Source: Myxococcus landrumus (GTDB taxonomy: Bacteria > Myxococcota > Myxococcia > Myxococcales > Myxococcaceae). Taken from it: a stretch of DNA of 64,000 nucleotides. The notes under the pieces were generated by a model. The model was not told where the DNA came from and searched no databases. It saw only the letters and a program-made list of their open reading frames with translations. The stretch is from positions 1,996,001-2,060,000 of the forward strand of contig NZ_CP071091.1 in the NCBI RefSeq assembly GCF_017301635.1. Direction: 5' to 3'. Below are positions 1-64,000 of this stretch, piece after piece (within the stretch, counting starts at the first letter, position 1; the number at the start of each line of letters is the position of its first letter). A program made the position numbers and the translations under genes.

Positions 1-147
1 GCGCGTCGCCATCAGCGCCACGCAGCGGTAGATGGCGCCCGTGTCCACCAGGGAGAAACCCAGGCGGCGCGCGAGCAACTTCGACACCGTGGACTTGCCA
101 GCACCGGCGGGACCGTCGATGGCGACGATGAAGCAGCGAGGGCTCAC
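1..147 (-). CDS. cmk: Cytidylate kinase, N-terminal part (cut by window edge)
   Basis: Cytidylate kinase phosphorylates CMP and dCMP with ATP in the cytoplasm. Only the first 49 codons lie in the window; the rest continues beyond base 1. The visible part starts with a GTG and contains the P-loop [12 protein letters not shown] followed by [17 protein letters not shown], the characteristic opening of Cmk. The GTG overlaps the TGA of the upstream hisC gene (GTGA at 144-147), so translation is probably coupled. Order of transcription is accA, hisC, cmk. The assignment rests on the P-loop and DTGAIYR block and is firm despite truncation. Confidence 0.93.
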
Positions 148-1235
148 GAGAGGACCTCCCTCAAGGCGCGCACACAGCGCTCGTTCTCCGAGGCCGTCCC
201 CACGGAGATGCGCAGACACGTCGGGAAGCCGCCCCCGGCGAAGGGCCGGACGATGACCCCCTTGCGCAGGAGCAGCTCGTACAGCTCCGTGGAGGGCCGG
301 CGGAAGTCCGCGAACACGAAGTTGGCGTGGCTCTTCGTGAGCGTGATGCCCAGCTTCGGCAGCTCCGCCTCGAAGTAGCGCAGCCCCTGGCGGTTGTTCT
401 CACGCGTGCGCTGCACGTGCTCGGTGTCCTCCAGCGCCGCGAGCCCCGCGGCCTGCGCCACCACCGTCAGGTTGAAGGGCATGCGCGTGCGCTGGACGTA
501 CGTCGCCAGCTTCGCGTCCATCACCCCGTAGCCCAGCCGGATGCCCGCCAGCCCGTGAATCTTGCTGAACGTGCGCAGCGCGACCACGTTGGGATGGCGG
601 CGGAACAGCTCCACCGCACTGACGTAGTCGGGCCAGTCGACGAACTCGAAGTAGGCCTCGTCGTAGGCGATGAGCACCTCGGGCGGCACCGCCGCCAGGA
701 ACTTCTCCAGCGCCTCGCGGCTGAACGCGGTGCCCGTGGGGTTGTCCGGGTTGGCCAGGAACACCAGCCGCGTGCGAGACGTCACCGCGCGCGCCATGGC
801 CTCCAGGTCGTACTGGTAGCCCTCGCGCATGGGCACCTCGACGAAGGGCCGCCCATGGGCCTGCGCGGAGATGCGGTACGCGGAGAAGGAGTTCTTGCAC
901 AGGAGGATTTCGTCCTCCGGCGTGGTGAACGTGCGGATGAGCAGCTCGATGAGCTCGTTGGAGCCGCTGCCCAGGACCACTTCCTGGGGCTGCACGCCCA
1001 GCGAGTCCGCCAGCCGGCGCACCAGGTGGAACGACGTGGCGTCCGGATACAGGTGCACGTTGGACGACGCGCGCCGCATGGCCTCCAGCGCGCGCGGAGA
1101 GGGCCCCAGGGGGTTCTCGTTGGAGGCGAGCTTGATGACGCCCGTCAGGCCGAACTCGCGCTCGGTCTCCTCGATGGGCTTGCCCGGCACGTACGGTTTG
1201 AGCGTCTCGACGTAGTTGGGAACGAGGGGTCGCAT
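144..1235 (-). CDS. hisC: Histidinol-phosphate aminotransferase (HisC family)
   Basis: PLP-dependent class I/II aminotransferase, 363 residues, the usual HisC length. It transfers the amino group from glutamate in histidine synthesis; HisC-family enzymes can also serve aromatic amino acids. Visible signatures are [10 protein letters not shown] (38-47), ANPDNPTG (161-168), YDEAY (191-195) and the PLP-lysine segment [10 protein letters not shown] with K225, followed by RLGYG. The ATG at 1235 lies 20 bases after the accA stop, and the TGA overlaps the cmk GTG. No other his or aro gene is visible, so whether its main substrate is histidinol phosphate or an aromatic keto acid cannot be decided from sequence alone. 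Confidence 0.9.
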
Positions 1236-1255
1236 GATGGAAACGAGGGGTCCCT

Positions 1256-2224
1256 TCAGCGTCCGGAGAACACACCGAACGCGCGGAACTTCGCGTACCG
1301 GTCCTTGACCAACCCATCCGGCGACAGCTCGGCGAGCTGCGCCAGGTGCTTGCGCAGCACCTTGCCCAGCGCCTCGGCCGTCTTCGCCGGGTCTCTGTGC
1401 GCGCCACCGGGAGGCTCGGCCACCACCTCGTCGATGATCTTCATCTGGAGGAGGTCCTTGGCGGTGGGCTTCATCGCGTCCGCCGCCTTGTCCGCGCGGC
1501 TGGCATCACGGAAGAGGATGGAGGCGCAGCCCTCCGGAGTGATGACGGAGTAGACGCTGTTCTGGAGCATCAGCACGCGGTTGCCCACGCCAATGGCCAG
1601 CGCGCCGCCCGAGCCACCCTCGCCCACCACGGTGGAGATGATGGGCACGCTCAGCCGGCTCATCACCTCCAGGTTGACGGCGATGGCCTCCGCCTGCCCG
1701 CGCTCCTCCGCGCCCATGCCCGGGTAGGCACCCGGCGTGTCGACGAACGTGAGAATGGGCTTCTCGAAGCGCTCGGCCAGCTCCATCAGCCGGCGCGCCT
1801 TGCGGTAGCCCTCCGGGCGCGGCATGCCGAAGTTGCGCGCCATGTTCTCCTTGGTGTTGCGCCCCTTCTGGTGGCCAATCACCATCACCGGCTTGCCGTC
1901 GAAGCGGGCGAAGCCGCCGACGATGGACGGGTCCTCGCCGAAGTGCCGGTCGCCGCACAGCTCCACGAAGTCGGTGAACAGGAAGCGGACGTAGTCCAGG
2001 AAGTAGGGCCGCGAGGGGTGGCGGGACATCTGCACCACCTGCCACCGCGTCAGGTCGCTGAAGATCTCCGTCTGGAGCTTCTTCGCCTTCTTCTCGAGCT
2101 TGGAAATCTCCGAGGTGAAGTCCGCCGAACCACCCGTGGACAACGCCTTGAGCTCATCGATCTTCTTTTCCAGCTCGATGAGCGGGCGCTCGAAGTCGAG
2201 CGCGTAACTGATGCCGGTCGCCAT
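1256..2224 (-). CDS. accA: Acetyl-CoA carboxylase carboxyltransferase subunit alpha
   Basis: AccA pairs with AccD to move carboxyl from carboxybiotin to acetyl-CoA, the committed step of fatty acid synthesis. The product starts [17 protein letters not shown], a typical AccA N-terminus, then has [39 protein letters not shown] and [12 protein letters not shown]. The ATG at 2224 gives 322 residues, close to the family's usual size. A GTG at 2254 in frame would add 10 residues without recognisable homology and was not chosen. A GGAGG lies about 20 bases before the ATG, further than ideal. It is the first gene of an accA-hisC-cmk run. Its start is divergent from the TPR gene at 2327. Confidence 0.93.
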
Positions 2225-2326
2225 GGGCGCCGAACTAGCACCAGCGTCCTCCACCTTTCAACGCGCAAGCAGTTACGCACCGCACCGTGTCATGGTGGTG
2301 GACAACCACAAGCCCCACGGAACGCC

Positions 2327-3013
2327 ATGCTCCATGCCCTGCCGTTGCTCGTCCTGGTGCTGACCGCCGCCCCGCCCGAGCCCTCCGCCCGGGCCCTCAA
2401 CACCGAGGGCTTCCGCCTCTACCGCGCCGGCCGCTACCCGGAGGCCCTGGAGAGGTTCCAGGGCGCCATGAAGGCGGACCCGGCCTACGCCCTGCCCCGC
2501 TACAACCTGGCCGCCACGCTGGGCGTCCTGCGCAAGCAGGGCAAGGTGTGTGAGTACAGCGCGCACCGCGACGTCATCGTCGAGCACCTCACCCAGGCCG
2601 TCCGGCTGGACTCCCGGCGACTGGCCCGTGCGCGCGAGGACGAGGACCTGGACGGCATCCGGGACACCCTGGGCTGGCAGCGGCTCCTGGGGCACAAGCC
2701 GGAGCGCGAAGCCGACATCCCCGCCCTGCTGCGCGCCGTGTCCTGGTACGGCCCCGCGGCCGGCATCCACGGCAGCAAGCACAGCCTGCGCTTCCTGCCC
2801 AACGGCCGGGCAGTCCTGTGGACTCGAATCGTGGACGAGAAGGGAGACGAGAACCACGGCGAGCTGCCCGGCACCTACACCGTGAAAGGGCGTCAGGTGG
2901 AGCTGCGGCTCATGGACCAACCACCTCGGAAGGGGACGCTGACCGCCACCGGCGCCCTCACCTTCCCGGGGCTCGGAACCTTCACGGATTCCGAGCCGGA
3001 GTGCGACGCCTGA
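2327..3013 (+). CDS. Exported TPR-repeat protein of unknown function
   Basis: A 228-residue protein with a probable signal peptide (MLHALPLLVLVLTAAPPEP) and one clear TPR-like segment near residues 25-70 (LNTEGFRLYRAGRYPEALERF, then ADPAYALPRYNLA). The C-terminal half (from about 130) looks like a small beta-rich domain (LRFLPNGRAVLW, GTYTVKGRQVELRL) resembling domains that evaluate an output or lipocalin-like fold, but I do not recognise a named family. The ATG at 2327 is the only in-frame start compatible with a signal peptide. It converges on the ArsA-like gene with only 13 bases between stops, both inside one hairpin. Confidence 0.75.
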   Translation: MLHALPLLVLVLTAAPPEPSARALNTEGFRLYRAGRYPEALERFQGAMKADPAYALPRYNLAATLGVLRKQGKVCEYSAHRDVIVEHLTQAVRLDSRRLARAREDEDLDGIRDTLGWQRLLGHKPEREADIPALLRAVSWYGPAAGIHGSKHSLRFLPNGRAVLWTRIVDEKGDENHGELPGTYTVKGRQVELRLMDQPPRKGTLTATGALTFPGLGTFTDSEPECDA

Positions 3014-3032
3014 GACCCGAGGGGCCTCAGGC
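3008..3032. terminator. Bidirectional hairpin spanning both convergent stop codons
   Basis: GCCTGAG (3008-3014) pairs with CTCAGGC (3026-3032). After one mismatch, a further CCC/GGG pairs around a 3-base loop. The TGA of the TPR gene and the stop of the ArsA-like gene both lie in the stem. There is no T-run, so this is a predicted structure rather than a canonical intrinsic terminator. Confidence 0.5.
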
Positions 3033-5000
3033 CGCCTTGATCTTCGCGGCCGGCGGGGACAGCGCGTACCACGCGGTCCGGAACGCCTTCAGCTCCCGCA
3101 GACCCGCCGGGTGGCGGCCCAGCGCGGGGGCCATGGTGACGGGCAGGCCCAGCTTCTTCTCGATGGCCTTCGCCGCGTTGAGCTCCAGCTTGCGGCGGTT
3201 CTCGCACTTCTCGCAGGTGGACTTGGGGCCCACGCGGTTGACGAGCACCCGCTCCACCGGAAGCTTCTTGTCCTTCAGGTACTCCACCACCCGCTCCGTG
3301 CGGGCCGCGGCCAGGTCCTCGCCGCGCGTGACGACCACGAAGCGCGCTTCCGTCGGAGACGCCAACGCCTCCTCGAAGCGCTTCGCGTGCTTGATCATCC
3401 CGGCGATGTCGTCCGCCAGGTCTCCCAGCCCCTTGGCGCGGTGCTTGTTGAGCACCGTGTGCAGCGCGCCCAGCCACGTCTTCGCCGTCTCCGCCAGCTC
3501 CACCACGCGCACGGAGTTCACCACCGGCGACGAGTCCACGACGATGCGCTTGAACCGCTCCTGGACCAGCGCGTCCGTGAGCACGCTCATGGCCGCCAGC
3601 TCGTCGATGCCCGGTGGCGCGCACTCCAGCAGGTTGCGCAGGTAGAGCAGATCCGCGGGGACCTCGCTGCCCGTCTTGGGCGCGCCCTCGAAGGCCTTCT
3701 CCGCCTTCTCCTTGAGCCGCTTGCGCAGGGCGTTGAACCAACCCGCCATGTCCAGCTCGCGCGCGTAGAGGCCCTTGGTGCCCTTCACCTGCGTCTCGGT
3801 GTCCGTCAGGCGGCTCTGCAGCACGTCCGATAGCGAGTGCGCGGGGTCGGTGGAAATGAGGAGCACCGGCCCCTCCTTCTCCGTGAGCGTCACCGCGGCG
3901 GCGGCCGCGCAGGAGCTCTTGCCCACGCCACCCTGACCGACGAAGAAGATGAGCCGCGTGGGAGGCAGCGGCGGCGCGGCGATGGGCGGCATGGACGGCG
4001 CGCGGACCAGGGCCGGAGGACCCTCCGCCGCGGCGAACTCCAGCGCCTTCGTCTCCTTGCCACCCGCCCACGCCTTGGCGAACGCCGCGATGCCGTCCAG
4101 CCCGCGCGGCGCCAGCTCCCGGCGCCCCAGCAGGTGCACCGGCACGGACTTGTCCAGCGCCTGGAACTTGCGGACGTGCGGCGCCTGAAGACCCCGGCGG
4201 CCCTGGCACGCGGGACAACCTTCGCGATCCTCCACCTGGTTGACGACGATCTCCGTCACCGGAATCCCGCGCTCGCGCAGCTGCGTGAAGAGCATGCGCG
4301 TCTGCGCCTCGGGGACAGGCTCGGCCAGCGCCACCAGGTGGAAGGCCGTGCGCGCGGGGTCCTTCAGCAGCCCCAGCAGCTTCTCCGCCTTCTGCCCCAG
4401 CGCTTCCAGGAAGCCCGGCTCGGCCGCGGCGGCCTCCGCCTTCTTGCCCTTCCCGGAGGTCGGCGCGGGCTTGTCGGCCCCCGCGCGCACCAGACCCAGG
4501 AACTTGCGCAGCCCCACGGGCAGATCAAACAGCCGCAGCGTGTGGCTCGTGGGCGAGCAGTCCACGATGATCCGGTCGAACTCCTTCTCCTTGCCCTCCA
4601 GCAGCTCCACCACGTGGAAGAGCCCCACCAGCTCCTCCAGCCCGGGGACGGCCTGCTGGTACAGCGAGCCCAGCTCCTCCTCGGAGAAGTGGGTGCCCTT
4701 CGCGGCGGCCTTCTTCAGCGCGGGCAGGTACTGCGCCAGGAACGGCTTGAGCAGCGCGGCAGGCTCCACCTCCAGGCCCCAGACGCCACCCTCTCCCTTG
4801 CCCGGCACCAGCTTCGAGGGCTTCGCGGAGAGCTTCTTCTTCACCAGGTCCGACAGGGAGCGCACGGGGTCCAGTGAGACGAGCAGCACTCGCTCCTTCG
4901 GGACCTCCTCCGACAACCGCAACGCGTACGCCGCCGCGAGCGTGGTCTTGCCAACCCCGCCCTTGCCGCCGAAGAAGTGAAGAACTCGCGCGTCGCTCAT
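3027..5000 (-). CDS. Two-domain ArsA/Get3-family ATPase with a CxxC motif in each half
   Basis: A 657-residue tandem ATPase. Each half has a deviant Walker A: FGGKGGVGKTT at residues 10-20 and GQGGVGKSS near 356-364. Each is followed by a switch region (SLDPVRSLSD; STDPAHSLSD) and DCSPTSHTLR or DSSPVVNSVR. This layout matches ArsA, the arsenite pump ATPase. However, each half also has a CxxC (CPAC near 263 and CEKC near 594), the motif that in Get3/TRC40 holds zinc at the dimer interface. No arsB, arsR or arsD is nearby, so an arsenite role is not supported by context. A Get3-like protein-targeting or chaperone role is possible but unproven. The ATG at 5000 is preceded by an AAGGAAGG ribosome-binding site. 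The 276 bases upstream hold no gene. Confidence 0.85.
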   Translation of the reverse strand: MSDARVLHFFGGKGGVGKTTLAAAYALRLSEEVPKERVLLVSLDPVRSLSDLVKKKLSAKPSKLVPGKGEGGVWGLEVEPAALLKPFLAQYLPALKKAAAKGTHFSEEELGSLYQQAVPGLEELVGLFHVVELLEGKEKEFDRIIVDCSPTSHTLRLFDLPVGLRKFLGLVRAGADKPAPTSGKGKKAEAAAAEPGFLEALGQKAEKLLGLLKDPARTAFHLVALAEPVPEAQTRMLFTQLRERGIPVTEIVVNQVEDREGCPACQGRRGLQAPHVRKFQALDKSVPVHLLGRRELAPRGLDGIAAFAKAWAGGKETKALEFAAAEGPPALVRAPSMPPIAAPPLPPTRLIFFVGQGGVGKSSCAAAAAVTLTEKEGPVLLISTDPAHSLSDVLQSRLTDTETQVKGTKGLYARELDMAGWFNALRKRLKEKAEKAFEGAPKTGSEVPADLLYLRNLLECAPPGIDELAAMSVLTDALVQERFKRIVVDSSPVVNSVRVVELAETAKTWLGALHTVLNKHRAKGLGDLADDIAGMIKHAKRFEEALASPTEARFVVVTRGEDLAAARTERVVEYLKDKKLPVERVLVNRVGPKSTCEKCENRRKLELNAAKAIEKKLGLPVTMAPALGRHPAGLRELKAFRTAWYALSPPAAKIKAA

Positions 5001-5276
5001 TGCCTTGTGGCCTTCCTTGTGCCCCCCCGGCGGCACCTTGATGCACACTCCAAACTTGCCGAGAAGATGGCGTCGGAGTTGCCCGGTGCGTCGACCTGTA
5101 CGGCCGGGCCCTCCCTGTGGGTGGGAGTCGACCGCAGAATCCCTTGTCCAGAGGTCAAAAGTCAAGAATTGACGCGGGGTTTGGCGGAGGGTCGGCCCCT
5201 TTCGGCCCCTCCCACCACGACCTCCGCGACAGGCCCTTGGAGCCACTCCAACAGCGCGGAATCCGAGGAGGAATTC

Positions 5277-6731
5277 CTACCTGTCAGGTGGCCGAGCATC
5301 CAGGTTGCCGGGGTTCAGCGGACCACCGCTCCCCTGCCCCCCTAACGGACCGTTGTCACGGGGCCCGCCCGGCTGGTTGCGCGCCTCGGCCGCGTAGCGA
5401 TTGAGCTTGTTGTAGAGCGTCTTCTCGCTCACCCCGAGCACCTCCGCCGTCCGCGCCTTGTTGTTGCCGTTGCGATGGAGGCTTCCCAGGATGTACTCAC
5501 GCTCCACCGCGTCCAGGCTCAAGCCATAGGGCAGCTTGAAGTTGTGCCGCTCCGGCCCCTTGCCCGCCATGTCCGGAGGCAGGTGCTCCCGGGTGATGAG
5601 CTCCCCGTCGCAGAGGATCACCGCGCGCTCCACCGCGTTGCGCAGCTCGCGGATGTTTCCAGGCCAGTCGTAGTTCTTGAGCACTTCCATCGCATCCGGG
5701 TGCACCCCGGACACGCGCTTGGCCGAGTCCCCGCGGAACTTGTCCACGAAGTGCTGCACCAGGATGGGCACGTCCTCGCGGCGCTCCCGCAGGGGCGGCA
5801 GGTGGATCTGGAACACGTTGAGGCGGAAGTACAAATCCTCGCGGAACCGCCCGTTCTTGATCTCCTGCTTGAGGTCGCGGTTGGTGGCGCACAGCACCCG
5901 CACGTCCACCTCAATCTCGACCTTGCCACCCAGCCGGCGCAGCCGTCCCTCTTCCAGCACGCGCAGCAGCTTGGCCTGCAGGTCGATGGGGATCTCGCCC
6001 AGTTCATCCAGGAACAACGTGCCGCCGTGCGCCAGCTCGAACACGCCGGGGCGGCGCTGATCCGCGCCCGTGAAGGCGCCGCGCTCGTGTCCGAAGATCT
6101 CCGACTCGATGAGCGTCGCGGGGATGGACGCGCAGTTGATGGCGATGAAGGGCTTGTCGCGGCGCAGGGACAGGTTGTGCACGGCGCGGGCGACGACCTC
6201 CTTGCCCGTGCCGGACTCGCCGCTGATGGACACGCTGGCCTTGGACGGGGCCACCTTCTCCACCAGCTCGATGACCTTGCGCATGCCGGCCGACTGGGCG
6301 ATGAGGTCGGACGAGCCTAATTGCTTGAGCCTGCGCCGCAGCGTCTGCACCTCGCGCAGGGTCTCCTTCTTCTCCAGCGCCCGGTCGATGCAGACCTTCA
6401 AGCGCGCGGTGTCCAGCGGCTTGACGATGAAGTCATACGCGCCCTCGCGAATGGCCTCCACCGCCGCGTCGATGGTGCCGCGGCCGGTGAGGAACACCAC
6501 CGGACAGTCCGGCAGTTCCTCCTTCAGGTTGCGCAACAGCCACAACCCATCCGTCTCCGGCATCGCCAGGTCCGACAGGACGACATCCGGACGGAACTCA
6601 CCGGCCTTGCGCAGGGCGTCGTGCCCGTCGAAGGCCGTCTCGACCTTGTGGCCCCAGGCGCTGAGCATTTCCGCCAGCGCCTCGCACGTGTCGCGTTCGT
6701 CGTCCACGGCCAGGATTCGTGCGCTACCCAA
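5277..6731 (-). CDS. NtrC-family sigma-54-dependent response regulator
   Basis: A receiver, AAA and DNA-binding regulator of about 484 residues that activates sigma-54 promoters when phosphorylated. With the TTG start at 6731, the receiver spans about 5-120 with phosphoacceptor D54 ([13 protein letters not shown]). Walker A is GESGTGKE (171-178) and the sigma-54 contact loop is GAFTGAD (from 218). The Fis-type helix-turn-helix lies near the C-terminus ([19 protein letters not shown]), followed by a Gly/Pro-rich tail. The TTG is favoured because GGAGG sits 8 bases upstream; the frame is open further but has no ATG with a ribosome site. The partner kinase lies immediately upstream, 83 bases away. 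Confidence 0.9.
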
Positions 6732-6814
6732 GATGGAGACCTCCGGTACTGCGTCGTGACGCGAATGAGGGTGAGTCTGACTCTGAAGGAGAAGCCCACC
6801 GCCCGGTACAGCCC

Positions 6815-7495
6815 TCAAGCGCGAGGAAAAATCAGCCGGCAGCAACCACCACGGACATGAAGCTCCACGCCCAACTGCGCACAGCGCAGCCCCAGCGCCG
6901 CCACCGCATCGGCGAGCTCTGGCGCCGCCTCACCACCGCTGTCGTCTACTTCCAACACCGCCGAAGGCCCCTCCGCGCGCACCGTCACGCGCACCGAGCC
7001 CCCGCCTTCCGCCCGCCGGAACGCCCGCAGCAGGGCCTGAATGACGAAGAAGCCCAGCTCAGACGTGTCCGCCAGGCGAACCTGCACACCCGCCTCCACC
7101 GCCACCTGCACCGTCACCCGCCGCTTGCGCCCCTCATGCGCCACCACGGCCAGCGCCCGCGTCGTCGCGTCCGACAGGTCCACCTCACCCGCGCTGCCGC
7201 CCTTCGCCACGATGAAGTCGGAGAACTGCCGCAGGATGCCGTCCACGCGCTGGATCTGCTCCCGCAGCGCCTTGAGGTTCTTCTCCTGTGACGGCGGCAC
7301 CTGGCCCGTCTCCGCCTTCAGCTTCTCCGACAGCACCTCCAGATGGATGGCCATCGCGTTGAGCGGGTTGCGGACGTCGTGCAGCAGGCTGTCCATCAGC
7401 GTTTGCACCGCGCCATAGCGGGCCGCGCCCACCACGGGGTCCGTCGCCTCCTGGACACGCGCCACGCTACTGGACACAGCCGTCGAGCTAACCAA
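6815..7495 (-). CDS. Short sensor histidine kinase-like protein with a degenerate ATPase domain
   Basis: A 226-residue soluble protein with a clear dimerisation/phosphoacceptor helix, SLLHDVRNPLNAMAIHLEVL, with H39. No transmembrane or PAS domain is present. The following ATPase-like region (about 110-226) lacks a recognisable N-box asparagine (the place reads FVIQALLRAF). It keeps only a weak G1-like VLEVDDSGG and lacks the G2 glycine-rich lid. It may therefore be a phosphotransfer or phosphatase partner rather than a full kinase. It is cotranscribed with the NtrC-type regulator. The start is a TTG preceded by GAGGAG, downstream of a good promoter at 7552-7580. Confidence 0.78.
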   Translation of the reverse strand: MVSSTAVSSSVARVQEATDPVVGAARYGAVQTLMDSLLHDVRNPLNAMAIHLEVLSEKLKAETGQVPPSQEKNLKALREQIQRVDGILRQFSDFIVAKGGSAGEVDLSDATTRALAVVAHEGRKRRVTVQVAVEAGVQVRLADTSELGFFVIQALLRAFRRAEGGGSVRVTVRAEGPSAVLEVDDSGGEAAPELADAVAALGLRCAQLGVELHVRGGCCRLIFPRA

Positions 7496-7551
7496 CGGAA
7501 ACTCCTCGGGTTTTTCGTCTCCGCCCCTCGCCGCCTCCCCACCGCGGCCAA

Positions 7552-7580
7552 GAGTTAGGGAGCGCTTTCAACAACGTCAA
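7552..7580 (-). promoter_or_regulatory. Predicted housekeeping promoter of the histidine kinase/NtrC-type pair
   Basis: On the minus strand TTGACG (-35) is separated by 17 bases from TAACTC (-10), about 50 bases before the TTG start. The same pattern, TTGACA-17-TAACTA, occurs upstream of the EF-G paralogue. Confidence 0.5.
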
Positions 7581-7597
7581 CCCTGGGGCGGTAATTC

Positions 7598-7613
7598 TTG
7601 CCGGAACCGGCAA
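7598..7613. repeat. Inverted repeat just upstream of the -35 element
   Basis: TTGCCGG and CCGGCAA flank two bases, about 18 bases upstream of the predicted -35. The position suits an activator or operator dimer site. A CCCGAGTG direct repeat (7617 and 7650) lies next to it. Confidence 0.4.
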
Positions 7614-7682
7614 ATTCCCGAGTGGAGTCGCCCACTTGAGGCCACTCCCGAGTGTTCTCCGGGTGACGTTTTCCGAGGTGCT

Positions 7683-8138
7683 TCAGCCAGCGGACGACAC
7701 AGGGGGGCGCGCGGCGTCGCCCAACCCCACCAGCTCCAGCTTGAGCTGGGAGGCCACCTCGAAGATGCGAGGGTCCCGGTAGAACTCACCGAACACGATG
7801 CGCACCAGGCCCGCATTGGCGATGAGCTTGAAGCAAGGCCAGCACGGGCTCGCGGTGGTGTAGATGGTCGCGCCGTCGATGGCGACGCCGTTGGTGGCCG
7901 CCTGGATGATGGCGTTGGCCTCCGCGTGCACCGTGGCCACGCAGTGGCCGTTCTCCATCATGTGGCCCACGTCATCGCAGTGGGGCAGCCCGCGGATGGA
8001 GCCGTTGTACCCGGTGGACAGGATGGTCCGTCCGCGCACGATGACGGCGCCCACGTGTTTGCGATCACACGTGGCGCGGGTGGCCACCTGCTTCGCGATG
8101 TCCATGAAGTACTGATCCCACGAAACCCGTCCGGACAT
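7683..8138 (-). CDS. dCMP deaminase (ComEB-type)
   Basis: A zinc cytidine/deoxycytidylate deaminase of 151 residues converting dCMP to dUMP for thymidylate supply. Zinc ligands are visible: the H71-A-E73 triad (VHAEANAII) with the catalytic glutamate, and C99-x-x-C102 (SPCWPC). The extra Cys/His pattern near 54-66 (HCDDVGH, GHC) is typical of dCMP deaminases of the ComEB family and usually forms a second zinc site. Length is standard. It is followed by the kinase pair, which has its own promoter, and preceded by the lipoprotein protease gene; no functional link is apparent. Confidence 0.92.
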   Translation of the reverse strand: MSGRVSWDQYFMDIAKQVATRATCDRKHVGAVIVRGRTILSTGYNGSIRGLPHCDDVGHMMENGHCVATVHAEANAIIQAATNGVAIDGATIYTTASPCWPCFKLIANAGLVRIVFGEFYRDPRIFEVASQLKLELVGLGDAARPPVSSAG

Positions 8139-8204
8139 GCGCTGTGCCTCCTGGTCGCCGGAGGGTGTAACGCGATGCGCGCCCCTGTCGACAAAATGGG
8201 CGCT

Positions 8205-9086
8205 TCAGCGACCCGCCGCGTGAGCGACACCGCCCTCGCCCGACAGGGAGTGCTTCAGGAGGTGTCCGAAGCCCTTGGCGTGCAGGAAGTCGCGCACCTT
8301 GGTGCTGGGCGCGGCGAACGTCTCGCCGGGCATGGGCACATCGAAGCTGTAGCTTTCCTCACGCACGGCGAAGTCCACCTGCGCGGTGCGATAGCCCTCC
8401 ACGATGGCGATCAGCCGCCCCGACTCCAGGCTGTAGACGCCACCACCCGATGCGCCGTAGCCGATGGGGGCGTCCGTCTTCACCGACTTCGGCCGGCGGG
8501 ACTCCCGGTCCCACTCCACCTGGGACACCATGCCGCCGGAGAGCGACAGCGCCCGGCCAAACGGCGACGCCGCCACCACCACGTCCTCGCCCAGCTCCAG
8601 CTCCGCCTCCTCGGCCAGCTCCACCGCGGGCAGCGCCAGTCCCGGCACCTTCACGAGCGCCAGGTCCAGCTCCGGCACCTTCCCGGTCGCCACCACCTGC
8701 CCCACGTGTGTCTCCACGTCCGAGCGCCGGTCCACCAACACGCGCAGCTCCGGAGACTTCACATCACTCATCACCACCGCGTGCGCATTGGTGACGACCC
8801 ACGCCACCACGCCCTCCGGCCCCTTCTCGGAGCCCACCACCACGCCGGAAGCGCTGCGCCGCACCGAGTCCCCCTCCACCACCTGCAACCGGACGTTGTG
8901 CGGGAGGATGCGCTGGACGCGCTCCTTGCGAGACAGCCGAGCGGATGCAGAGGACGAGGAGGACGCCACCACCGGCACCACCACGGGAGACACCCATGGC
9001 GAAGCGACGCGGCCAGGTGACGGCGCGCCCGCGCACGACGCGAGCGCGAGCAGGGCGACGGGGGCGCCCAGGAAGAAGCGGGTCAT
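8205..9086 (-). CDS. Trypsin-like serine protease, predicted lipoprotein
   Basis: A 293-residue exported protein. It opens MTRFFLGAPVALLALASC, a lipoprotein signal with lipobox Cys18, then a Ser-rich linker and a chymotrypsin/HtrA-like fold. The catalytic triad is visible: His102 in VTNAHAV, Asp141 in ELDLALVKV and Ser213 in GASGGGVYS. There is no PDZ domain, so it is not a full DegP/HtrA. The ATG at 9086 was chosen because it begins the signal peptide; the open frame extends further upstream without signal features. It probably acts at an envelope surface. Substrate unknown. Confidence 0.88.
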   Translation of the reverse strand: MTRFFLGAPVALLALASCAGAPSPGRVASPWVSPVVVPVVASSSSSASARLSRKERVQRILPHNVRLQVVEGDSVRRSASGVVVGSEKGPEGVVAWVVTNAHAVVMSDVKSPELRVLVDRRSDVETHVGQVVATGKVPELDLALVKVPGLALPAVELAEEAELELGEDVVVAASPFGRALSLSGGMVSQVEWDRESRRPKSVKTDAPIGYGASGGGVYSLESGRLIAIVEGYRTAQVDFAVREESYSFDVPMPGETFAAPSTKVRDFLHAKGFGHLLKHSLSGEGGVAHAAGR

Positions 9087-9216
9087 CGACTCTCCGGGAT
9101 GAAGGACGGCGCTGAAACGTGAACTCGCTTTCAGCTCCCATCTTCCCCAGGCCGCGCCGTGATTTGAAAGCAGGCACCCGACAGGGCCCGACCGCCTGCC
9201 CGCTCCACGCAACGCC

Positions 9217-11463
9217 TCAGGCGTAGCGCTTCTTCATCAGGAACAGGATGGCGTCCTTCGCGCAGTACTCGCAGTAGCCATACCGCTCCGCCATCGTCTT
9301 GAGCGTGCTCTGCACCTGGGCCTGCTCGCGAGGCGTCAGCATGCCCCGGTCCTCGGAGAGGTACTTGAGGACGTTCTCCTTGTTCTTGCGCAGCACCCGC
9401 TTGCGCTCCTCGAAGTAGTGGTCCCTCAGGCGCTTGAACATGTCCGGGAAGATGCGCGGGTAGTCCATCGCCACGTCGGGGTTGTCCAGCCGGTGCGCGC
9501 CGATGGACGCGATGAGGCCCCGGCGGAACTCCGCCGCGTCCTCGCCCTTGGGCATGACGATGGCCTCCACCTCCTGCATGCGCTGCTCGTCCGGCTTCTC
9601 CATTTCACCTGTCACGCGGTTGCGCATCTTCTCGCCGCGCACCCAGTGACTGACGCCTTGGATGTAGCGCTCCACCACCTCGCGGTACTGCCCTTCCGAC
9701 ACCAGGCCCATGGACTCACGGACCTCCGTGTCCACGCGGTCCAGGTACTCCGCCTCGGCCATGCGCACGAACGCCTCATGGTCGTGGTAGCCGTCCATCA
9801 CCTCCTGGAGCAGGTACTCATAGACGCTCTTGTCCTTGCAGATGGCCTCCAGCTCCTCGAGCACGGCCAGTCCGTTGAGACACTTGTAGTCGGGGTTCTG
9901 CGCGGCGTTGAACAGCGCCGTCTTGATTTCTCGAGCGCTCGCGCCCACGCGCCCCTCGTAGTTGGGGTACGCGTCCGACTCGGTGAACAGCTCCTCGCGC
10001 AGCTTCCGCAGCTCCTTGGTGTTCGCCAGGCTGAGCCGGTCCGGCGGCGCGCCCTCTTCGTACAGGTGGAGCTTCTCCACCGGCGTGACGTGGTCGATGA
10101 GCTCCTTCACGTCCCCCGGATAGCGGTCCGGAATGGGCTTCTTCAGCCGCGTGAGCACCGCCCACATGGAGGCCACCTCCGTCGCGTGCGGCGCCACGTG
10201 CTTGCCCACCGTCGTCGCGGACACCTGGGTGTCGTAGATCTGCTGCTCGGTGCGGTAGCGCCTCAAGTAGGGCACGCGGACCAGCTCGATGCGCCCCTTG
10301 AACGACGCGAAGTCCGGCAGCTCCTTGAAGGCCCCCAGGTGCTTCTCGTTGGACGAGGCAATCAGCACCTCGTCGAGCTGGAGGACGAAGGGCTCGAGCG
10401 GAACTTCGCTCGTCTCGCTGAAGCCCAGCAGGTATTTGAAGGCCTCGAGCGGCCGCTTGAGCAGGTCCGCGTATTCGATGAGGCCCCGGTTGGCGTGCAC
10501 CAGCGGGCCGTGGGGCTCGAACAGCACGGTGCTGTGCAGCGGCGCGGGCACGTTGAGCTGGGTACGGTCCGCGGTGATCTGCTGCACGATGGCGTCCACG
10601 CTCATCTGCGGCTCCACCGTCACCGTGGCCACCTGGTAGCGGCGCGACACGTAGAAGCGCTCCACCTGGACGTGGCGCATCACCTTGAGCCAGTCGCCAT
10701 TGTACGAGTTGAGCAGCGCCGTGTAGATGCGGCGGCACTTGGAGCACAGCTCTCCGTCTCGCACGTAGTCGGAGAGGATGAAGTCCCCCGACTCGCCGTC
10801 CCCGGTGCCCAGCCCCTTCTTCTTGAGCGCCGCCTCCAGCACCTTGCGCCGCTCCCCGGGCGGCATGGCGAACAGGGGATGGTCTCGAAGCTCGCACGGC
10901 ATGCGCAGGTCGATGGACTCCGCGTCGAGGTGCGCGAAGGTCGTCAGCTCCCCGCTCCCGTCGGTGCGCTCGCCGAAGCCGATGGAGCCCTTGATGAGCT
11001 TCTCGGACGGAAACACCCAGGCGATGCGGTACAGCGCGCCCTGCGGATGCCGCGAATAGGTCTCCATGCCCGCCTTGAGCGCGTTGACCAGCGTCGACTT
11101 CGCGCTGCCGTTGGGGCCATGCAGGAGGATGAGCTTGTTGATGCGGCCGGCGCGCACGAAGTTGCCCAGCACGCGGTAGATGGCGTTCTGAACCTCCTCC
11201 TGCCCCGCCACCCGGCCGTCGCGCTCACTGCCCTCCGCGTCGAAGACCTTGAAGCGCCGGATGGTCCCCGTCGGGTGCGGCACCGTCTGGGTGCCGAAGT
11301 GGTCCATCACGTCCCGCAGGTACTGGGCCGCGTTGCGTGCCTGCGCCCGAGGGTCATTGAGGAAGAGCGACAGATACTCCTCGAAGGACAGGATCGAACG
11401 GTTCTTGACGAAGTCGGCGTTCACCTGCGTGCCCACTTCCTGCAGATAACCCTTCGCGTCCAC
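9217..11463 (-). CDS. prkA: PrkA-family serine protein kinase/AAA ATPase
   Basis: A 748-residue PrkA-type protein, longer than the roughly 640-residue enterobacterial YeaG. It has the AAA P-loop LLHGPNGSAKST (113-124) and the family landmarks GSIGFGERTDGSGELT, CSKCRRIYTALL and YRTEQQIYDTQVS. The C-terminal region contains GYCEYCAKDAILFLMKKRY. PrkA proteins in other bacteria act in stationary phase, starvation and sporulation signalling. A role in myxobacterial development is inference. YeaH/YcgB partners usually found next to it are not visible; the downstream gene is the lipoprotein protease. The 340-base gap upstream separates it from the divergent DnaK paralogue. Confidence 0.88.
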   Translation of the reverse strand: MDAKGYLQEVGTQVNADFVKNRSILSFEEYLSLFLNDPRAQARNAAQYLRDVMDHFGTQTVPHPTGTIRRFKVFDAEGSERDGRVAGQEEVQNAIYRVLGNFVRAGRINKLILLHGPNGSAKSTLVNALKAGMETYSRHPQGALYRIAWVFPSEKLIKGSIGFGERTDGSGELTTFAHLDAESIDLRMPCELRDHPLFAMPPGERRKVLEAALKKKGLGTGDGESGDFILSDYVRDGELCSKCRRIYTALLNSYNGDWLKVMRHVQVERFYVSRRYQVATVTVEPQMSVDAIVQQITADRTQLNVPAPLHSTVLFEPHGPLVHANRGLIEYADLLKRPLEAFKYLLGFSETSEVPLEPFVLQLDEVLIASSNEKHLGAFKELPDFASFKGRIELVRVPYLRRYRTEQQIYDTQVSATTVGKHVAPHATEVASMWAVLTRLKKPIPDRYPGDVKELIDHVTPVEKLHLYEEGAPPDRLSLANTKELRKLREELFTESDAYPNYEGRVGASAREIKTALFNAAQNPDYKCLNGLAVLEELEAICKDKSVYEYLLQEVMDGYHDHEAFVRMAEAEYLDRVDTEVRESMGLVSEGQYREVVERYIQGVSHWVRGEKMRNRVTGEMEKPDEQRMQEVEAIVMPKGEDAAEFRRGLIASIGAHRLDNPDVAMDYPRIFPDMFKRLRDHYFEERKRVLRKNKENVLKYLSEDRGMLTPREQAQVQSTLKTMAERYGYCEYCAKDAILFLMKKRYA

Positions 11464-11803
11464 GGTGGCTCTCCTCGTACGGGTACGGGTCAGTTCGATG
11501 TAGCCATGGCCTCGGTCCGGTGCAGCCCGCCGAGCCCCCCTTCAAACCATTTCCGTCGCTCCCCCCGAAGTCCAGGACCCTTTGCCGGCATGTCCGCCAG
11601 CCCACGCGCTCGGGCCGCCGGCTGCCTTCCAGGGAAGAAAGTAGCCGGGTTGCACTTTTCGCCCGGCATCGTGCGGGGTTCCAGGGTTAGTCCGGGCCCG
11701 CCCGAGGGGCCGCGAGGCGTGGGTGTAAGCATACTCGCGTGGGGGGCCGGGGTGAGATACGGTCCAGGCCTTCTCTTCGGTGCCCACCCGGAGTCCAAAC
11801 ACG
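11464..11803. other. Divergent intergenic region between prkA and the dnaK-like gene
   Basis: 340 bases without a supported gene. It must hold the promoters of both divergent genes, but I could not find a convincing -35/-10 pair or sigma-54 element for either. Open frames here are GC-rich artefacts without ribosome sites. Confidence 0.5.
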
Positions 11804-13324
11804 ATGCACAAGGAGCCCATCATCGGCATCGACCTCGGCACGACGAACTCGTGCGCGGCGATTGTCGAAGACAGCGGGAACGTCAAGCTCATCCCCTACA
11901 AGGGCGGTGAGTACACCATCCCCTCCATCTTCGCGATCGACGACAAGGGGAACGAGCTCATCGGCTACGAGGCCAAGCGCCAGTGGCAGCTCAACCCGCG
12001 CAACACCGTGTACGGCTCCAAGCGCCTGGTGGGGCGGACGTTCGGCAGCGACGTCGTGGACACGATGAAGAAGGTCGTGGCGTACAACATGCGCCCCGGC
12101 AAGAAGAACGAAGTCACCCTGGACGTGGGCAAGAAGGAGTTCACCCTCCAGGAAGTGAGCGCGAAGATCCTCGGGAAGATTCGCGAGGTCGCCTCCAACT
12201 ACCTGAAGACGCCCATCAAGCGCGCGGTGGTGACGGTTCCGGCCTACTTCAATGACCGGCAGCGCCAGTCGGTGAAGGACGCCGGCAAGCTCATCGACCT
12301 CGAGGTGGTGCGCATCATCAACGAGCCCACCGCGGCCGCGCTCGCCTACGGCGTGGGCAAGGGCCTGAAGGAGAAGGTCGTCATCTACGACCTGGGCGGC
12401 GGCACCTTCGACGTCTCCATCATCGAGATTCGGGACCGCGTCTTCGAGGTGAAGTCCACCGGCGGCGACGTGTTCCTGGGCGGCATCGACTTCGACAACG
12501 CCATCATCCACCACGTCCTCAAGGACTTCGCGGCCAAGACGGGCATCGACCTGGCCACGGACCCGGTGGCGATGCAGCGAATCAAGGACCTGGCCGAGCG
12601 CACGAAGATCGACCTCTCCGCGCGCGACGAGGTGCCCTTCAACATCCCCTTCATCACGATGACGTCCCAGGGCCAGCCCCTGAACATCGAGATGAAGTTC
12701 ACCCGGAAGATGCTGGAGCAGCTCACCAACCACCTCGTGGACCGCACGCTGCAGATGGTCGCCCGGGTGCTGGTGGATTCCGGACTGTCCACCAAGGACG
12801 TGGACGAGGTGATGCTGGTGGGCGGGCAGACGCGCATGCCCATCGTCCAGGACCGGCTGACGAAGTTCTTCGGCAAGCCTCCGAGCAAGGGCGTGCACCC
12901 GGACGAGGCCGTCGCCATCGGCGCGGCGCTCTACGCGCACTCCCTCCAGGACGACACCAACCTGCGCATCCAGTTGTTGGATGTGATTCCCATGGCCATC
13001 GGCCTGGAGAAGGCCGGCGGCGCCTTCCACGTCGTCTTCCCGCGCAACGCGCCCATCCCCAACGCCAAGCAGCTCCTGGCCACGACGAGCATGGACAACC
13101 AGACCGAGCTGGCCATGCGCATCTTCCAGGGCGACCACGAGATGGTGGTGCGCAACGACATGCTGGGAGAGTTCACCTTCTCCGGCATCCAGCAGGCGCG
13201 CGCGGGCGGCGTGCAGGTGGAGATCACCTTCGACGTGAACGTGGAAGGCATCCTCTCCATGCGCGCCCGGGACCCGGCCACCGGCCGGGAGATGAACACC
13301 ACGGTGCGCGTGACGCAGAGCTAG
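11804..13324 (+). CDS. DnaK/Hsp70 paralogue lacking the alpha-helical lid
   Basis: A 506-residue Hsp70. The nucleotide-binding domain carries GIDLGTTNSC, VPAYFNDRQRQ, IINEPTAAALAYG, YDLGGGTFDVS and MLVGGQTRMP. The substrate-binding beta domain runs to the C-terminus (GVQVEITFDVNVEGILSM). The protein stops at RVTQS, where typical DnaK continues with the helical lid and C-terminal tail (about 638 residues in all). It is therefore a specialised, lidless paralogue. No grpE or dnaJ is adjacent. DnaK paralogues in Myxococcus are known to be needed for motility and development, which makes a client-specific role plausible. The ATG at 11804 is preceded by GGAG; a GTG at 11780 would add only eight non-conserved residues. 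The TAG overlaps the convergent kinase gene. Confidence 0.9.
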   Translation: MHKEPIIGIDLGTTNSCAAIVEDSGNVKLIPYKGGEYTIPSIFAIDDKGNELIGYEAKRQWQLNPRNTVYGSKRLVGRTFGSDVVDTMKKVVAYNMRPGKKNEVTLDVGKKEFTLQEVSAKILGKIREVASNYLKTPIKRAVVTVPAYFNDRQRQSVKDAGKLIDLEVVRIINEPTAAALAYGVGKGLKEKVVIYDLGGGTFDVSIIEIRDRVFEVKSTGGDVFLGGIDFDNAIIHHVLKDFAAKTGIDLATDPVAMQRIKDLAERTKIDLSARDEVPFNIPFITMTSQGQPLNIEMKFTRKMLEQLTNHLVDRTLQMVARVLVDSGLSTKDVDEVMLVGGQTRMPIVQDRLTKFFGKPPSKGVHPDEAVAIGAALYAHSLQDDTNLRIQLLDVIPMAIGLEKAGGAFHVVFPRNAPIPNAKQLLATTSMDNQTELAMRIFQGDHEMVVRNDMLGEFTFSGIQQARAGGVQVEITFDVNVEGILSMRARDPATGREMNTTVRVTQS

Positions 13325-15297
13325 ACGCCCACGCTCCCCACCAGGGGCGTGGTGTCCTCGGGCGCCACGGCCCTGGCCCCATCGCCTCGCAGCAGCTCGA
13401 AGACGGTGAGCGACGTGGCGGTCCCCGGCAGTTGCTGCTCTCCAAGGGGCGCGTAGACGTAGGGCTCCCGAGCCCGCGTCCGCGTCCTGTCGCTGAGGAG
13501 CACCTGCCCTCGCCTGGCCAGCGACGCGAGCCGCGCCGCCGTGTTCACCGCATCCCCCAGCACCGTGTAGTCGAGCCGCCCGGACGCCTTCGCGCCGATG
13601 CTCCCCGACACCAGGTCGCCCGAGTCCAGCCCCATGCAGACGCCATGGGCATAGGGCGCTGACTCTCCGCCACGCAGTGCAAGCGTCTCCAGTTGTCGGC
13701 GGATGGCGAGACAGGCCTCCATCGCGCGGTCCACATGCTCGGGGCCGCGGAACAAGGCCATCACCGCGTCGCCCACGAACTTGTCCACGGTGCCGCCGCG
13801 CGCGAGCACCTCCGGGACAATGGCCTCGAAGTTGGCATTGAGGCGGCGCAGGGACTCCGGGGGCGCCTCCTGGCGCAGCACGGGCGTGAAGCCATCCACG
13901 TCGATGAAGACGACGGTGCCCTCCACCCACTCGCCGGCCATGGCCTCCGTGCCCTGCAACATGGGAGGGATGCGCTCCAGCACGCCGCCCGGGACGAACA
14001 TGCGCAACAGGCCGTTCTCCTCGGTGTAGCGCACCGTCCGCCGCAGCTCGCGCACGTGCTTGAGCGTCTTGACGAGCGTGGCCTCCAGGTCCGGGAAGTC
14101 GATGGGCTTGGTGATGAAGTCGAAGGCCCCCCGGTTCATCGCCGTGCGCAGGTTGCTCATGTCGCCGTACGCCGAGACGATGACCACGCGGACGAGCGCG
14201 CTCACCTCCCCCACGCGCGACAGGAACGTGAGCCCGTCCATCCGGGGCATGTTGATGTCACACAGGACGACCGCCGTGTCCGGGTGCTGGCGCAGCTCCT
14301 CCAGCGCCTCCTCGCCATCCGCCGCGAAGAGGAACTGGTAGACGGAGCGGCGGATCTGCTTGCGGAAGCTCTGCTCCATCATCACCGCGACGTCGGGCTC
14401 GTCATCCACCACGAGCACCTTGGCCGGCCGGAACGGACGCCCCGCCTCCACGCGCGAGGAGAAGGCCGAGGACAGCTCGTGCGCGGACTGGAAGCGCGCG
14501 GACGGCTCCAGGTCCAGGGCTCGCGCGAAGAACGCATCCACCTCCGCGCCCAGCTCGGGCACCAACGTGGAGGGCGGCACCGCCGCGGGCGGCGTGTTGC
14601 CCAGCCGCATCTGCCGCAGCGACTCCAACGGAAACGGGTGCTGCCCGGTGAGCGCGCGGTAGGCCACCACGGCCAGGGCCCACAAGTCACAGCGATGGTC
14701 CAGCCGGGGCGACAGGCTCCGGAGCTGCTCGGGGCTCATGTACCGGGGCGTCCCCGCCATCTCCTCGTCCGGATGCGGCTGCGCGGCGCCACCCTGGGTC
14801 AGCAGCGCGAGCCCGAAGTCCAGCACCTTCACCACTTCGCCAGACGCGCTGCGGGACAGGAACAGGTTCGCGGGCTTGAGGTCCCGGTGGATCACCCCCG
14901 CGGCGTGCGCGGCGGTAAGTGCGTGGGACGCCTGGGCAAGCAGCCGCTCCACCATGGCGAGCGACAGCCTGCCGCGCCGGTTCAGCAACGACTCGAGGTC
15001 CTCGCCCTCCAGCAACTCCATGACGATGTAGGGCGTCTCGCCCGCGAGGTCACAGTCGTGGACCTGGATGACGTGGGGACTCTGGAAGCGGGCGATGGCC
15101 TGGGCTTCCCACTCGAACTGGCGCAAGGAATGCGTCGTGGGCGCGCAATGACTCGCCATCAGCTTGAGCGCCACCCGGCGCTGGAGCTTGGGGTCCATCG
15201 CCACCCAAACGGTGCCCATTCCACCGCCCGCGAGCATTCGCTCCAGGACGTATCGCCCGCCGATGACACGCGGCTGAGACAGGTCTTGTTCGTTCAT
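13321..15297 (-). CDS. Ser/Thr kinase-receiver-class III cyclase fusion
   Basis: A single 658-residue cytoplasmic protein joins three signalling domains. (1) Hanks-type kinase, 15-280, with Lys45, HRDLKPAN (137-144), DFG (160-162) and SPE. (2) Response-regulator receiver, 293-415, with acidic DDE (298-300), phosphoacceptor D347 (LCDINMPRMDG) and Lys397. (3) Class III nucleotidyl cyclase from about 455, with metal Asp466 (FIDVDGF), VGDAVMALF and the DYTVLGDAVNTAARL helix. All key residues of all three domains are present, so each may be active. Phosphorelay input could thus set cyclic nucleotide synthesis and kinase output together. The ATG at 15297 begins the conserved part. Its TAG overlaps the dnaK-like stop in the shared sequence CTAG. 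Confidence 0.93.
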   Translation of the reverse strand: MNEQDLSQPRVIGGRYVLERMLAGGGMGTVWVAMDPKLQRRVALKLMASHCAPTTHSLRQFEWEAQAIARFQSPHVIQVHDCDLAGETPYIVMELLEGEDLESLLNRRGRLSLAMVERLLAQASHALTAAHAAGVIHRDLKPANLFLSRSASGEVVKVLDFGLALLTQGGAAQPHPDEEMAGTPRYMSPEQLRSLSPRLDHRCDLWALAVVAYRALTGQHPFPLESLRQMRLGNTPPAAVPPSTLVPELGAEVDAFFARALDLEPSARFQSAHELSSAFSSRVEAGRPFRPAKVLVVDDEPDVAVMMEQSFRKQIRRSVYQFLFAADGEEALEELRQHPDTAVVLCDINMPRMDGLTFLSRVGEVSALVRVVIVSAYGDMSNLRTAMNRGAFDFITKPIDFPDLEATLVKTLKHVRELRRTVRYTEENGLLRMFVPGGVLERIPPMLQGTEAMAGEWVEGTVVFIDVDGFTPVLRQEAPPESLRRLNANFEAIVPEVLARGGTVDKFVGDAVMALFRGPEHVDRAMEACLAIRRQLETLALRGGESAPYAHGVCMGLDSGDLVSGSIGAKASGRLDYTVLGDAVNTAARLASLARRGQVLLSDRTRTRAREPYVYAPLGEQQLPGTATSLTVFELLRGDGARAVAPEDTTPLVGSVGV

Positions 15298-15470
15298 GTT
15301 GGTTCGCCCTGAGCGGCGAGATGATGGCACAAGGGGTCCACACCCGATACTCCGCCGGAGCGCTCCCTACCCAGGCGGACGGGCCGCTCGCGCGAGCCAC
15401 TCGCGACACGCATGGTACTGTGCCCGCCTCCCCCCGCCCTGCCCTTCGCCGCACTACCCACAGAGGCGTC

Positions 15471-17702
15471 ATGAACGAAGCGCCCAAGCCATCCGTGTCT
15501 CCTCTTCCCTTCCCCGTCCCGCGCGACGAGCCACCTCCCGCGCCTCCCCATGAGCCGGACGGAACCACGTACCCCGGACTCCAGGTGCCACCAGGCCCCC
15601 GGCCGGGCATGCCGCACAACGCGATGACGTCCGACCGGACGCCGTACACGCGCGAGCCCCTCAAGGTGCTCGCGGGCACCCTGCCGCCGGACCTTCACGG
15701 CCACGTCTACGTCGCGGGGCCCAGCGTGCACGCGGGCTCGCCGGCCCTGGCCTCGGATGGACTGGTGCTGCGGCTCGACTTCGACGGCGCGCACGCGACC
15801 TTCAGCTCGGCCATCATGAAGACGCCGTCGTACTACGCGCGCGAGCCCATCAACGAAGGTGAGACGGCACGCGGCCCCATCACGCGCTATCTCCAGGAGT
15901 TCCGAGACACCACGCTCTCGGATGTCTCGATTGGCTACGGCGCGCAGGAGGCCCCCAACACGGCGCCCTTCCTCGTCGAAGGTGAGAACATGTTGCTGGT
16001 CACCACGGACGCGGGCCGTCCGTGGGCCATCCACCCGATCACCCTCAAGGCGTATACGCCGCTCGGCTACAAGCGGGAGTGGAAGCCCGCGGTGCCAGCG
16101 CCGTGGGCATTCCCGCTGCTGCAGAGCACCGCGCACCCCGCCTTCGCCCCCGAGCCCGCGGTCCCCATCTCTCCGGAGAAGGAGTCTCAGCAGAAGCCGC
16201 GCCTGTTCTTCACCAACCACGCCCCCAAGTGGCCCCTGGGTGACGGCTGGACGCAGCTGGTGACGTGGGACACCTGGGAGAACCGCCTCCACCACTGGGC
16301 GCTCATGGACGCGGCCACGGGAAAGCCCGTGGTGACCCAGTCGCTCCACCAGATCGCCGTCACGCGCGACTACGTGGTGCTGCTCGACAGCAACTTCCCG
16401 GTCAACTTCTGGAGCATCGCGGCGCAGGCGGCGCTGCCCGGGATGACGCGGGTGCAGCGCTTCGTGGACCGGGTCACCTCCGAGCCGTCGTATCCCCAGG
16501 CGGTGTTCTGGGTGGTGAAGCGCTCGGACCTGCGTCCTTCTCCCGGCACGTTGTCTCGCGACGACCCGCCGCGCATCCCCGCGTACCGCTTCCAGTCTGG
16601 AGGCGGCGGCCTGCACTTCGCCGCGCGCTACGAGAATCCCGACGACATCATCACCTTGGTCGCGGGGCACTCGCCCTCCGAGGACCTGTCTCACACCCTC
16701 GAGGAAGGAGACCTGCTCATCAACGGCAACCACGCGCAGGCCTATCAGCAGGGCATGCCCACCGCGGTGCCAATGACGCGCAGCTCGCTGGGCGTGCATC
16801 GCATCGACATGCGCCGGCTGCGCATCGAGTCGCGGCTGTACGCGCATGACGACTTCACCTGGGGCCTCACCGTGTTCTCCAACTCGGGCCTCATCAACGG
16901 TGAGCTCGAGACGAACCTGCGGATGTACCTGCGCGAGGTTCCTCGCCCGCCGACGCAGGACGGCTCGGACGATGTCGGGAGCGGAGTGAAGTGGGGCATC
17001 CCGGATGAGGACCTCGCCATCTACTTCAACTCGGATGGCTTCACGGCGGACATGGTCCCCGAGCACCTGTACCAGCTCTACAAGCCCATCGTCGGAGACA
17101 AGGCGGGCCTGCCCATCCAGGAGGGCCGGGCGGCGAGCTTCTTCAAGTTCTTCATCCACTCCGGCCGCTTCGAGGGGTACGTGCTCCCCACGGGCTGGTT
17201 CGGCTTCGCGCCGCAGTTCGTGCCGAGCATCAAGCTGCCGAAGGTGCCCTACTGGAAGGGCTACGTCGTCGCGTTGGTGGTGTCCGACCCGACGCCGGAC
17301 CTTCCGCCCAACTCCACGGGCGACGAGGTGTGGATCTTCGACTCGGAGAACATCGCGAAGGGTCCCATCTGCCGGCTGGGCAGCAGGAACTTCGACGTGG
17401 GCATGACACTGCACACGACGTTCCTCCCACCGGGACTCGGGGACATCCTCACGGGCAACATCCCCGATGGGCCTCCGTACGCCGTCAACGTGCGCGAGGA
17501 CTACAACGTGGATGAGATCCAGAAGGCCTACGAGGACTGGCTGCCGGGCCTGTTCCCGCGCATCCCGAAGGCGCTCTTCGCGCCGTGGCGGGTGGGCGTG
17601 CGGTGGGCGCTCAACTTCCCGAAGCTGCGCAAGGTCTTCGAGCGGGACGTGTATCCCCACTTCCCGCTCCGACCGCCCGAGAAGCACTCGAAGAACGAGT
17701 GA
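15471..17702 (+). CDS. Carotenoid-cleavage-oxygenase family protein (RPE65-like), long form
   Basis: A 743-residue member of the carotenoid oxygenase/RPE65 family, which uses four histidines to bind Fe(II) and cleave conjugated double bonds. Family features are GTLPPDLHGHVYVAGP, DGLVLRLDFDG, NTAPFLVEGENMLL and candidate iron ligands in FTNHAPKW, TQSLHQIAV, GGLHFAARY and MTLHTTFLPPG. It is longer than typical family members (about 480-550) with a Pro-rich N-terminus (residues 1-45). The ATG at 15471 follows an AGAGG ribosome site. A phytoene desaturase lies 1 kb away, which suggests an apocarotenoid substrate. Its TGA is 9 bases from the stop of the convergent HEAT gene. Confidence 0.82.
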   Translation: MNEAPKPSVSPLPFPVPRDEPPPAPPHEPDGTTYPGLQVPPGPRPGMPHNAMTSDRTPYTREPLKVLAGTLPPDLHGHVYVAGPSVHAGSPALASDGLVLRLDFDGAHATFSSAIMKTPSYYAREPINEGETARGPITRYLQEFRDTTLSDVSIGYGAQEAPNTAPFLVEGENMLLVTTDAGRPWAIHPITLKAYTPLGYKREWKPAVPAPWAFPLLQSTAHPAFAPEPAVPISPEKESQQKPRLFFTNHAPKWPLGDGWTQLVTWDTWENRLHHWALMDAATGKPVVTQSLHQIAVTRDYVVLLDSNFPVNFWSIAAQAALPGMTRVQRFVDRVTSEPSYPQAVFWVVKRSDLRPSPGTLSRDDPPRIPAYRFQSGGGGLHFAARYENPDDIITLVAGHSPSEDLSHTLEEGDLLINGNHAQAYQQGMPTAVPMTRSSLGVHRIDMRRLRIESRLYAHDDFTWGLTVFSNSGLINGELETNLRMYLREVPRPPTQDGSDDVGSGVKWGIPDEDLAIYFNSDGFTADMVPEHLYQLYKPIVGDKAGLPIQEGRAASFFKFFIHSGRFEGYVLPTGWFGFAPQFVPSIKLPKVPYWKGYVVALVVSDPTPDLPPNSTGDEVWIFDSENIAKGPICRLGSRNFDVGMTLHTTFLPPGLGDILTGNIPDGPPYAVNVREDYNVDEIQKAYEDWLPGLFPRIPKALFAPWRVGVRWALNFPKLRKVFERDVYPHFPLRPPEKHSKNE

Positions 17703-17711
17703 GCCCGGGCT

Positions 17712-18701
17712 TCACGCAGGCGGCAAAGGCGCCTCCGAGGCCTCCAGCGCTTGGAGCGCGCCATCGAGCGTGACCACCACGCACGCCCCGATACACACGA
17801 TGCACAGCCGGCCGTCCGGGAGCCAGCCCGAATACTCGGGCGCACCGGGAAGCTCGCGCCACGGCGTGATGGCGTAGGTCGACTCTCTTGGCTCCACGAG
17901 GAACAGGTGCCCCTCGTTGCCTCCCAGATGGGCCAGCCCTGTCACGGCGAAGATTCGTGAGCCGACCCTGTGCAGGCCGTGAATGTTGTCCCAGGCGATG
18001 AAGGACTCCTGGGTGGCATCTTCGGACTGATACGCGAGCGTCCCTCGCCACTCCCCCCGGTCCAGGCCCAGGAGGAATCCTCCCGGAACGCGCAGTCCAC
18101 AGGTGGGTTGCCTGCGCTTCGCGACGAGGCGGCCCAGGGTCTCCGCCTCTCGGCCCTCCTCCATGGAGGTAAAGGTCCGCTGGACGAGGACGGGCGGAGG
18201 CAACTCATCTGGCGCCTGGGTGAGCGCGGGTCGAAGCAAGTTTCGCTCGCGAGTCCACGCGTCGAAGAACGTGAAGAAGGAGTCTCGGGGAGACTTCTCC
18301 GAGGCGAATGTGTCTTCGCCCCGAATGACGCGAATGGACTTCCGAGCCGCATCACGCACGGGAGGAAACCAGTGGGCCGCCGACACCCGCTCCAAAGACT
18401 CAATGGCCTTCGCCGCACGAAGCCGCCCGAGCGACTCCGCCGCGGCGAGCACCAGTCGCCAGTCCACCACGTCATCGAGGCACGCCACGAGCGCATCCCG
18501 GGCCTCGGCATGCTGAATGAGGCCCACGGTGCGCGCCGCGAAGACGCGGACATCCGCGTTGCGGTGCCCCATCAATCCAGCCACGAGCTCACCCGCATGA
18601 GGGTTCGCCTGTTCACCAAACTCCGCGATAAACGCGAGGCCCCCCGGGTCAGGCGCCCTGCGAACCCGCTGGATGGCCAATTCAAGACGGGCAAGGTCCA
18701 T
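17712..18701 (-). CDS. HEAT-repeat protein with a C-terminal beta-rich domain
   Basis: A 329-residue protein. Residues about 15-125 form HEAT/PBS-lyase-like helical repeats (VRVFAARTVGLIQHAEARDALVA, then LAAAESLGRLRAAKAIESL). The C-terminal 150 residues look beta-rich and repetitive (FLLGLDRGEWRGTLAYQ, GSRIFAVTGLAHLG, GHLFLVEPRES, YSGWLPDGRLCIVCIG), resembling part of a beta-propeller. It starts 18 bases after the phytoene desaturase stop, so the two form a transcription unit. HEAT repeats of this class occur in bilin lyases and scaffolds; no specific function can be given. Confidence 0.75.
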   Translation of the reverse strand: MDLARLELAIQRVRRAPDPGGLAFIAEFGEQANPHAGELVAGLMGHRNADVRVFAARTVGLIQHAEARDALVACLDDVVDWRLVLAAAESLGRLRAAKAIESLERVSAAHWFPPVRDAARKSIRVIRGEDTFASEKSPRDSFFTFFDAWTRERNLLRPALTQAPDELPPPVLVQRTFTSMEEGREAETLGRLVAKRRQPTCGLRVPGGFLLGLDRGEWRGTLAYQSEDATQESFIAWDNIHGLHRVGSRIFAVTGLAHLGGNEGHLFLVEPRESTYAITPWRELPGAPEYSGWLPDGRLCIVCIGACVVVTLDGALQALEASEAPLPPA

Positions 18702-18719
18702 GTCGGAGGTCCTCTGGGA

Positions 18720-20249
18720 TCACAGCCCGGACATGACCGCGTCCAGGATCTTGGCTGAGCACAACACGGCGGGCAGCCCCGCTCCGGGGTGGGTGCCCGC
18801 CCCGACCAGGTACAGCCGCTCCACATCCTCGCTCTTCGCCTGGGCTCTGAGGAAGGTGGACTGCAACAACGTGGGCGCGAAGCTGAACGCCGCGCCTCGG
18901 AAGGAGCGGAGCTCGTCCCGGAAGTCCTCTGGGGTGAAGACGCGGGACGTCACGAGCTCCGACTCCAGCCCGGGCAGCACGGTGCGCGACAACCTCCGCG
19001 ACAGCTCACCGCGGAACACGTCCGCCCTCGCCTTCCAGTTGGAGCCCGCGCCCAGGTGCGGCACGGGCGCGAGGACATAGAAGGCATCATGTCCCTCGGG
19101 CGCCAAGGCCGCGTCCGTCGCCGTGGGCCGATGCAGGTACAGCAGGGGTTCCTCGGACGCCGGGCCCGTGCCCGACAAGCCCTCGAACATGCCTCGGAAG
19201 TCGCGGCCAAACAGCAGCGTGTGGTGCGCTACCCCTGGGTACTGACGGCGCGTGCCGAAGTACCAGAGGAACACGCTCATCGAGTATCGCGCCTGCTGGA
19301 CCCGGTCATCCGACCAGTGGTCGCGAACGTGGTTCGGCAGAAGGTACCGGTAGGTCCACGCCGCATCCGCGTTGGACACCACCGCGTCCGCGCCAAGCCA
19401 CTCTCCCGACCCCAGCCGCACCCCTGTCGCAGTGCGGTCATCCAACGTGATTTCCGATACCTCGCTGTTGAAGCGGACCTCTCCGCCCAGTGACTCGAGC
19501 AGGGCCACGAGCCCACGCACCAACGCACCCGTGCCCCCCACGGGGAAGTACGAGCCCCAGCGTCGCTCCACGTACTGGATGGACGTGTACACCGCGCTCG
19601 CGGGAAGGAACGGACTGCCGCCGATGAGGAGCGGATGAAAGCTCAGCGCCTGCCGCAGCCGCTCATCCTTCACGTGCTTCGAGACCAGGCCGTACATCGA
19701 CCGGAAGGCCTCCTCACGCAACAGGGCCGGCGTGTAGGCCGCGAGGCTCAAGGCGTTCGGCACCGGAGCACTCATCAACGGACCGATGCCCGCTTCGTAC
19801 ATCCGCTCGACGCGCGCGGAGAGGGCCTCGTAGCCCGCCACATCTCTCGGCGAGAAGCTCCGGACGGACTGAAGCATCGCATCCCGTTCGGCGTGGTAGT
19901 CGAACGTGGAGCCATCCGGAAACCGCATGCGATACAGCGGCGTCACCGGCCGCAACGTGACGTGGTCGGACATGCGTTGCCCCGCCAGCGTCCACAACTC
20001 CTCGAGCAGGTACGGACAGGTGATGACCGTCGGGCCCGCGTCGAAGGTGAAGCCGTCCTGGTGGAAGGCACGCGCCCGGCCACCCGGTCCTTCTCGGCGC
20101 TCCAGGACGGTGACCTTCCAACCTCGCGCGGCCAGGCGGACCGCGGCGGCCAATCCACCGAAACCACTGCCGATGACGAGCACACGCTTGCCGCCTCGCC
20201 GTGTGTCCCCCATCACCCTGGTTGAAGGATTCATCACCCTGGGGTCCAT
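18720..20249 (-). CDS. carC: Phytoene desaturase (CrtI/CarC type)
   Basis: A 509-residue FAD-dependent desaturase that converts phytoene toward lycopene. The dinucleotide fold RVLVIGSGFGGLAAAVRLA is near residue 25, followed by GGRARAFHQDGFTFDAGPTV and the C-terminal CrtI block AGTHPGAGLPAVLCSAKILD. In Myxococcus xanthus the phytoene desaturase gene carC is known to be unlinked to the carBA cluster and light-regulated. The isolated position here fits that, so the carC name is a synteny-free inference. Alternative ATGs at residues 6 and 13 are possible. Other desaturase-like members such as CrtD cannot be wholly excluded. The HEAT-repeat gene follows in the same unit. Confidence 0.82.
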   Translation of the reverse strand: MDPRVMNPSTRVMGDTRRGGKRVLVIGSGFGGLAAAVRLAARGWKVTVLERREGPGGRARAFHQDGFTFDAGPTVITCPYLLEELWTLAGQRMSDHVTLRPVTPLYRMRFPDGSTFDYHAERDAMLQSVRSFSPRDVAGYEALSARVERMYEAGIGPLMSAPVPNALSLAAYTPALLREEAFRSMYGLVSKHVKDERLRQALSFHPLLIGGSPFLPASAVYTSIQYVERRWGSYFPVGGTGALVRGLVALLESLGGEVRFNSEVSEITLDDRTATGVRLGSGEWLGADAVVSNADAAWTYRYLLPNHVRDHWSDDRVQQARYSMSVFLWYFGTRRQYPGVAHHTLLFGRDFRGMFEGLSGTGPASEEPLLYLHRPTATDAALAPEGHDAFYVLAPVPHLGAGSNWKARADVFRGELSRRLSRTVLPGLESELVTSRVFTPEDFRDELRSFRGAAFSFAPTLLQSTFLRAQAKSEDVERLYLVGAGTHPGAGLPAVLCSAKILDAVMSGL

Positions 20250-20393
20250 GTCACACCCGGTCCTCGCACTCCACTGTGACGAGCAGCCCGCCGTCCGCTG
20301 AAGACCCCAGGGCCTGTTGCGAGCCCAGGGGGGCGCGGCTAGCCTGCCCCTCCCAAGGGGGGGTGTCGCGCCCCTGCGCGCACAGGTTGAGCA

Positions 20394-23300
20394 ATGATTG
20401 AAGTTCCTGGCTACCGAAGCGACAGAGTTCTCTCAACCTCCGGTTCCTTCCACCTCCTTCGTGCGACTCGCGTGGATGACGGCACCCCGGTCATCCTGAA
20501 AGTCGCCGACGCTTCACGGCCCCCCTCCCTGGCGAATCGGCTCCGACACGAGTTCGAGCTGACCCAAGCCCTGCGCCTGGAGGGTGTCCTCCATCCCCTG
20601 GTCTTGGAGGAGTCGCGTCCCGGCGTGTCCGTCCTGGTGCTCGAAGGGTTTGGGGAGAAGACCCTCACCCAGCGGTTGGCATCGGAGCGCGTCGACACTC
20701 GCACGGGCTGCCGGCTCGCCGTCGCCCTCGCGCGGGCCGTGGGCCAGCTCCATGCCGCGGGCATCCTGCATCGCGACCTCCAGCCGGCCTCGGTGCTGCT
20801 GGGTGTGGACGACACGTCCGTGAAGCTGACCGGGCTCACCCTGGCCACGCGCCGGGCCCGCACGGAAGTGGCGCCCGTCGCCCCGGACCGCCTCGAAGGG
20901 ACCCTCGAGTACCTGTCACCGGAAGGCACCGGACGCACGCACCGCAGCGTCGACTCTCGCAGCGACTTCTACTCGCTGGGCGTCATGCTGTTCGAGCTGT
21001 TCACGGGCCGCAGACCCTTCGCCGACACCGACGCGCTGGGCCTCATCCACGCGCACGTCGCCCTTCCACCACCTTCGCCTCAAGCGCTCGCGCCAGAGCT
21101 GCCTCGGACGCTTGCGAACCTCATCCTCAAGCTGTTGGCCAAGTCACCGGAGGAGCGCTACCAGAGCGCGTATGGACTGGTGGCGGACCTCCAGCGATGC
21201 CTCGATGCGCTGGAGGCACACGGCACGGTGCCCGACTTCGAGCTGGGCACGAAGGACGTCCCCGAACGCTTCGCGGTCCCCGAGAAGCTCTACGGCCGGG
21301 AGTCGCAGCAGGCCGCGCTGAGGTTCGCCTTCGAGCGTGCCTCCTCGGGCCGCTCCGGCTTCGTGCTCGTCACCGGCGGCGCGGGCATGGGGAAGTCCGC
21401 GCTCACGGGCACGCTCAAGCGTCCCGTCTCCGAGAAGCACGGCCTCTTCGTGCGCGGCAAGTACGACCAGCTCCTTCGAGACGCGCCCTACAGCGGCATC
21501 TTCGAGGCCTTCCGCGAGGTCGCCCGCAGCCTGCTCGGAGAAGAGCGGCTGGAGGATTGGCGTCAGCGGCTCCTCGAGTCACTGGGAGGCATGGGCCGCC
21601 TGGTGGTGGATGCGGTGCCTCGCATGGCGCTGGTGCTCGGAGAACAGCCGCCCGTTCCCGAGCTGGACCCCGCCGAGTCGGAGCTCCGGTTCCAGCTCGT
21701 GTTGCGCAAGTTGATGGGCGCGCTCGCGACGCCCGAACATCCACTCGTCATCGTGCTCGATGACCTCCAGTGGGCGGACAGCGCGAGCCTCCAGTTGCTG
21801 CGGCTGCTGTTGTCGGACAAGGGCCTCAACAACCTGCTCGTCGTCGGTGCCTGCCGCACGGAGGAGCTGGGCCCCGAACATCCCGTGGAGGGACTGTTCC
21901 AGGCGCTGCGAGAGGCTGGCACACCCGTGCAGCGCGTGGACCTGGAGCCCCTCTCTCCGGAGCAACTGTCGCGGCTGGTGAGCGACGTCTTCCCCGCGGC
22001 GGCGGGACAGCGGGACACGCAGCTGGACGCGGTGGTGTTCTCGCTGACGGAGGGCAATCCCTTCTTCGCGGTGCAGCTCCTGCGCGCGTTCTACGAGCGA
22101 GGGCTCGTGCGCTTCGACGCGGAGGGCGGCGGGTTCCGCTGGGACGGAGGCGCGCTGCGAGGACAGGACTTCAGCGACGGCGTGGTCGCGCTGCTCACGG
22201 CCCGCATCCGCGAACTGAGTCCCGATGCACAGGCCTTGTTGCCCATGGCCGCGGCGCTCGGTCATACGTTCACCTCGCGCAACCTCGCGGTCGTCACGGA
22301 GCAGTCACCCCGGCAGGCGGAGGCGACCCTCGACGAAATCGTCCAGGCGGGCCTCGTCTACCCCGTGGGCGAGCGCCTCACGGACACCGAGCGCGCGGAA
22401 AGCTTCCAGTTCGCGCATGACCGCGTCCAGCAGGCCGCGCTCGAGCTCACTCCCGCGAGCGGACACGCGGAGGTCCACGCACGCATCGGCCGGCTGCTCC
22501 TGAGCCACACGCCGCCCGAGCTGATGGACGAGCAGCTCGCGGACATCGTCAACCACTTCCACCTGGCGCTGCCCGTGTTGAAGGACACGGAGGAGCGGCA
22601 CCGCGTGGCGGCGCTGGACCTGCGCGCGGGACGTGGAGCCAAGTCGCGCGGCGCATGGACCGCCGCGCTGCGGCTGTTGTCGACGGGTCGGCAGCTCCTG
22701 GGCGATGAAGGTTGGATGAAGAACCGAGCGCTCGCCTTCGACCTGCACGTCGAGGCCGCCGAGGCCGCCTATCTCGCCGCCGACTTCGAGCAGATGGAGC
22801 GGCTGGCCGGAGCGGCGCTCACCCACGCGGCGGACCAGCTTGAACACGTGCGTGTGCACCTGGTGCGCCTCCAGTGCCACTCCCACCGAGGCGAGCACGC
22901 GCGCGCGGTAGACCTGGGCCTGGAAGTGCTCGCGAAGCTGGGCCAACACCTGCCCGCGCAGCCCAAGCAACCCCACGTCCTGGCCGCCGTGGCGAAGACC
23001 AAGGTGCTGCTGGGGCTGCGCAAGCCCGAGGACCTGGAGTCCCTGCCCGAGCTGAAGGACCCGCTGCTCCTGGCGACGCTGCGACTGATGATGAAGCTGT
23101 CCACGGCCGCGTTCATGTCGCGGCCCCTGCTCTTCCCGCTCATCGTGCTGCGCACCCTGCAGCTCTCCATTCGCCATGGCGCGACGGGGGCCTCGGCGTT
23201 CGGGTACGTGGGCTACGGGTTGATGCTCAGCGTCCACCTCGGCAACCCCGAGGAGGGCTACCGCTACGGGCGGCTCGCGCTGAAGACCCTGGACCGCTTC

Positions 23301-25712
23301 GGCGCGGAGAGCCTGCGCGCCATGGTGCACTTCGTCTTCAACCTGTTCATCCGCCACTGGAAGGAGCCGCTGTCGACGTGCATCGACGACTTCTTCACCG
23401 GCGCGACCAAGGGACAGGAGTCGGGCGACATCGAGTACTTCGCGTACAACGCGAGCGCGGGTTGTGCAGCGTCCCTCATCGGCCGGGATGGCCTTGCCGC
23501 GCATGGTCCCCGGGTCGACCACTTCCTGGACCTGCTCGCATCGCACCAGCACAAGAACGTGCCGTTCCTCCAGTTCACCCGGCACACGCTCGACCAGCTC
23601 ACCGGGGCCTTCACGGGAGACATCGAGGCCCGGGAGCGGGACATCCTCGCTCCGTACCATCAGCTCGGGTACGCCAACGGCATCGCCTCCTGCGACGTCA
23701 TGCGCACCATGCGCCGCTGGCTGTGGGGTGATGCGCGAGGCGCGCTCGAGAGCGCAGCAGCGGTGGATGCCCACGCGGAGCTCATCGCCGGGCAGATCTA
23801 CCTGCCCTGGTACAAGTTCTTCCAGGGCCTGGCGCTGCTCCAGCTCCACCCCACTCGCGGGCCCTTGGAGCGCATCCGCGCGTCACGCGCCATCGACGCG
23901 CTCCGCAAGCAGATGCGAGCCTGGGCACGCATCGCCCCCATGAACTACGCGGCGCGCTCGGCGCTGCTGGACGCGGAGCGCGCCCGCGTGGATGGACGCG
24001 GGAAAGAGGCCGCGGACGGTTATGACCGCGCCATCCGCCTGGCGCGCGAGCATGGCCTGTCGCTCGACGAAGGTGTCGCGTGCGAGCAGGCCGCGCGCTT
24101 CCACCTCACCGCTGGACGTGAGCGTGTGGCGCGTGCCTATCTCCAGGAAGCACGCGATGCCTATGTCCGCTGGGGCGCGCGCGCCGTCGCCTCGCGGCTG
24201 GAGCGAGAACATCCGCGCCTGTTGACCTCCGTCCCCGCGGAGCCCGTGCACGTCGAGGAGTCCGCGGGCACGCCGTTGGCCGCGCTGGACATGGCCTCCG
24301 TGCTGAAGACGGCGCGAGCGCTGTCCGGCGAAATCGTCCTGGACAAGCTCCTGCGCAAAATCATGACGCTTCTCATCGAGAACGCGGGCGCGCGCCGGGG
24401 CTTCCTCATCCTCAAGCGGCCCGAGGGGCTCTTCATCGAAGCGGAAGGCTCCGTCGACGGAGCCCGCGTGTTGCTGGAGCACGCCGTGCCCGTGGAGTCG
24501 TCCACCGCGCTGCCGGCCTCCATCGTCCACTACGTCGTGCGCACCGGCGAGACGGTGATTCTCGACGACGCCGCCGCGGAGGAGCCCTTCTCAGAGGACC
24601 CCTATGTCCGCAGCGCACAGCCCAAGTCCGTGCTGTGCAGCCCGCTGTTGAAGCAGGGCTCGCTCACGGGCGTGCTGTACCTGGAGAACGACGCGACGCG
24701 CGGAGCCTTCACGCCCGAGCGGCTGGAAGTGCTGCGTCTGTTGTCCTTCCAGGCCGCCATCTCCCTGGAGAACGCGGGCCTCTACGCGAGCCTGGAGGAG
24801 TACAGCCACACGCTGGAGCGTCGCGTCGATGAGCGCACCGCCGAGCTCCAGGCCAAGAACGTGGAGCTCGCGGGAACACTCACTCGCATCCAGGAGATGC
24901 AGCGACAGCTCGTCGCGCAGGAGAAGCTGGCCTCGCTGGGCTCGCTCACGGCGGGCATCGCCCACGAGCTGCAGAACCCGCTCAACTTCGTGAACAACTT
25001 CTCGGAGCTCTCCGCGAAGCTGGCCACCGAGCTGGACGGCACGCTGCGGGGGATGATGGACCGGTTCGACGCCACGACGGTGGAGGACGTCCTCGAGACG
25101 CTGGAGGACCTGAAGCAGAACTCCCAGCGCATCCAGTCCCACGGCCGCCGCGCGTCCGGCATCATCAAGACGATGCTGCGCCACTCGCGCCGCTCGGAGG
25201 GCTCGCGCAGCCGCGCGGACCTGAACGTCCTGATTCGCGACAGCGTCAACCTGGCCGTGCAGGGCCTGCGGGCCCGACAGGGAGCCTCCGCCGTGGAGAC
25301 GGAGACGGACTTCGACACGTCCGTGGGCAACGTCGAGCTGGTCGCGGGCGACATCAGCCGCCTCATCATCAACATCCTCGACAACGCCTTCTACGCCACC
25401 GTGCAGAAGCAACACACCGCGGCCACGGGCTTCGTGCCGCGTGTCCAGGTCACCACGCGGCGACGGGGAGACCGCGTGGAGCTGCGCGTGCGGGACAACG
25501 GCTCGGGAATCCCCCTGGAGATTCGCGAGCGACTCTTCGACCCGTTCTTCACCACCAAGCCCGCGGGTTCGGGCACGGGCCTGGGGCTGTCGCTCTGCCA
25601 CGACATCGTCCAGGAGCACCAGGGCGACATCCGGGTGGACAGCATCGTCGGCGAGTACACCGAGTTCATCATCACCATCCCCGCCCCTCCCTCGAGCGCC
25701 ATCGTCGCCTGA
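20394..25712 (+). CDS. Giant hybrid: kinase-like/AAA-TPR-like/GAF/histidine kinase
   Basis: A 1772-residue sensor of the predatory-bacterium hybrid type. Residues 1-275 are a Ser/Thr-kinase fold with Lys near 36 and HRD at 126-128. The HRDxxxxN asparagine is Ser (HRDLQPAS) and the DFG triplet is replaced (KLTGLTLA), so this is probably a pseudokinase. An AAA/STAND-like ATPase follows, with Walker A GGAGMGKS (328-335) and Walker B IVLDDLQWAD. A long helical region, about 640-1290, follows. A GAF domain lies about 1300-1465. The histidine kinase is at the C-terminus: H1524 in GIAHELQNPLNF, N-box LDNAFYA, DNGSGIP and GTGLGLSLC. It has no receiver of its own. The ATG at 20394 is divergent from carC, with 144 bases between. 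Confidence 0.9.
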   Translation: MIEVPGYRSDRVLSTSGSFHLLRATRVDDGTPVILKVADASRPPSLANRLRHEFELTQALRLEGVLHPLVLEESRPGVSVLVLEGFGEKTLTQRLASERVDTRTGCRLAVALARAVGQLHAAGILHRDLQPASVLLGVDDTSVKLTGLTLATRRARTEVAPVAPDRLEGTLEYLSPEGTGRTHRSVDSRSDFYSLGVMLFELFTGRRPFADTDALGLIHAHVALPPPSPQALAPELPRTLANLILKLLAKSPEERYQSAYGLVADLQRCLDALEAHGTVPDFELGTKDVPERFAVPEKLYGRESQQAALRFAFERASSGRSGFVLVTGGAGMGKSALTGTLKRPVSEKHGLFVRGKYDQLLRDAPYSGIFEAFREVARSLLGEERLEDWRQRLLESLGGMGRLVVDAVPRMALVLGEQPPVPELDPAESELRFQLVLRKLMGALATPEHPLVIVLDDLQWADSASLQLLRLLLSDKGLNNLLVVGACRTEELGPEHPVEGLFQALREAGTPVQRVDLEPLSPEQLSRLVSDVFPAAAGQRDTQLDAVVFSLTEGNPFFAVQLLRAFYERGLVRFDAEGGGFRWDGGALRGQDFSDGVVALLTARIRELSPDAQALLPMAAALGHTFTSRNLAVVTEQSPRQAEATLDEIVQAGLVYPVGERLTDTERAESFQFAHDRVQQAALELTPASGHAEVHARIGRLLLSHTPPELMDEQLADIVNHFHLALPVLKDTEERHRVAALDLRAGRGAKSRGAWTAALRLLSTGRQLLGDEGWMKNRALAFDLHVEAAEAAYLAADFEQMERLAGAALTHAADQLEHVRVHLVRLQCHSHRGEHARAVDLGLEVLAKLGQHLPAQPKQPHVLAAVAKTKVLLGLRKPEDLESLPELKDPLLLATLRLMMKLSTAAFMSRPLLFPLIVLRTLQLSIRHGATGASAFGYVGYGLMLSVHLGNPEEGYRYGRLALKTLDRFGAESLRAMVHFVFNLFIRHWKEPLSTCIDDFFTGATKGQESGDIEYFAYNASAGCAASLIGRDGLAAHGPRVDHFLDLLASHQHKNVPFLQFTRHTLDQLTGAFTGDIEARERDILAPYHQLGYANGIASCDVMRTMRRWLWGDARGALESAAAVDAHAELIAGQIYLPWYKFFQGLALLQLHPTRGPLERIRASRAIDALRKQMRAWARIAPMNYAARSALLDAERARVDGRGKEAADGYDRAIRLAREHGLSLDEGVACEQAARFHLTAGRERVARAYLQEARDAYVRWGARAVASRLEREHPRLLTSVPAEPVHVEESAGTPLAALDMASVLKTARALSGEIVLDKLLRKIMTLLIENAGARRGFLILKRPEGLFIEAEGSVDGARVLLEHAVPVESSTALPASIVHYVVRTGETVILDDAAAEEPFSEDPYVRSAQPKSVLCSPLLKQGSLTGVLYLENDATRGAFTPERLEVLRLLSFQAAISLENAGLYASLEEYSHTLERRVDERTAELQAKNVELAGTLTRIQEMQRQLVAQEKLASLGSLTAGIAHELQNPLNFVNNFSELSAKLATELDGTLRGMMDRFDATTVEDVLETLEDLKQNSQRIQSHGRRASGIIKTMLRHSRRSEGSRSRADLNVLIRDSVNLAVQGLRARQGASAVETETDFDTSVGNVELVAGDISRLIINILDNAFYATVQKQHTAATGFVPRVQVTTRRRGDRVELRVRDNGSGIPLEIRERLFDPFFTTKPAGSGTGLGLSLCHDIVQEHQGDIRVDSIVGEYTEFIITIPAPPSSAIVA

Positions 25713-25728
25713 CGGCCGGACATGAGAA

Positions 25729-25759
25729 GGCCCCTCGTTCCACGCGGGAAGGAGGGGCC
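25729..25759. terminator. Long hairpin between convergent hybrid-kinase and clpX genes
   Basis: GGCCCCTC (25729-25736) pairs with GAGGGGCC (25752-25759). After one G-G mismatch, TTCC pairs with GGAA around a 5-base loop. It sits between the two convergent stops and can serve both strands. No T-run. Confidence 0.7.
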
Positions 25760-25789
25760 GGGAGAACCACCGTCAGGGAGGAAGCGGCG

Positions 25790-27067
<1,278 letters not shown>

Positions 27068-27166
27068 TGCCGCCTCCGAGTTCGCCGACCCCGGGACTTG
27101 CCGGAGCCACTTCGCCGTCCACCGCTCCCCTACCCAAACGGCCTGCCCACGTCTCGAACAGCCGCC

Positions 27167-27243
27167 GGGCCCACCACCTACATGGGGCCCACAACCACTA
27201 TAGGGCCCTCCCCCCTGGGCAGGAAGCCCAACGGTGCGGGCCC
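27167..27243. repeat. Regularly spaced GGGCCC palindromes upstream of clpX
   Basis: GGGCCC occurs at 27167, 27185, 27203 and 27238, with spacings of 18, 18 and 35 bases. The first two 18-base units share GGGCCCAC-A-CC-ACTA-like sequence. A TATAGT (minus strand, 27197-27202) lies inside the array and could be a -10 element of clpX. The regular spacing suggests protein-binding sites or a degenerate tandem repeat. Confidence 0.55.
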
Positions 27244-27272
27244 GTTACGGAGCGTACAGCGTCCGCAACGGG
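27241..27272 (-). terminator. Hairpin downstream of the 27.3-27.95 kb gene
   Basis: CCCGTTACGGA (27241-27251) pairs with TCCGCAACGGG (27262-27272) with one mismatch and a 10-base loop. It begins 21 bases past the stop of the upstream minus-strand gene, so it probably ends that transcript before the clpX promoter. Confidence 0.6.
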
Positions 27273-27293
27273 TGAGCGTTCAGTAACAGCGAC

Positions 27294-27950
27294 TCAGGCG
27301 TCCGTCACCCCCGAGGCGAGCTCCTCCACGTCGTCCGCCAGGGAGGCTGCTCGCTCGGCAACGGCGTTCGGAATCTTGCGACACCCCGCCAGCTCACTGG
27401 CCAGCTTCCGGGCCATGGACGCCAGCTTGCGCACCTGGAGGCTCTCCGGAGGGGGCTCGGGCGGCGGACGGGGGAACCGCTCCGTGAACTCCTTCTTCAG
27501 CTCGGTCGGCGACTTCTCCGGGCTCCAGATGCTGTCACGTAGGGATTTGTATTCAGTGGGCGACAACTGGCCCCGCTCCTCGGCGTCGGCCAGCACTTCG
27601 ATGACCTCGAAGGCGGGCGCCTTCTCGGGGAACTCTTGAGCCCGCAGCTCTTCCTCGGGCTCGTGCTTGGCCAGGAAGCTGAAGGAGCGGGTGAGCTTGA
27701 GGGCCGTCTGCTTCTTGATGTGCAGTTCCTTGAGACAGTAGGCCTCGAAGGTGGGGTGGCCCCACTCCTCGAACTTCGCCTCGTCCCGGACCTGGACGAG
27801 CAGCCTGCCCAGCTCTGCCCAGGTGGACTTGAAGCGCTTGGCGGCCAGCAGCACGGTGTGACGGAAGGTCCCCGGCGGAACGCTCAAAGCCTTCTTCGCG
27901 ATTTCGGTCTCGGCAACGGATGCGGCGGACATGGCCCCGGTATGCGGCAT
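27294..27950 (-). CDS. Hypothetical protein, helical, possibly DNA-associated
   Basis: A 218-residue protein I do not recognise by name. The central part (about 35-95) is helical, with STWAELGRLLVQVRDEAKFEEWGH, then TFEAYCLKELHIKKQTALKLTRS. This resembles segments seen in phage or plasmid helix-turn-helix proteins, where a small helix pair contacts DNA. A Pro-rich hinge (RPPPEPPPES) near 165 precedes a C-terminal helical segment. The ATG at 27950 and a second at 27932 are both possible; neither has a strong ribosome site. It lies just downstream of the GYF-domain gene (27 bases). Function unknown. Confidence 0.65.
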   Translation of the reverse strand: MPHTGAMSAASVAETEIAKKALSVPPGTFRHTVLLAAKRFKSTWAELGRLLVQVRDEAKFEEWGHPTFEAYCLKELHIKKQTALKLTRSFSFLAKHEPEEELRAQEFPEKAPAFEVIEVLADAEERGQLSPTEYKSLRDSIWSPEKSPTELKKEFTERFPRPPPEPPPESLQVRKLASMARKLASELAGCRKIPNAVAERAASLADDVEELASGVTDA

Positions 27951-27977
27951 GCCCGCGAGGTGGGCAAGAAAGTGGCC

Positions 27978-28889
27978 CTACCCCCTCTTGCCCAAGGTGA
28001 ACGACAGTCCCACCGTCGCCCGTTCCCCTTCGTAGGCCCGGAAGGGCCACTTCTGCAGCTCCGTGAAGAGGCAGTCGTAGAGTGGACCCTTCTTGAACTG
28101 GGGGTTGTCCACCCACAGCTTGTTGACCCGGCCATCGTTTCCGATGACGAACTCCAGGGGGATTTTCGCGGCCAATCCCGGGCTTCGGGCCGCCTCTTCC
28201 TTGAAGCAGCGGAAGAGCGTGGACTTGTTGCCCGCGACGATGCGGTTGATGGCGGACTGGTCGAACTGCTGCGCCACCTGCATCCCGTCCGGGTCCGTGG
28301 CCACGTTGCCCGAGGGGCGCGGCGGCTTGCGATCCACCGACGCGACCGCCGTGGGCTTGCCTCCACCCGGGGACGAGGGCTTGCCGCCACCCGCCTCGGG
28401 GGGCTTCGGCTTCACCGTTCCCGGAATGGGGTAATCAAAGAGCTCTTCGTCATCCGGGCGCGCCTGCGCCACGCGAATGACCGGGGCCTCCATCTCGATG
28501 CCCTCGAACTCGTCCTCGCCGAACCAGCCGTGCACGGCGGCGTTGCGCGCCAGGTACAGGCCGACGGAGCCCAGCACGAGCGCCAGCCCTCCGGCGACTC
28601 CGCCCAGCACCATCATCCGCTTGCGGTTCTTCTCCCGCTCCACCAGGACGGCGGCGTCCACCCGCGCTCGCGCCTCGGCGAGCGCCACATGGACCTTGAA
28701 GGGCTCCACATCCTTCATCGGATGGAAGTCCCGCTCACCCGCCAGGGCCAGCAGGGACTCCGGCGTCAACTCCCCCGTCTTGAGCTTCTCGACAATGTGG
28801 TTGCCGCTGACCGGTCCAAGGACCAGGTCTCCATGCCGGAAGAGCCACTGACCATCCACGTCCGCCGCGAGTTCTTGTCCAGCCGCCAT
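27978..28889 (-). CDS. GYF_2-domain membrane protein with AgmX/PglI-type C-terminal domain
   Basis: A 303-residue protein with an N-terminal GYF_2-like domain (WLFRHGDLVLGPVSGNHIVEKL, about 15-60). One transmembrane helix follows (about 92-115), then a Pro/Gly-rich linker (about 150-195). The C-terminal domain (about 205-303) matches the myxobacterial AgmX/PglI tail, a TonB-like module: NKSTLFRCFKEEA, IPLEFVIGNDGRVNKLWV and KWPFRAY. AgmX family members take part in gliding motility and envelope energy coupling in Myxococcus, so an envelope role is likely. The start is divergent from truA with 44 bases between. Confidence 0.8.
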   Translation of the reverse strand: MAAGQELAADVDGQWLFRHGDLVLGPVSGNHIVEKLKTGELTPESLLALAGERDFHPMKDVEPFKVHVALAEARARVDAAVLVEREKNRKRMMVLGGVAGGLALVLGSVGLYLARNAAVHGWFGEDEFEGIEMEAPVIRVAQARPDDEELFDYPIPGTVKPKPPEAGGGKPSSPGGGKPTAVASVDRKPPRPSGNVATDPDGMQVAQQFDQSAINRIVAGNKSTLFRCFKEEAARSPGLAAKIPLEFVIGNDGRVNKLWVDNPQFKKGPLYDCLFTELQKWPFRAYEGERATVGLSFTLGKRG

Positions 28890-28933
28890 TTCGCGCGCGA
28901 GTATCCCGTGTTACCCCGCGACCTCGCAACGCC

Positions 28934-29785
28934 GTGCTCACATCAACCTCCAAGCGGACTCCCGTCGCCCTCTGGGTCTGGTACCTCGGTGGAAGCTTCC
29001 GGGGCTTCCAGCGCCAACCCCAAGGCCCCACCGTCCAGGAAGCCCTGGAGGGTGCGTTGCGGGCGGTGGGCGTCCCCGCCACGGTGATGCCGGCCGGTCG
29101 CACGGACCGGGGCGTCCATGCCCGGATGCAGGTGGTGAGCGTGCGGCTGGAGGCGGGAGACTCGGCGGAGGCACTCGCCCAGCGGCTGCCGGCGCACCTT
29201 CCCCCTGGGCTCGGGCTGTGCCTGGTCCGAAAGCCGCGCTCCTTCCATGCCCAGTGGAGCGCGAGCGGCAAGGCGTACCGGTACCGGTTCCACCTGGGTG
29301 GCTCCGTAGCCCCGGAATGGGCGCCCTACTCTCTGGATGTCGCCAACGAGGCGGGGCTTCAAGGCCAGGGCCATCGGGTGACGCCCGAACGGGTGGCGTC
29401 ACTGCTCGCCCTGGCGGCGGGCACGCGCGACTTCATCGCGTTCCATGAGAAGTCCAGCCCCCAGAAGCCGCGCACGCTGGAGTCCGCCACCGTCCATGAA
29501 CATGGAGGCGGGCTGTACGAGGCGCGGCTGAACGGGGATGGCTTTGCTCGCTACCAGGTGCGCTACGTGGTGGGTGGCGCGCTGAAGGTGGCGGCGGGGC
29601 TGTTGCCAGAAGAAGCGTGGCGCTCGGCCCTGGAGACGGGGGCGGCCATGGAGGGCTTCAAGGCGCCCGCTCACGGCCTGATGCTCTGGGAGGTTCGCTA
29701 CCCTCCCGATGTGGATCCATTCACCGCCCCAGAGCGCCTCCAGCCTCCGGGGCTGCCGCGAGAGCCACCCTTCCTGCCCGGGTGA
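28934..29785 (+). CDS. truA: tRNA pseudouridine(38-40) synthase TruA
   Basis: TruA isomerises uridines 38-40 in the anticodon arm of many tRNAs. The 283-residue product has GGSFRGFQRQPQGPTVQEALE and the catalytic GRTDRGVHA with Asp58. It also has FHAQWSASGKAYRYRF, AGTRDFIAFHEKSSP and GDGFARYQVRYVVGGAL. The start is a GTG at 28934. Length is a little above the standard 260-270. It converges on the small ribbon-helix-helix gene with 23 bases between stops. Confidence 0.95.
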   Translation: MLTSTSKRTPVALWVWYLGGSFRGFQRQPQGPTVQEALEGALRAVGVPATVMPAGRTDRGVHARMQVVSVRLEAGDSAEALAQRLPAHLPPGLGLCLVRKPRSFHAQWSASGKAYRYRFHLGGSVAPEWAPYSLDVANEAGLQGQGHRVTPERVASLLALAAGTRDFIAFHEKSSPQKPRTLESATVHEHGGGLYEARLNGDGFARYQVRYVVGGALKVAAGLLPEEAWRSALETGAAMEGFKAPAHGLMLWEVRYPPDVDPFTAPERLQPPGLPREPPFLPG

Positions 29786-29805
29786 CACGCGGTGGATCCA
29801 CCCGG
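29778..29805. terminator. Hairpin at the truA stop
   Basis: CCGGGTG (29778-29784) pairs with CACCCGG (29799-29805). The nested perfect palindrome GGTGGATCCACC (29791-29802) is an alternative pairing. It spans the truA stop and precedes the convergent ribbon-helix-helix stop. Confidence 0.4.
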
Positions 29806-29808
29806 CCG

Positions 29809-29967
29809 TCAGTCGACGAGCCGCTCCTCATACTTCGCCAGCAGATCCGAGATGGCCTCCCGAAGGTACTCGCTCTGGCGGATGCGCGTGGAGCGCGACA
29901 GCTCCTTCAGGGCGTCGAGCTTCTCGCGGTTGAGCCGGAAGACCACCGAGGTGAGGCGGGGATTCAT
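29809..29967 (-). CDS. Small ribbon-helix-helix DNA-binding protein
   Basis: A 52-residue protein. It starts MNPRLTSVVFRLNREKLDAL and continues with KELSRSTRIRQSEYLREAI and SDLLAKYEERLVD. This is an Arc/MetJ/CopG-type ribbon-helix-helix: a short beta strand (TSVVFRLN) that would insert into the major groove, helix 1 (REKLDALKELSRS), the turn (TRIRQS) and helix 2. Such proteins dimerise and repress, often acting on their own promoter. The ATG at 29967 has AGGAGGT upstream, although 12 bases away. There is no toxin gene beside it, so it is not an obvious antitoxin. It precedes the outer-membrane-type gene on the same strand's upstream side. Confidence 0.85.
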   Translation of the reverse strand: MNPRLTSVVFRLNREKLDALKELSRSTRIRQSEYLREAISDLLAKYEERLVD

Positions 29968-30032
29968 GTCCAAGTGCGCGACCTCCTACAGATGCGCACA
30001 CCATCTCACAGGCCTGAATGATCGCAAGATTT

Positions 30033-30572
30033 TCACTCGGATCCACCTACCGGGAAGATCCACTGCAGCCCGGTGAAGGCCTCGGCATCGGCGCGAAGTC
30101 CGGATCCAAACCCGAGCGTGAGCCCGAGCCCTCCGTACACCGCGAACCGCTCCGAGAAGGTGTGACGCAGGCCCAAAGCTACGCGAGGCCCCAGCCACGG
30201 CCCAGAAAACGGCCGCACAACCGCGGCGAGATCCACGAACGACTGCCAGGACTCGAGTCCGAAGACGCTGCGGTAGCCGGCGATCAGCGAGAGGTCCGGC
30301 TCCCGGGCACTCCCGCGGATCACCACGAAGACCTCGTCCCCTTCGTTCCCCACCGTGAGGCTGGCCCCCACGTCGAGGAGCGCGTCCAGCCCCTTCACGG
30401 AGTCTTCGTCCTTGCGATCAATGAACTCCGTGTAGGACGCCCCTGGCCCGAGGATCAGCGAGACGGCGCGGCGCTCCCGATACGGAGAGTCCACGTACTC
30501 CGCCGACCAGGCCACGCCGGGTGAAACCAGCGCGGCCGCCAGCGCCGCGATTCTCCAGGAACGCGTCAGCAT
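30033..30572 (-). CDS. Predicted outer-membrane beta-barrel-type protein
   Basis: A 179-residue exported protein. The ATG at 30572 begins a signal peptide (LTRSWRIAALAAALVSPGVAWS, cleavage before AEY). The mature part has alternating amphipathic strands rich in Gly and aromatic residues (AVSLILGPGASYTEF, LDVGASLTV, PRVALGLRHTF, YGGLGLTLGFG, AFTGLQWIFP), consistent with a small beta-barrel. The end at FPVGGSE lacks the usual terminal aromatic. I cannot name a family. The open frame extends upstream but the earlier region has no signal features. Confidence 0.7.
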   Translation of the reverse strand: MLTRSWRIAALAAALVSPGVAWSAEYVDSPYRERRAVSLILGPGASYTEFIDRKDEDSVKGLDALLDVGASLTVGNEGDEVFVVIRGSAREPDLSLIAGYRSVFGLESWQSFVDLAAVVRPFSGPWLGPRVALGLRHTFSERFAVYGGLGLTLGFGSGLRADAEAFTGLQWIFPVGGSE

Positions 30573-30742
30573 GTGAGTCCGCCCCGCCGTCGCCGCATGT
30601 TCGCGAGCCATCTTGCGACCGCGCGTTCTAGCAGTCTCCCAGACAGCGCGATGGATCATCGCCGTTCCACATCGACAACCTTGGCGGTCGGCTCGCGCGC
30701 GTGAGCGGCCAGATGCGTGCCACCGGCGCGCCGCGGTCGTCC

Positions 30743-31636
30743 CTAGCTGACGACGGGAAGTGCGAAGCCCGCGGATCCCTGGGTCGCGGGCTTTGTCACG
30801 CCCGCCGCCTCGTTCAACCGGCCCGAGCGGAACGGCTCCAGGTCCAGCGACACGAACTTGAACCCCAGCGCCAGGAAGGCGGTGTTGATCCGCTGGCGCA
30901 CGTCCGCGACGAGGAACTTCTCGTATTCCTCCGCGGCCACCTCCAGGCGCGCCACCTCGCTGTGGTAGCGCACGCGAAACTGACGGAAGCCCAGCTTGCG
31001 CAGCTCCGACTCAGCCGCGGCGATCTGCAACAGCCGGTCCCGCGTCACCGCCGTGCCATACGGGATCCGCGACGCCAGACACGCCATCTGCGGCTTGTCC
31101 CAGGTGGGCAGCCCCAGCGCCTGGCTCCACGCGCGGATCTCCTCCTTCGTCAGCCCCGCCTCCGCCAGCGGCGACACCACCGCGTGCTCGCGGGCCGCTT
31201 TGTGCCCCGGCCGGTGGTCCTTGAAGTCATCCGCGTTGAAGCCATCCAGCACCACCGCCAACCCCAGCTCCGCGCGGCGGGCCTCGCAGAGGTCGTACAG
31301 CTCCGTCTTGCAGAAGTAGCAGCGGTTGGTGGGGTTGGCCGCGTACTGCGGGTTGGCCAGCTCGTTGCTGCCGATGACGACGTGCCGCGCCCCCAGGCGC
31401 TCCGCCAGCTCCCGCGCCTCCTGGGCCTCCTCGGGCGCGACCGACGCCGACAGCGCCGTGAGCGCCAGCGCCCGCTCGCCCAGCTCCTCCACCGCCACCT
31501 TCAACACGAACGTGGAGTCCACGCCCCCCGAGAACGCCACCAGCGCACTGCCATGGGCACGCAACGCGGCGCGCATCGCCTCCAGCTTCGGGCGCGACGA
31601 CTCACACAGGGCCTGGATTCGCTCGGGGCTCAGCAT
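30743..31636 (-). CDS. larE: LarE-type ATP-dependent sacrificial sulfur transferase
   Basis: LarE uses ATP to activate a carboxylate of a pyridinium adduct and donates sulfur from its own cysteine while building the nickel-pincer nucleotide of lactate racemase. The 297-residue product has the PP-loop SGGVDST (36-42) and RCYFCKTELY. It also has CLASRIPYG with Cys186, matching the sacrificial-cysteine position of LarE. No larA, larB or larC is in the window, so it is an orphan here. It may serve a different nickel or sulfur reaction, or its partners may lie elsewhere. It sits downstream of cysC with 101 bases between. Confidence 0.85.
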   Translation of the reverse strand: MLSPERIQALCESSRPKLEAMRAALRAHGSALVAFSGGVDSTFVLKVAVEELGERALALTALSASVAPEEAQEARELAERLGARHVVIGSNELANPQYAANPTNRCYFCKTELYDLCEARRAELGLAVVLDGFNADDFKDHRPGHKAAREHAVVSPLAEAGLTKEEIRAWSQALGLPTWDKPQMACLASRIPYGTAVTRDRLLQIAAAESELRKLGFRQFRVRYHSEVARLEVAAEEYEKFLVADVRQRINTAFLALGFKFVSLDLEPFRSGRLNEAAGVTKPATQGSAGFALPVVS

Positions 31637-31737
31637 GTGGGACTCCTAAAACGGAAGGGCCCCGGATTGCACGCGCATCGCGCGGCAATCGGAGCCCTCT
31701 TCACGACTGGGAACAGGGGCCCGCTCGGCCCGCCAGG

Positions 31738-32517
31738 TCAGCGGCCCTTGCCCTTCGCGGACTTCTTCGCCGCGGGCGTCGGCTTCGCCACCCGAGCCGC
31801 TCGCGTGGCCGGACGCGACTTGGCACCCTTGTCCGCCTTCGCCGCCTTGGCGGCCTTGGGCTCCTCCGCCCGGCGCGCCTTGGCCCCGCCCTTTTCGGCC
31901 TTCTCAGCCTTCTCGGCCTTCTCACCCTTGGCCGGCAGGGGGTTCGCCTTCATCTTCTTGCCGGTGATGGTCTTCAGCTCCTCCGTGGTCATGTAGCCAA
32001 GGTCCAGGAGGGACTGGAAGATCTTCGCCGCGCCGTCCTCCACCGACTCCACGTCGGAGTGGATGGTGACCTCGGGCGAGTTGGGCGGCTCGTAGGGCTC
32101 GGTGATGCCCACGAAGTTGGGGATCTCCCCGTTGAGCGCCTTCTTGTAGCGACCGGTGCTGTCGCGCTCGATGAGCTTCTCGGTGGGGCAGTCGACGTAG
32201 ACCTCGACGTACCGGCCGATGCTCCGGCGGTTCTCCTCGCGCTTCGCCTTGTACGGGCTCACGCACGGAACCAGCGCGGCCACACCATTGCGCGTCAGCA
32301 CGTTGGCGACGTAGCCCAGCCGCCCGGCAATCGTGTTGCGCTCATCCTTCGAATCCCCCAACCCCGCCCACAGCTCATCGGAGAGCTCGCCCTCATCGAG
32401 GATCTCCACATTGCGGCCAACCTGACGGAGCCGCGCCGCGATGTAGGCGGCAGTGGTGCTCTTCCCTGTACCGGACATGCCGGTCAGCCAGAGGGTGAAT
32501 CCAGTGTTGGAGGCCAT
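31738..32517 (-). CDS. cysC: Adenylylsulfate (APS) kinase with a Lys/Ala-rich tail
   Basis: A 259-residue APS kinase that makes PAPS from adenylylsulfate and ATP. The P-loop is TGMSGTGKST (12-21), followed by LDEGELSDELWAGL, RLGYVANVL, VSPYKAKREENRRSIG and YEPPNSPEV, typical of CysC. The catalytic part ends near residue 195. A basic, low-complexity tail (about 196-259) rich in Lys, Ala and Glu repeats (KAEKAEKAEK and PKAAKAAKADKGAK) resembles histone H1-like tails and is unusual for CysC. No cysD, cysN or sat is adjacent. The ATG at 32517 follows a promoter-like TTGTCA-18-TATAAC at 32596-32625. Confidence 0.87.
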   Translation of the reverse strand: MASNTGFTLWLTGMSGTGKSTTAAYIAARLRQVGRNVEILDEGELSDELWAGLGDSKDERNTIAGRLGYVANVLTRNGVAALVPCVSPYKAKREENRRSIGRYVEVYVDCPTEKLIERDSTGRYKKALNGEIPNFVGITEPYEPPNSPEVTIHSDVESVEDGAAKIFQSLLDLGYMTTEELKTITGKKMKANPLPAKGEKAEKAEKAEKGGAKARRAEEPKAAKAAKADKGAKSRPATRAARVAKPTPAAKKSAKGKGR

Positions 32518-32595
32518 AAGGGTTTTCAACTCCCTGCGTCCGGAGCGCTTCTTGCAGGCCGCGTGAGGACGCCGCAGATCCAGAAGATGCGCGTG

Positions 32596-32625
32596 GTTAT
32601 AGACGAAAACCCACGCACTTGACAA
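32596..32625 (-). promoter_or_regulatory. Predicted promoter of the APS kinase gene
   Basis: Minus-strand TTGTCA (-35) is separated by 18 bases from TATAAC (-10, five of six consensus bases), about 79 bases before the cysC ATG. It sits in the 193-base gap after the JAMM gene, so cysC can be expressed independently of the ubiquitin-like operon. Confidence 0.6.
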
Positions 32626-32710
32626 TTCACACACACCTTTCCGCAGGTAGGGGAAGCGGCCGGCCAAGTGCCTGCACCTATTCAGCTTTTTCGTTCTTGC
32701 AATGGTCTTT

Positions 32711-33139
32711 TCAGACCCTGCGCGTCTGAAAATCGCCACCCCTCCACTCATACTCGGACACCCAGACAACACGTCCCCGGTGTACGGATGCGATGAGATA
32801 GGAAACTCCCGGCAGGAGCGGATGCCCTGAGGGGGCAGCCTGGGCGCGGTCCTCGGCGGAGAAGGTGGGGGGCGCGTCCACATGCGAGTGGAACACGCTC
32901 GCCACCTGCTCTCCGCGTGACTCCGCCTGGAGGCAGAGCGACAGCCAGTCCTCGGGCGCGAAGGCGTAGGCCCGAGTGGGACATGGCGAGGCATTGCGCA
33001 GGGGGCACACGCGCCACGAGTCGCCTTCGGGACCTCGCAGGATCACGCCGCATCCCTCCTGTGGGTAGCTGCGCTCCAGATGCTGGAGGATTTCCTCGCG
33101 CACGGATTCCGGCCAGCGTGAATCTGGCCACGTCGTCAC
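32711..33139 (-). CDS. JAMM/MPN+ metallopeptidase (M67 family)
   Basis: A 142-residue zinc peptidase of the JAMM family. These include Mec+ (which removes residues from the sulfur carrier CysO), bacterial deconjugases and eukaryotic deubiquitinases. The complete JAMM signature is present: Glu28 (YPQEGCGV), then H84-S-H86-x7-S94-x2-D97 (FHSHVDAPPTFSAED). The GTG start at 33139 overlaps the stop of the upstream pseudo-E1 gene (GTGA), with GGAG in range, so translation is coupled. It is the last gene of a five-gene unit with E1-like, TusA-like, ubiquitin-fold and pseudo-E1 genes. Likely substrate: the Gly-Gly protein or its conjugates. Confidence 0.9.
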   Translation of the reverse strand: MTTWPDSRWPESVREEILQHLERSYPQEGCGVILRGPEGDSWRVCPLRNASPCPTRAYAFAPEDWLSLCLQAESRGEQVASVFHSHVDAPPTFSAEDRAQAAPSGHPLLPGVSYLIASVHRGRVVWVSEYEWRGGDFQTRRV

Positions 33140-33777
33140 GGCGCCGAGGGCTCCTGGCGCGACGCGCACCGTGAGCACCGCCGCAGCTCCATCTCCTCCA
33201 AGGTGCCAGGAGGGATCAGCCAGCGGCCGCCCAGTGAGGGCCCCAGCCCCAACCGGAGCCGCTGGAACACCACGGCGCCCAGGGCTCCCAGCGCCCCACC
33301 CAACGCGCCGTCCGGGGGTGATCCGAGGTGCCGCACCGTCTCGCCGAAGCACCAGACACAGCCCTCGGCGCCACGGAACACGACGCCCGCCCGTGCACCG
33401 TCTCCGCAGAGCGCGACCCAGGGAGCCTCGCCACTCCAGGCCGAAGGCAGCTCCGCGATCATTCCACCGCGGCCCTCCGGGTTGGCCGCGTCCGGGTTCA
33501 GCGCGGGAGCCTCCCGGGCCAGCGTCGAGGCCACCGGCTGTCCCACGTCACTGGCGGACACCAGGAAGCCCGGAGACCAGGGGCCCATGGTCAGCGAGCC
33601 CACCCCCGCGACGGGAGTGCCTCCGCCCACGAGATATGCCGCCGCCGTCAGCCCGGAGGCGCCCGTCGCATCCACGCGCGCGCCGCCGGACAGGAGCGCC
33701 TCCTGGCCACGCCCTCCCACTTCGCGCAGGAGGATCTGCCGGGAGTAGCGGAGAATCTGATCTTCACGCAGGGCCAT
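33136..33777 (-). CDS. Degenerate E1-like (ThiF/MoeB/HesA family) protein retaining the RYSRQ helix
   Basis: A 213-residue protein that aligns with the ThiF/MoeB fold from its N-terminus (EDQILRYSRQILLREVGG; R10, R13). The nucleotide-binding GxGGxG is replaced (TGASGL, 38-43). The NLxRQ arginine and the conserved lysine are gone (the place reads DVGQPV), and the catalytic Cys region is absent. Two CxxC pairs remain (C140/C143 and C201/C204), so the zinc site may be intact. It therefore cannot be an adenylating enzyme alone, but it keeps the arginine that in MoeB reaches across to the neighbour's ATP. The complementary loss in the neighbouring active E1 suggests a heterodimer. It lies 6 bases after the ubiquitin-fold gene and overlaps the JAMM gene. 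Confidence 0.85.
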   Translation of the reverse strand: MALREDQILRYSRQILLREVGGRGQEALLSGGARVDATGASGLTAAAYLVGGGTPVAGVGSLTMGPWSPGFLVSASDVGQPVASTLAREAPALNPDAANPEGRGGMIAELPSAWSGEAPWVALCGDGARAGVVFRGAEGCVWCFGETVRHLGSPPDGALGGALGALGAVVFQRLRLGLGPSLGGRWLIPPGTLEEMELRRCSRCASRQEPSAP

Positions 33778-33783
33778 GCGTCA

Positions 33784-34056
33784 TCAACCTCCCGCCATCG
33801 CGGGGATGAGGGTGAGGCGATCCACGTCCTTCACCGGGGTGTCCAGGGCCTCCAGGGCGCGGATGTCCTCGTCGTTGAGGAAGACGTTGACGTAGCGCCG
33901 CACGGCGCCGTGCTCGTCCAGGAGCTTCACGCCGATGCCCGGATAACGAGCGTCCAGGTCCTTCAGCACCTCGCGAACAGTCCCTCCGGAGGCCGTCACC
34001 TCCGCCTGGTTGCGCGTCAGCGGGCGCATCAACGTGGGGATCCGGATCGTCGCCAT
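33784..34056 (-). CDS. MoaD/ThiS/CysO-type ubiquitin-fold protein ending in Gly-Gly
   Basis: A 90-residue beta-grasp protein. It carries the MoaD-like pattern TVREVLKDLDARYPGIGVKLLDEHGAVRRY in two helices with strands, then VNVFLNDEDIRALEALDTPVKD and the C-terminal LTLIPAMAGG. The gene ends immediately after the Gly-Gly, so no processing is needed before activation, although a JAMM peptidase is encoded downstream. CysO, MoaD and ThiS carry sulfur as a C-terminal thiocarboxylate. The context of E1-like, TusA-like and JAMM genes supports either a sulfur carrier or a protein modifier. The ATG at 34056 is 7 bases after the TusA-like stop. Confidence 0.9.
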   Translation of the reverse strand: MATIRIPTLMRPLTRNQAEVTASGGTVREVLKDLDARYPGIGVKLLDEHGAVRRYVNVFLNDEDIRALEALDTPVKDVDRLTLIPAMAGG

Positions 34057-34063
34057 GGCGCCC

Positions 34064-34303
34064 TCACCTCCCCTGCTTCCGCAGCACCAGCCGGTGGGTG
34101 CCATCCCCACGCGCATCGAGAGAGACGACCTCATGTCCCTCCTCGCGCGCGCTGCGGGGCACGTTCTTCAGGGGCTCGGAGCCTCGGAGGATGATCTCCA
34201 ACAGGGCCCCCGCCTCCAGCACCTCCAGCCGGAGCTTCGTGCGCACGTAGGTCATGGGACAGACCTCGCGGGTGATGTCCAGCGTCGCCACGGGCTCACT
34301 CAT
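34064..34303 (-). CDS. TusA-family sulfur-transfer protein
   Basis: A 79-residue TusA/SirA/YeeD-fold protein, about the family's usual length. It has the conserved Cys-Pro at residue 15 (REVCPMTYVRTKL), though the usual CPxP is CPMT here, as in the YeeD-like branch. TusA proteins relay persulfide sulfur between enzymes. Placed between an active E1 and a ubiquitin-fold protein, it is a likely sulfur donor for a thiocarboxylate, or an acceptor. It begins 12 bases after the E1 stop and ends 7 bases before the ubiquitin-fold start, so it belongs to the same operon. Confidence 0.88.
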   Translation of the reverse strand: MSEPVATLDITREVCPMTYVRTKLRLEVLEAGALLEIILRGSEPLKNVPRSAREEGHEVVSLDARGDGTHRLVLRKQGR

Positions 34304-34315
34304 GCTCCACGCCCC

Positions 34316-35083
34316 TCATCGCGCGCATGCGCCCTCCTCACCCGGAAACACGGGCACGTCGGTGACGGCACAGCCGGGACACTCCGGCGCACGCTCGACG
34401 CGGGTGCGCCGCCCCAGCAGCGTGAGGCCCTCCAGCACATGCAACGTGGCCTCTCCGGGAACGCGCCGCGAAGCCCCCGTCAGGAGCTCCAGCACCAACA
34501 GCGCCTGCACCGCGCCCACCAGGCCCGCGAGCGAGCCCAGCACCCCGGCTTGCGCGCACGTGGGAACCGCGTCTGGCGCGGGCGGCGTCTCATAGAGACA
34601 ACGAAGGCACGGCCCACCCGGCTCCACCCGCATCGCCTGGCCCTGCATCCGCAACACGCCGCCGTAGACGAGCGGCACGCCCGTGAGCACCGCCACGTCC
34701 GAGAGGAAGAACTTGGTCAGCACCCCATCCGTCGCGTCGATGACAGCGTCGTGCGCGCGAAAGAGCCCCTCCACGTTGTTCGCGTCCACCCGCTCGGGCA
34801 GCGCCTCCGTCGACAGGGCCGGGAAGGCTCGCGCGAGGCCCGCCACCGCGGACTCCGCCTTGTTCCGCCCCACGTCCCCCGGCCGGTGCCACAACTGCCT
34901 CGGCAGGTTCGTCACATCGACCTGGTCGGGGTCCGCCAGCGTCAAGTGGCCGACACCCGCCTGCGCCAACGCCAGCGACGCGGGACAGCCAAGCCCACCG
35001 GCTCCCACGATGAGCACCCGGGAGCGCTCGATACGGGAAGCATGGGGAATACGAGGATGGTGATGCTCTTCTGGACCGTGCAT
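34316..35083 (-). CDS. Active-site-complete E1-like enzyme (MoeB/ThiF family) without the N-terminal RYxRQ helix
   Basis: A 255-residue adenylating enzyme. Visible elements are GAGGLG (27-32), DPDQVDVTNLPRQLWH (Asp51/53, Arg62), GRNKAE (Lys75), DATDG (117-119), CLRC (C159/C162), PTCAQAGVLG with candidate catalytic Cys176, and C235/C238 (CPGC). All residues needed for ATP binding and adenylation, plus the zinc site, are present. What is missing is the usual N-terminal LRYSRQI helix: the protein starts only about 25 residues before GAGGLG, and the open frame further upstream does not contain it. That helix is present in the pseudo-E1 two genes downstream. It is the first gene of the unit, divergent from a lipoprotein gene. 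Confidence 0.9.
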   Translation of the reverse strand: MHGPEEHHHPRIPHASRIERSRVLIVGAGGLGCPASLALAQAGVGHLTLADPDQVDVTNLPRQLWHRPGDVGRNKAESAVAGLARAFPALSTEALPERVDANNVEGLFRAHDAVIDATDGVLTKFFLSDVAVLTGVPLVYGGVLRMQGQAMRVEPGGPCLRCLYETPPAPDAVPTCAQAGVLGSLAGLVGAVQALLVLELLTGASRRVPGEATLHVLEGLTLLGRRTRVERAPECPGCAVTDVPVFPGEEGACAR

Positions 35084-35208
35084 CGATTGCTGCTCCGCGA
35101 GGGCGGATGCGAATAACGTGCGGGGCCCTGCGTCGCACCTTGCGACAGAGGGGCCCAAGCGCCCCTTCCACCGTCCCGCTTCGCGGCGGACTCCCTCTGC
35201 CAGGACAT

Positions 35209-35628
35209 ATGAAAAACCTGACCGGCGTGCTCGTCTTTTCCACCACCCTGATGCTCGTGCTCGGCTGCCACAAGAACACCGGCGAGAACCCGGGCCCCTC
35301 CGACAGCGGCCAGACGCCCGCGAGCGCCGCGCCCTCCAGCCCCTCGAAGACCCACGCGGACGCCAGCGCGACCGGCTCCGACGCCTCGAACCTCAAGGAC
35401 GCCTCGGGGGAGCCCGCCCGGGACCAGGCGGCGCTCGAGGCGTGCGTGGACAGCTGGCTGAAGAAGCACAAGCTGGACGCGTACGGCAACGCCGAGGGCA
35501 CCATGTACGCGGGCGGCACGCCCCTCTTCGACGAGCGCACCGGCGAGTCGAAGGACCGCATGGAGTTCGTCTTCCGCGGCCATCCCGAGGCCCGGAAGGT
35601 CTGCATGCAGCCCTCGAAGGCTCCGTAG
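35209..35628 (+). CDS. Small predicted lipoprotein
   Basis: A 139-residue protein with a lipoprotein signal (MKNLTGVLVFSTTLMLVLGC). A long Ser/Ala/Asp-rich linker (about 25-70) follows, then a C-terminal part with conserved-looking EACVDSWLKKHKLDAYGN and MEFVFRGHPEARKVC. The two remaining cysteines may pair. The ATG at 35209 has AGGA upstream. It is divergent from the E1 gene (125 bases) and precedes the two-component pair on the same strand. Family unknown. Confidence 0.75.
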   Translation: MKNLTGVLVFSTTLMLVLGCHKNTGENPGPSDSGQTPASAAPSSPSKTHADASATGSDASNLKDASGEPARDQAALEACVDSWLKKHKLDAYGNAEGTMYAGGTPLFDERTGESKDRMEFVFRGHPEARKVCMQPSKAP

Positions 35629-35725
35629 AATCCTCTGTCCGCACGCCTTCTCGCTCGGCGGGAAGGTGGGCGGACCACCCCAGGGATTCCCGCACACCCG
35701 GCGGCTCTCGTAAGCTGCCGGCCCA

Positions 35726-37009
35726 ATGGATTCCAATCTCGCCCTGGGCGAGGAGACCCCGGCCAATGACCTCCGCGCCCGCGTGCGAGAGGTCCTCTCG
35801 CGCCGCAAGCTGACGGACAGCGTCTCCACCGAGCAGGCCACCGCGTCGTGGGAGCAGGACCGGTTCGTCGCCCGGGCCCGCGCCCTCTTCTACGCGCGAA
35901 TGATGTTCCTCACGCTGGGCCTGCTCATCCTCGCCGTGCCCACGTGGAGTGGCTACTTCGGGCTCACCGGCGCCTTCTCCTTCCTCGGCTACTTCACGAT
36001 GCTGCTCTACAGCGTCGCGAACCTGCTCGTCATCGACCACCCCAAGGCCGGCCGCTGGGTGACGTACACCACGCTGTGCCTGGACCTCGTCATCCTCGTG
36101 GTCCTCATCGCCAAGCCCCAGGTGGGCGGCGGCCTCCAGAGCCCCCTGCTGGCCACGCAGCTGCTGTTCACCACCCTCTTCTCCATCCTCTACCCCAAGC
36201 CGCTCGCCATCCTCCCGCCGCTGCTGGCGCTGCCCATCACCACGCGGCTGGACCTGCTGCTCAACCGCTCCGTGACGGCCGTGGAGCTGCTCACGCTGCT
36301 CTGGTACCTGGCGCTCAACTTCATCATCGTCTACGTGCTCGTGTACCTGAACGAGCGCGAGGCCGCCGCGCACCGCGAGGTCGTCGCCCTTCAAGGGGAC
36401 CTCAAGGAGCTGGCCGTCGTCGAGGAGCGCAACCGGCTGGCGCGCGAGATTCACGACGGCCTGGGCGCCTCGCTCTCGTCGATGATCATCCAGGCGGAGT
36501 ACATCCTGAACCTCGCGCGTGAAGAGGGCCTGCGCTCGGAGATTCGCGAGCTGAAGGTCACCGCCGAGGAGTCCATCGAGGAGCTGCGCCGCAGCCTGCG
36601 CATGATGCGCGAGGACTTCGAGCTGGCCCAGGGCCTGGAGGACTACGCGAAGACCTTCAACGAGCGCACCGGGCTGAGCATCCAGTTCGAGCGCACCGGC
36701 CTCCAGCGCAAGCTGTCACCCGACTCGCAGCTCGCCCTGTTCCGCATCCTCCAGGAGTGTCTCTCCAACGCCGTGAAGCACGCCGAGGCGAAGCTCGTGC
36801 AGGTGAAGCTCGACTACACCGAGGACCACGTGCACCTCATCGTCCGCGACAACGGCAAGGGCTTCGACCCGCAGCGCACGCCGCGCGGACACTACGGCCT
36901 GCTGAACATGCGTGAGCGCGCCATGAAGCTCAACGGACAGCTCATCGTCGATTCGTCACCGGGCGCAGGTGCCCAGGTGGCCTTCTCCCTCCCCTGCTCT
37001 CCCCCTTGA
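35726..37009 (+). CDS. NarL-type sensor histidine kinase (HisKA_3), membrane
   Basis: A 427-residue kinase. An N-terminal cytoplasmic segment (1-50) is followed by about six transmembrane helices (about 55-215). The dimerisation helix carries His243 (LAREIHDGLGASLSSM), a HisKA_3 signature. The ATPase domain has SNAVKHAEAKLV and RDNGKGFDPQRT. No extracytoplasmic sensor domain is visible, so sensing probably occurs in the membrane. The NarL-type regulator follows immediately, its GTG start 12 bases after this stop. Family and pairing are clear; signal unknown. Confidence 0.92.
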   Translation: MDSNLALGEETPANDLRARVREVLSRRKLTDSVSTEQATASWEQDRFVARARALFYARMMFLTLGLLILAVPTWSGYFGLTGAFSFLGYFTMLLYSVANLLVIDHPKAGRWVTYTTLCLDLVILVVLIAKPQVGGGLQSPLLATQLLFTTLFSILYPKPLAILPPLLALPITTRLDLLLNRSVTAVELLTLLWYLALNFIIVYVLVYLNEREAAAHREVVALQGDLKELAVVEERNRLAREIHDGLGASLSSMIIQAEYILNLAREEGLRSEIRELKVTAEESIEELRRSLRMMREDFELAQGLEDYAKTFNERTGLSIQFERTGLQRKLSPDSQLALFRILQECLSNAVKHAEAKLVQVKLDYTEDHVHLIVRDNGKGFDPQRTPRGHYGLLNMRERAMKLNGQLIVDSSPGAGAQVAFSLPCSPP

Positions 37010-37020
37010 CCGGAGCCTCC

Positions 37021-37776
37021 GTGGACGCCCCGCAGCCCCCCACCTCTCCCGCGCAGTCCCCCATCCGCGTCTTCGTGGTGGAAGACCAGACCAAGATCCT
37101 CAAGAACCAGCTGCGCCTCTTCGAGGGCCACCCCGACATCGAAATCGTCGGCACCGCGCTCTCCGGTGAAGCCGCGATGGAGGAAGTCCCCCGCGTCATG
37201 CCGGACGTCCTCCTGCTCGACCTGGGCCTGCCGCGCATGAGCGGCATCGACGTGACCCGCGAAGTCAAAGCCGTCTATCCGAAGATTGAGATCCTCATCT
37301 TCACCATCTTCGACGAGGAGGACAAAGTCCTCGAGGCCGTGAAGGCGGGCGCATCCGGTTACATGCTCAAGGGCTCGCCGGTCGACAAGATCATCGAGGC
37401 CATCAAGGAGGTCCGCGCGGGAGGCACCGTCATCCAGCCCAACCTCGCGCGAAGACTGCTCCGCCACTTCCGCGTGGACCCGGACACCGCGCCCGCCCCC
37501 GCCGTCGCGCCTCCGCCCGAGGCCGCCTCGGAGCCCGCCGCGTCCACCGAGAACCCCACCACCGAGGAGCCCCTGCTCAAGCCGCTCTCGGACCGCGAGC
37601 GCGAAATCCTCCAGCTCATCGCCAAGGGCGTCTCCAACAGCGAGGCCGCGCGACTGCTCAACCTGAGCAAGGCCACCATCCGCACCCACCTCGAGCACAT
37701 CTACCGGAAGCTCGAGGTGACGAACCGCGTCGAAGCGGTGACCGAGGGCATCCGCAAAGGCCTCATCTCCGTCTGA
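37021..37776 (+). CDS. NarL/FixJ-type response regulator with a Pro/Ala-rich linker
   Basis: A 251-residue regulator. The receiver carries Asp67 (VLLLDLGLPRMSG) and Lys of YMLKG. An unusually long Pro/Ala/Glu-rich linker (about 160-185) precedes the LuxR-type helix-turn-helix (LSDREREILQLIAKGVSNSEAA, then ATIRTHLEHIYRKL). The GTG at 37021 has GGAG about six bases upstream and is preferred over a TTG at 37006 that overlaps the kinase stop. It is the partner of the preceding kinase. Targets are not visible. Confidence 0.9.
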   Translation: MDAPQPPTSPAQSPIRVFVVEDQTKILKNQLRLFEGHPDIEIVGTALSGEAAMEEVPRVMPDVLLLDLGLPRMSGIDVTREVKAVYPKIEILIFTIFDEEDKVLEAVKAGASGYMLKGSPVDKIIEAIKEVRAGGTVIQPNLARRLLRHFRVDPDTAPAPAVAPPPEAASEPAASTENPTTEEPLLKPLSDREREILQLIAKGVSNSEAARLLNLSKATIRTHLEHIYRKLEVTNRVEAVTEGIRKGLISV

Positions 37777-37827
37777 CGCCGCTGTGCGCCGAACCGCGTC
37801 GCACGTCACCCTCCGGGCCTTCGTGCG

Positions 37828-39081
37828 TCAGCGCACCACCGCGCCCGCCGCCTCCATGACGAGGTCGGCGTAGCGATTGATGGGGTCCTCTGGCCGGGTT
37901 CCGTCGCGGAAGTAGAACGTGTGCGCGTCCCACGCGTCGGGCCGTGCGTCGTTGGCGAACATCCACAGCGAGCCCGCGCCCACGCCCGACACGCGCATGC
38001 ACTCCAGCCAGCCGCGATACAGCGCGCGACGCTGCGAGAGGTCCAACGCCCCTTCGTTCTTCAACCCCAGCTCGCCCACGAACAGCGGCTTGCCCAGCGC
38101 GCTCGCGATGGCCGCGTGCTCACGAATCCACCGGGCTCCCGCCTCGGCGGTGCCCGCGCCATCCAGACCCCACGACTCCGGATAGAAGTGCACCGACGCG
38201 AAGTCGATGTACGGCGACGCGGTGTTGCGAGTGAAGCTGGACCCCGGCGTGCGCAACATCGACGTCCCGACGCGAGACCAATAGGCGGCGTCGTACCCGT
38301 CCGGCGAGGGCTCGAAGCCTTCCTCGCCCGTGCCCACGAGATGGCCAGGAGCACGGGTCTTCACCTCACGCGCCACGTCATCAATCCACGCGCGCAATTG
38401 CGCACCTTGCGCATCCAGCCCACGCCCCCGGGGCTCGTTGAGCAGCTCCCACGCGAGCACCCCCGGGTGGTCGCCGTAGCGGATGCCGTCCTCCGTGTTC
38501 ACCCGCTCCAGCGTCCTGGCGACGTGCTCCTTGTAGAGCGCGATGACCGTGGGGTCGGTGAAGAAGCGAGGGTCCCCTTGCACGGGTGCAATCAGGCCCG
38601 CCCACTCGACGTACTGTCGGGCACCACCGTAGGCATCCCAGTAGTTGCCCAAGGTGAGCACCAATCGAACGCCGTGGGCTCGCGCACGCGTGAGCACCCG
38701 GTCCAACCCTCTCCAGGCGACCTCGTCGTACTGGAGCGGCGCTATCTGGATGGCACTGTCTCCTCGCTTCTCGGGAGCATCGTTATGACCGTTGGTCCGC
38801 AACGCCACGACTCCCAACGCCGCCGCCTTCGCCAGCACCTCCTCCACCACGGGAGACTCTGGCAATCCCCGCCGCACGTCTCGCGCCGCCTCCTCCTGAA
38901 GGAAGTACGCGTTGAGCACCATGCCGCCAGGAGGCAGACGTCCCAGTCGTTGAGGCGTGGCGCTCGCGCAGTCCGCGGCCACCGCTTCCAACATCACCGG
39001 CTCGCCTTCACCACATCCGCACAGCGACAACATGAGGAGCGCGAGGTGGAGCGTCCGGCGCCGCGAAGTCATGGAACGCAT
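37828..39081 (-). CDS. GH5-type glycoside hydrolase (mannanase-like), lipoprotein
   Basis: A 417-residue exported enzyme with a lipoprotein signal ending LLMLSLCGC. The fold is a TIM barrel of the GH5 (endo-mannanase/cellulase) type. The acid/base glutamate is in AWELLNEPRG, the nucleophile glutamate in KPLFVGELGLKN, and NGHND and GNYWDAYGG match mannanase blocks. A carbohydrate-binding module is not seen. Fungal or plant cell-wall mannan is a plausible substrate for a soil predator. ATGs at 39081 and 39072 are both possible. The start lies only 21 bases from the divergent ABC transporter gene. Confidence 0.82.
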   Translation of the reverse strand: MRSMTSRRRTLHLALLMLSLCGCGEGEPVMLEAVAADCASATPQRLGRLPPGGMVLNAYFLQEEAARDVRRGLPESPVVEEVLAKAAALGVVALRTNGHNDAPEKRGDSAIQIAPLQYDEVAWRGLDRVLTRARAHGVRLVLTLGNYWDAYGGARQYVEWAGLIAPVQGDPRFFTDPTVIALYKEHVARTLERVNTEDGIRYGDHPGVLAWELLNEPRGRGLDAQGAQLRAWIDDVAREVKTRAPGHLVGTGEEGFEPSPDGYDAAYWSRVGTSMLRTPGSSFTRNTASPYIDFASVHFYPESWGLDGAGTAEAGARWIREHAAIASALGKPLFVGELGLKNEGALDLSQRRALYRGWLECMRVSGVGAGSLWMFANDARPDAWDAHTFYFRDGTRPEDPINRYADLVMEAAGAVVR

Positions 39082-39102
39082 CGTAACCCATAGGATAGGT
39101 TC

Positions 39103-39993
39103 GTGCCCGACATGGAGCTCAGACTCGAAGGCGTGTCCAAGACGTATCCCAACGGCACGCGAGCGCTTCACGACGTCACCCTCACCATTCCGCGAGGCAT
39201 GTTCGGTCTGCTCGGCCCCAATGGTGCCGGCAAGTCGACACTCATGCGCAGCATCGCCACGCTTCAAGAAGTGGATGGCGGAAGCATGACCTTCGACGGG
39301 ATTGACATCCGCAAGGACAAGGACCGGCTGCGCGACGTGCTCGGCTTCCTGCCCCAGGACTTCGGCGTCTATCCCAAGGTGACGGCATGGGACATGCTCG
39401 ACCACCTCGCGCAGCTCAAGGGCCTGTCGCAGCGCCGCTCGCGGCATGACGCGGTGAAGGCACTGCTCACCAAGGTGAACCTCTGGGAGCACCGCGACCG
39501 CAGGCTCGGCGGCTTCTCCGGCGGCATGAAGCAGCGCTTCGGCATCGCCCAGGCCCTCCTCGGTGACCCCAAGCTGCTCATCGTCGACGAGCCCACCGCG
39601 GGCCTGGACCCGGCCGAACGGTTCCGGTTCCACAACCTGCTCGCCGAAATCAGCGCGGACATCGTGGTGCTGCTGTCCACGCACATCGTCTCGGACGTAG
39701 CGGACCTCTGCCAGAACATGGCCGTCCTCGCGCAGGGCCGCGTCGTCACCAGCGGCCATCCGCTGCGCCTGGTGGATGAACTGAAAGAGCGCGTGTGGAA
39801 GCGCTTCGTCACGAAGCAGGAGGAGCTGGACGCGTTGACCCAGAACCTGACGGTCATCGCCGTGCGCCGCGTGGCGGGACAGCGACTGGTGCACGTGCAC
39901 GCGGAGAGCGCCCCCGAGGGCTTCGAGCCCGCCAACCCCGACCTGGAGGACGTCTACTTCCACGCGCTCAGCCGCGCGTCGAAGGCGGCGTAG
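39103..39993 (+). CDS. ABC transporter ATP-binding protein (ABC-2 type)
   Basis: A 296-residue ATPase of the exporter type. Walker A GPNGAGKST (38-46), Q-loop FLPQDFGVYP, signature GFSGGMKQR, Walker B LLIVDEPTAGLDP and the H-loop STHIVSD are intact. The C-terminal part (about 220-296) is the extension seen in ABC-2 exporters. The permease-peptidase fusion gene follows 10 bases later, so the two form one exporter. The GTG at 39103 may be leaderless (see promoter note); an ATG at 39112 is an alternative. The divergent glycosidase gene is 21 bases away. Confidence 0.9.
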   Translation: MPDMELRLEGVSKTYPNGTRALHDVTLTIPRGMFGLLGPNGAGKSTLMRSIATLQEVDGGSMTFDGIDIRKDKDRLRDVLGFLPQDFGVYPKVTAWDMLDHLAQLKGLSQRRSRHDAVKALLTKVNLWEHRDRRLGGFSGGMKQRFGIAQALLGDPKLLIVDEPTAGLDPAERFRFHNLLAEISADIVVLLSTHIVSDVADLCQNMAVLAQGRVVTSGHPLRLVDELKERVWKRFVTKQEELDALTQNLTVIAVRRVAGQRLVHVHAESAPEGFEPANPDLEDVYFHALSRASKAA

Positions 39994-40003
39994 GCGAGGG
40001 CTC

Positions 40004-43000
40004 ATGATCAGCGCACTCGCGACCTTCGAGCTGCGGCGCCGGGTCAAGATGGTCTCGACCTGGATCTATGCCGCCATCCTTTCGGGCGCCAGCTTCATGC
40101 TCATGCTGGCGCTGGGCGGTGCCTTCAAGAGCGTCTCCGCGAGCTCCGGCTCCGAGAAGGTGTTCGCCAACAGCCCGCACTCACTCTTCGCCACCATCAA
40201 CGTCTTCTCCCTCTTCGGCCTGCTCATCGTGGCGGCCGTCTTCGGCCAGGCGGCCTACCAGGACTTCGGACACAAGACCTGGATGCTCGTCTTCACGAAG
40301 AACGTGAAGAAGACGCCGTATCTGCTCGGCCGGTTCCTGGGTGCCTATGTCTTCAGCGCGGTGCTCATGATGGCACTGCTTCCCGGCCTCCTCGCCGGCG
40401 CCGCTGGCGTGTGGCTCATCGACAAGACGCAGCTGGCGCCCCACCAGACCCTCGCGTACGTGTGGCCCTATCTGCTGGGCGTCTGGCCCACGCTGTTCTT
40501 CGGGGGAGCGGTGTTCTTCTCCCTGGCCGCGCTCACGCGCCGCATGGCCCCCGTCTACGTGGGCGTGGTGGTGATGGTGCTCGGCTATCTGGTGCTCAGC
40601 GCCGTCATCTCGGACGTGTCGAACCGGATGCTGGGGTCCCTCTTGGACCCCTTCGGGTTCATCACCTTCGACAACGTGACGCGGTACTGGACACCCACGG
40701 AACGAAACAGCGACCTCGTCCCCTTCGCCGGAGAGATGCTCCTCAACCGACTCCTCTGGTGCACGACCGGCGCGCTGCTCCTGGGCTTCACCGTGCTCCG
40801 GTTCCGCACCGACGTGGAGGAACACTCGGACAGCAAGCCGGCCGTGAAGGAAGAGAAGGCTGTCGCCCCCGTCTCCGTTCCCGTCGCCGCGAGCAACCCT
40901 ACGTTCGGGAGCTGGGCACGCACCGCCGCGGCCTCCGCGTGGCTGTCCTTCCGGGATGTGATTCGCTCGCCCGTGTACTGGGCCTTCGTCGTGGCGGGGC
41001 TCGCCACCGTCATCCTCATCATGCTGGTGACGAAGGACATGTACGGGACCTTCACCCTGCCGGTGACGTGGCAGGCGCTGGAGCAGGCCTCGGGAGCCTT
41101 CCGTCCCTTCGTCCTCATCCTCATCACCTTCTACGCGGGTGAGCTGGTGTGGAAGGAGCGCGACGCGGGGCTGGGCGACATCGTGGATGCGACGCGCGCG
41201 CCCACCTGGGTGGGCTACTCCTCGAAGCTGGGGGCCCTGCTGCTCGTGGCGCTCTCGCTCAAGGCCACCGTCGCGCTCGCGGTGTTCGTCACGCAGGTGT
41301 TCCGCGGCTTCTTCGCCATCGAGGCCTCGCTGTACGTCTCGGAGCTCCTGCTGCTCGACTTCACGCACGACATCCTGCTGTGCGTGCTGGCGTTCTTCGC
41401 GCAGGTCGTCATCCACCACAAGTACCTCGCGTACCTGGTGATGGTGCTCCACTTCGCCGCGCAGGCCGCGCTGGGACTCCTGGGGGTGGAGGACCTGCTC
41501 GTGCGCTACGCGGCCGAGCCTGGCGCGCCCTACTCGGACTTGAACGGCTACGGCCACTTCCTGGGCGCCATCGTCTGGTACCGCATCTACTGGTACGGCC
41601 TGGCCACCCTCCTGGTCGCCGTGGGCGCGCTGCTCGTCGTCCGGGGTCGGGGAACTTCGTGGAAGGAGCGACTCATCGAGGCACGCGCACGGCGCACCTC
41701 GGGCTGGAAGCTCGTTGTCACCATGGCCACGCTCGTGTTCGTGGGGACAGGCGCGTTCATCGCGTACCACACGCGCATCCTCAATCCGTACGTCACGCAG
41801 AAGGACGATGAGCGGCTGACGGCTCGCTACGAGAAGGAATACAAGTCCTTCGCCGCCCTGCCCCATCCGCGAGTCACCGCGGTGGATGTCACCTTCCACA
41901 TCCACCCGGAAGAGCGCCGGCTGGAGGCCCTGGGCACCTATCGCGTCCGCAACAAGACCGAGCAACCCGTGTCGAAGGTCCTCCTGTCGCTGCCCATCGA
42001 CGCACGCGTGCGCAAGCTGTCCGTCGCGGGCGTGGACCGGCCGGCGAAGCACGACGAGCCACTGGGCCTGTACGTCTACGAGCTCCCCTCCGCGCTGGCA
42101 CCGGGGGCCGAAGCAGACCTCGTCTTCGACCTGGAGTTCGCTCCGGCCTCGCTGAAGCACGGCTCCACGCGCACGGACATCGTCGAGAACGGCACGTTCT
42201 TCCACAGCACCAACCTGCCGACGCTGGGCTACCAGGAGGACGCGGAGCTGGTCGAGGACGGCGACCGCAAGGAGTATGGACTCGCGCCGAAGGAGCGGCT
42301 CCCGGACCGCGACGACCCGAAGGCCAAGGCCCAGAACTACATCACTCCCGACGCGGACTTCGTCACGTTCCGGGCCACGGTGAGCACGTCGGCGGATCAG
42401 ATCGCCGTGGCGCCGGGCTACCTGGAGAAGGAGTGGACCGAGGGCGGCCGGCGCTTCTTCCGTTACGAGATGGACCAGCCCATCCTCAAGTTCTACTCCG
42501 TGTTGTCCGCGCGCTACGCGGTGGCGCGAGACACCTGGAAGAACGTGGCGCTGGAGATCTACCACCACCCCTCGCACACCTATAACCTGGACCGGATGAT
42601 GCGCGGCATGAAGGACGCGCTGGCGTATTGCTCGGAGAGCTTCGGCCCCTACCAGCACCGCCAGGCCCGCATCCTCGAGTTCCCCCGCTACGGAACCTTC
42701 GCGCAGGCCTTCCCCAATACGATTCCGTACTCGGAGGCCATCGGCTTCATCGCCCACGTGCGCGATGACCATCCCGATGACCTGGACTACCCCTACTACG
42801 TCACCGCGCACGAGATTGCCCACCAGTGGTGGGCTCACCAGGTCGTCGGTGCACGCGCGCAAGGCGGCACCATGACGTCGGAGACGCTGGCCCAGTACTC
42901 CGCGCTCATGGTGATGAAGCACCGGTATGGCCAGACGAAGATGAAGCGCTTCCTCAAGTTCGAACTGGACCGATACCTCGGTGGCCGCGCCATGGAGCGA

Positions 43001-43609
43001 AAGAAGGAAGTGCCGCTGTCACGCGTGGAGAACCAGCCCTACATCCACTACCAGAAGGGCAGCCTCGCCATGTACGCGCTGCAGGACTTCATCGGCGAGG
43101 AGCGCGTCAACCGCGCCTTGAAGCGCTACGTGGAGAAGGTCCGCTTCCAGGGGCCTCCGTACACGGGCTCCGCGGAGCTGCTGGCCTTCCTGCGCGAGGA
43201 GACGCCGCCGGAGTACCAGTACCTCATCGAGGACCTCTTCGACACCATCACCCTCTACGACAACCGCGCCGTGTCCGCGACGATGCGGCAGAACGCGCAA
43301 GGCGGCTGGGACGTCACGACCAAGGTCATCGCCAAGAAGTACCGGAGCGACGAGTCGGGCCGTCAGACGGAGCTGACGTTCTCGGATTGGATGGATGTGG
43401 GCGCGCTCGACGACAAGGGCGACGCGCTGTTCCTGGAGAAGCGCAAGGTGAACGCGGGTGAGTCGGAGGTCACCTTCACCGTGCCGTCGAAGCCAGCCGT
43501 CGTGGGTGTGGACCCCCTCAACAAGCTCATCGACCGCACGTCGAGCGACAACGTGACGGAACCCTCCGAGGCCCCCGCGCTCACGCTCGGGGCGCCCACG
43601 CAGCCCTGA
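40004..43609 (+). CDS. ABC-2 permease fused to an M1-family metallopeptidase
   Basis: A 1201-residue protein. The N-terminal half (about 1-590) has around a dozen transmembrane helices in two ABC-2-like blocks. The C-terminal half is an M1 aminopeptidase-like domain with HEIAH (936-940) in the sequence YVTAHEIAHQWWAHQVV, followed by the third zinc ligand in TSETLAQYS. The spacing to that Glu is one residue longer than in classical M1 enzymes, a feature I associate with this fused subfamily. With the preceding ATPase it forms an exporter whose peptidase could trim the cargo. The ATG at 40004 is 10 bases after the ATPase stop. Confidence 0.9.
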   Translation: MISALATFELRRRVKMVSTWIYAAILSGASFMLMLALGGAFKSVSASSGSEKVFANSPHSLFATINVFSLFGLLIVAAVFGQAAYQDFGHKTWMLVFTKNVKKTPYLLGRFLGAYVFSAVLMMALLPGLLAGAAGVWLIDKTQLAPHQTLAYVWPYLLGVWPTLFFGGAVFFSLAALTRRMAPVYVGVVVMVLGYLVLSAVISDVSNRMLGSLLDPFGFITFDNVTRYWTPTERNSDLVPFAGEMLLNRLLWCTTGALLLGFTVLRFRTDVEEHSDSKPAVKEEKAVAPVSVPVAASNPTFGSWARTAAASAWLSFRDVIRSPVYWAFVVAGLATVILIMLVTKDMYGTFTLPVTWQALEQASGAFRPFVLILITFYAGELVWKERDAGLGDIVDATRAPTWVGYSSKLGALLLVALSLKATVALAVFVTQVFRGFFAIEASLYVSELLLLDFTHDILLCVLAFFAQVVIHHKYLAYLVMVLHFAAQAALGLLGVEDLLVRYAAEPGAPYSDLNGYGHFLGAIVWYRIYWYGLATLLVAVGALLVVRGRGTSWKERLIEARARRTSGWKLVVTMATLVFVGTGAFIAYHTRILNPYVTQKDDERLTARYEKEYKSFAALPHPRVTAVDVTFHIHPEERRLEALGTYRVRNKTEQPVSKVLLSLPIDARVRKLSVAGVDRPAKHDEPLGLYVYELPSALAPGAEADLVFDLEFAPASLKHGSTRTDIVENGTFFHSTNLPTLGYQEDAELVEDGDRKEYGLAPKERLPDRDDPKAKAQNYITPDADFVTFRATVSTSADQIAVAPGYLEKEWTEGGRRFFRYEMDQPILKFYSVLSARYAVARDTWKNVALEIYHHPSHTYNLDRMMRGMKDALAYCSESFGPYQHRQARILEFPRYGTFAQAFPNTIPYSEAIGFIAHVRDDHPDDLDYPYYVTAHEIAHQWWAHQVVGARAQGGTMTSETLAQYSALMVMKHRYGQTKMKRFLKFELDRYLGGRAMERKKEVPLSRVENQPYIHYQKGSLAMYALQDFIGEERVNRALKRYVEKVRFQGPPYTGSAELLAFLREETPPEYQYLIEDLFDTITLYDNRAVSATMRQNAQGGWDVTTKVIAKKYRSDESGRQTELTFSDWMDVGALDDKGDALFLEKRKVNAGESEVTFTVPSKPAVVGVDPLNKLIDRTSSDNVTEPSEAPALTLGAPTQP

Positions 43610-43616
43610 CCCGCTC

Positions 43617-43655
43617 CGAGGGCTTCACCAGCCGACGCGCAGGTCGAAGCCCTCG
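43617..43655. terminator. Hairpin shared by the convergent permease-peptidase and DUF2378 genes
   Basis: CGAGGGCTTC (43617-43626) pairs with GAAGCCCTCG (43646-43655), a 10-base perfect stem with a 19-base loop. It begins 8 bases after the fusion-gene stop, and its right arm lies within the DUF2378 coding end. Useful on either strand; no T-run. Confidence 0.6.
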
Positions 43656-44158
43656 AGCGAGTCGTAGCGCTCCACCTCCACGCGAGCGCTCGCCGCGCCC
43701 GCCTGTTGGAGGGCCACCTCACACGTCCCCGCGGCGGACTCCGCGGGGAACGGGTAGCGGCGGAACTTCACGCGGTACTGCTGGGCCGCCACGAACTCCA
43801 CCTGGATGTCCACCGGGTCCATCACCGAGCTGAAGCTGAGCGCCACCCGCTTCATCGCGCGCTCCGGGCCGGCCACCTTGAGGGCCATGCCCACCACCTT
43901 GCCCACCAGCGTGTCGAAGTAGCCGCGCACCAGGTCCCGCCCCAGCTCGCGCAAGGCGGCGTTCGGCGCCAGCCCGGCGTACTTCGTGCGCAGCACCAGG
44001 GCCTGACAGCCCATGAACACCGAGGAGGGATACGTGGCGCGCGGCTTGTCCACGTCGAACCCCAGCGCGAGGAACTCGGCGCGCTGGGCGGCATCGGGCT
44101 TCGCGCAACGAACCAGTGAGTCGAACAACGTCGCCTGCACAGTGACTTCAGTCGGCAT
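43625..44158 (-). CDS. DUF2378 (TIGR02265) family protein
   Basis: A 177-residue protein of the myxobacterial paralogous family DUF2378. Matching features are the short Cys-containing start (TLFDSLVRC), FLALGFDVDKPRATYPSSVF, LGRDLVRGYFDTLVGKVVG and ALSFSSVMDPVDIQVEFVA, near the family's usual length. Function of the family is not known. Such genes occur in large numbers in Myxococcus genomes, which supports the organism assignment. A 30-base palindrome lies 23 bases upstream of its ATG. Its 3' end takes part in the hairpin shared with the convergent gene. Confidence 0.85.
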   Translation of the reverse strand: MPTEVTVQATLFDSLVRCAKPDAAQRAEFLALGFDVDKPRATYPSSVFMGCQALVLRTKYAGLAPNAALRELGRDLVRGYFDTLVGKVVGMALKVAGPERAMKRVALSFSSVMDPVDIQVEFVAAQQYRVKFRRYPFPAESAAGTCEVALQQAGAASARVEVERYDSLEGFDLRVGW

Positions 44159-44181
44159 GTGGCGGCGACCCTAGGCGGAGA

Positions 44182-44211
44182 TGAACCGGCGCGTCATGAC
44201 GCGCTGGTTCA
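44182..44211. repeat. 30-base near-perfect palindrome upstream of the DUF2378 gene
   Basis: The left arm TGAACCGGCGCGTCA (44182-44196) and right arm TGACGCGCTGGTTCA (44197-44211) are reverse complements except for one base pair. There is no loop. It is centred about 38 bases upstream of the DUF2378 start and 84 bases after the ankyrin gene's stop. It suits a dimeric operator better than a terminator. Confidence 0.6.
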
Positions 44212-44294
44212 AGCCGCTGGAGCATGTCCGCCCTCCGGCCACCGGCATCAGCGGGGACCCGGCTGCTCGGCCCCCTCGACACCCGCGCGTGACG

Positions 44295-45398
44295 TCACAG
44301 GTCCTCGCGCTCCTGGACCTCGAACCGTGCCGCGGTGACGAAGTGCTTGTGCTCGACCACGAGCTTGCGGGCCCGGAGCGTGCCTCGGACCTCGAGCCCG
44401 TAGTCGTTGCCACGCACCTTGACGAGGTCCGCCTCCAGGTCGCCTCCGATGATGACCGGCCCCTCGGAGACGAAGCTCTCGCACTTGAAGTCGCCACCGA
44501 CGAAGAGCGCGGCGCCCACGAAGTTGTCGACCTGGCCCTTCACGGTCAGGTTCCCCGTCACCATCATCGAGCCCACGCTCAACTTGCCTGTCACCTCCAG
44601 GTCGCCATGGTGGACGTAGCTCCCCTTCGCGACCTTCTTCACGCTCTTGGCCTTGGGGGCCTCGGCGAGCGTGGCTCGAATCAGGCCGATGCCCGCGAAG
44701 ACGAGGTCCGGGTTCATCGAGGACTGCTCCTCGATGCCCGCGTAGAACTCATTGAGCGTGACGAAGTGCGTCTCCACGTACACCGCATCCATCAGCGAGC
44801 GCAGCTTCGACCAGGACCTCGGATTCACGCCCGGAGGCGCATCGCCCGAGAGGTAGCCGACGACCTTCTCCTCCGACAGGCCCTTGGCCTTCTTGGGAGG
44901 AGGAGGTCGCTGGGACTTGGTGGGCAGGAGCAGCTCCACGAGGAGCGCTGGAACCTCACGGCTGTGCCGCGAGGACCTCGCACGGGAGAGGACGCTCGCG
45001 CCACCGGGAGACAGTCCCCGGGGGTCCAGGCCCTGCTCGATGAGGAACCGCACCACGCGGTCCGCCCCGAACTCCGCCGCGCGATGCAGCGGTGTGTCGT
45101 AGCCGACGGCGGCACGGATGTCCGCGCCATGCGCCATCAAGAGCTGGACGAGCTCGACGTTGTTCTGCGTGACGGCCAACTGCAACGGCGTATGGTGATT
45201 GATGTCGGCGAAGTCCAGGCTCACGCCCGAAGCGAGCAGCTCGCGAATCTTCCCGAGCGTCACCGCGTTCTCCGCGCACTCCTGGGCAAGCCGCGTCTGA
45301 TATTCAGCCTCGTCCTGCTTCTTGACGAAGGCCTCGATGTAGTGGTGGCTCCGGACATGGCGGATGAGGCCTATCAGCTCGCTCTGCTCGTTCGTCAT
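44295..45398 (-). CDS. Ankyrin-repeat protein with a C-terminal polymer-forming-like beta-helix
   Basis: A 367-residue protein. Residues about 60-135 contain at least two ankyrin repeats (NHHTPLQLAVTQNNVELVQLLM, then YDTPLHRAAEFGADRVVRFL). The middle is a Lys/Pro hinge and helical region. The C-terminal 100 residues (about 265-350) are a repeated short-strand pattern (HHGDLEVTGKLSVG, VTGNLTVKGQVDN, ALFVGGDFKCESF, VIIGGDLEADLVKV) like a bactofilin or right-handed beta-helix. A scaffold or polymer-forming role is plausible. Ankyrin repeats occur widely in myxobacteria. The ATG at 45398 is divergent from mutA. Confidence 0.78.
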   Translation of the reverse strand: MTNEQSELIGLIRHVRSHHYIEAFVKKQDEAEYQTRLAQECAENAVTLGKIRELLASGVSLDFADINHHTPLQLAVTQNNVELVQLLMAHGADIRAAVGYDTPLHRAAEFGADRVVRFLIEQGLDPRGLSPGGASVLSRARSSRHSREVPALLVELLLPTKSQRPPPPKKAKGLSEEKVVGYLSGDAPPGVNPRSWSKLRSLMDAVYVETHFVTLNEFYAGIEEQSSMNPDLVFAGIGLIRATLAEAPKAKSVKKVAKGSYVHHGDLEVTGKLSVGSMMVTGNLTVKGQVDNFVGAALFVGGDFKCESFVSEGPVIIGGDLEADLVKVRGNDYGLEVRGTLRARKLVVEHKHFVTAARFEVQEREDL

Positions 45399-45669
45399 GG
45401 TGCGGTTCCCGAAGTCTTACGAGTCATTACCAGGCTTGTGGTCTGGCCAACGCAAGCGCCTTGGGTGAACGTGTCCCGGGTCCCAAACCCGCTCGGCGGC
45501 CGGGCTTCCCCTGGCACCTTTCAGGGCCTCGGCGTGTTGACGCTCCGTAGCATGGGCCTGGAGCGAGGGGCATCGCCCATCTCGCCATTGCCCGGGCGCC
45601 AATTTGCGCCTATGGGGCGGGGACGGCCCGTCCGACGGTGCCACTCCCCTCTGCGAGGACACAGACAGC

Positions 45670-47543
45670 ATGTCGCAAGTGCCTCTTCACATCGCCGCCG
45701 AGTTCCCGCCTCGCTCCCTCGAGGAGTGGCGCCGGCTGGTGGACAAGGACCTGAAGGGAAAGCCCTTCACCTCGCTCCAGTCGCCCCTGGAGGGCGGCCT
45801 GAGCCTCCAGCCGCTCTACGTCCAGCAGGATGAGGCCCCCACGCCTCCTCCTCCGGGAGTCGCACCCTACCTCCGGGGCACGCAGGCCCTGGGCCACACC
45901 GAGGGTGGCTGGCTGCTCTGCCAGGAGTATTCCGAGCCCGAGGTCGCCCACGCGGCCCAGGCCCTGAAGGCCGACCTGGAGCGTGGCACGCAAGGCGTGT
46001 GGCTGTGCCTGGGTGATTCGCACGGCATCCCGGTGAAGGACGCGGCCTCGATGGCGAAGCTGCTCGCCGACGTGCCACTGGCCCGCACTCCCGTGCACCT
46101 GGAGCCCGAGGCAGCGCCGCTCTCCACGGCCTCCCTGCTGCTGAGCGTGGCCGAGAAGGCCGGCGTCGCGAAGAGCACCTTGAGCGGCTCGCTGGGCGTC
46201 GACCCGGTGGGCATCCTCGCTCGCGCGGGCTCGCTGCCGAGCGGCGTCTCCGTCTCCTCGATACTCACCGAGGCGGCTCCTCTCGTCACCACGCTGCACG
46301 AGAGCGCCCCGGAGCTGCGCGTGCTGCTCGTCTCCACGCGTGCCTACGCGGACGCGGGCGCCACGTCGGTGCATGAGCTCGCGTGGGCCATCGCCACGGG
46401 CGTGGAGTACCTGCGCGGACTGGAGCGCGCGGGCGTGTCGCCGGACGTGGCGGCGCGCTCGGTGCAGTTCGCGTTGTCCGTGGGTGGCCAGTTCTTCCCG
46501 GAGATCGCCAAGCTGCGCGCGGCTCGGCTGCTTTGGGCCAAGGTCGTCGCGGCGTCGGGTGGCTCGCCCGAGGCCCAGGCCATGCGACTGCACGCGCGCA
46601 CGGCCAACGCCAACAAGACGCAGCGAGACCCCTGGGTCAACATCCTGCGGACCACCGCGGAGTCCTTCGCCGCCGTCGTCGCGGGCGCGGACAGCGTCAG
46701 CACCTCGCCCTTCGACGAGGCGCTGGGCACTCCGGATGAAGGCGCGCGCAGGCTCGCGCGCAACACGCAGCTCATCCTGCGTGACGAGTCGAGCCTCAAC
46801 CGCGTCGCGGACCCGAGCGGCGGCAGCTACTACCTGGAGCAGCTCACGTCCGACTTCGCCCGCGCGGCATGGGAAGAGCTGCGACGCATCGAGGGCCTGG
46901 GCGGAATGGAGCAGGCGCTCGCACAAGGGGACATCGCCCGGGTGCTCGAGGAGACGCGCACGGCCCGCGACAAGGCGGTGCGCACGCGCAAGCAGCCCAT
47001 CGTCGGCGTGAGCGAGTACCCCTTCCTCGGCGAGGCCCCCGTGCGTCGCGAGGCCCGCGCTCCCTCCGCGGCGAGCGCCGGCCTGCGCCCCTCGCGAGTG
47101 GCAGAATCGTTCGAGGCCCTGCGCGACGCGAGCGACCGGTACCTCACCACCACCGGGCATCGCCCCATCGCGTTCCTCGCCAGCCTGGGCACCGTGGCGG
47201 AGCACACCACGCGCTCCACCTGGGTGGCCAACGCGCTGGGCGCCGGCGGCATCGAGTCGCGCGAGAAGCACGGCTTCGCGGACATCGCCGCCACGGTGGC
47301 GGCCTTCCGCGAATCAGGCGCAACGCTCGCGGTCATCTCCGGACCGGACGCGCTCTATCCGGAGTGGGTGCCCGCGTTGACGGCGCAGGTCAAGGCCCAG
47401 GGCGCCCGTGCCGTCGCCGTCGCGGGCCGGCCCGGTGAGCACGAGGCCGCGTTCCGCGCGGCCGGTGTGGACCTCTTCATCTACGCGGGAGCGGACCTGG
47501 TCGCGCTCCTGACCTCGCTGCACACGCAGCTCGGAGTGGCCTG

Positions 47544-47544
<1 letters not shown>
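45670..47544 (+). CDS. mutA: Methylmalonyl-CoA mutase small (beta) subunit
   Basis: A 624-residue partner of MutB. It has the mutase TIM-barrel region ([82 protein letters not shown]). The C-terminal fold is a B12-domain-like module without the DxHxxG cobalamin ligand (TVAEHTTRS instead), as expected for the beta subunit. The gene ends TGATG, overlapping the mutB start by one base, so coupling is tight. The ATG at 45670 has GAGGA upstream. It begins the acyl-CoA mutase unit. Confidence 0.93.
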
Positions 47545-49729
<2,185 letters not shown>

Positions 49730-49733
<4 letters not shown>

Positions 49734-50713
49734 AGCTGCTGTCGGCGGACGCATACGTGGAAGGCGTCCGCTCGGGCGACCGGGCCGTGCTCGCCCGCGC
49801 CATCACCCTGGTGGAGAGCGGTCATCCGCGCCACCAGTCGCTCGCGCAGGAAGTCCTCACCCGGCTGCTCCCCTTCACGGGCGGCAGCCGTCGGGTGGGC
49901 ATCAGCGGCGTGCCCGGCGTGGGCAAGAGCACCTTCATCGACGCGCTGGGGATGCACCTGGTGGGCGAAGGGCGCCGCGTGGCGGTGCTCGCCATCGACC
50001 CCTCGAGCACCATCTCCGGCGGCAGCATCCTGGGCGACAAGACCCGCATGGCCCGACTGTCTCGCGAGACGGCCGCGTACATCCGGCCCAGTCCCTCCAG
50101 CGGCACGTTGGGAGGAGTTGCCCGGAAGACTCGGGAGACGCTGCTGCTGTGCGAGGCCGCGGGCTTCGATGTGGTGCTGGTGGAGACGGTCGGCGTGGGC
50201 CAGTCGGAGACGGTGGTCGCCGACATGGTGGATTTCTACCTGGTGTTGATGCTCGCGGGTGCGGGCGACGAGCTCCAGGGCATCAAGCGCGGCATCCTTG
50301 AAGTGGCGGACATGCTTGCCATCAACAAAGCCGATGGCGACAACCTCCCGCGAGCCGAGCGCGCCCGCTCCGAGCTGCGCGCCGCGCTGCACCTGATGCG
50401 TCCGGGACACGAGCCCGTCGTCACGACGTGCAGCGCCATCGAGGGGACGGGCGTCGCATCTCTCTGGAGCGCGCTGGAGGCTCGGGTCGCCCAGAGCGTC
50501 ACCTCTGGAGCACTGGAGCAGCGGCGGCGCGCGCAGCAGGTGGGCTGGATGTGGGCCATGGTGCAGGACGGCCTGCGAGCGGCCCTGCATGCGAACCCCA
50601 CGGTGGCCGCCCTGGTCCCCGTGCTGGAGACCGAGGTACGAGAAGGCCGTTCGACACCCACGTCCGCCGCTCTGCGTGTGCTGGGTGCGTTCCTGCCTGA
50701 ATCGAGGGCTTGA
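49730..50713 (+). CDS. meaB: Methylmalonyl-CoA mutase-associated GTPase MeaB
   Basis: A 327-residue MeaB/ArgK-type G3E GTPase that protects and reloads methylmalonyl-CoA mutase. Walker A is [11 protein letters not shown], with [25 protein letters not shown] and AINKADGD intact. The GTG at 49730 overlaps the mutB stop. It completes mutA-mutB-meaB. A second, independent MeaB-like G domain is built into IcmF just downstream. Confidence 0.95.
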
Positions 50714-50752
50714 CAGTCCGCGTCGAGCCTCGGCCGGGCCCGCTTCAATCGC

Positions 50753-50781
50753 TTGCCCGACACCCACCGCGCTCCTACTGT
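50753..50781 (+). promoter_or_regulatory. Predicted promoter of icmF
   Basis: TTGCCC (-35) is separated by 17 bases from TACTGT (-10, four of six consensus bases). The start is expected near 50788-50789, which coincides with a GTG in the icmF frame. If so, the icmF mRNA would be leaderless or nearly so. Confidence 0.4.
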
Positions 50782-50788
50782 ACGCGGC

Positions 50789-53700
50789 GTGCGAAACGTC
50801 CAGTTGACCCCGGTTCCCGGGCCCTACAAGCCGCGATTCCACGTGCGAATCGTGACGGCCGCCTCCCTGTTCGACGGGCATGACGCGGCCATCAACGTCA
50901 TGCGCCGCCTGATGCAGGCCTCTGGCGCCGAAATCATCCACCTGGGACACAACCGCTCGGTCTCCGAGATCGTCGACTGTGCCATCCAGGAAGACGCGCA
51001 GGGCATCGCGATTACGTCGTACCAGGGCGGTCACGTCGAGTTCTTCAAGTACATGATCGACCTGCTGAAGCAGCGCGGGGCGAACATCAAGGTCTTCGGC
51101 GGAGGCGGCGGCACCATCCTCCCGTCCGAGATTGAAGAGCTCCATGCGTACGGCGTGACGCGCATCTACTCCCCGGACGACGGCCGCTCCATGGGCCTGC
51201 AGGGGATGATCGACCACCTCATCTCGGAGTGTGACTTCGAGAAGCGCCCCGCGGACTTCGCGCCCATCGCCGCGGCGATGCCGGTGCGCGAGTCGATGCA
51301 GCTCGCCTCGCTCATCACCATCGCGGAGAACTTCGCCTCGGCGGGTGATGCGCTGCGCGACGCGATGACGAAGCTCAGCGCCAAGAAGCCGCGCGTGCCC
51401 GTGCTGGGCATCACCGGCACCGGTGGCGCGGGCAAGTCGAGCCTCGTGGATGAGCTGGTCCGCCGCTTCCTCGCGGACTTCCCGGACAAGACGCTGGCGG
51501 TGCTGTCCGTGGACCCGTCGAAGCGCAAGACCGGCGGCGCGCTCCTGGGCGACCGCATCCGGATGAACGCCATCGACAACCCGCGCGTGTACATGCGCTC
51601 CATGGCGACGCGGCAGAGCAACCTCGCGCTGTCCAAGCACGTGGGTGACTCCATCGAGGTGTGCAAGGCCGCGGGCTTCGACCTCATCGTGGTGGAGACC
51701 TCCGGCATTGGCCAGTCCGACACCGAAATCACCGAGCACTCGGACGTCGCGCTCTACGTGATGACGGCGGAGTACGGCGCGGCGACGCAGCTCGAGAAGA
51801 TCGACATGCTCGACTTCGCGGACGTCATCGCCATCAACAAGTTCGACAAGCGCGGCTCGCTGGACGCGCTGCGCGACGTGCGCAAGCAGTGGAAGCGCAA
51901 CCACAACGCCTTCACCACGCCGGACGACGCGGTGCCCGTCTACGGCACCATCGCGTCGCAGTTCAACGACCCCGGGATGAACCAGCTCTACCGCGCCATC
52001 GTCGACGCGGTGGTGCGCAAGACGGGCGCGCCGCTCCAATCGCACCAGGAGCCGACGCCGGGCATGAGCGAGAAGAAGTGGATCATCCCGCCCGACCGCA
52101 CCCGCTACCTGGCGGAGATTGTCGAGACGTGTGAATCCTACGACAAGTTCGCCCGCTCGCAGGCGGCGGTGGCGCGGCGGATGTATCAGCTCCACGGCAC
52201 CATCGAGGCGCTGCGGAACAACGTCGGCAAGAAGCGACTGGAGATTGTCGAGCCCAAGGACACGTCCGATGTCGTCCAGGTCACCGAGCGCGTCGAGGGC
52301 GAGCCTGCGTACCTGAGCGAGCTGGTGGACCTGTACAAGGACCTCGAGTCGCGGCTGGACCCGAACTGCCGCAAGCTCCTGAGCGAGTGGCCCGCGACGA
52401 AGCGCCGCTACGCGGCCTCCAAGTACCAGTACCAGGTCCGCGACAAGGTCATCGAGCTGGACCTGTTCACGGAGACGCTGTCGCATCTGCGCATCCCGAA
52501 GATCGCCCTCCCCCGCTACGAGGACTGGGGCGACATCCTCCTGTGGCTGCTGCGGGAGAATGCGCCGGGCGCGTTCCCGTTCACCGCGGGCGTCTTCCCG
52601 CTCAAGCGCGAGGGTGAGGACCCGGCGCGCATGTTCGCCGGCGAGGGTGGCCCGGAGCGCACCAACAAGCGCTTCCACTACGTCTCGCGAGGCCTGCCCG
52701 CCAAGCGGCTGTCGACGGCGTTCGACTCCGTCACGCTGTACGGCGAGGACCCGGACCACCGGCCGGACATCTACGGCAAGGTGGGCAACTCCGGCGTGTC
52801 CATCGCCAACGTGGACGACGCGAAGAAGCTCTACTCGGGCTTCGACCTGGCGGACCCGGCGACGTCGGTGTCGATGACCATCAACGGCCCCGCGCCCATG
52901 CTGCTCGGGTTCTTCCTGAACGCGGCCGTGGACCAGCAGTGCGAGAAGTGGATTCGCGCCAACAACAAGGTGGATGAGGTCGAGAAGAAGATCGACGACA
53001 TCTACCAGGCGCGAGGCGTGCCGCGTCCGCGCTACCAGGGCGAGCTGCCGCAGGGGAACGACGGGCTGGGGTTGCTGCTGCTCGGCGTGTCCGGCGACGA
53101 GGTGCTGCCCAAGGACGTGTACGAGAAGATTCGCGCGTCGACGTTGCAGCAGGTCCGCGGCACGGTGCAGGCGGACATCCTGAAGGAGGACCAGGCGCAG
53201 AACACCTGCATCTTCTCGACGGAGTTCGCGCTGCGGCTGATGGGCGACATCCAGCAGTACTTCACCGACAAGAAGGTGCGGAACTTCTACTCGGTGTCCA
53301 TCTCCGGCTACCACATCGCGGAGGCCGGGGCGAACCCCATCTCCCAGTTGGCCTTCACGCTGGCCAACGGCTTCACCTTCGTCGAGTACTACCTGTCGCG
53401 TGGGATGGACATCGACGACTTCGCGCCCAACCTCTCGTTCTTCTTCTCGAACGGAATGGACCCCGAGTACACGGTGCTCGGCCGCGTGGCGCGCCGCATC
53501 TGGGCGAAGGCCATCCGGGACAAGTACGGCGGCAATGACCGCTCGCAGAAGCTGAAGTACCACATCCAGACCTCGGGCCGTTCCCTGCACGCGCAGGAGA
53601 TTGCCTTCAACGACATCCGGACCACGCTCCAGGCGTTGTTGGCGCTCAATGACAACTGCAACTCGTTGCACACCAACGCCTACGACGAGGCCATCACCAC

Positions 53701-54256
53701 GCCCACCGAGGAGAGCGTGCGGCGTGCACTGGCCATCCAGCTCATCATCAACAAGGAGTTCGGGCTGGCGAAGAACGAGAACCCCAACCAGGGCTCGTTC
53801 GTCGTCGAGGAGCTGACGGACCTGGTGGAGGCGGCGGTGCTGGCGGAGTTCCGCGCCATCTCCGAGCGCGGCGGCGTGCTGGGCGCGATGGAGCGCATGT
53901 ACCAGCGGTCCAAGATTCAGGAGGAGTCGCTGTACTACGAGACCCTGAAGCACGACGGCTCGCTGCCCATCATCGGCGTGAATACCTTCCTGGACCCGAA
54001 GGGCTCGCCGACGGTGACGCCGCCAGAGGTGATTCGCGCGACGACGGAGGAGAAGGACTACGCCATCACCTCGCGCGACGCCTTCTGGAAGCGCAACGCG
54101 GCGACGGCGCCCGTCACCTTGGAGGCCGTGAAGCGCGCGGCGCTCGACAACGGCAACATCTTCGCCGCGCTGATGGACGCCTGTAAGGTCTGCACGCTCG
54201 GCCAGCTCTCTCGTGCGCTGTACGAGGTGGGCGGCCAGTACCGCAGGAACATGTAG
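50789..54256 (+). CDS. icmF: Fused isobutyryl-CoA mutase (IcmF)
   Basis: A protein of about 1155 residues with three parts. (1) An N-terminal B12-binding domain ([12 protein letters not shown]). (2) A MeaB-like G domain with P-loop GTGGAGKSS near residue 210 and [10 protein letters not shown]. (3) A mutase barrel ([44 protein letters not shown]). This order defines IcmF, which interconverts isobutyryl- and n-butyryl-CoA and can act on isovaleryl-CoA. It fits branched-chain amino acid and fatty-acid metabolism in myxobacteria. The start is uncertain: TTG 50753 would give 1167 residues, but the promoter-like sequence there argues for GTG 50789. It follows mutAB-meaB. Confidence 0.93.
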
Positions 54257-54261
54257 CGCCC

Positions 54262-54293
54262 AGGGGCCCCGCTGACCGTGTCGTGGGGCCCCT
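54262..54293 (+). terminator. Hairpin downstream of icmF
   Basis: AGGGGCCCC (54262-54270) pairs with GGGGCCCCT (54285-54293), a perfect 9-base stem with a 14-base loop, starting 5 bases after the icmF stop. There is no T-run. Confidence 0.7.
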
Positions 54294-54330
54294 CGCAGCT
54301 CCTCCCGCAAACGCCATCCTGATTCAAAAG

Positions 54331-54351
54331 CATCATGATTGAATCATGATG
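54331..54351. repeat. Perfect 21-base palindrome upstream of the nuclease-like lipoprotein gene
   Basis: CATCATGATT, one central G and AATCATGATG form a perfect inverted repeat. It is AT-rich in a GC-rich neighbourhood and 139 bases before the ATG at 54491. This suggests an operator of a dimeric regulator. Confidence 0.6.
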
Positions 54352-54490
54352 GAACAGTGCCCGCCGGGTGCGCTCTCGCACCGGCGGATGCGGGATTTTG
54401 TCCTCGACCACCCCGCCCCTCACCAGGACGCGCATCGGGCCCCCTCGACGGCGCGCTCCGGGAGTTGGCACTTCGCGTCGAGGCACCGAA

Positions 54491-55972
54491 ATGACTCGCA
54501 ACACCCTGTCGCAAGTCCTATCGAAGTCCCCCCACCCCGCCGTGTCCTGGGCGGGGATGCTCTCGATTCTCCTGCTGGCCTCCGCCTGCATCGAGCTCGA
54601 GGGGCCCAAGCTGGCCGAGCTCGAGTTGGAGCCCACCAGCGTGGGCATGAGCTACGAGGCAGTCATCACCGCCACCGGAGGCAAGCCGCCCCTCCACTAC
54701 ACGCTGACGCAGCCGCCCGGCTTCTCCGTCATCACGAGCGGCGAGGCACGACTCATCGGGCCCGCCTCCGAGCCCGGCGACTTCCAGGTCATCGTCCATG
54801 TGCGCGACGCGGACGGGAGCTCGGACACCGCCGCCTATCCCATCAAGGTCTTCCCTCGACTGGAGGCCGGCAACACGGACGTGAGCGACCTCTACGTGGG
54901 CAGCACGTTCAGCCACACCTTCACCGCCACCGGCGGCAAGCCGCCCTTGAGCTGGTCAGTGACTTCCGGCGAATGGCCCCGGGGCCTCACGCTGGACGCC
55001 ACGGGCACGCTGTCTGGCCGGCCGGAGGTCCACGGCATCCATGAGCTCACGCTCCAGCTCAAGGACGCCCTCGGCGCCCAGGTCGCTGTGCCCATGCGCC
55101 TGGTGGTCCTCCCCTCGGACGGCCATCCCCGCGTCCCGGTGTCGGTGGGGAACTGGAACATCGAGTGGTTCGGCGACATGGCCAACGGCCCCTCCGACGA
55201 AGCGCTTCAGCTCACCAACGTCCAGAAGGTCCTCTCCGATGCCAACGTGGATATCTGGGGACTGGTCGAGGTCGTCAGCACGGAGCACTTCACCAACCTG
55301 AAGGCCCGCCTTCCTGACTACGACGGCTTCCTCGCGGACGACTCTCGGGTGTCCGGCGGTGCGCTCCACTACTCCCCCTTCGCCCAGAAGGTGGGCGTGC
55401 TCTTCAGGAAGAACCGGGTGCAGGTACTCGGCGCGGAGGTCATCCTCACGCAGGAGAAGTACCTGTTCGCCTTCCGTCCTCCGCTCAGGCTCGACCTGCG
55501 AGTCCAGCGCAATGGCACCGCCGTGGACATGACTGTCATCGTGCTCCACATGAAGGCGGCTACCACCGTCACGGACTACTTGCGACGAGCCGACGCTTCC
55601 ATCGTGTTGAAGAGCTACCTGGACACCACCCTGTCCACGGACCGGGTCATCGTCCTTGGCGACTGGAACGACGACGTGGACGCCTCCATCGCCGTCGATC
55701 CCTCGACCGCCCAGCACTTCACCTCGCCCTACGCGAACTTCGTCAACGATGGGGCCGACTACCGCTTCACCACCGAGGCCTTCTCGCTCGCTGGCGTCAG
55801 CAGCACCGCGACCTACCGGGACTTCATCGACCACCAGCTCATCAGCCATGAGCTCGACGTGAGCCACCTCGCGAACTCCACCGAGGTCCTCAGGCCCGCC
55901 ATCCCCAACTACCGGACCAACACCTCGGACCACTACCCCATCGTCAGCCGGTTCGAACTGTCCTCACCGTAG
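54491..55972 (+). CDS. Lipoprotein with Ig-like repeats and an endonuclease/exonuclease/phosphatase domain
   Basis: A 493-residue predicted lipoprotein (signal ending LLASAC, Cys33). Residues about 45-210 form two Ig-like or cadherin-type repeats, each starting ATGGKPPLxx (YEAVITATGGKPPLHYTL; HTFTATGGKPPLSWSV). From about 220 comes an EEP domain: GNWNIEWFG, WGLVEVV, LGDWNDD and SDHYPIV, with the catalytic Asp, Asn and His in place. Such secreted EEP proteins are nucleases or phosphatases; a predatory or scavenging nuclease is a plausible reading. The ATG at 54491 begins the signal; the frame is open upstream but lacks signal features. It converges on tetR. Confidence 0.85.
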   Translation: MTRNTLSQVLSKSPHPAVSWAGMLSILLLASACIELEGPKLAELELEPTSVGMSYEAVITATGGKPPLHYTLTQPPGFSVITSGEARLIGPASEPGDFQVIVHVRDADGSSDTAAYPIKVFPRLEAGNTDVSDLYVGSTFSHTFTATGGKPPLSWSVTSGEWPRGLTLDATGTLSGRPEVHGIHELTLQLKDALGAQVAVPMRLVVLPSDGHPRVPVSVGNWNIEWFGDMANGPSDEALQLTNVQKVLSDANVDIWGLVEVVSTEHFTNLKARLPDYDGFLADDSRVSGGALHYSPFAQKVGVLFRKNRVQVLGAEVILTQEKYLFAFRPPLRLDLRVQRNGTAVDMTVIVLHMKAATTVTDYLRRADASIVLKSYLDTTLSTDRVIVLGDWNDDVDASIAVDPSTAQHFTSPYANFVNDGADYRFTTEAFSLAGVSSTATYRDFIDHQLISHELDVSHLANSTEVLRPAIPNYRTNTSDHYPIVSRFELSSP

Positions 55973-55988
55973 CGCGACACTCGCTTGA

Positions 55989-56021
55989 CGCTGTCTGGCT
56001 GGAGCACCGAGCCAGACAGCG
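55989..56021. terminator. Strong bidirectional hairpin between nuclease-like and TetR genes
   Basis: CGCTGTCTGGCT (55989-56000) pairs perfectly with AGCCAGACAGCG (56010-56021), a 12-base stem with a 9-base loop that can itself close as GG/CC. It lies 16 bases after one stop and 18 bases before the other, and serves both strands. Confidence 0.8.
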
Positions 56022-56039
56022 CGCGGCCGTGAGACAGTC

Positions 56040-56642
56040 TCACTTGCGTGCGCGCACCGGCCGCTTCTCGACGGCGTGCCAGGCGGCTCGCGCGAGCACT
56101 GGAATGGCCGTGCGCAGGTCCGTCTTCGTTCTCCCCGCCACCCAGTCGCGCACCAGCTCCTGTGCGGGCCCTCTCAGGATGGCGAGGAACAGCTCGAAGG
56201 GCATCTCCTCGAAGTCGCCCGCACGCACGTGGCCCTGCCACCAGTCCTTCACCTGACGGAAGAAGCCCTTGTTCCGCTCGGTGATGCTCGCCTCGGCGGC
56301 GACGACGGCGGCGACGCCTCGGGCGCTCAGGAGGAAGCGCGTCGCATCCGGCCGCTCCAGCGTCCACTCCACGTGATGGCGCACGAGAGCCTCGGTCCCC
56401 TCGCGCGCTCCCGGGTGCGCCTCCAGCACCTTCAACACACCGGCCTGGTACTCCCCCAACACCTCCAGGTAGAGCGCCGCCGCGATGGCGTCCTTGCTCG
56501 GGAACAGGTGGTAGATGCTCCCCGTGCTGGCCCCGGAGCGCTCCCGGATGGCCGCCATCGTCGTGCCCTCGACGCCCAGCTCCAGGAAACACTCGAGCGC
56601 CGCCTTGAGGACCTCTTCTCTCCGATGACTCGGGTTGCGCAT
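56040..56642 (-). CDS. TetR/AcrR-family transcriptional repressor
   Basis: A 200-residue TetR-type regulator. The N-terminal helix-turn-helix is VLKAALECFLELGVEGTTMA, then IRERSGASTGSIYHLFPSKDA. The C-terminal ligand domain is helical (LVRHHVEWTLERPDATRFLL, WWQGHVRAGDFEEMPF). It is divergent from a thioesterase/flavin-oxidase-like pair, with three TTCTA half-sites between, and is likely to repress both itself and that pair. The ligand is unknown; an acyl-CoA-like effector is suggested by the thioesterase. Confidence 0.93.
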   Translation of the reverse strand: MRNPSHRREEVLKAALECFLELGVEGTTMAAIRERSGASTGSIYHLFPSKDAIAAALYLEVLGEYQAGVLKVLEAHPGAREGTEALVRHHVEWTLERPDATRFLLSARGVAAVVAAEASITERNKGFFRQVKDWWQGHVRAGDFEEMPFELFLAILRGPAQELVRDWVAGRTKTDLRTAIPVLARAAWHAVEKRPVRARK

Positions 56643-56655
56643 GGCCGCACCCTAT

Positions 56656-56687
56656 ATTAGAACTCAATTCTAGAATGATATTCTAAT
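56656..56687. promoter_or_regulatory. Probable TetR operator in the divergent intergenic region
   Basis: ATTAGAA (56656-56662) and TTCTAAT (56681-56687) form an inverted repeat around a central palindrome ATTCTAGAAT (56667-56676). Three TTCTA/TAGAA sites in about 30 AT-rich bases lie between the two divergent starts. Confidence 0.75.
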
Positions 56688-56703
56688 CCATCGGGAGGGT
56701 GCC

Positions 56704-57126
56704 ATGGATGCACTCATGGAGTTGGGACAGCAGGTTCTCTCGAAGCAGCCATTCAGCACGTTGCTGGGGACGCGGCTGACGCGCTTCGAGCGAGGAGAAG
56801 CAGAGCTTGAGCTGCCGCTCCGCGCGGAGCTGCACCAGCAGCACGGCTTCGCGCACGGAGGCGTCCTCAGCTACCTGGCCGACAACGCGCTGACGTTCGC
56901 GGGGGGCTCGGCGATGCAGGTGCCCGTGGTGACGTCGGAGTTCAAGATCAACTACATCCGCCCGGCACTCGGCACACGGCTCATCGCCCGGGCCCGTGCG
57001 CTCCACGCGGGACGGAGGCAGGCGGTCTGCCACTGCGACATCGTCGCGCTCTCGGACCAGGGGGAGACGCTGGTCGCGGTGGCACAGGGCACCATCGCCG
57101 CCATGTCGAATCGGGAGGGCGAATGA
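56704..57126 (+). CDS. PaaI-type hotdog thioesterase
   Basis: A 140-residue hotdog-fold acyl-CoA thioesterase of the PaaI family. Motifs: QHGFAHGGVLSYLADNA with H51-G-G and Asp60, and TSEFKINYIRPALG. It probably hydrolyses aromatic or medium-chain acyl-CoA. The ATG at 56704 has GGGAGGGTG upstream. Its stop overlaps the next gene's start (ATGA). The TetR gene is divergent and probably controls it. Confidence 0.9.
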   Translation: MDALMELGQQVLSKQPFSTLLGTRLTRFERGEAELELPLRAELHQQHGFAHGGVLSYLADNALTFAGGSAMQVPVVTSEFKINYIRPALGTRLIARARALHAGRRQAVCHCDIVALSDQGETLVAVAQGTIAAMSNREGE

Positions 57127-57641
57127 GCGCCAGCGCCGCGGCCACTCCATCCATCGAGGAGCAGTGGCCCGACGTCCGGCGGCTCTTCTCCAGGGCCACC
57201 GTCACCTCGCTCCACTTCTCCATCGCCAGCATCGACAGGACGGGGGCACCCCATGTCACACCCATCGGCTCGGTGCTGTTGACCCGGCCCGGACGCGGCT
57301 TCTTCTTCGAGCTGTACACACGCCGGCTCCCGGCGAACCTCGTGAGGGACCCGCGCGTGAGCATCCTCGCCGTGGACAGCGGCAAGCTGTTCTGGCTCCG
57401 GTCCCTCTACAAGGGGGGCTTCGAGCGAGCTCCCGCGCTTCGACTCGTGGGACGTGTGCTGGGTCCTCCGCGCCCGTCGACCCCCGAGGAGCAAGAGCGG
57501 TTCGCCCGGCGCGTGCGGAGGCTGAGCTGGCTCAAGGGCCACGCCCTGATGTGGCGCGACCCAGGCCCGGTGCGTGAGTTCGAAGTGGACCGCATCGAGC
57601 ACGTCCACCTCGGCCCCATGACCGCGGGCCTGATGCCGTAG
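57123..57641 (+). CDS. Pyridoxamine-5'-phosphate-oxidase-like flavin-binding protein
   Basis: A 172-residue split-barrel protein of the PNPOx-like class. Landmarks are SLHFSIASIDRTGAPHVTPIG, FFFELYTRRLPANLVRDPRV and VGRVLGPPRPSTPEEQERFARR. Such proteins bind FMN or F420 and act as reductases, haem-binding or stress proteins. Its ATG overlaps the thioesterase stop, so the two are cotranscribed and coupled under the TetR regulator. The substrate cannot be predicted. Confidence 0.85.
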   Translation: MSASAAATPSIEEQWPDVRRLFSRATVTSLHFSIASIDRTGAPHVTPIGSVLLTRPGRGFFFELYTRRLPANLVRDPRVSILAVDSGKLFWLRSLYKGGFERAPALRLVGRVLGPPRPSTPEEQERFARRVRRLSWLKGHALMWRDPGPVREFEVDRIEHVHLGPMTAGLMP

Positions 57642-57749
57642 CGGCGGCCAGACGACCTTCACGCCTCGACGGCATCCAGAAGAACTCCAGGCCTTCGCGG
57701 GGACCGTGCAGCGTCCTCATCGCGAACAGGCCTGGAGCCTCACTTCACT

Positions 57750-59249
57750 TCACAGCCACTTCGGCGATTCGCGTCGCGGAGGCAGCGGATCGGCCGCCTT
57801 CGCCTTCGCGGGAGCCGCCGCGGCGGCAGGACGCTGTGCGGGCGCACCGGAACCGCGCGGAGCCTGCGCATTGCTCCGATTGCCGCCCTGCCCGGAGCCC
57901 CCCGGACGCGCCGAGCGATTGCCCTCGGAACGCCCCTGGCCGCCCCCACCACGACCACCACCGCCACCACCCCGCCTGCGGCGAGCGTTGCCACCGGGCG
58001 CATTGCCCCGGCCACCGCCACCGCCCTGCCCGCCTCGCGCGTGCATCCCCGGGTTCGACCCACGGGCCGCGGGCGCCTCCACCGAAGCAGAAGCCCCCGG
58101 GCGCGGCGCCGCGACACCCGAGCGGTACGGATGGTCCTCCACCACCGGAACGCTGCGCCGGATGGTCCGCTCGATGTCACGCAGGTACGCGCGCTCCTCG
58201 GCATCGCAGAACGACAGCGCCGTGCCCTGCGCTCCCGCGCGGCCCGTGCGGCCAATGCGGTGCACGTACTGCTCGGGCACGTTGGGCAGGTCGTAGTTGA
58301 TGACGAAGCTCAGGCCGTCGATGTCGATGCCGCGCGCCGCGATATCCGTGGCCACCAGCACCCGGAGCGTCCCCGAGCGGAACTCGTCCAGCGCGCGCTC
58401 ACGGGCGTTCTGGCTCTTGTTGCCGTGAATCGCCGCGGCGCTCACACCGGAGCCCTCGAGCTGCTTGGCCACCCGGTTCGCACCGTGCTTGGTGCGCGTG
58501 AAGACCAGCGCCCGCGAAATCTTGCCGTCCTTCAGCAGGTGCGTCAGGAGTCCGCGCTTCTGCTCACGCTCCACGAAGAACACCTGCTGCGCGACCGTCT
58601 CCGCGGTGCTGGAGACCGGCGTCACTTCCACGCGCACCGGGTCCGTCAGCAGGTTGCGCGACAGGTCCACAATCTCCGGCGGCATCGTCGCGCTGAAGAA
58701 GAGCGTCTGCCGCTTGGAGGGCAGCGCCTTGATGACCTTGCGCACGTCGTGGATGAACCCCATGTCCAGCATGCGGTCCGCCTCGTCGAGGACGAACACC
58801 TCGAGCGAGCGCAGCGACACATAGCCCTGGTCCATCAAGTCCAGCAGACGACCCGGCGTCGCCACCAGCACATCCACGCCCCGCTGGAGCGACTGCACCT
58901 GCGCGCCCTGTCCCACGCCGCCGAAAATCACCGAGTGCCGCAGGGGAAGGTTCTTCCCGTACGTCATGAAGCTCTCGCCCACCTGCCCCGCCAGCTCGCG
59001 CGTCGGGGTGAGGACAAGGCAACGCACAGGACGCGCGCCACCCGCGGGCGCCTTGGCGGACAACCGCTGGAGAATCGGAAGGGCGAAGGCCGCCGTCTTC
59101 CCCGTGCCCGTCTGGGCGACCCCCAGCACATCCTTCCCCGCCAGGGCATGGGGAATCGCCTTCGCTTGGATGGGCGTCGGCGTGGTGTACCCCTCCGCCT
59201 TGACTGCGCGCAGAAGGGTGTCGTGAAGCTGCAATTCGTCGAAAGTCAT
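57750..59249 (-). CDS. DEAD-box RNA helicase with a long Gly/Arg-rich tail
   Basis: A 499-residue helicase close to RhlE. The core (about 1-375) has the Q motif ([11 protein letters not shown]), [21 protein letters not shown] ([10 protein letters not shown]), SAT (FFSATMPPE) and [10 protein letters not shown]. The tail (about 385-480) is RGG-type: [11 protein letters not shown] and [15 protein letters not shown]. Such tails bind RNA and can drive condensate formation. Cold or stress roles are common for the family. The ATG at 59249 is preceded by AGGA. Confidence 0.93.
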
Positions 59250-59491
59250 GGATTCCTAAGTCAAGTTGAGTCTGCTTCCCCGACAGGCGAGGAAGCCCGC
59301 GCAGCGTGCCCGTTCGAGCTGAAACCCGAGGGCGCCTGGCGGTGCGCGGTGCGGCCCGGCCGGCCGACCCGCTTGAGAACGTCTGAGAACGGGCAGGTCC
59401 CCCCTCCCATTCCGCGACATCGTGCGGCGGACCCTGCCCGCTTCGGGGTCGGTTGTCGCGCGAAATCGAGGGCTTGACAGAGGTTTTTGGA

Positions 59492-59519
59492 GGCCCCGGA
59501 CATTCCAGTGTCCGAGGCC
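59492..59519 (-). terminator. Hairpin downstream of the EF-G paralogue
   Basis: GGCC-C-CGGACA (59492-59502) pairs with TGTCCG-A-GGCC (59509-59519) around a 6-base loop, with one internal mismatch. It begins 14 bases past the EF-G stop, read on the minus strand. The A-rich run after it is not the T-run expected of an intrinsic terminator. Confidence 0.45.
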
Positions 59520-59533
59520 CCCGTCACTTCACA

Positions 59534-61615
59534 TCACACCCGCGCATCGGGCAGGGGCTCGTAGGAGCCCAGGCGCATGCTCGCCTGGCCTCGCCCCTGT
59601 GTCCGGCCTCGCAGGCTCGTCACGTAGCCGAACAGACTGGCCATGGGCACGCGTGCGAACACTCGCCGCGCGGGCCCTTGTGTCTCCATCCCCTGCACCC
59701 GTCCGCGCCGCGCGGCCAGGTCTCCGAGCACCTCACCCACGTACTCCTCGGGTGTGGTGACCTCGACATCCATCACCGGCTCGAGGACCTGGACGCCCAC
59801 GCGCCGCACCGCCTCCTGGACCGCGAGGGAGCCCGCCAGGGAGAACGCCTGGGGCGTGGAATCACGCACATGCGTATCCCCGTCCACCAGTCGGACCTCC
59901 ATGTCCACCAGCGCCACGCCATCCCGCACCCCGCGCTCCATGGCCCCCGCCACGCCCTTCTGGATGGCCGGCACCAGCTCCCTCGGAATGGAGCCTCCTC
60001 GCGTGTCGTCGACGAAGACGAGCCCCGCGCCGCGTGCCGCCGGAGCAATGTCCAGCACCACGCGCGCATACTGTCCGGGCCCGCCTGTCTGACGGACATG
60101 GCGGTACTCCTGGCGCACCGCCTGCTTGACGGTGTCGCGGTAGGCCACCTTGGGCTGTCCCACGTGCGCCTCCACGCCGTACTCCGTCTTCAACCGGTCC
60201 ACGACCACCTCCAGGTGAAGCTCACCCATGCCGGACAGCAGCACCTGGCCGCTCTCCGGGTCCACGCCCACGCGTAGCGACGGGTCCTCCGCCGCCAGTC
60301 GATGCAGGCCCTCTTCCAGCTTGGGCAGCTCCGCGGGAGACCTGGCCTCCACGGTCAGGTGCACCACGGGCTCCGGGAAGCTGAGCGACTCCAGCACCAC
60401 GGGGGCCTCCGGGTCGCTCAGCGTGTCTCCCGTGCGCACGCCCTTCATGCCGAGCGCCGCGGCGATGTCTCCCGCATGAACCTCCTCCACTTCCTCCCGG
60501 CGATTGGCATGCATGAACATCAGCCGGCCCACGCGCTCCCGCTTGCCGGTGGCGGGGTTGAGCAGGACGGTGCCCGCGCGCAACGTGCCCGAGTACACGC
60601 GCAGGAAGACGATGTTGCCCACGTTCTTGTCGCTCATGAGCTTGAAGGCGAGCGCGGCCGGAGGGCCGTCGTCCGAGGGCTCTCGCATGACGGTCTTCTC
60701 CGTGCCCGGGACAAAGCCTTCCACCGCCGGCAGGTCCGACGGCGCGGGGAGATAGTTCACGATGGCGTCCAGCAACATCTGCACTCCCTTCTTCTTGAAG
60801 GCCGACCCCGCGAGCACGGGAACCAGCGCACGCGAGAGCGTGCCCGCGCGCAGTGCCCGCACGAGCTCCGCCTCCGTGAGGTCGTCCAACCGCCCGTTCA
60901 CGAACTTCTCCATCACCCCATCGTCCACGTCCGCCGCCGCCTCGATGAGCCGCAGGCGCAGCGTCTCCGCCTGCACGCGCACGTCCTCGGGCACGGGGAG
61001 GTCGTCGCGGTACTCACCGCCGTCCCCGTCGAAGAGCACCGTCTTCATGCGAACCAGGTCCACCAGTCCGCGGAACTCCGAGTCCGCGCCCAGCGGGAGC
61101 TGCACCGCCACGGGGCGAGCCCCCAGGCGCTCCCGGATGGAGGCAAGGCTCATGGCGAAGTCCGCGCCCACCTTGTCCATCTTGTTGAGGAACGCGATGC
61201 GAGGAACGCCGTAGCGGTCCGCCTGACGCCACACGGCCTCCGACTGGGGCTCCACGCCCTGGCTCGAGTCGAACACGGCCACCGCGCCATCCAGCACTCG
61301 CAGGGAGCGCTCCACCTCGATGGTGAAGTCCACGTGTCCCGGCGTGTCCAGGATGTTGATGCGGTGGGCCGTGCCCGACGAGGGGCCTTGGCGTGGAGAC
61401 CAGAACGCGGTCGTGGCCGCGGAGGTGATGGTGATGCCGCGCTGCTTCTCCTGCGGCAGCCAGTCCATCTCCGTGGAGCCGTTGTGCACCTCGCCCGTGG
61501 CGTGGATGCGACCGGTGAAGAACAGGACGCGCTCGGTGAGCGTCGTCTTGCCCGCGTCAATGTGAGCCATGATGCCAATGTTCCGGTAACGCTCGATGCG
61601 AGTATTGCGAGACAT
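59534..61615 (-). CDS. Elongation factor G paralogue (EF-G2-like)
   Basis: A 693-residue translational GTPase with all G motifs: G1 [10 protein letters not shown]2 [12 protein letters not shown]3 DTPGHVDF, G4 NKMDKVG and G5 SAFKKKG. Domain IV is recognisable ([20 protein letters not shown]), although it differs from the housekeeping EF-G HDVDSSE motif. The gene is isolated, away from rpsL-rpsG-tuf, so it is a second EF-G. Bacterial EF-G2 forms may act in ribosome recycling or stress. The ATG at 61615 has GGGAG upstream. A promoter at 61973-62001 implies a leader of about 350 bases. Confidence 0.9.
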
Positions 61616-62052
61616 AAAAGACTCCCGTTCCCGTCGGGCAGCGAGGCCCACGGGTGGCGAATGGATGAAAGGAACCGGTTGGAGGACCTCGGCGATGACC
61701 GTCAGGCCTGCTCGCGCGACACGCCCTGGAGGGACACGAAGACCCGTTCAGGGACGCGAGTGGACAGACGAGGGCTCCGCCACAGAGCCAGAGCGGGACC
61801 GGACTTCACGGCACACGGGAACCAGCCACCCGCGCGCCGGAAGGACTCCGGCCCCGCCAGCTCAAATGTCGAGCAGAACCTCGTGACGGGGGGCAAGGCA
61901 CACGTCCGCCGCGGGCGCGGAGATCCGCGCGACCTGCAGAGCGATGATGGAGACGGGCCTCATGATGCAGAATAGTTAAGACAGACACGCGCGCATGTCA
62001 ACTCGCGCTCGCCAGGTCCTCGCGGACCTTCAGCCTCGCGTTGATATGACAA
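61616..62052. other. 437-base leader and intergenic region upstream of the EF-G paralogue
   Basis: No supported gene. The minus-strand promoter (61973-62001) lies at one end and would give a transcript leader of about 350 bases. Small open frames with TTG or ATG starts exist, for example near 61702-61896, but have neither a ribosome site nor recognisable content. An attenuator or riboregulator is possible but not demonstrated. Confidence 0.45.
61973..62001 (-). promoter_or_regulatory. Predicted promoter of the EF-G paralogue
   Basis: Minus-strand TTGACA (perfect -35) is followed after 17 bases by TAACTA (-10). The same architecture, TTGACG-17-TAACTC, precedes the histidine kinase gene at 7.5 kb. 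Confidence 0.55.
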
Positions 62053-63249
62053 TCAACTGCTGAGCGCCCTCACCCGCGCGGCGAGGTTCTGCGTGAAGAG
62101 CCGGTAGATGCGCAGCGCTGCGGACTCGTGCGTGTCCAGGTAGTGCTGGAAGCCCGCGCGGGTGATGCGCAGCGCGCGGACCGCCGTGCGCGCCTTCACC
62201 CGGGCGGACACAGGCGCGTCCTGGACCAGGGAGATTTCCCCCAGGTGGGCCCCGGGCCCCAGCGTGTTGAGCCGCCGTGCGTCGTCCTCCGTGCCGCTGA
62301 AGACCTCCACCGTGCCTTCCAGCAGCACGAAGAGCCCCACCCCCATTGTCCCCTTCTCCAGCACCACGGCGCCCGCGGGGATGAGCACCTGCCGCGCCAC
62401 GCGGTAGAGGTCTCGCATGTCCTCCAGCGACAGCTCGCCGAAGATGGGAATCGCCTTGAGGTACTCGTAGCCGTCGTCCCTCGGCACGATGCCCTGCGCG
62501 GTCAGCCGGGCGATGACGGCCTCGGCCTCCGCCTCCATGCCCATGCGCCGCAGCAGCCGAGCCTTCTCCGCGGCCAGCGCGGGGTCCGCGCGCACCGACT
62601 CCGAGCCGCGCATCGTGTCCGCGAGCAACGCCAGCGCCCGGCGCGTGAAGCCTCCCGCGTCCAGCAACATGCACATGCGCAGCACCGACTCCACGTACCG
62701 CGCATCCCCCACGGGGACACAGCCCAGCGCCTCCACCTCCGAGTGGGGCTGCCCCAGCTCCCGGTAGATGAGCGCCGCCTCATAGGGGCGTCCCAGGCGG
62801 ACCAGACACTGGGCCACCGCCTCGGACGAGCCCAGGCCCCGGTACACCTCCAGGGCCCGCTCCAGCGCGCCACCGCGCTCGAAAGCCGCGGCCGCGCGCT
62901 CCGCATCCCCCACGCGCAGGTACGCTTCCGCCGCGTCCACGTACTGCCCGGCCTGGACATACAAGGCCGCCACGCGCGCGTCCTCGCCGCAGCCGCTCAG
63001 CAGCCTCGCGGCGCCGGCGAAGTCACGCGCCCATCGCAGCACCTCCGACAGGCGCGCGCGAACATCCAAGGGGGACAGCTCGGCTTCACGCAACAGGCGC
63101 TCGCGTTGCGCCAGGCTCAGCTCCTCGTAGAGCCGCGCGGCCGTCGCCTCGGTCTCCAATCCCATCAGCGACTGCAACGCCTGGAGCGTTCCATCCACGC
63201 CGCCCCGCTCGCTGCTCACTTCGGGCACTTCCGCCTCGGACCGTGACAT
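62053..63249 (-). CDS. Cyclic-nucleotide-binding protein with a TPR-like region
   Basis: A 398-residue soluble protein. The first two-thirds is helical with TPR-like repeats (ALYVQAGQYVDAAEAYLRVG, then DAERAAAAFERGGALERALEVY). The C-terminal domain (about 270-390) is a cNMP-binding fold (FVLLEGTVEVF, LGPGAHLGEISLVQDAPVSA, VKARTAVRALRITRAGF). The phosphate-binding GEISL is intact and the Arg-Ala pair of classical CAP-like domains is replaced by SA. There is no helix-turn-helix, so it is not a CRP regulator. The ATG at 63249 follows GGGGGA. It could respond to the cyclase at 13-15 kb, which is inference. Confidence 0.88.
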   Translation of the reverse strand: MSRSEAEVPEVSSERGGVDGTLQALQSLMGLETEATAARLYEELSLAQRERLLREAELSPLDVRARLSEVLRWARDFAGAARLLSGCGEDARVAALYVQAGQYVDAAEAYLRVGDAERAAAAFERGGALERALEVYRGLGSSEAVAQCLVRLGRPYEAALIYRELGQPHSEVEALGCVPVGDARYVESVLRMCMLLDAGGFTRRALALLADTMRGSESVRADPALAAEKARLLRRMGMEAEAEAVIARLTAQGIVPRDDGYEYLKAIPIFGELSLEDMRDLYRVARQVLIPAGAVVLEKGTMGVGLFVLLEGTVEVFSGTEDDARRLNTLGPGAHLGEISLVQDAPVSARVKARTAVRALRITRAGFQHYLDTHESAALRIYRLFTQNLAARVRALSS

Positions 63250-63384
63250 TGCGAGTCCCCCTCGCCGGGCATGCAACCCCCACGTCGGGAACTCGCGTTC
63301 GAGCCTCCCGACGCCCCAGCGGACATGGGGCGCCTATATCACCCCGCATGTGGCCTCGGGCAACCCGCCGCCCCGGCCCCACTT

Positions 63385-63867
63385 TCAGCGGACGGAGATG
63401 AGCTCCACGTCGAAGATGAGGACCGTGTACGGAGGAATGCGGCCCGACGAAGAGCCCTGCGAGCCGTAGCCCAGCGAGGAGGGAATGATGAGGCGCCGCT
63501 TGCCCCCCACGCGCATGCCCAGGATGCCCTGGTCCCAGCCGTCGATGACCTGCTTCCGCCCCAGGTTGAAGCCGATCGGCGCCTTGCCCTCCGAGGTCTC
63601 GAACATCTTCCCGTCGGGAAGCCAGCCCGAGTAGTGCACCTGGACCCGCGCCCCGTCCGTCGCCTCCGCCCCCGTCCCCACGGCCCCCAGGTCCTGGAGG
63701 TACAGGCCACTGGGCAGGCGGGTCATCGTCGACAGGTCCACGTTCAGGCTCTCCGCGTACGTCACCTTCGTCGGGTCGCCGTTGTCCGGGTTCCCCTGCC
63801 CGGGCGAGTCATCGCCACAGCCCATCAGGGGCAGGAGCAGGGCACACAACAGAAGCGAGCGGAGCAT
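63385..63867 (-). CDS. FKBP-type peptidyl-prolyl isomerase, predicted lipoprotein
   Basis: A 160-residue exported prolyl isomerase. The signal MLRSLLLCALLLPLMGC ends in a lipobox, Cys17. The FKBP core has VQVHYSGWLPDGKMFETS, VIDGWDQGILGMRVGGKRR, IPSSLGYGSQ and IPPYTVLIFDVELIS. The active-site residues of the FKBP fold (Tyr of VHYSG, Trp of DGWDQG, Phe of IFDVEL) are present. It lacks the coiled-coil dimerisation domain of Mip, so it is a small, single-domain form. The ATG at 63867 has AGGA upstream. Confidence 0.92.
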   Translation of the reverse strand: MLRSLLLCALLLPLMGCGDDSPGQGNPDNGDPTKVTYAESLNVDLSTMTRLPSGLYLQDLGAVGTGAEATDGARVQVHYSGWLPDGKMFETSEGKAPIGFNLGRKQVIDGWDQGILGMRVGGKRRLIIPSSLGYGSQGSSSGRIPPYTVLIFDVELISVR

Positions 63868-64000
63868 GAGGGTCCTCGGAAGCAGGCCGGAGTCCGGCGA
63901 TGAACGCGCCCAGACTGCCCCGGTACGTGCCCTCACGGAAGCAGAAGCGTGACCGCTTGCCCGCCGACAGGGGTGACAGCCCGGGCTTGAAATGCGCGGG

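Follow-up and report, generated by a model that had tools for sequence, protein, structure and literature searches.

A probable two-gene, heterodimeric E1 for a ubiquitin-like sulfur carrier in myxobacteria

Among the enzymes closest in design to the one considered here are the eukaryotic heterodimeric E1s (SAE1-UBA2 and NAE1-UBA3, together with the fused UBA1, UBA6 and UBA7), which likewise combine an active with a degenerate adenylation domain and go back to a MoeB-like ancestor. In bacteria, BilD of the BilABCD antiviral conjugation system also joins an inactive to an active adenylation domain, as a pseudodimer (PMC11354881), and a bacterial E1-E2-Ubl complex is catalogued under the structure entries 8tz0 and 8tyz. 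MoeB, ThiF and MoeZR have the same fold, adenylation residues, CxxC pairs and sulfur-carrier substrate as the myxobacterial E1 described below, but they are homodimers with an ATP site and a finger helix in every protomer, whereas in the myxobacterial enzyme these two elements lie on separate proteins. A further E1-superfamily heterodimer is the yeast ct6A synthase Tcd1-Tcd2, in which Tcd1 completes the active site of Tcd2 through an arginine finger, Arg59 (PMC13139853); here, however, the substrate is a tRNA, mutation of the finger has little effect and Tcd1 retains most of its ATP-site residues. The importance of the finger is in fact disputed: MoeB and ThiF can reportedly do without the arginine, and TcdA has none (PMC13139853). 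In UBA1, Arg57 stabilizes a sulfate in the gamma-phosphate position, a role similar to that seen in MoeB (PMC12355090).

The locus of interest lies on the reverse strand of the window, a stretch of 64,000 nucleotides from Myxococcus landrumus, and both of its E1-like reading frames were found where they had been predicted. One encodes an E1-like adenylyltransferase of 255 residues (34316..35083, minus strand), the catalytic half, which scores 205.6 bits against the Pfam ThiF profile (PF00899, cut-off 28.1) and so belongs to the superfamily. Alignment to E. coli MoeB (1jw9) bears out the original prediction that its adenylation residues are complete, with Arg62, Lys75, Asp119 and Cys176 matching MoeB Arg73, Lys86, Asp130 and Cys187. 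The N-terminal RYxRQ helix is indeed missing, as had also been proposed, and the match to the profile begins only at position 16. This is a general property of such proteins, as the helix was found at none of 110 operonic E1 loci, sampled across the order and in one genome outside the class, versus 19 of 20 canonical MoeB controls. The ATG at 35083 is conserved as a start in Myxococcus relatives, and the 250 nt upstream of the E1 contain no RYxRQ in its own frame or in the other two at any of the 110 loci, so that a frameshift or misannotated start can be dismissed as the source of the missing helix. The operonic E1s thus do not carry ATP site and finger helix on the same chain, as homodimers of the MoeB/ThiF type do. 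Neither do they match the ubiquitin-conjugating E1s (UBA1, UBA2-SAE1, BilD), which have a Cys domain and an E2: the window protein is a plain ThiF domain with no catalytic Cys domain, and a profile search of the operon proteins scanned detected no E2-like family.

The second protein, a pseudo-E1 of 213 residues (33136..33777, minus strand), shows the reverse pattern. Its N-terminus aligns to MoeB and ThiF, with RYSRQ (residues 10-14; 33736..33750, minus strand) falling on RYNRQ (MoeB) or RYSRQ, and by this alignment Arg13 is the counterpart of the arginine finger, Arg14, of MoeB. As anticipated, both CxxC pairs persist (CVWC and CSRC) and the ATP site is gone, with GxGGxG, NLxRQ, the lysine and the catalytic cysteine all absent. 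The protein reaches only 11.6 bits against PF00899, under the cut-off of 28.1, so the profile itself does not place it in the superfamily; its descent from E1 proteins is nevertheless supported by intermediates, because the Anaeromyxobacter-type orthologues reach 60.7 bits and the partners form one clade. Even these still E1-like partners have lost the equivalents of Arg73, Lys86 and Cys187, which are missing in 61 of 61 long partners. Partner length ranges from about 232 down to 88 residues, and the N-terminal helix with Arg13 survives even in the 88-residue remnant. Indeed, the finger arginine is present in all helix-bearing partners, and in a set of 23 divergent ones (88-232 aa) the only invariant columns are Arg10, Arg13, Gln25 and Gly53; in L083 and L122, Arg10 is replaced and Arg13 retained. 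Most partners also keep the CxxC pairs and a C-terminal helix (ALGALxxQRxxLG). Purifying selection acts on the pseudo-E1 about as it does on the E1 (dN/dS 0.21 and 0.19, respectively), most strongly in the helix region (0.074 over the first 35 residues).

Between the two E1-like genes, and on the same strand, lie those for a TusA-like sulfurtransferase of 79 residues with a CPMT motif (34064..34303; PF01206, 65.6 bits) and a 90-residue ubiquitin-fold sulfur carrier with a Gly-Gly end (33784..34056), which matches the ThiS profile (PF02597) at 57.1 bits and the SAMP1 model at 55.5 bits, the latter under its cut-off of 60. A JAMM/MPN+ (Prok-JAB) peptidase of 143 residues follows (32711..33142, minus strand; PF14464, 77.5 bits), its HSH-x10-D motif legible in the sequence and its GTG start overlapping the 3' end of the pseudo-E1 gene, so that the operon contents originally proposed are all confirmed by profile matches. 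Gene order is conserved in relatives, and syntenic with the operon, again on the minus strand, are a CysC-like APS kinase (31738..32526; PF01583, 139.9 bits) and a LarE-type PP-loop sulfur transferase (30743..31636; TIGR00268, 317 bits). The same kinds of genes make up operon class 4e of Iyer, Burroughs and Aravind (ThiS/MoaD, JAB, E1, SirA/TusA, APS kinase and other sulfate-assimilation genes), who predicted SirA/TusA to be a rhodanese substitute; in the searched portion of that text there is neither a second, degenerate E1 nor Myxococcus, and Anaeromyxobacter figures in class 4b only (PMC1779556). A second point of comparison is the CysO-CysM-Mec+ system of Mycobacterium, which similarly has a ubiquitin-fold carrier, an E1, a cysteine synthase and a JAMM peptidase, all four of which share one operon in several relatives (L067, L072, L074, L080, L117-L122, L126 and L147). 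There, however, the E1 is a one-piece MoeZ-rhodanese protein, MoeZR (PMC3227635), whereas here TusA stands in for rhodanese and the E1 is split, and the window operon has no cysteine synthase gene, the best homologues elsewhere in the genome being at most 38% identical.

How regularly the two genes occur together is seen across genomes. Of 86 genomes that could be assessed, 84 have a helix-bearing partner next to the E1, on its 3' side; 79 of these were scored by script and five by reading (L082, L105, L112, L149 and L150); a strict automatic search had overlooked the partners of L068, L083, L112 and L122, in each of which reading of the frames revealed the finger arginine. The two exceptional genomes have an E1 without Arg62, Asp119 and Cys176, and there the partner helix and TusA have gone as well; a decaying pseudo-E1 is found in G077 and G079. 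Active and inactive halves are therefore encoded, as in heterodimeric E1s, by two separate co-occurring genes that decay jointly, and the expectation that helix loss and partner go together holds, no intact system among those assessed having a helix-less E1 alone. In a tree, the helix-less E1s and the helix-bearing partners form two coherent, separate clades, and we use only this separateness, as the partners sit on long branches that make their placement relative to canonical MoeB unsafe. The recurrence of the pattern throughout the order and the purifying selection on the pseudo-E1 mean that it is not a matter of chance. Beyond Myxococcota, relatives were sought by short exact peptide patterns, whose matches nearly all bear Myxococcota names, the one labelled Comamonas having a Myxococcus-like operon; the true distribution may be wider than such patterns reveal.

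Structure prediction adds to this picture. For a natural same-frame pair (L042), AF2 was given E1, linker and partner as one chain, with stop codons as Gly and an out-of-frame linker of ~175 residues, and returned a model with pTM 0.64 in which 256 of 639 residues, mostly linker, are of low confidence. In VIA comparisons the model matches UBA7, UBA1 and UBA6 over both halves (358-383 residues at 3.3-4.0 A, Z 22-25) and bacterial 8tz0 likewise (324 residues, Z 21.5), versus 189-206 aligned residues with MoeB alone. This one model supports a packing of the halves like that of the active and inactive adenylation domains of UBA1, UBA6 and UBA7, although both the tether and the network's familiarity with UBA1 may have biased it towards a known arrangement. 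A second model, of the divergent pair L063, was too poor to be informative (pLDDT 50, pTM 0.46): the partner was left unplaced, and structure comparison matched nothing beyond the E1 domain. Of the complex originally foreseen, the eukaryote-like pairing appears in the L042 model, but not Arg13 near ATP, the RYSRQ helix having a pLDDT below 50 and no confident position.

We consider it likely that each of the two genes supplies one half of a single heterodimeric E1 acting on the operon's Gly-Gly ubiquitin-fold sulfur carrier, with the pseudo-E1 supplying the Arg13 helix. We observe that the two proteins have lost complementary parts, strictly co-occur, decay together and are under purifying selection, and that gene order is conserved; natural fusions, moreover, join the E1 to TusA in two other lineages (L123 and L126) and to the ThiS-type ubiquitin-fold protein in L117. 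This comparative evidence backs the original suggestion that the complementary losses denote a single enzyme. Counting against it, the ubiquitin-fold gene is missing from the operon in some lineages, and the window's own operon has no cysteine synthase. As we infer the mechanism, the 255-residue half would bind ATP and adenylate the carrier's C-terminal glycine, while the pseudo-E1 would take the position that the other subunit has in a dimer of the MoeB kind, giving back the lost helix so that Arg13 should contact the gamma-phosphate of the partner-bound ATP. TusA would most likely pass sulfur to the acyl-adenylate, yielding a thiocarboxylate, which in the relatives a cysteine synthase would turn into a carrier-cysteine adduct, and from this the JAMM peptidase would free cysteine, as in CysO-CysM-Mec+. 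The set of genes in the operon (TusA, the Gly-Gly protein, JAMM, APS kinase and LarE), joined by cysteine synthase in relatives, suggests a sulfur metabolism that runs through protein thiocarboxylates.

The invariance of Arg13 is a puzzle and not something to be expected, because its equivalent in MoeB and ThiF is reported to be non-essential (PMC13139853). This report and the absence of the finger from TcdA, together with the conservation of the CxxC pairs and C-terminal helix in most partners, lend something to the idea that the two do form a heterodimer, one in which the pseudo-E1 serves as a scaffold, structural or regulatory, that might keep TusA or JAMM close to the E1, with its arginine needed for folding or dimerization instead of contact with ATP. 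We regard this as unlikely, given that the Arg13 helix is the most constrained region, outlasts nearly all else in the 88-residue remnant and is lost only where the ATP-site residues of the E1 are also lost. It seems quite improbable that the helix-less E1 is a self-sufficient homodimer beside a pseudo-E1 with a separate job in carrier or target binding: the E1 does contain every adenylation residue, and TcdA functions with no finger (PMC13139853), but no intact E1 of the clade was found without a partner, the two kinds of protein form two coherent clades and AF2 pairs the unlike halves in the L042 model. As for a functionless, decaying duplicate, loss of the whole ATP site, the spread in length from 88 to 232 residues and the decay in G077 and G079 are what one would expect of it, yet retention beside the E1 in 84 genomes and a dN/dS close to that of the E1, lower still in the helix, make this already unlikely, and to our minds barely credible.

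Taking the heterodimer as our preferred reading, the likeness to eukaryotic E1s has clear bounds. The myxobacterial pair lacks the catalytic-cysteine half-domains and the ubiquitin-fold domain for E2 binding, resides in a sulfur-metabolism operon with no E2, and has an inactive half far more eroded, to 88 residues. BilD, for its part, is one polypeptide, has a Cys domain and comes with an E2, whereas the myxobacterial E1 comprises two genes with TusA, APS kinase and LarE as neighbours. The division of labour had been supposed undescribed in bacteria; asymmetry as such is already known from BilD, and it is the split into two genes for which we found no description in the literature searched. 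Our tree covered the helix-less E1s, the partners and canonical MoeB, and on balance we favour a bacterial heterodimeric E1 that would have arisen independently of the eukaryotic ones and exists in several reductive stages, from an inactive paralogue of ~232 residues to a cofactor-like subunit of 88, mostly finger helix and one C-terminal helix with cysteines.

Pseudo-E1 genes fall under the curated ThiF cut-off and would easily be missed in annotation. With finger and ATP site on different chains, each of which can be prepared and mutagenized by itself before the two are combined, the contested function of the finger becomes open to direct experiment. More broadly, myxobacteria appear to have divided a one-piece, self-pairing E1 for ubiquitin-like sulfur carriers into one protein for the chemistry and another decayed to hardly more than a reaching arm, in an apparent parallel to the two-part E1s of plants, fungi and animals. 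This bears on how the asymmetric eukaryotic E1 came from a symmetric MoeB-like homodimer in evolution: bacteria have seemingly made the first step of such a path, subfunctionalization into an active and a helper half, with stages in the erosion of the helper on view in living lineages.

The host, a Myxococcus-type genome of 10.37 Mb on one contig whose closest relatives are Myxococcus, Corallococcus and Pyxidicoccus, encodes on the minus strand an E1-like protein (34316-35083), a TusA-like protein (34064-34303), a Gly-Gly ubiquitin-fold protein (33784-34056), a degenerate paralogue or pseudo-E1 (33136-33777) and a JAMM peptidase (32711-33142). The genetic case that the E1 and pseudo-E1 make up one split E1 is, we think, strong. 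The residue assignments in the original prediction hold on alignment, since Arg62, Lys75, Asp119 and Cys176 of the E1 fall on MoeB Arg73, Lys86, Asp130 and Cys187, and the RYSRQ motif of the pseudo-E1 falls on MoeB RYNRQ, making its Arg13 the equivalent of MoeB Arg14. Two overlapping ORFs upstream on the opposite strand (35726-37776), whose sequences look like those of a histidine kinase and of a LuxR/NarL-type response regulator, are possible candidates for the operon's regulator.

That the active E1 lacks the RYxRQ helix proves to be general, with an in-frame motif of this type found upstream of GxGGLG in none of 110 operonic E1 loci, a sample across the order in which duplicate public records are counted, and none found in any frame within 250 nt upstream of the E1 at these loci. 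Among canonical MoeB-type enzymes of the same genomes, 19 of 20 carry the motif, the remaining one having the near miss RHARQ. All four adenylation-site residues are intact at 106 of the 110 loci, and two further E1s (L116 and L125) depart only at the cysteine, a residue that forms no thioester in MoeB or ThiF (PMC13139853).

The predicted pairing of a helix-less E1 with a helix-bearing partner was borne out among homologues. With each genome represented by a single locus, 87 have a readable E1 N-terminus, or 86 once L124, whose contig ends immediately after TusA, is left out; a helix-bearing partner lies directly downstream of the E1 in 84 of these (79 detected by script, plus L082, L105, L112, L149 and L150). 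The two exceptions, L094 (genome G079) and L096 (G077), come from one genus. Their partner genes have lost the entire helix and their operons TusA, and their E1s have Arg62 changed to His or Gln, Asp119 to Gly, Cys176 to Gly or Met and, in one, Lys75 to Arg; the ubiquitin-fold and JAMM genes are still present. As helix-less partners thus sit with catalytically mutated E1s, the helix of one gene and the ATP site of the other are kept or lost together, and the two loci show joint decay of the system, possibly in a single event given their relatedness. The same pair occurs in L147, a genome outside the class, which makes the split an ancient one in the phylum. At another locus, L148 (G166, about 3846-4842), a single E1 protein that has both the helix and a complete ATP site adjoins a TusA gene; this is possibly the unsplit ancestral state, and the contig ends soon after, where a second E1 could lie. 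The presence of this operon at Myxococcus-like identity (E1 83%, pseudo-E1 77%) in a sequence entry labelled Comamonas sp. KCTC 72670 (L039, BNCN01000004.1) suggests mislabelling or contamination rather than spread to Comamonas.

An alignment of 23 divergent partners, ranging in length from 88 to 232 residues, has just four invariant columns, Arg10, Arg13, Gln25 and Gly53. In L083 and L122 Arg10 is replaced, yet Arg13 is retained. The equivalents of Arg73, Lys86 and Cys187 are gone from all 61 long partners, including the Anaeromyxobacter-type ones still recognizable as ThiF proteins (60.7 bits). The partner is under purifying selection as strong as the E1's (median dN/dS 0.21 versus 0.19), most intense in its first 35 residues (0.074). 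The smallest partner seen, the 88 residues of L126, has, besides its RYARQ helix and a short segment, a single CxxC and a single C-terminal helix, and is possibly a minimal activator of an E1. In the tree the partners group together (100/98), as do the operonic E1s (93/79), both sets lying apart from canonical MoeB, with long branches making any finer placement unsafe.

Docking of the two proteins is moderately supported. In L042 the genes share a frame, and reading through the stops gives a single chain in which about 175 out-of-frame residues link the E1 to its partner. For this chain AF2 returned a pTM of 0.64, with pLDDT of at least 50 in just 383 of 639 residues; two independently placed domains of ~220 residues would be expected to score clearly lower. 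By VIA-align the single-chain E1s UBA7, UBA1 and UBA6 match both halves over 358-383 residues at 3.3-4.0 A (Z 22-25), and the bacterial E1 in 8tz0 does so over 324 residues (Z 21.5), as against 189-206 residues for MoeB alone; the arrangement may be favoured by the tether and by the network's knowledge of UBA1. In this one model the two halves are arranged like the active and inactive domains of the UBA enzymes, but the RYSRQ helix, with pLDDT below 50, has no confident position; the model of a second pair, L063, was too poor to use. We infer that Arg13 acts at the E1's ATP.

Asymmetric E1s are familiar from eukaryotes as SAE1-UBA2 and NAE1-UBA3. Yeast Tcd1 lends its arginine finger, Arg59, to Tcd2, and the finger is stated to be non-essential in MoeB and ThiF (PMC13139853). 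The suggestion that this division of labour is undescribed in bacteria has to be narrowed, because BilD is a bacterial E1 with inactive and active domains (PMC11354881); there, however, both lie in one chain, whereas the myxobacterial halves lie on two genes. In the literature searched, thin on subscription papers, we found no description of a bacterial E1 split in two genes or of an inactive half this eroded.

The setting points to sulfur metabolism. The gene order, conserved across the order with losses, is E1, TusA, ubiquitin-fold, pseudo-E1, (cysteine synthase), JAMM, APS kinase and LarE, the last two lying downstream in the window (31738-32526 for the APS kinase; 30743-31636 for the LarE-type PP-loop protein, possibly a further component of this sulfur pathway). 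Natural fusions of E1 to TusA (L123, L126) and to the ubiquitin-fold protein (L117) point to TusA as the source of the sulfur and to the Gly-Gly protein as the E1's substrate. Given these fusions, the CysO-CysM-Mec+ precedent (PMC3227635) and the prediction that SirA/TusA stands in for rhodanese in such operons (PMC1779556), the split E1 would likely adenylate the carrier, TusA would likely transfer sulfur to give its thiocarboxylate and, once this is used, JAMM would probably free the product. Several lineages have a cysteine synthase gene between partner and JAMM (PALP 192 bits; best NCBIfam models cysKM/cysM, with scores under the model cut-offs), a gene absent from the window's own operon. 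Archangium-like MAGs (L063-L066, L077, L079, L082, L087) lack the ubiquitin-fold gene in the operon while retaining E1, TusA, pseudo-E1 and JAMM, and the three carrier-less genomes tested (G131-G133) hold only two other ThiS-fold proteins. Because the cysteine synthase is missing here and the carrier gene there, the product and substrate of the system may vary between lineages.
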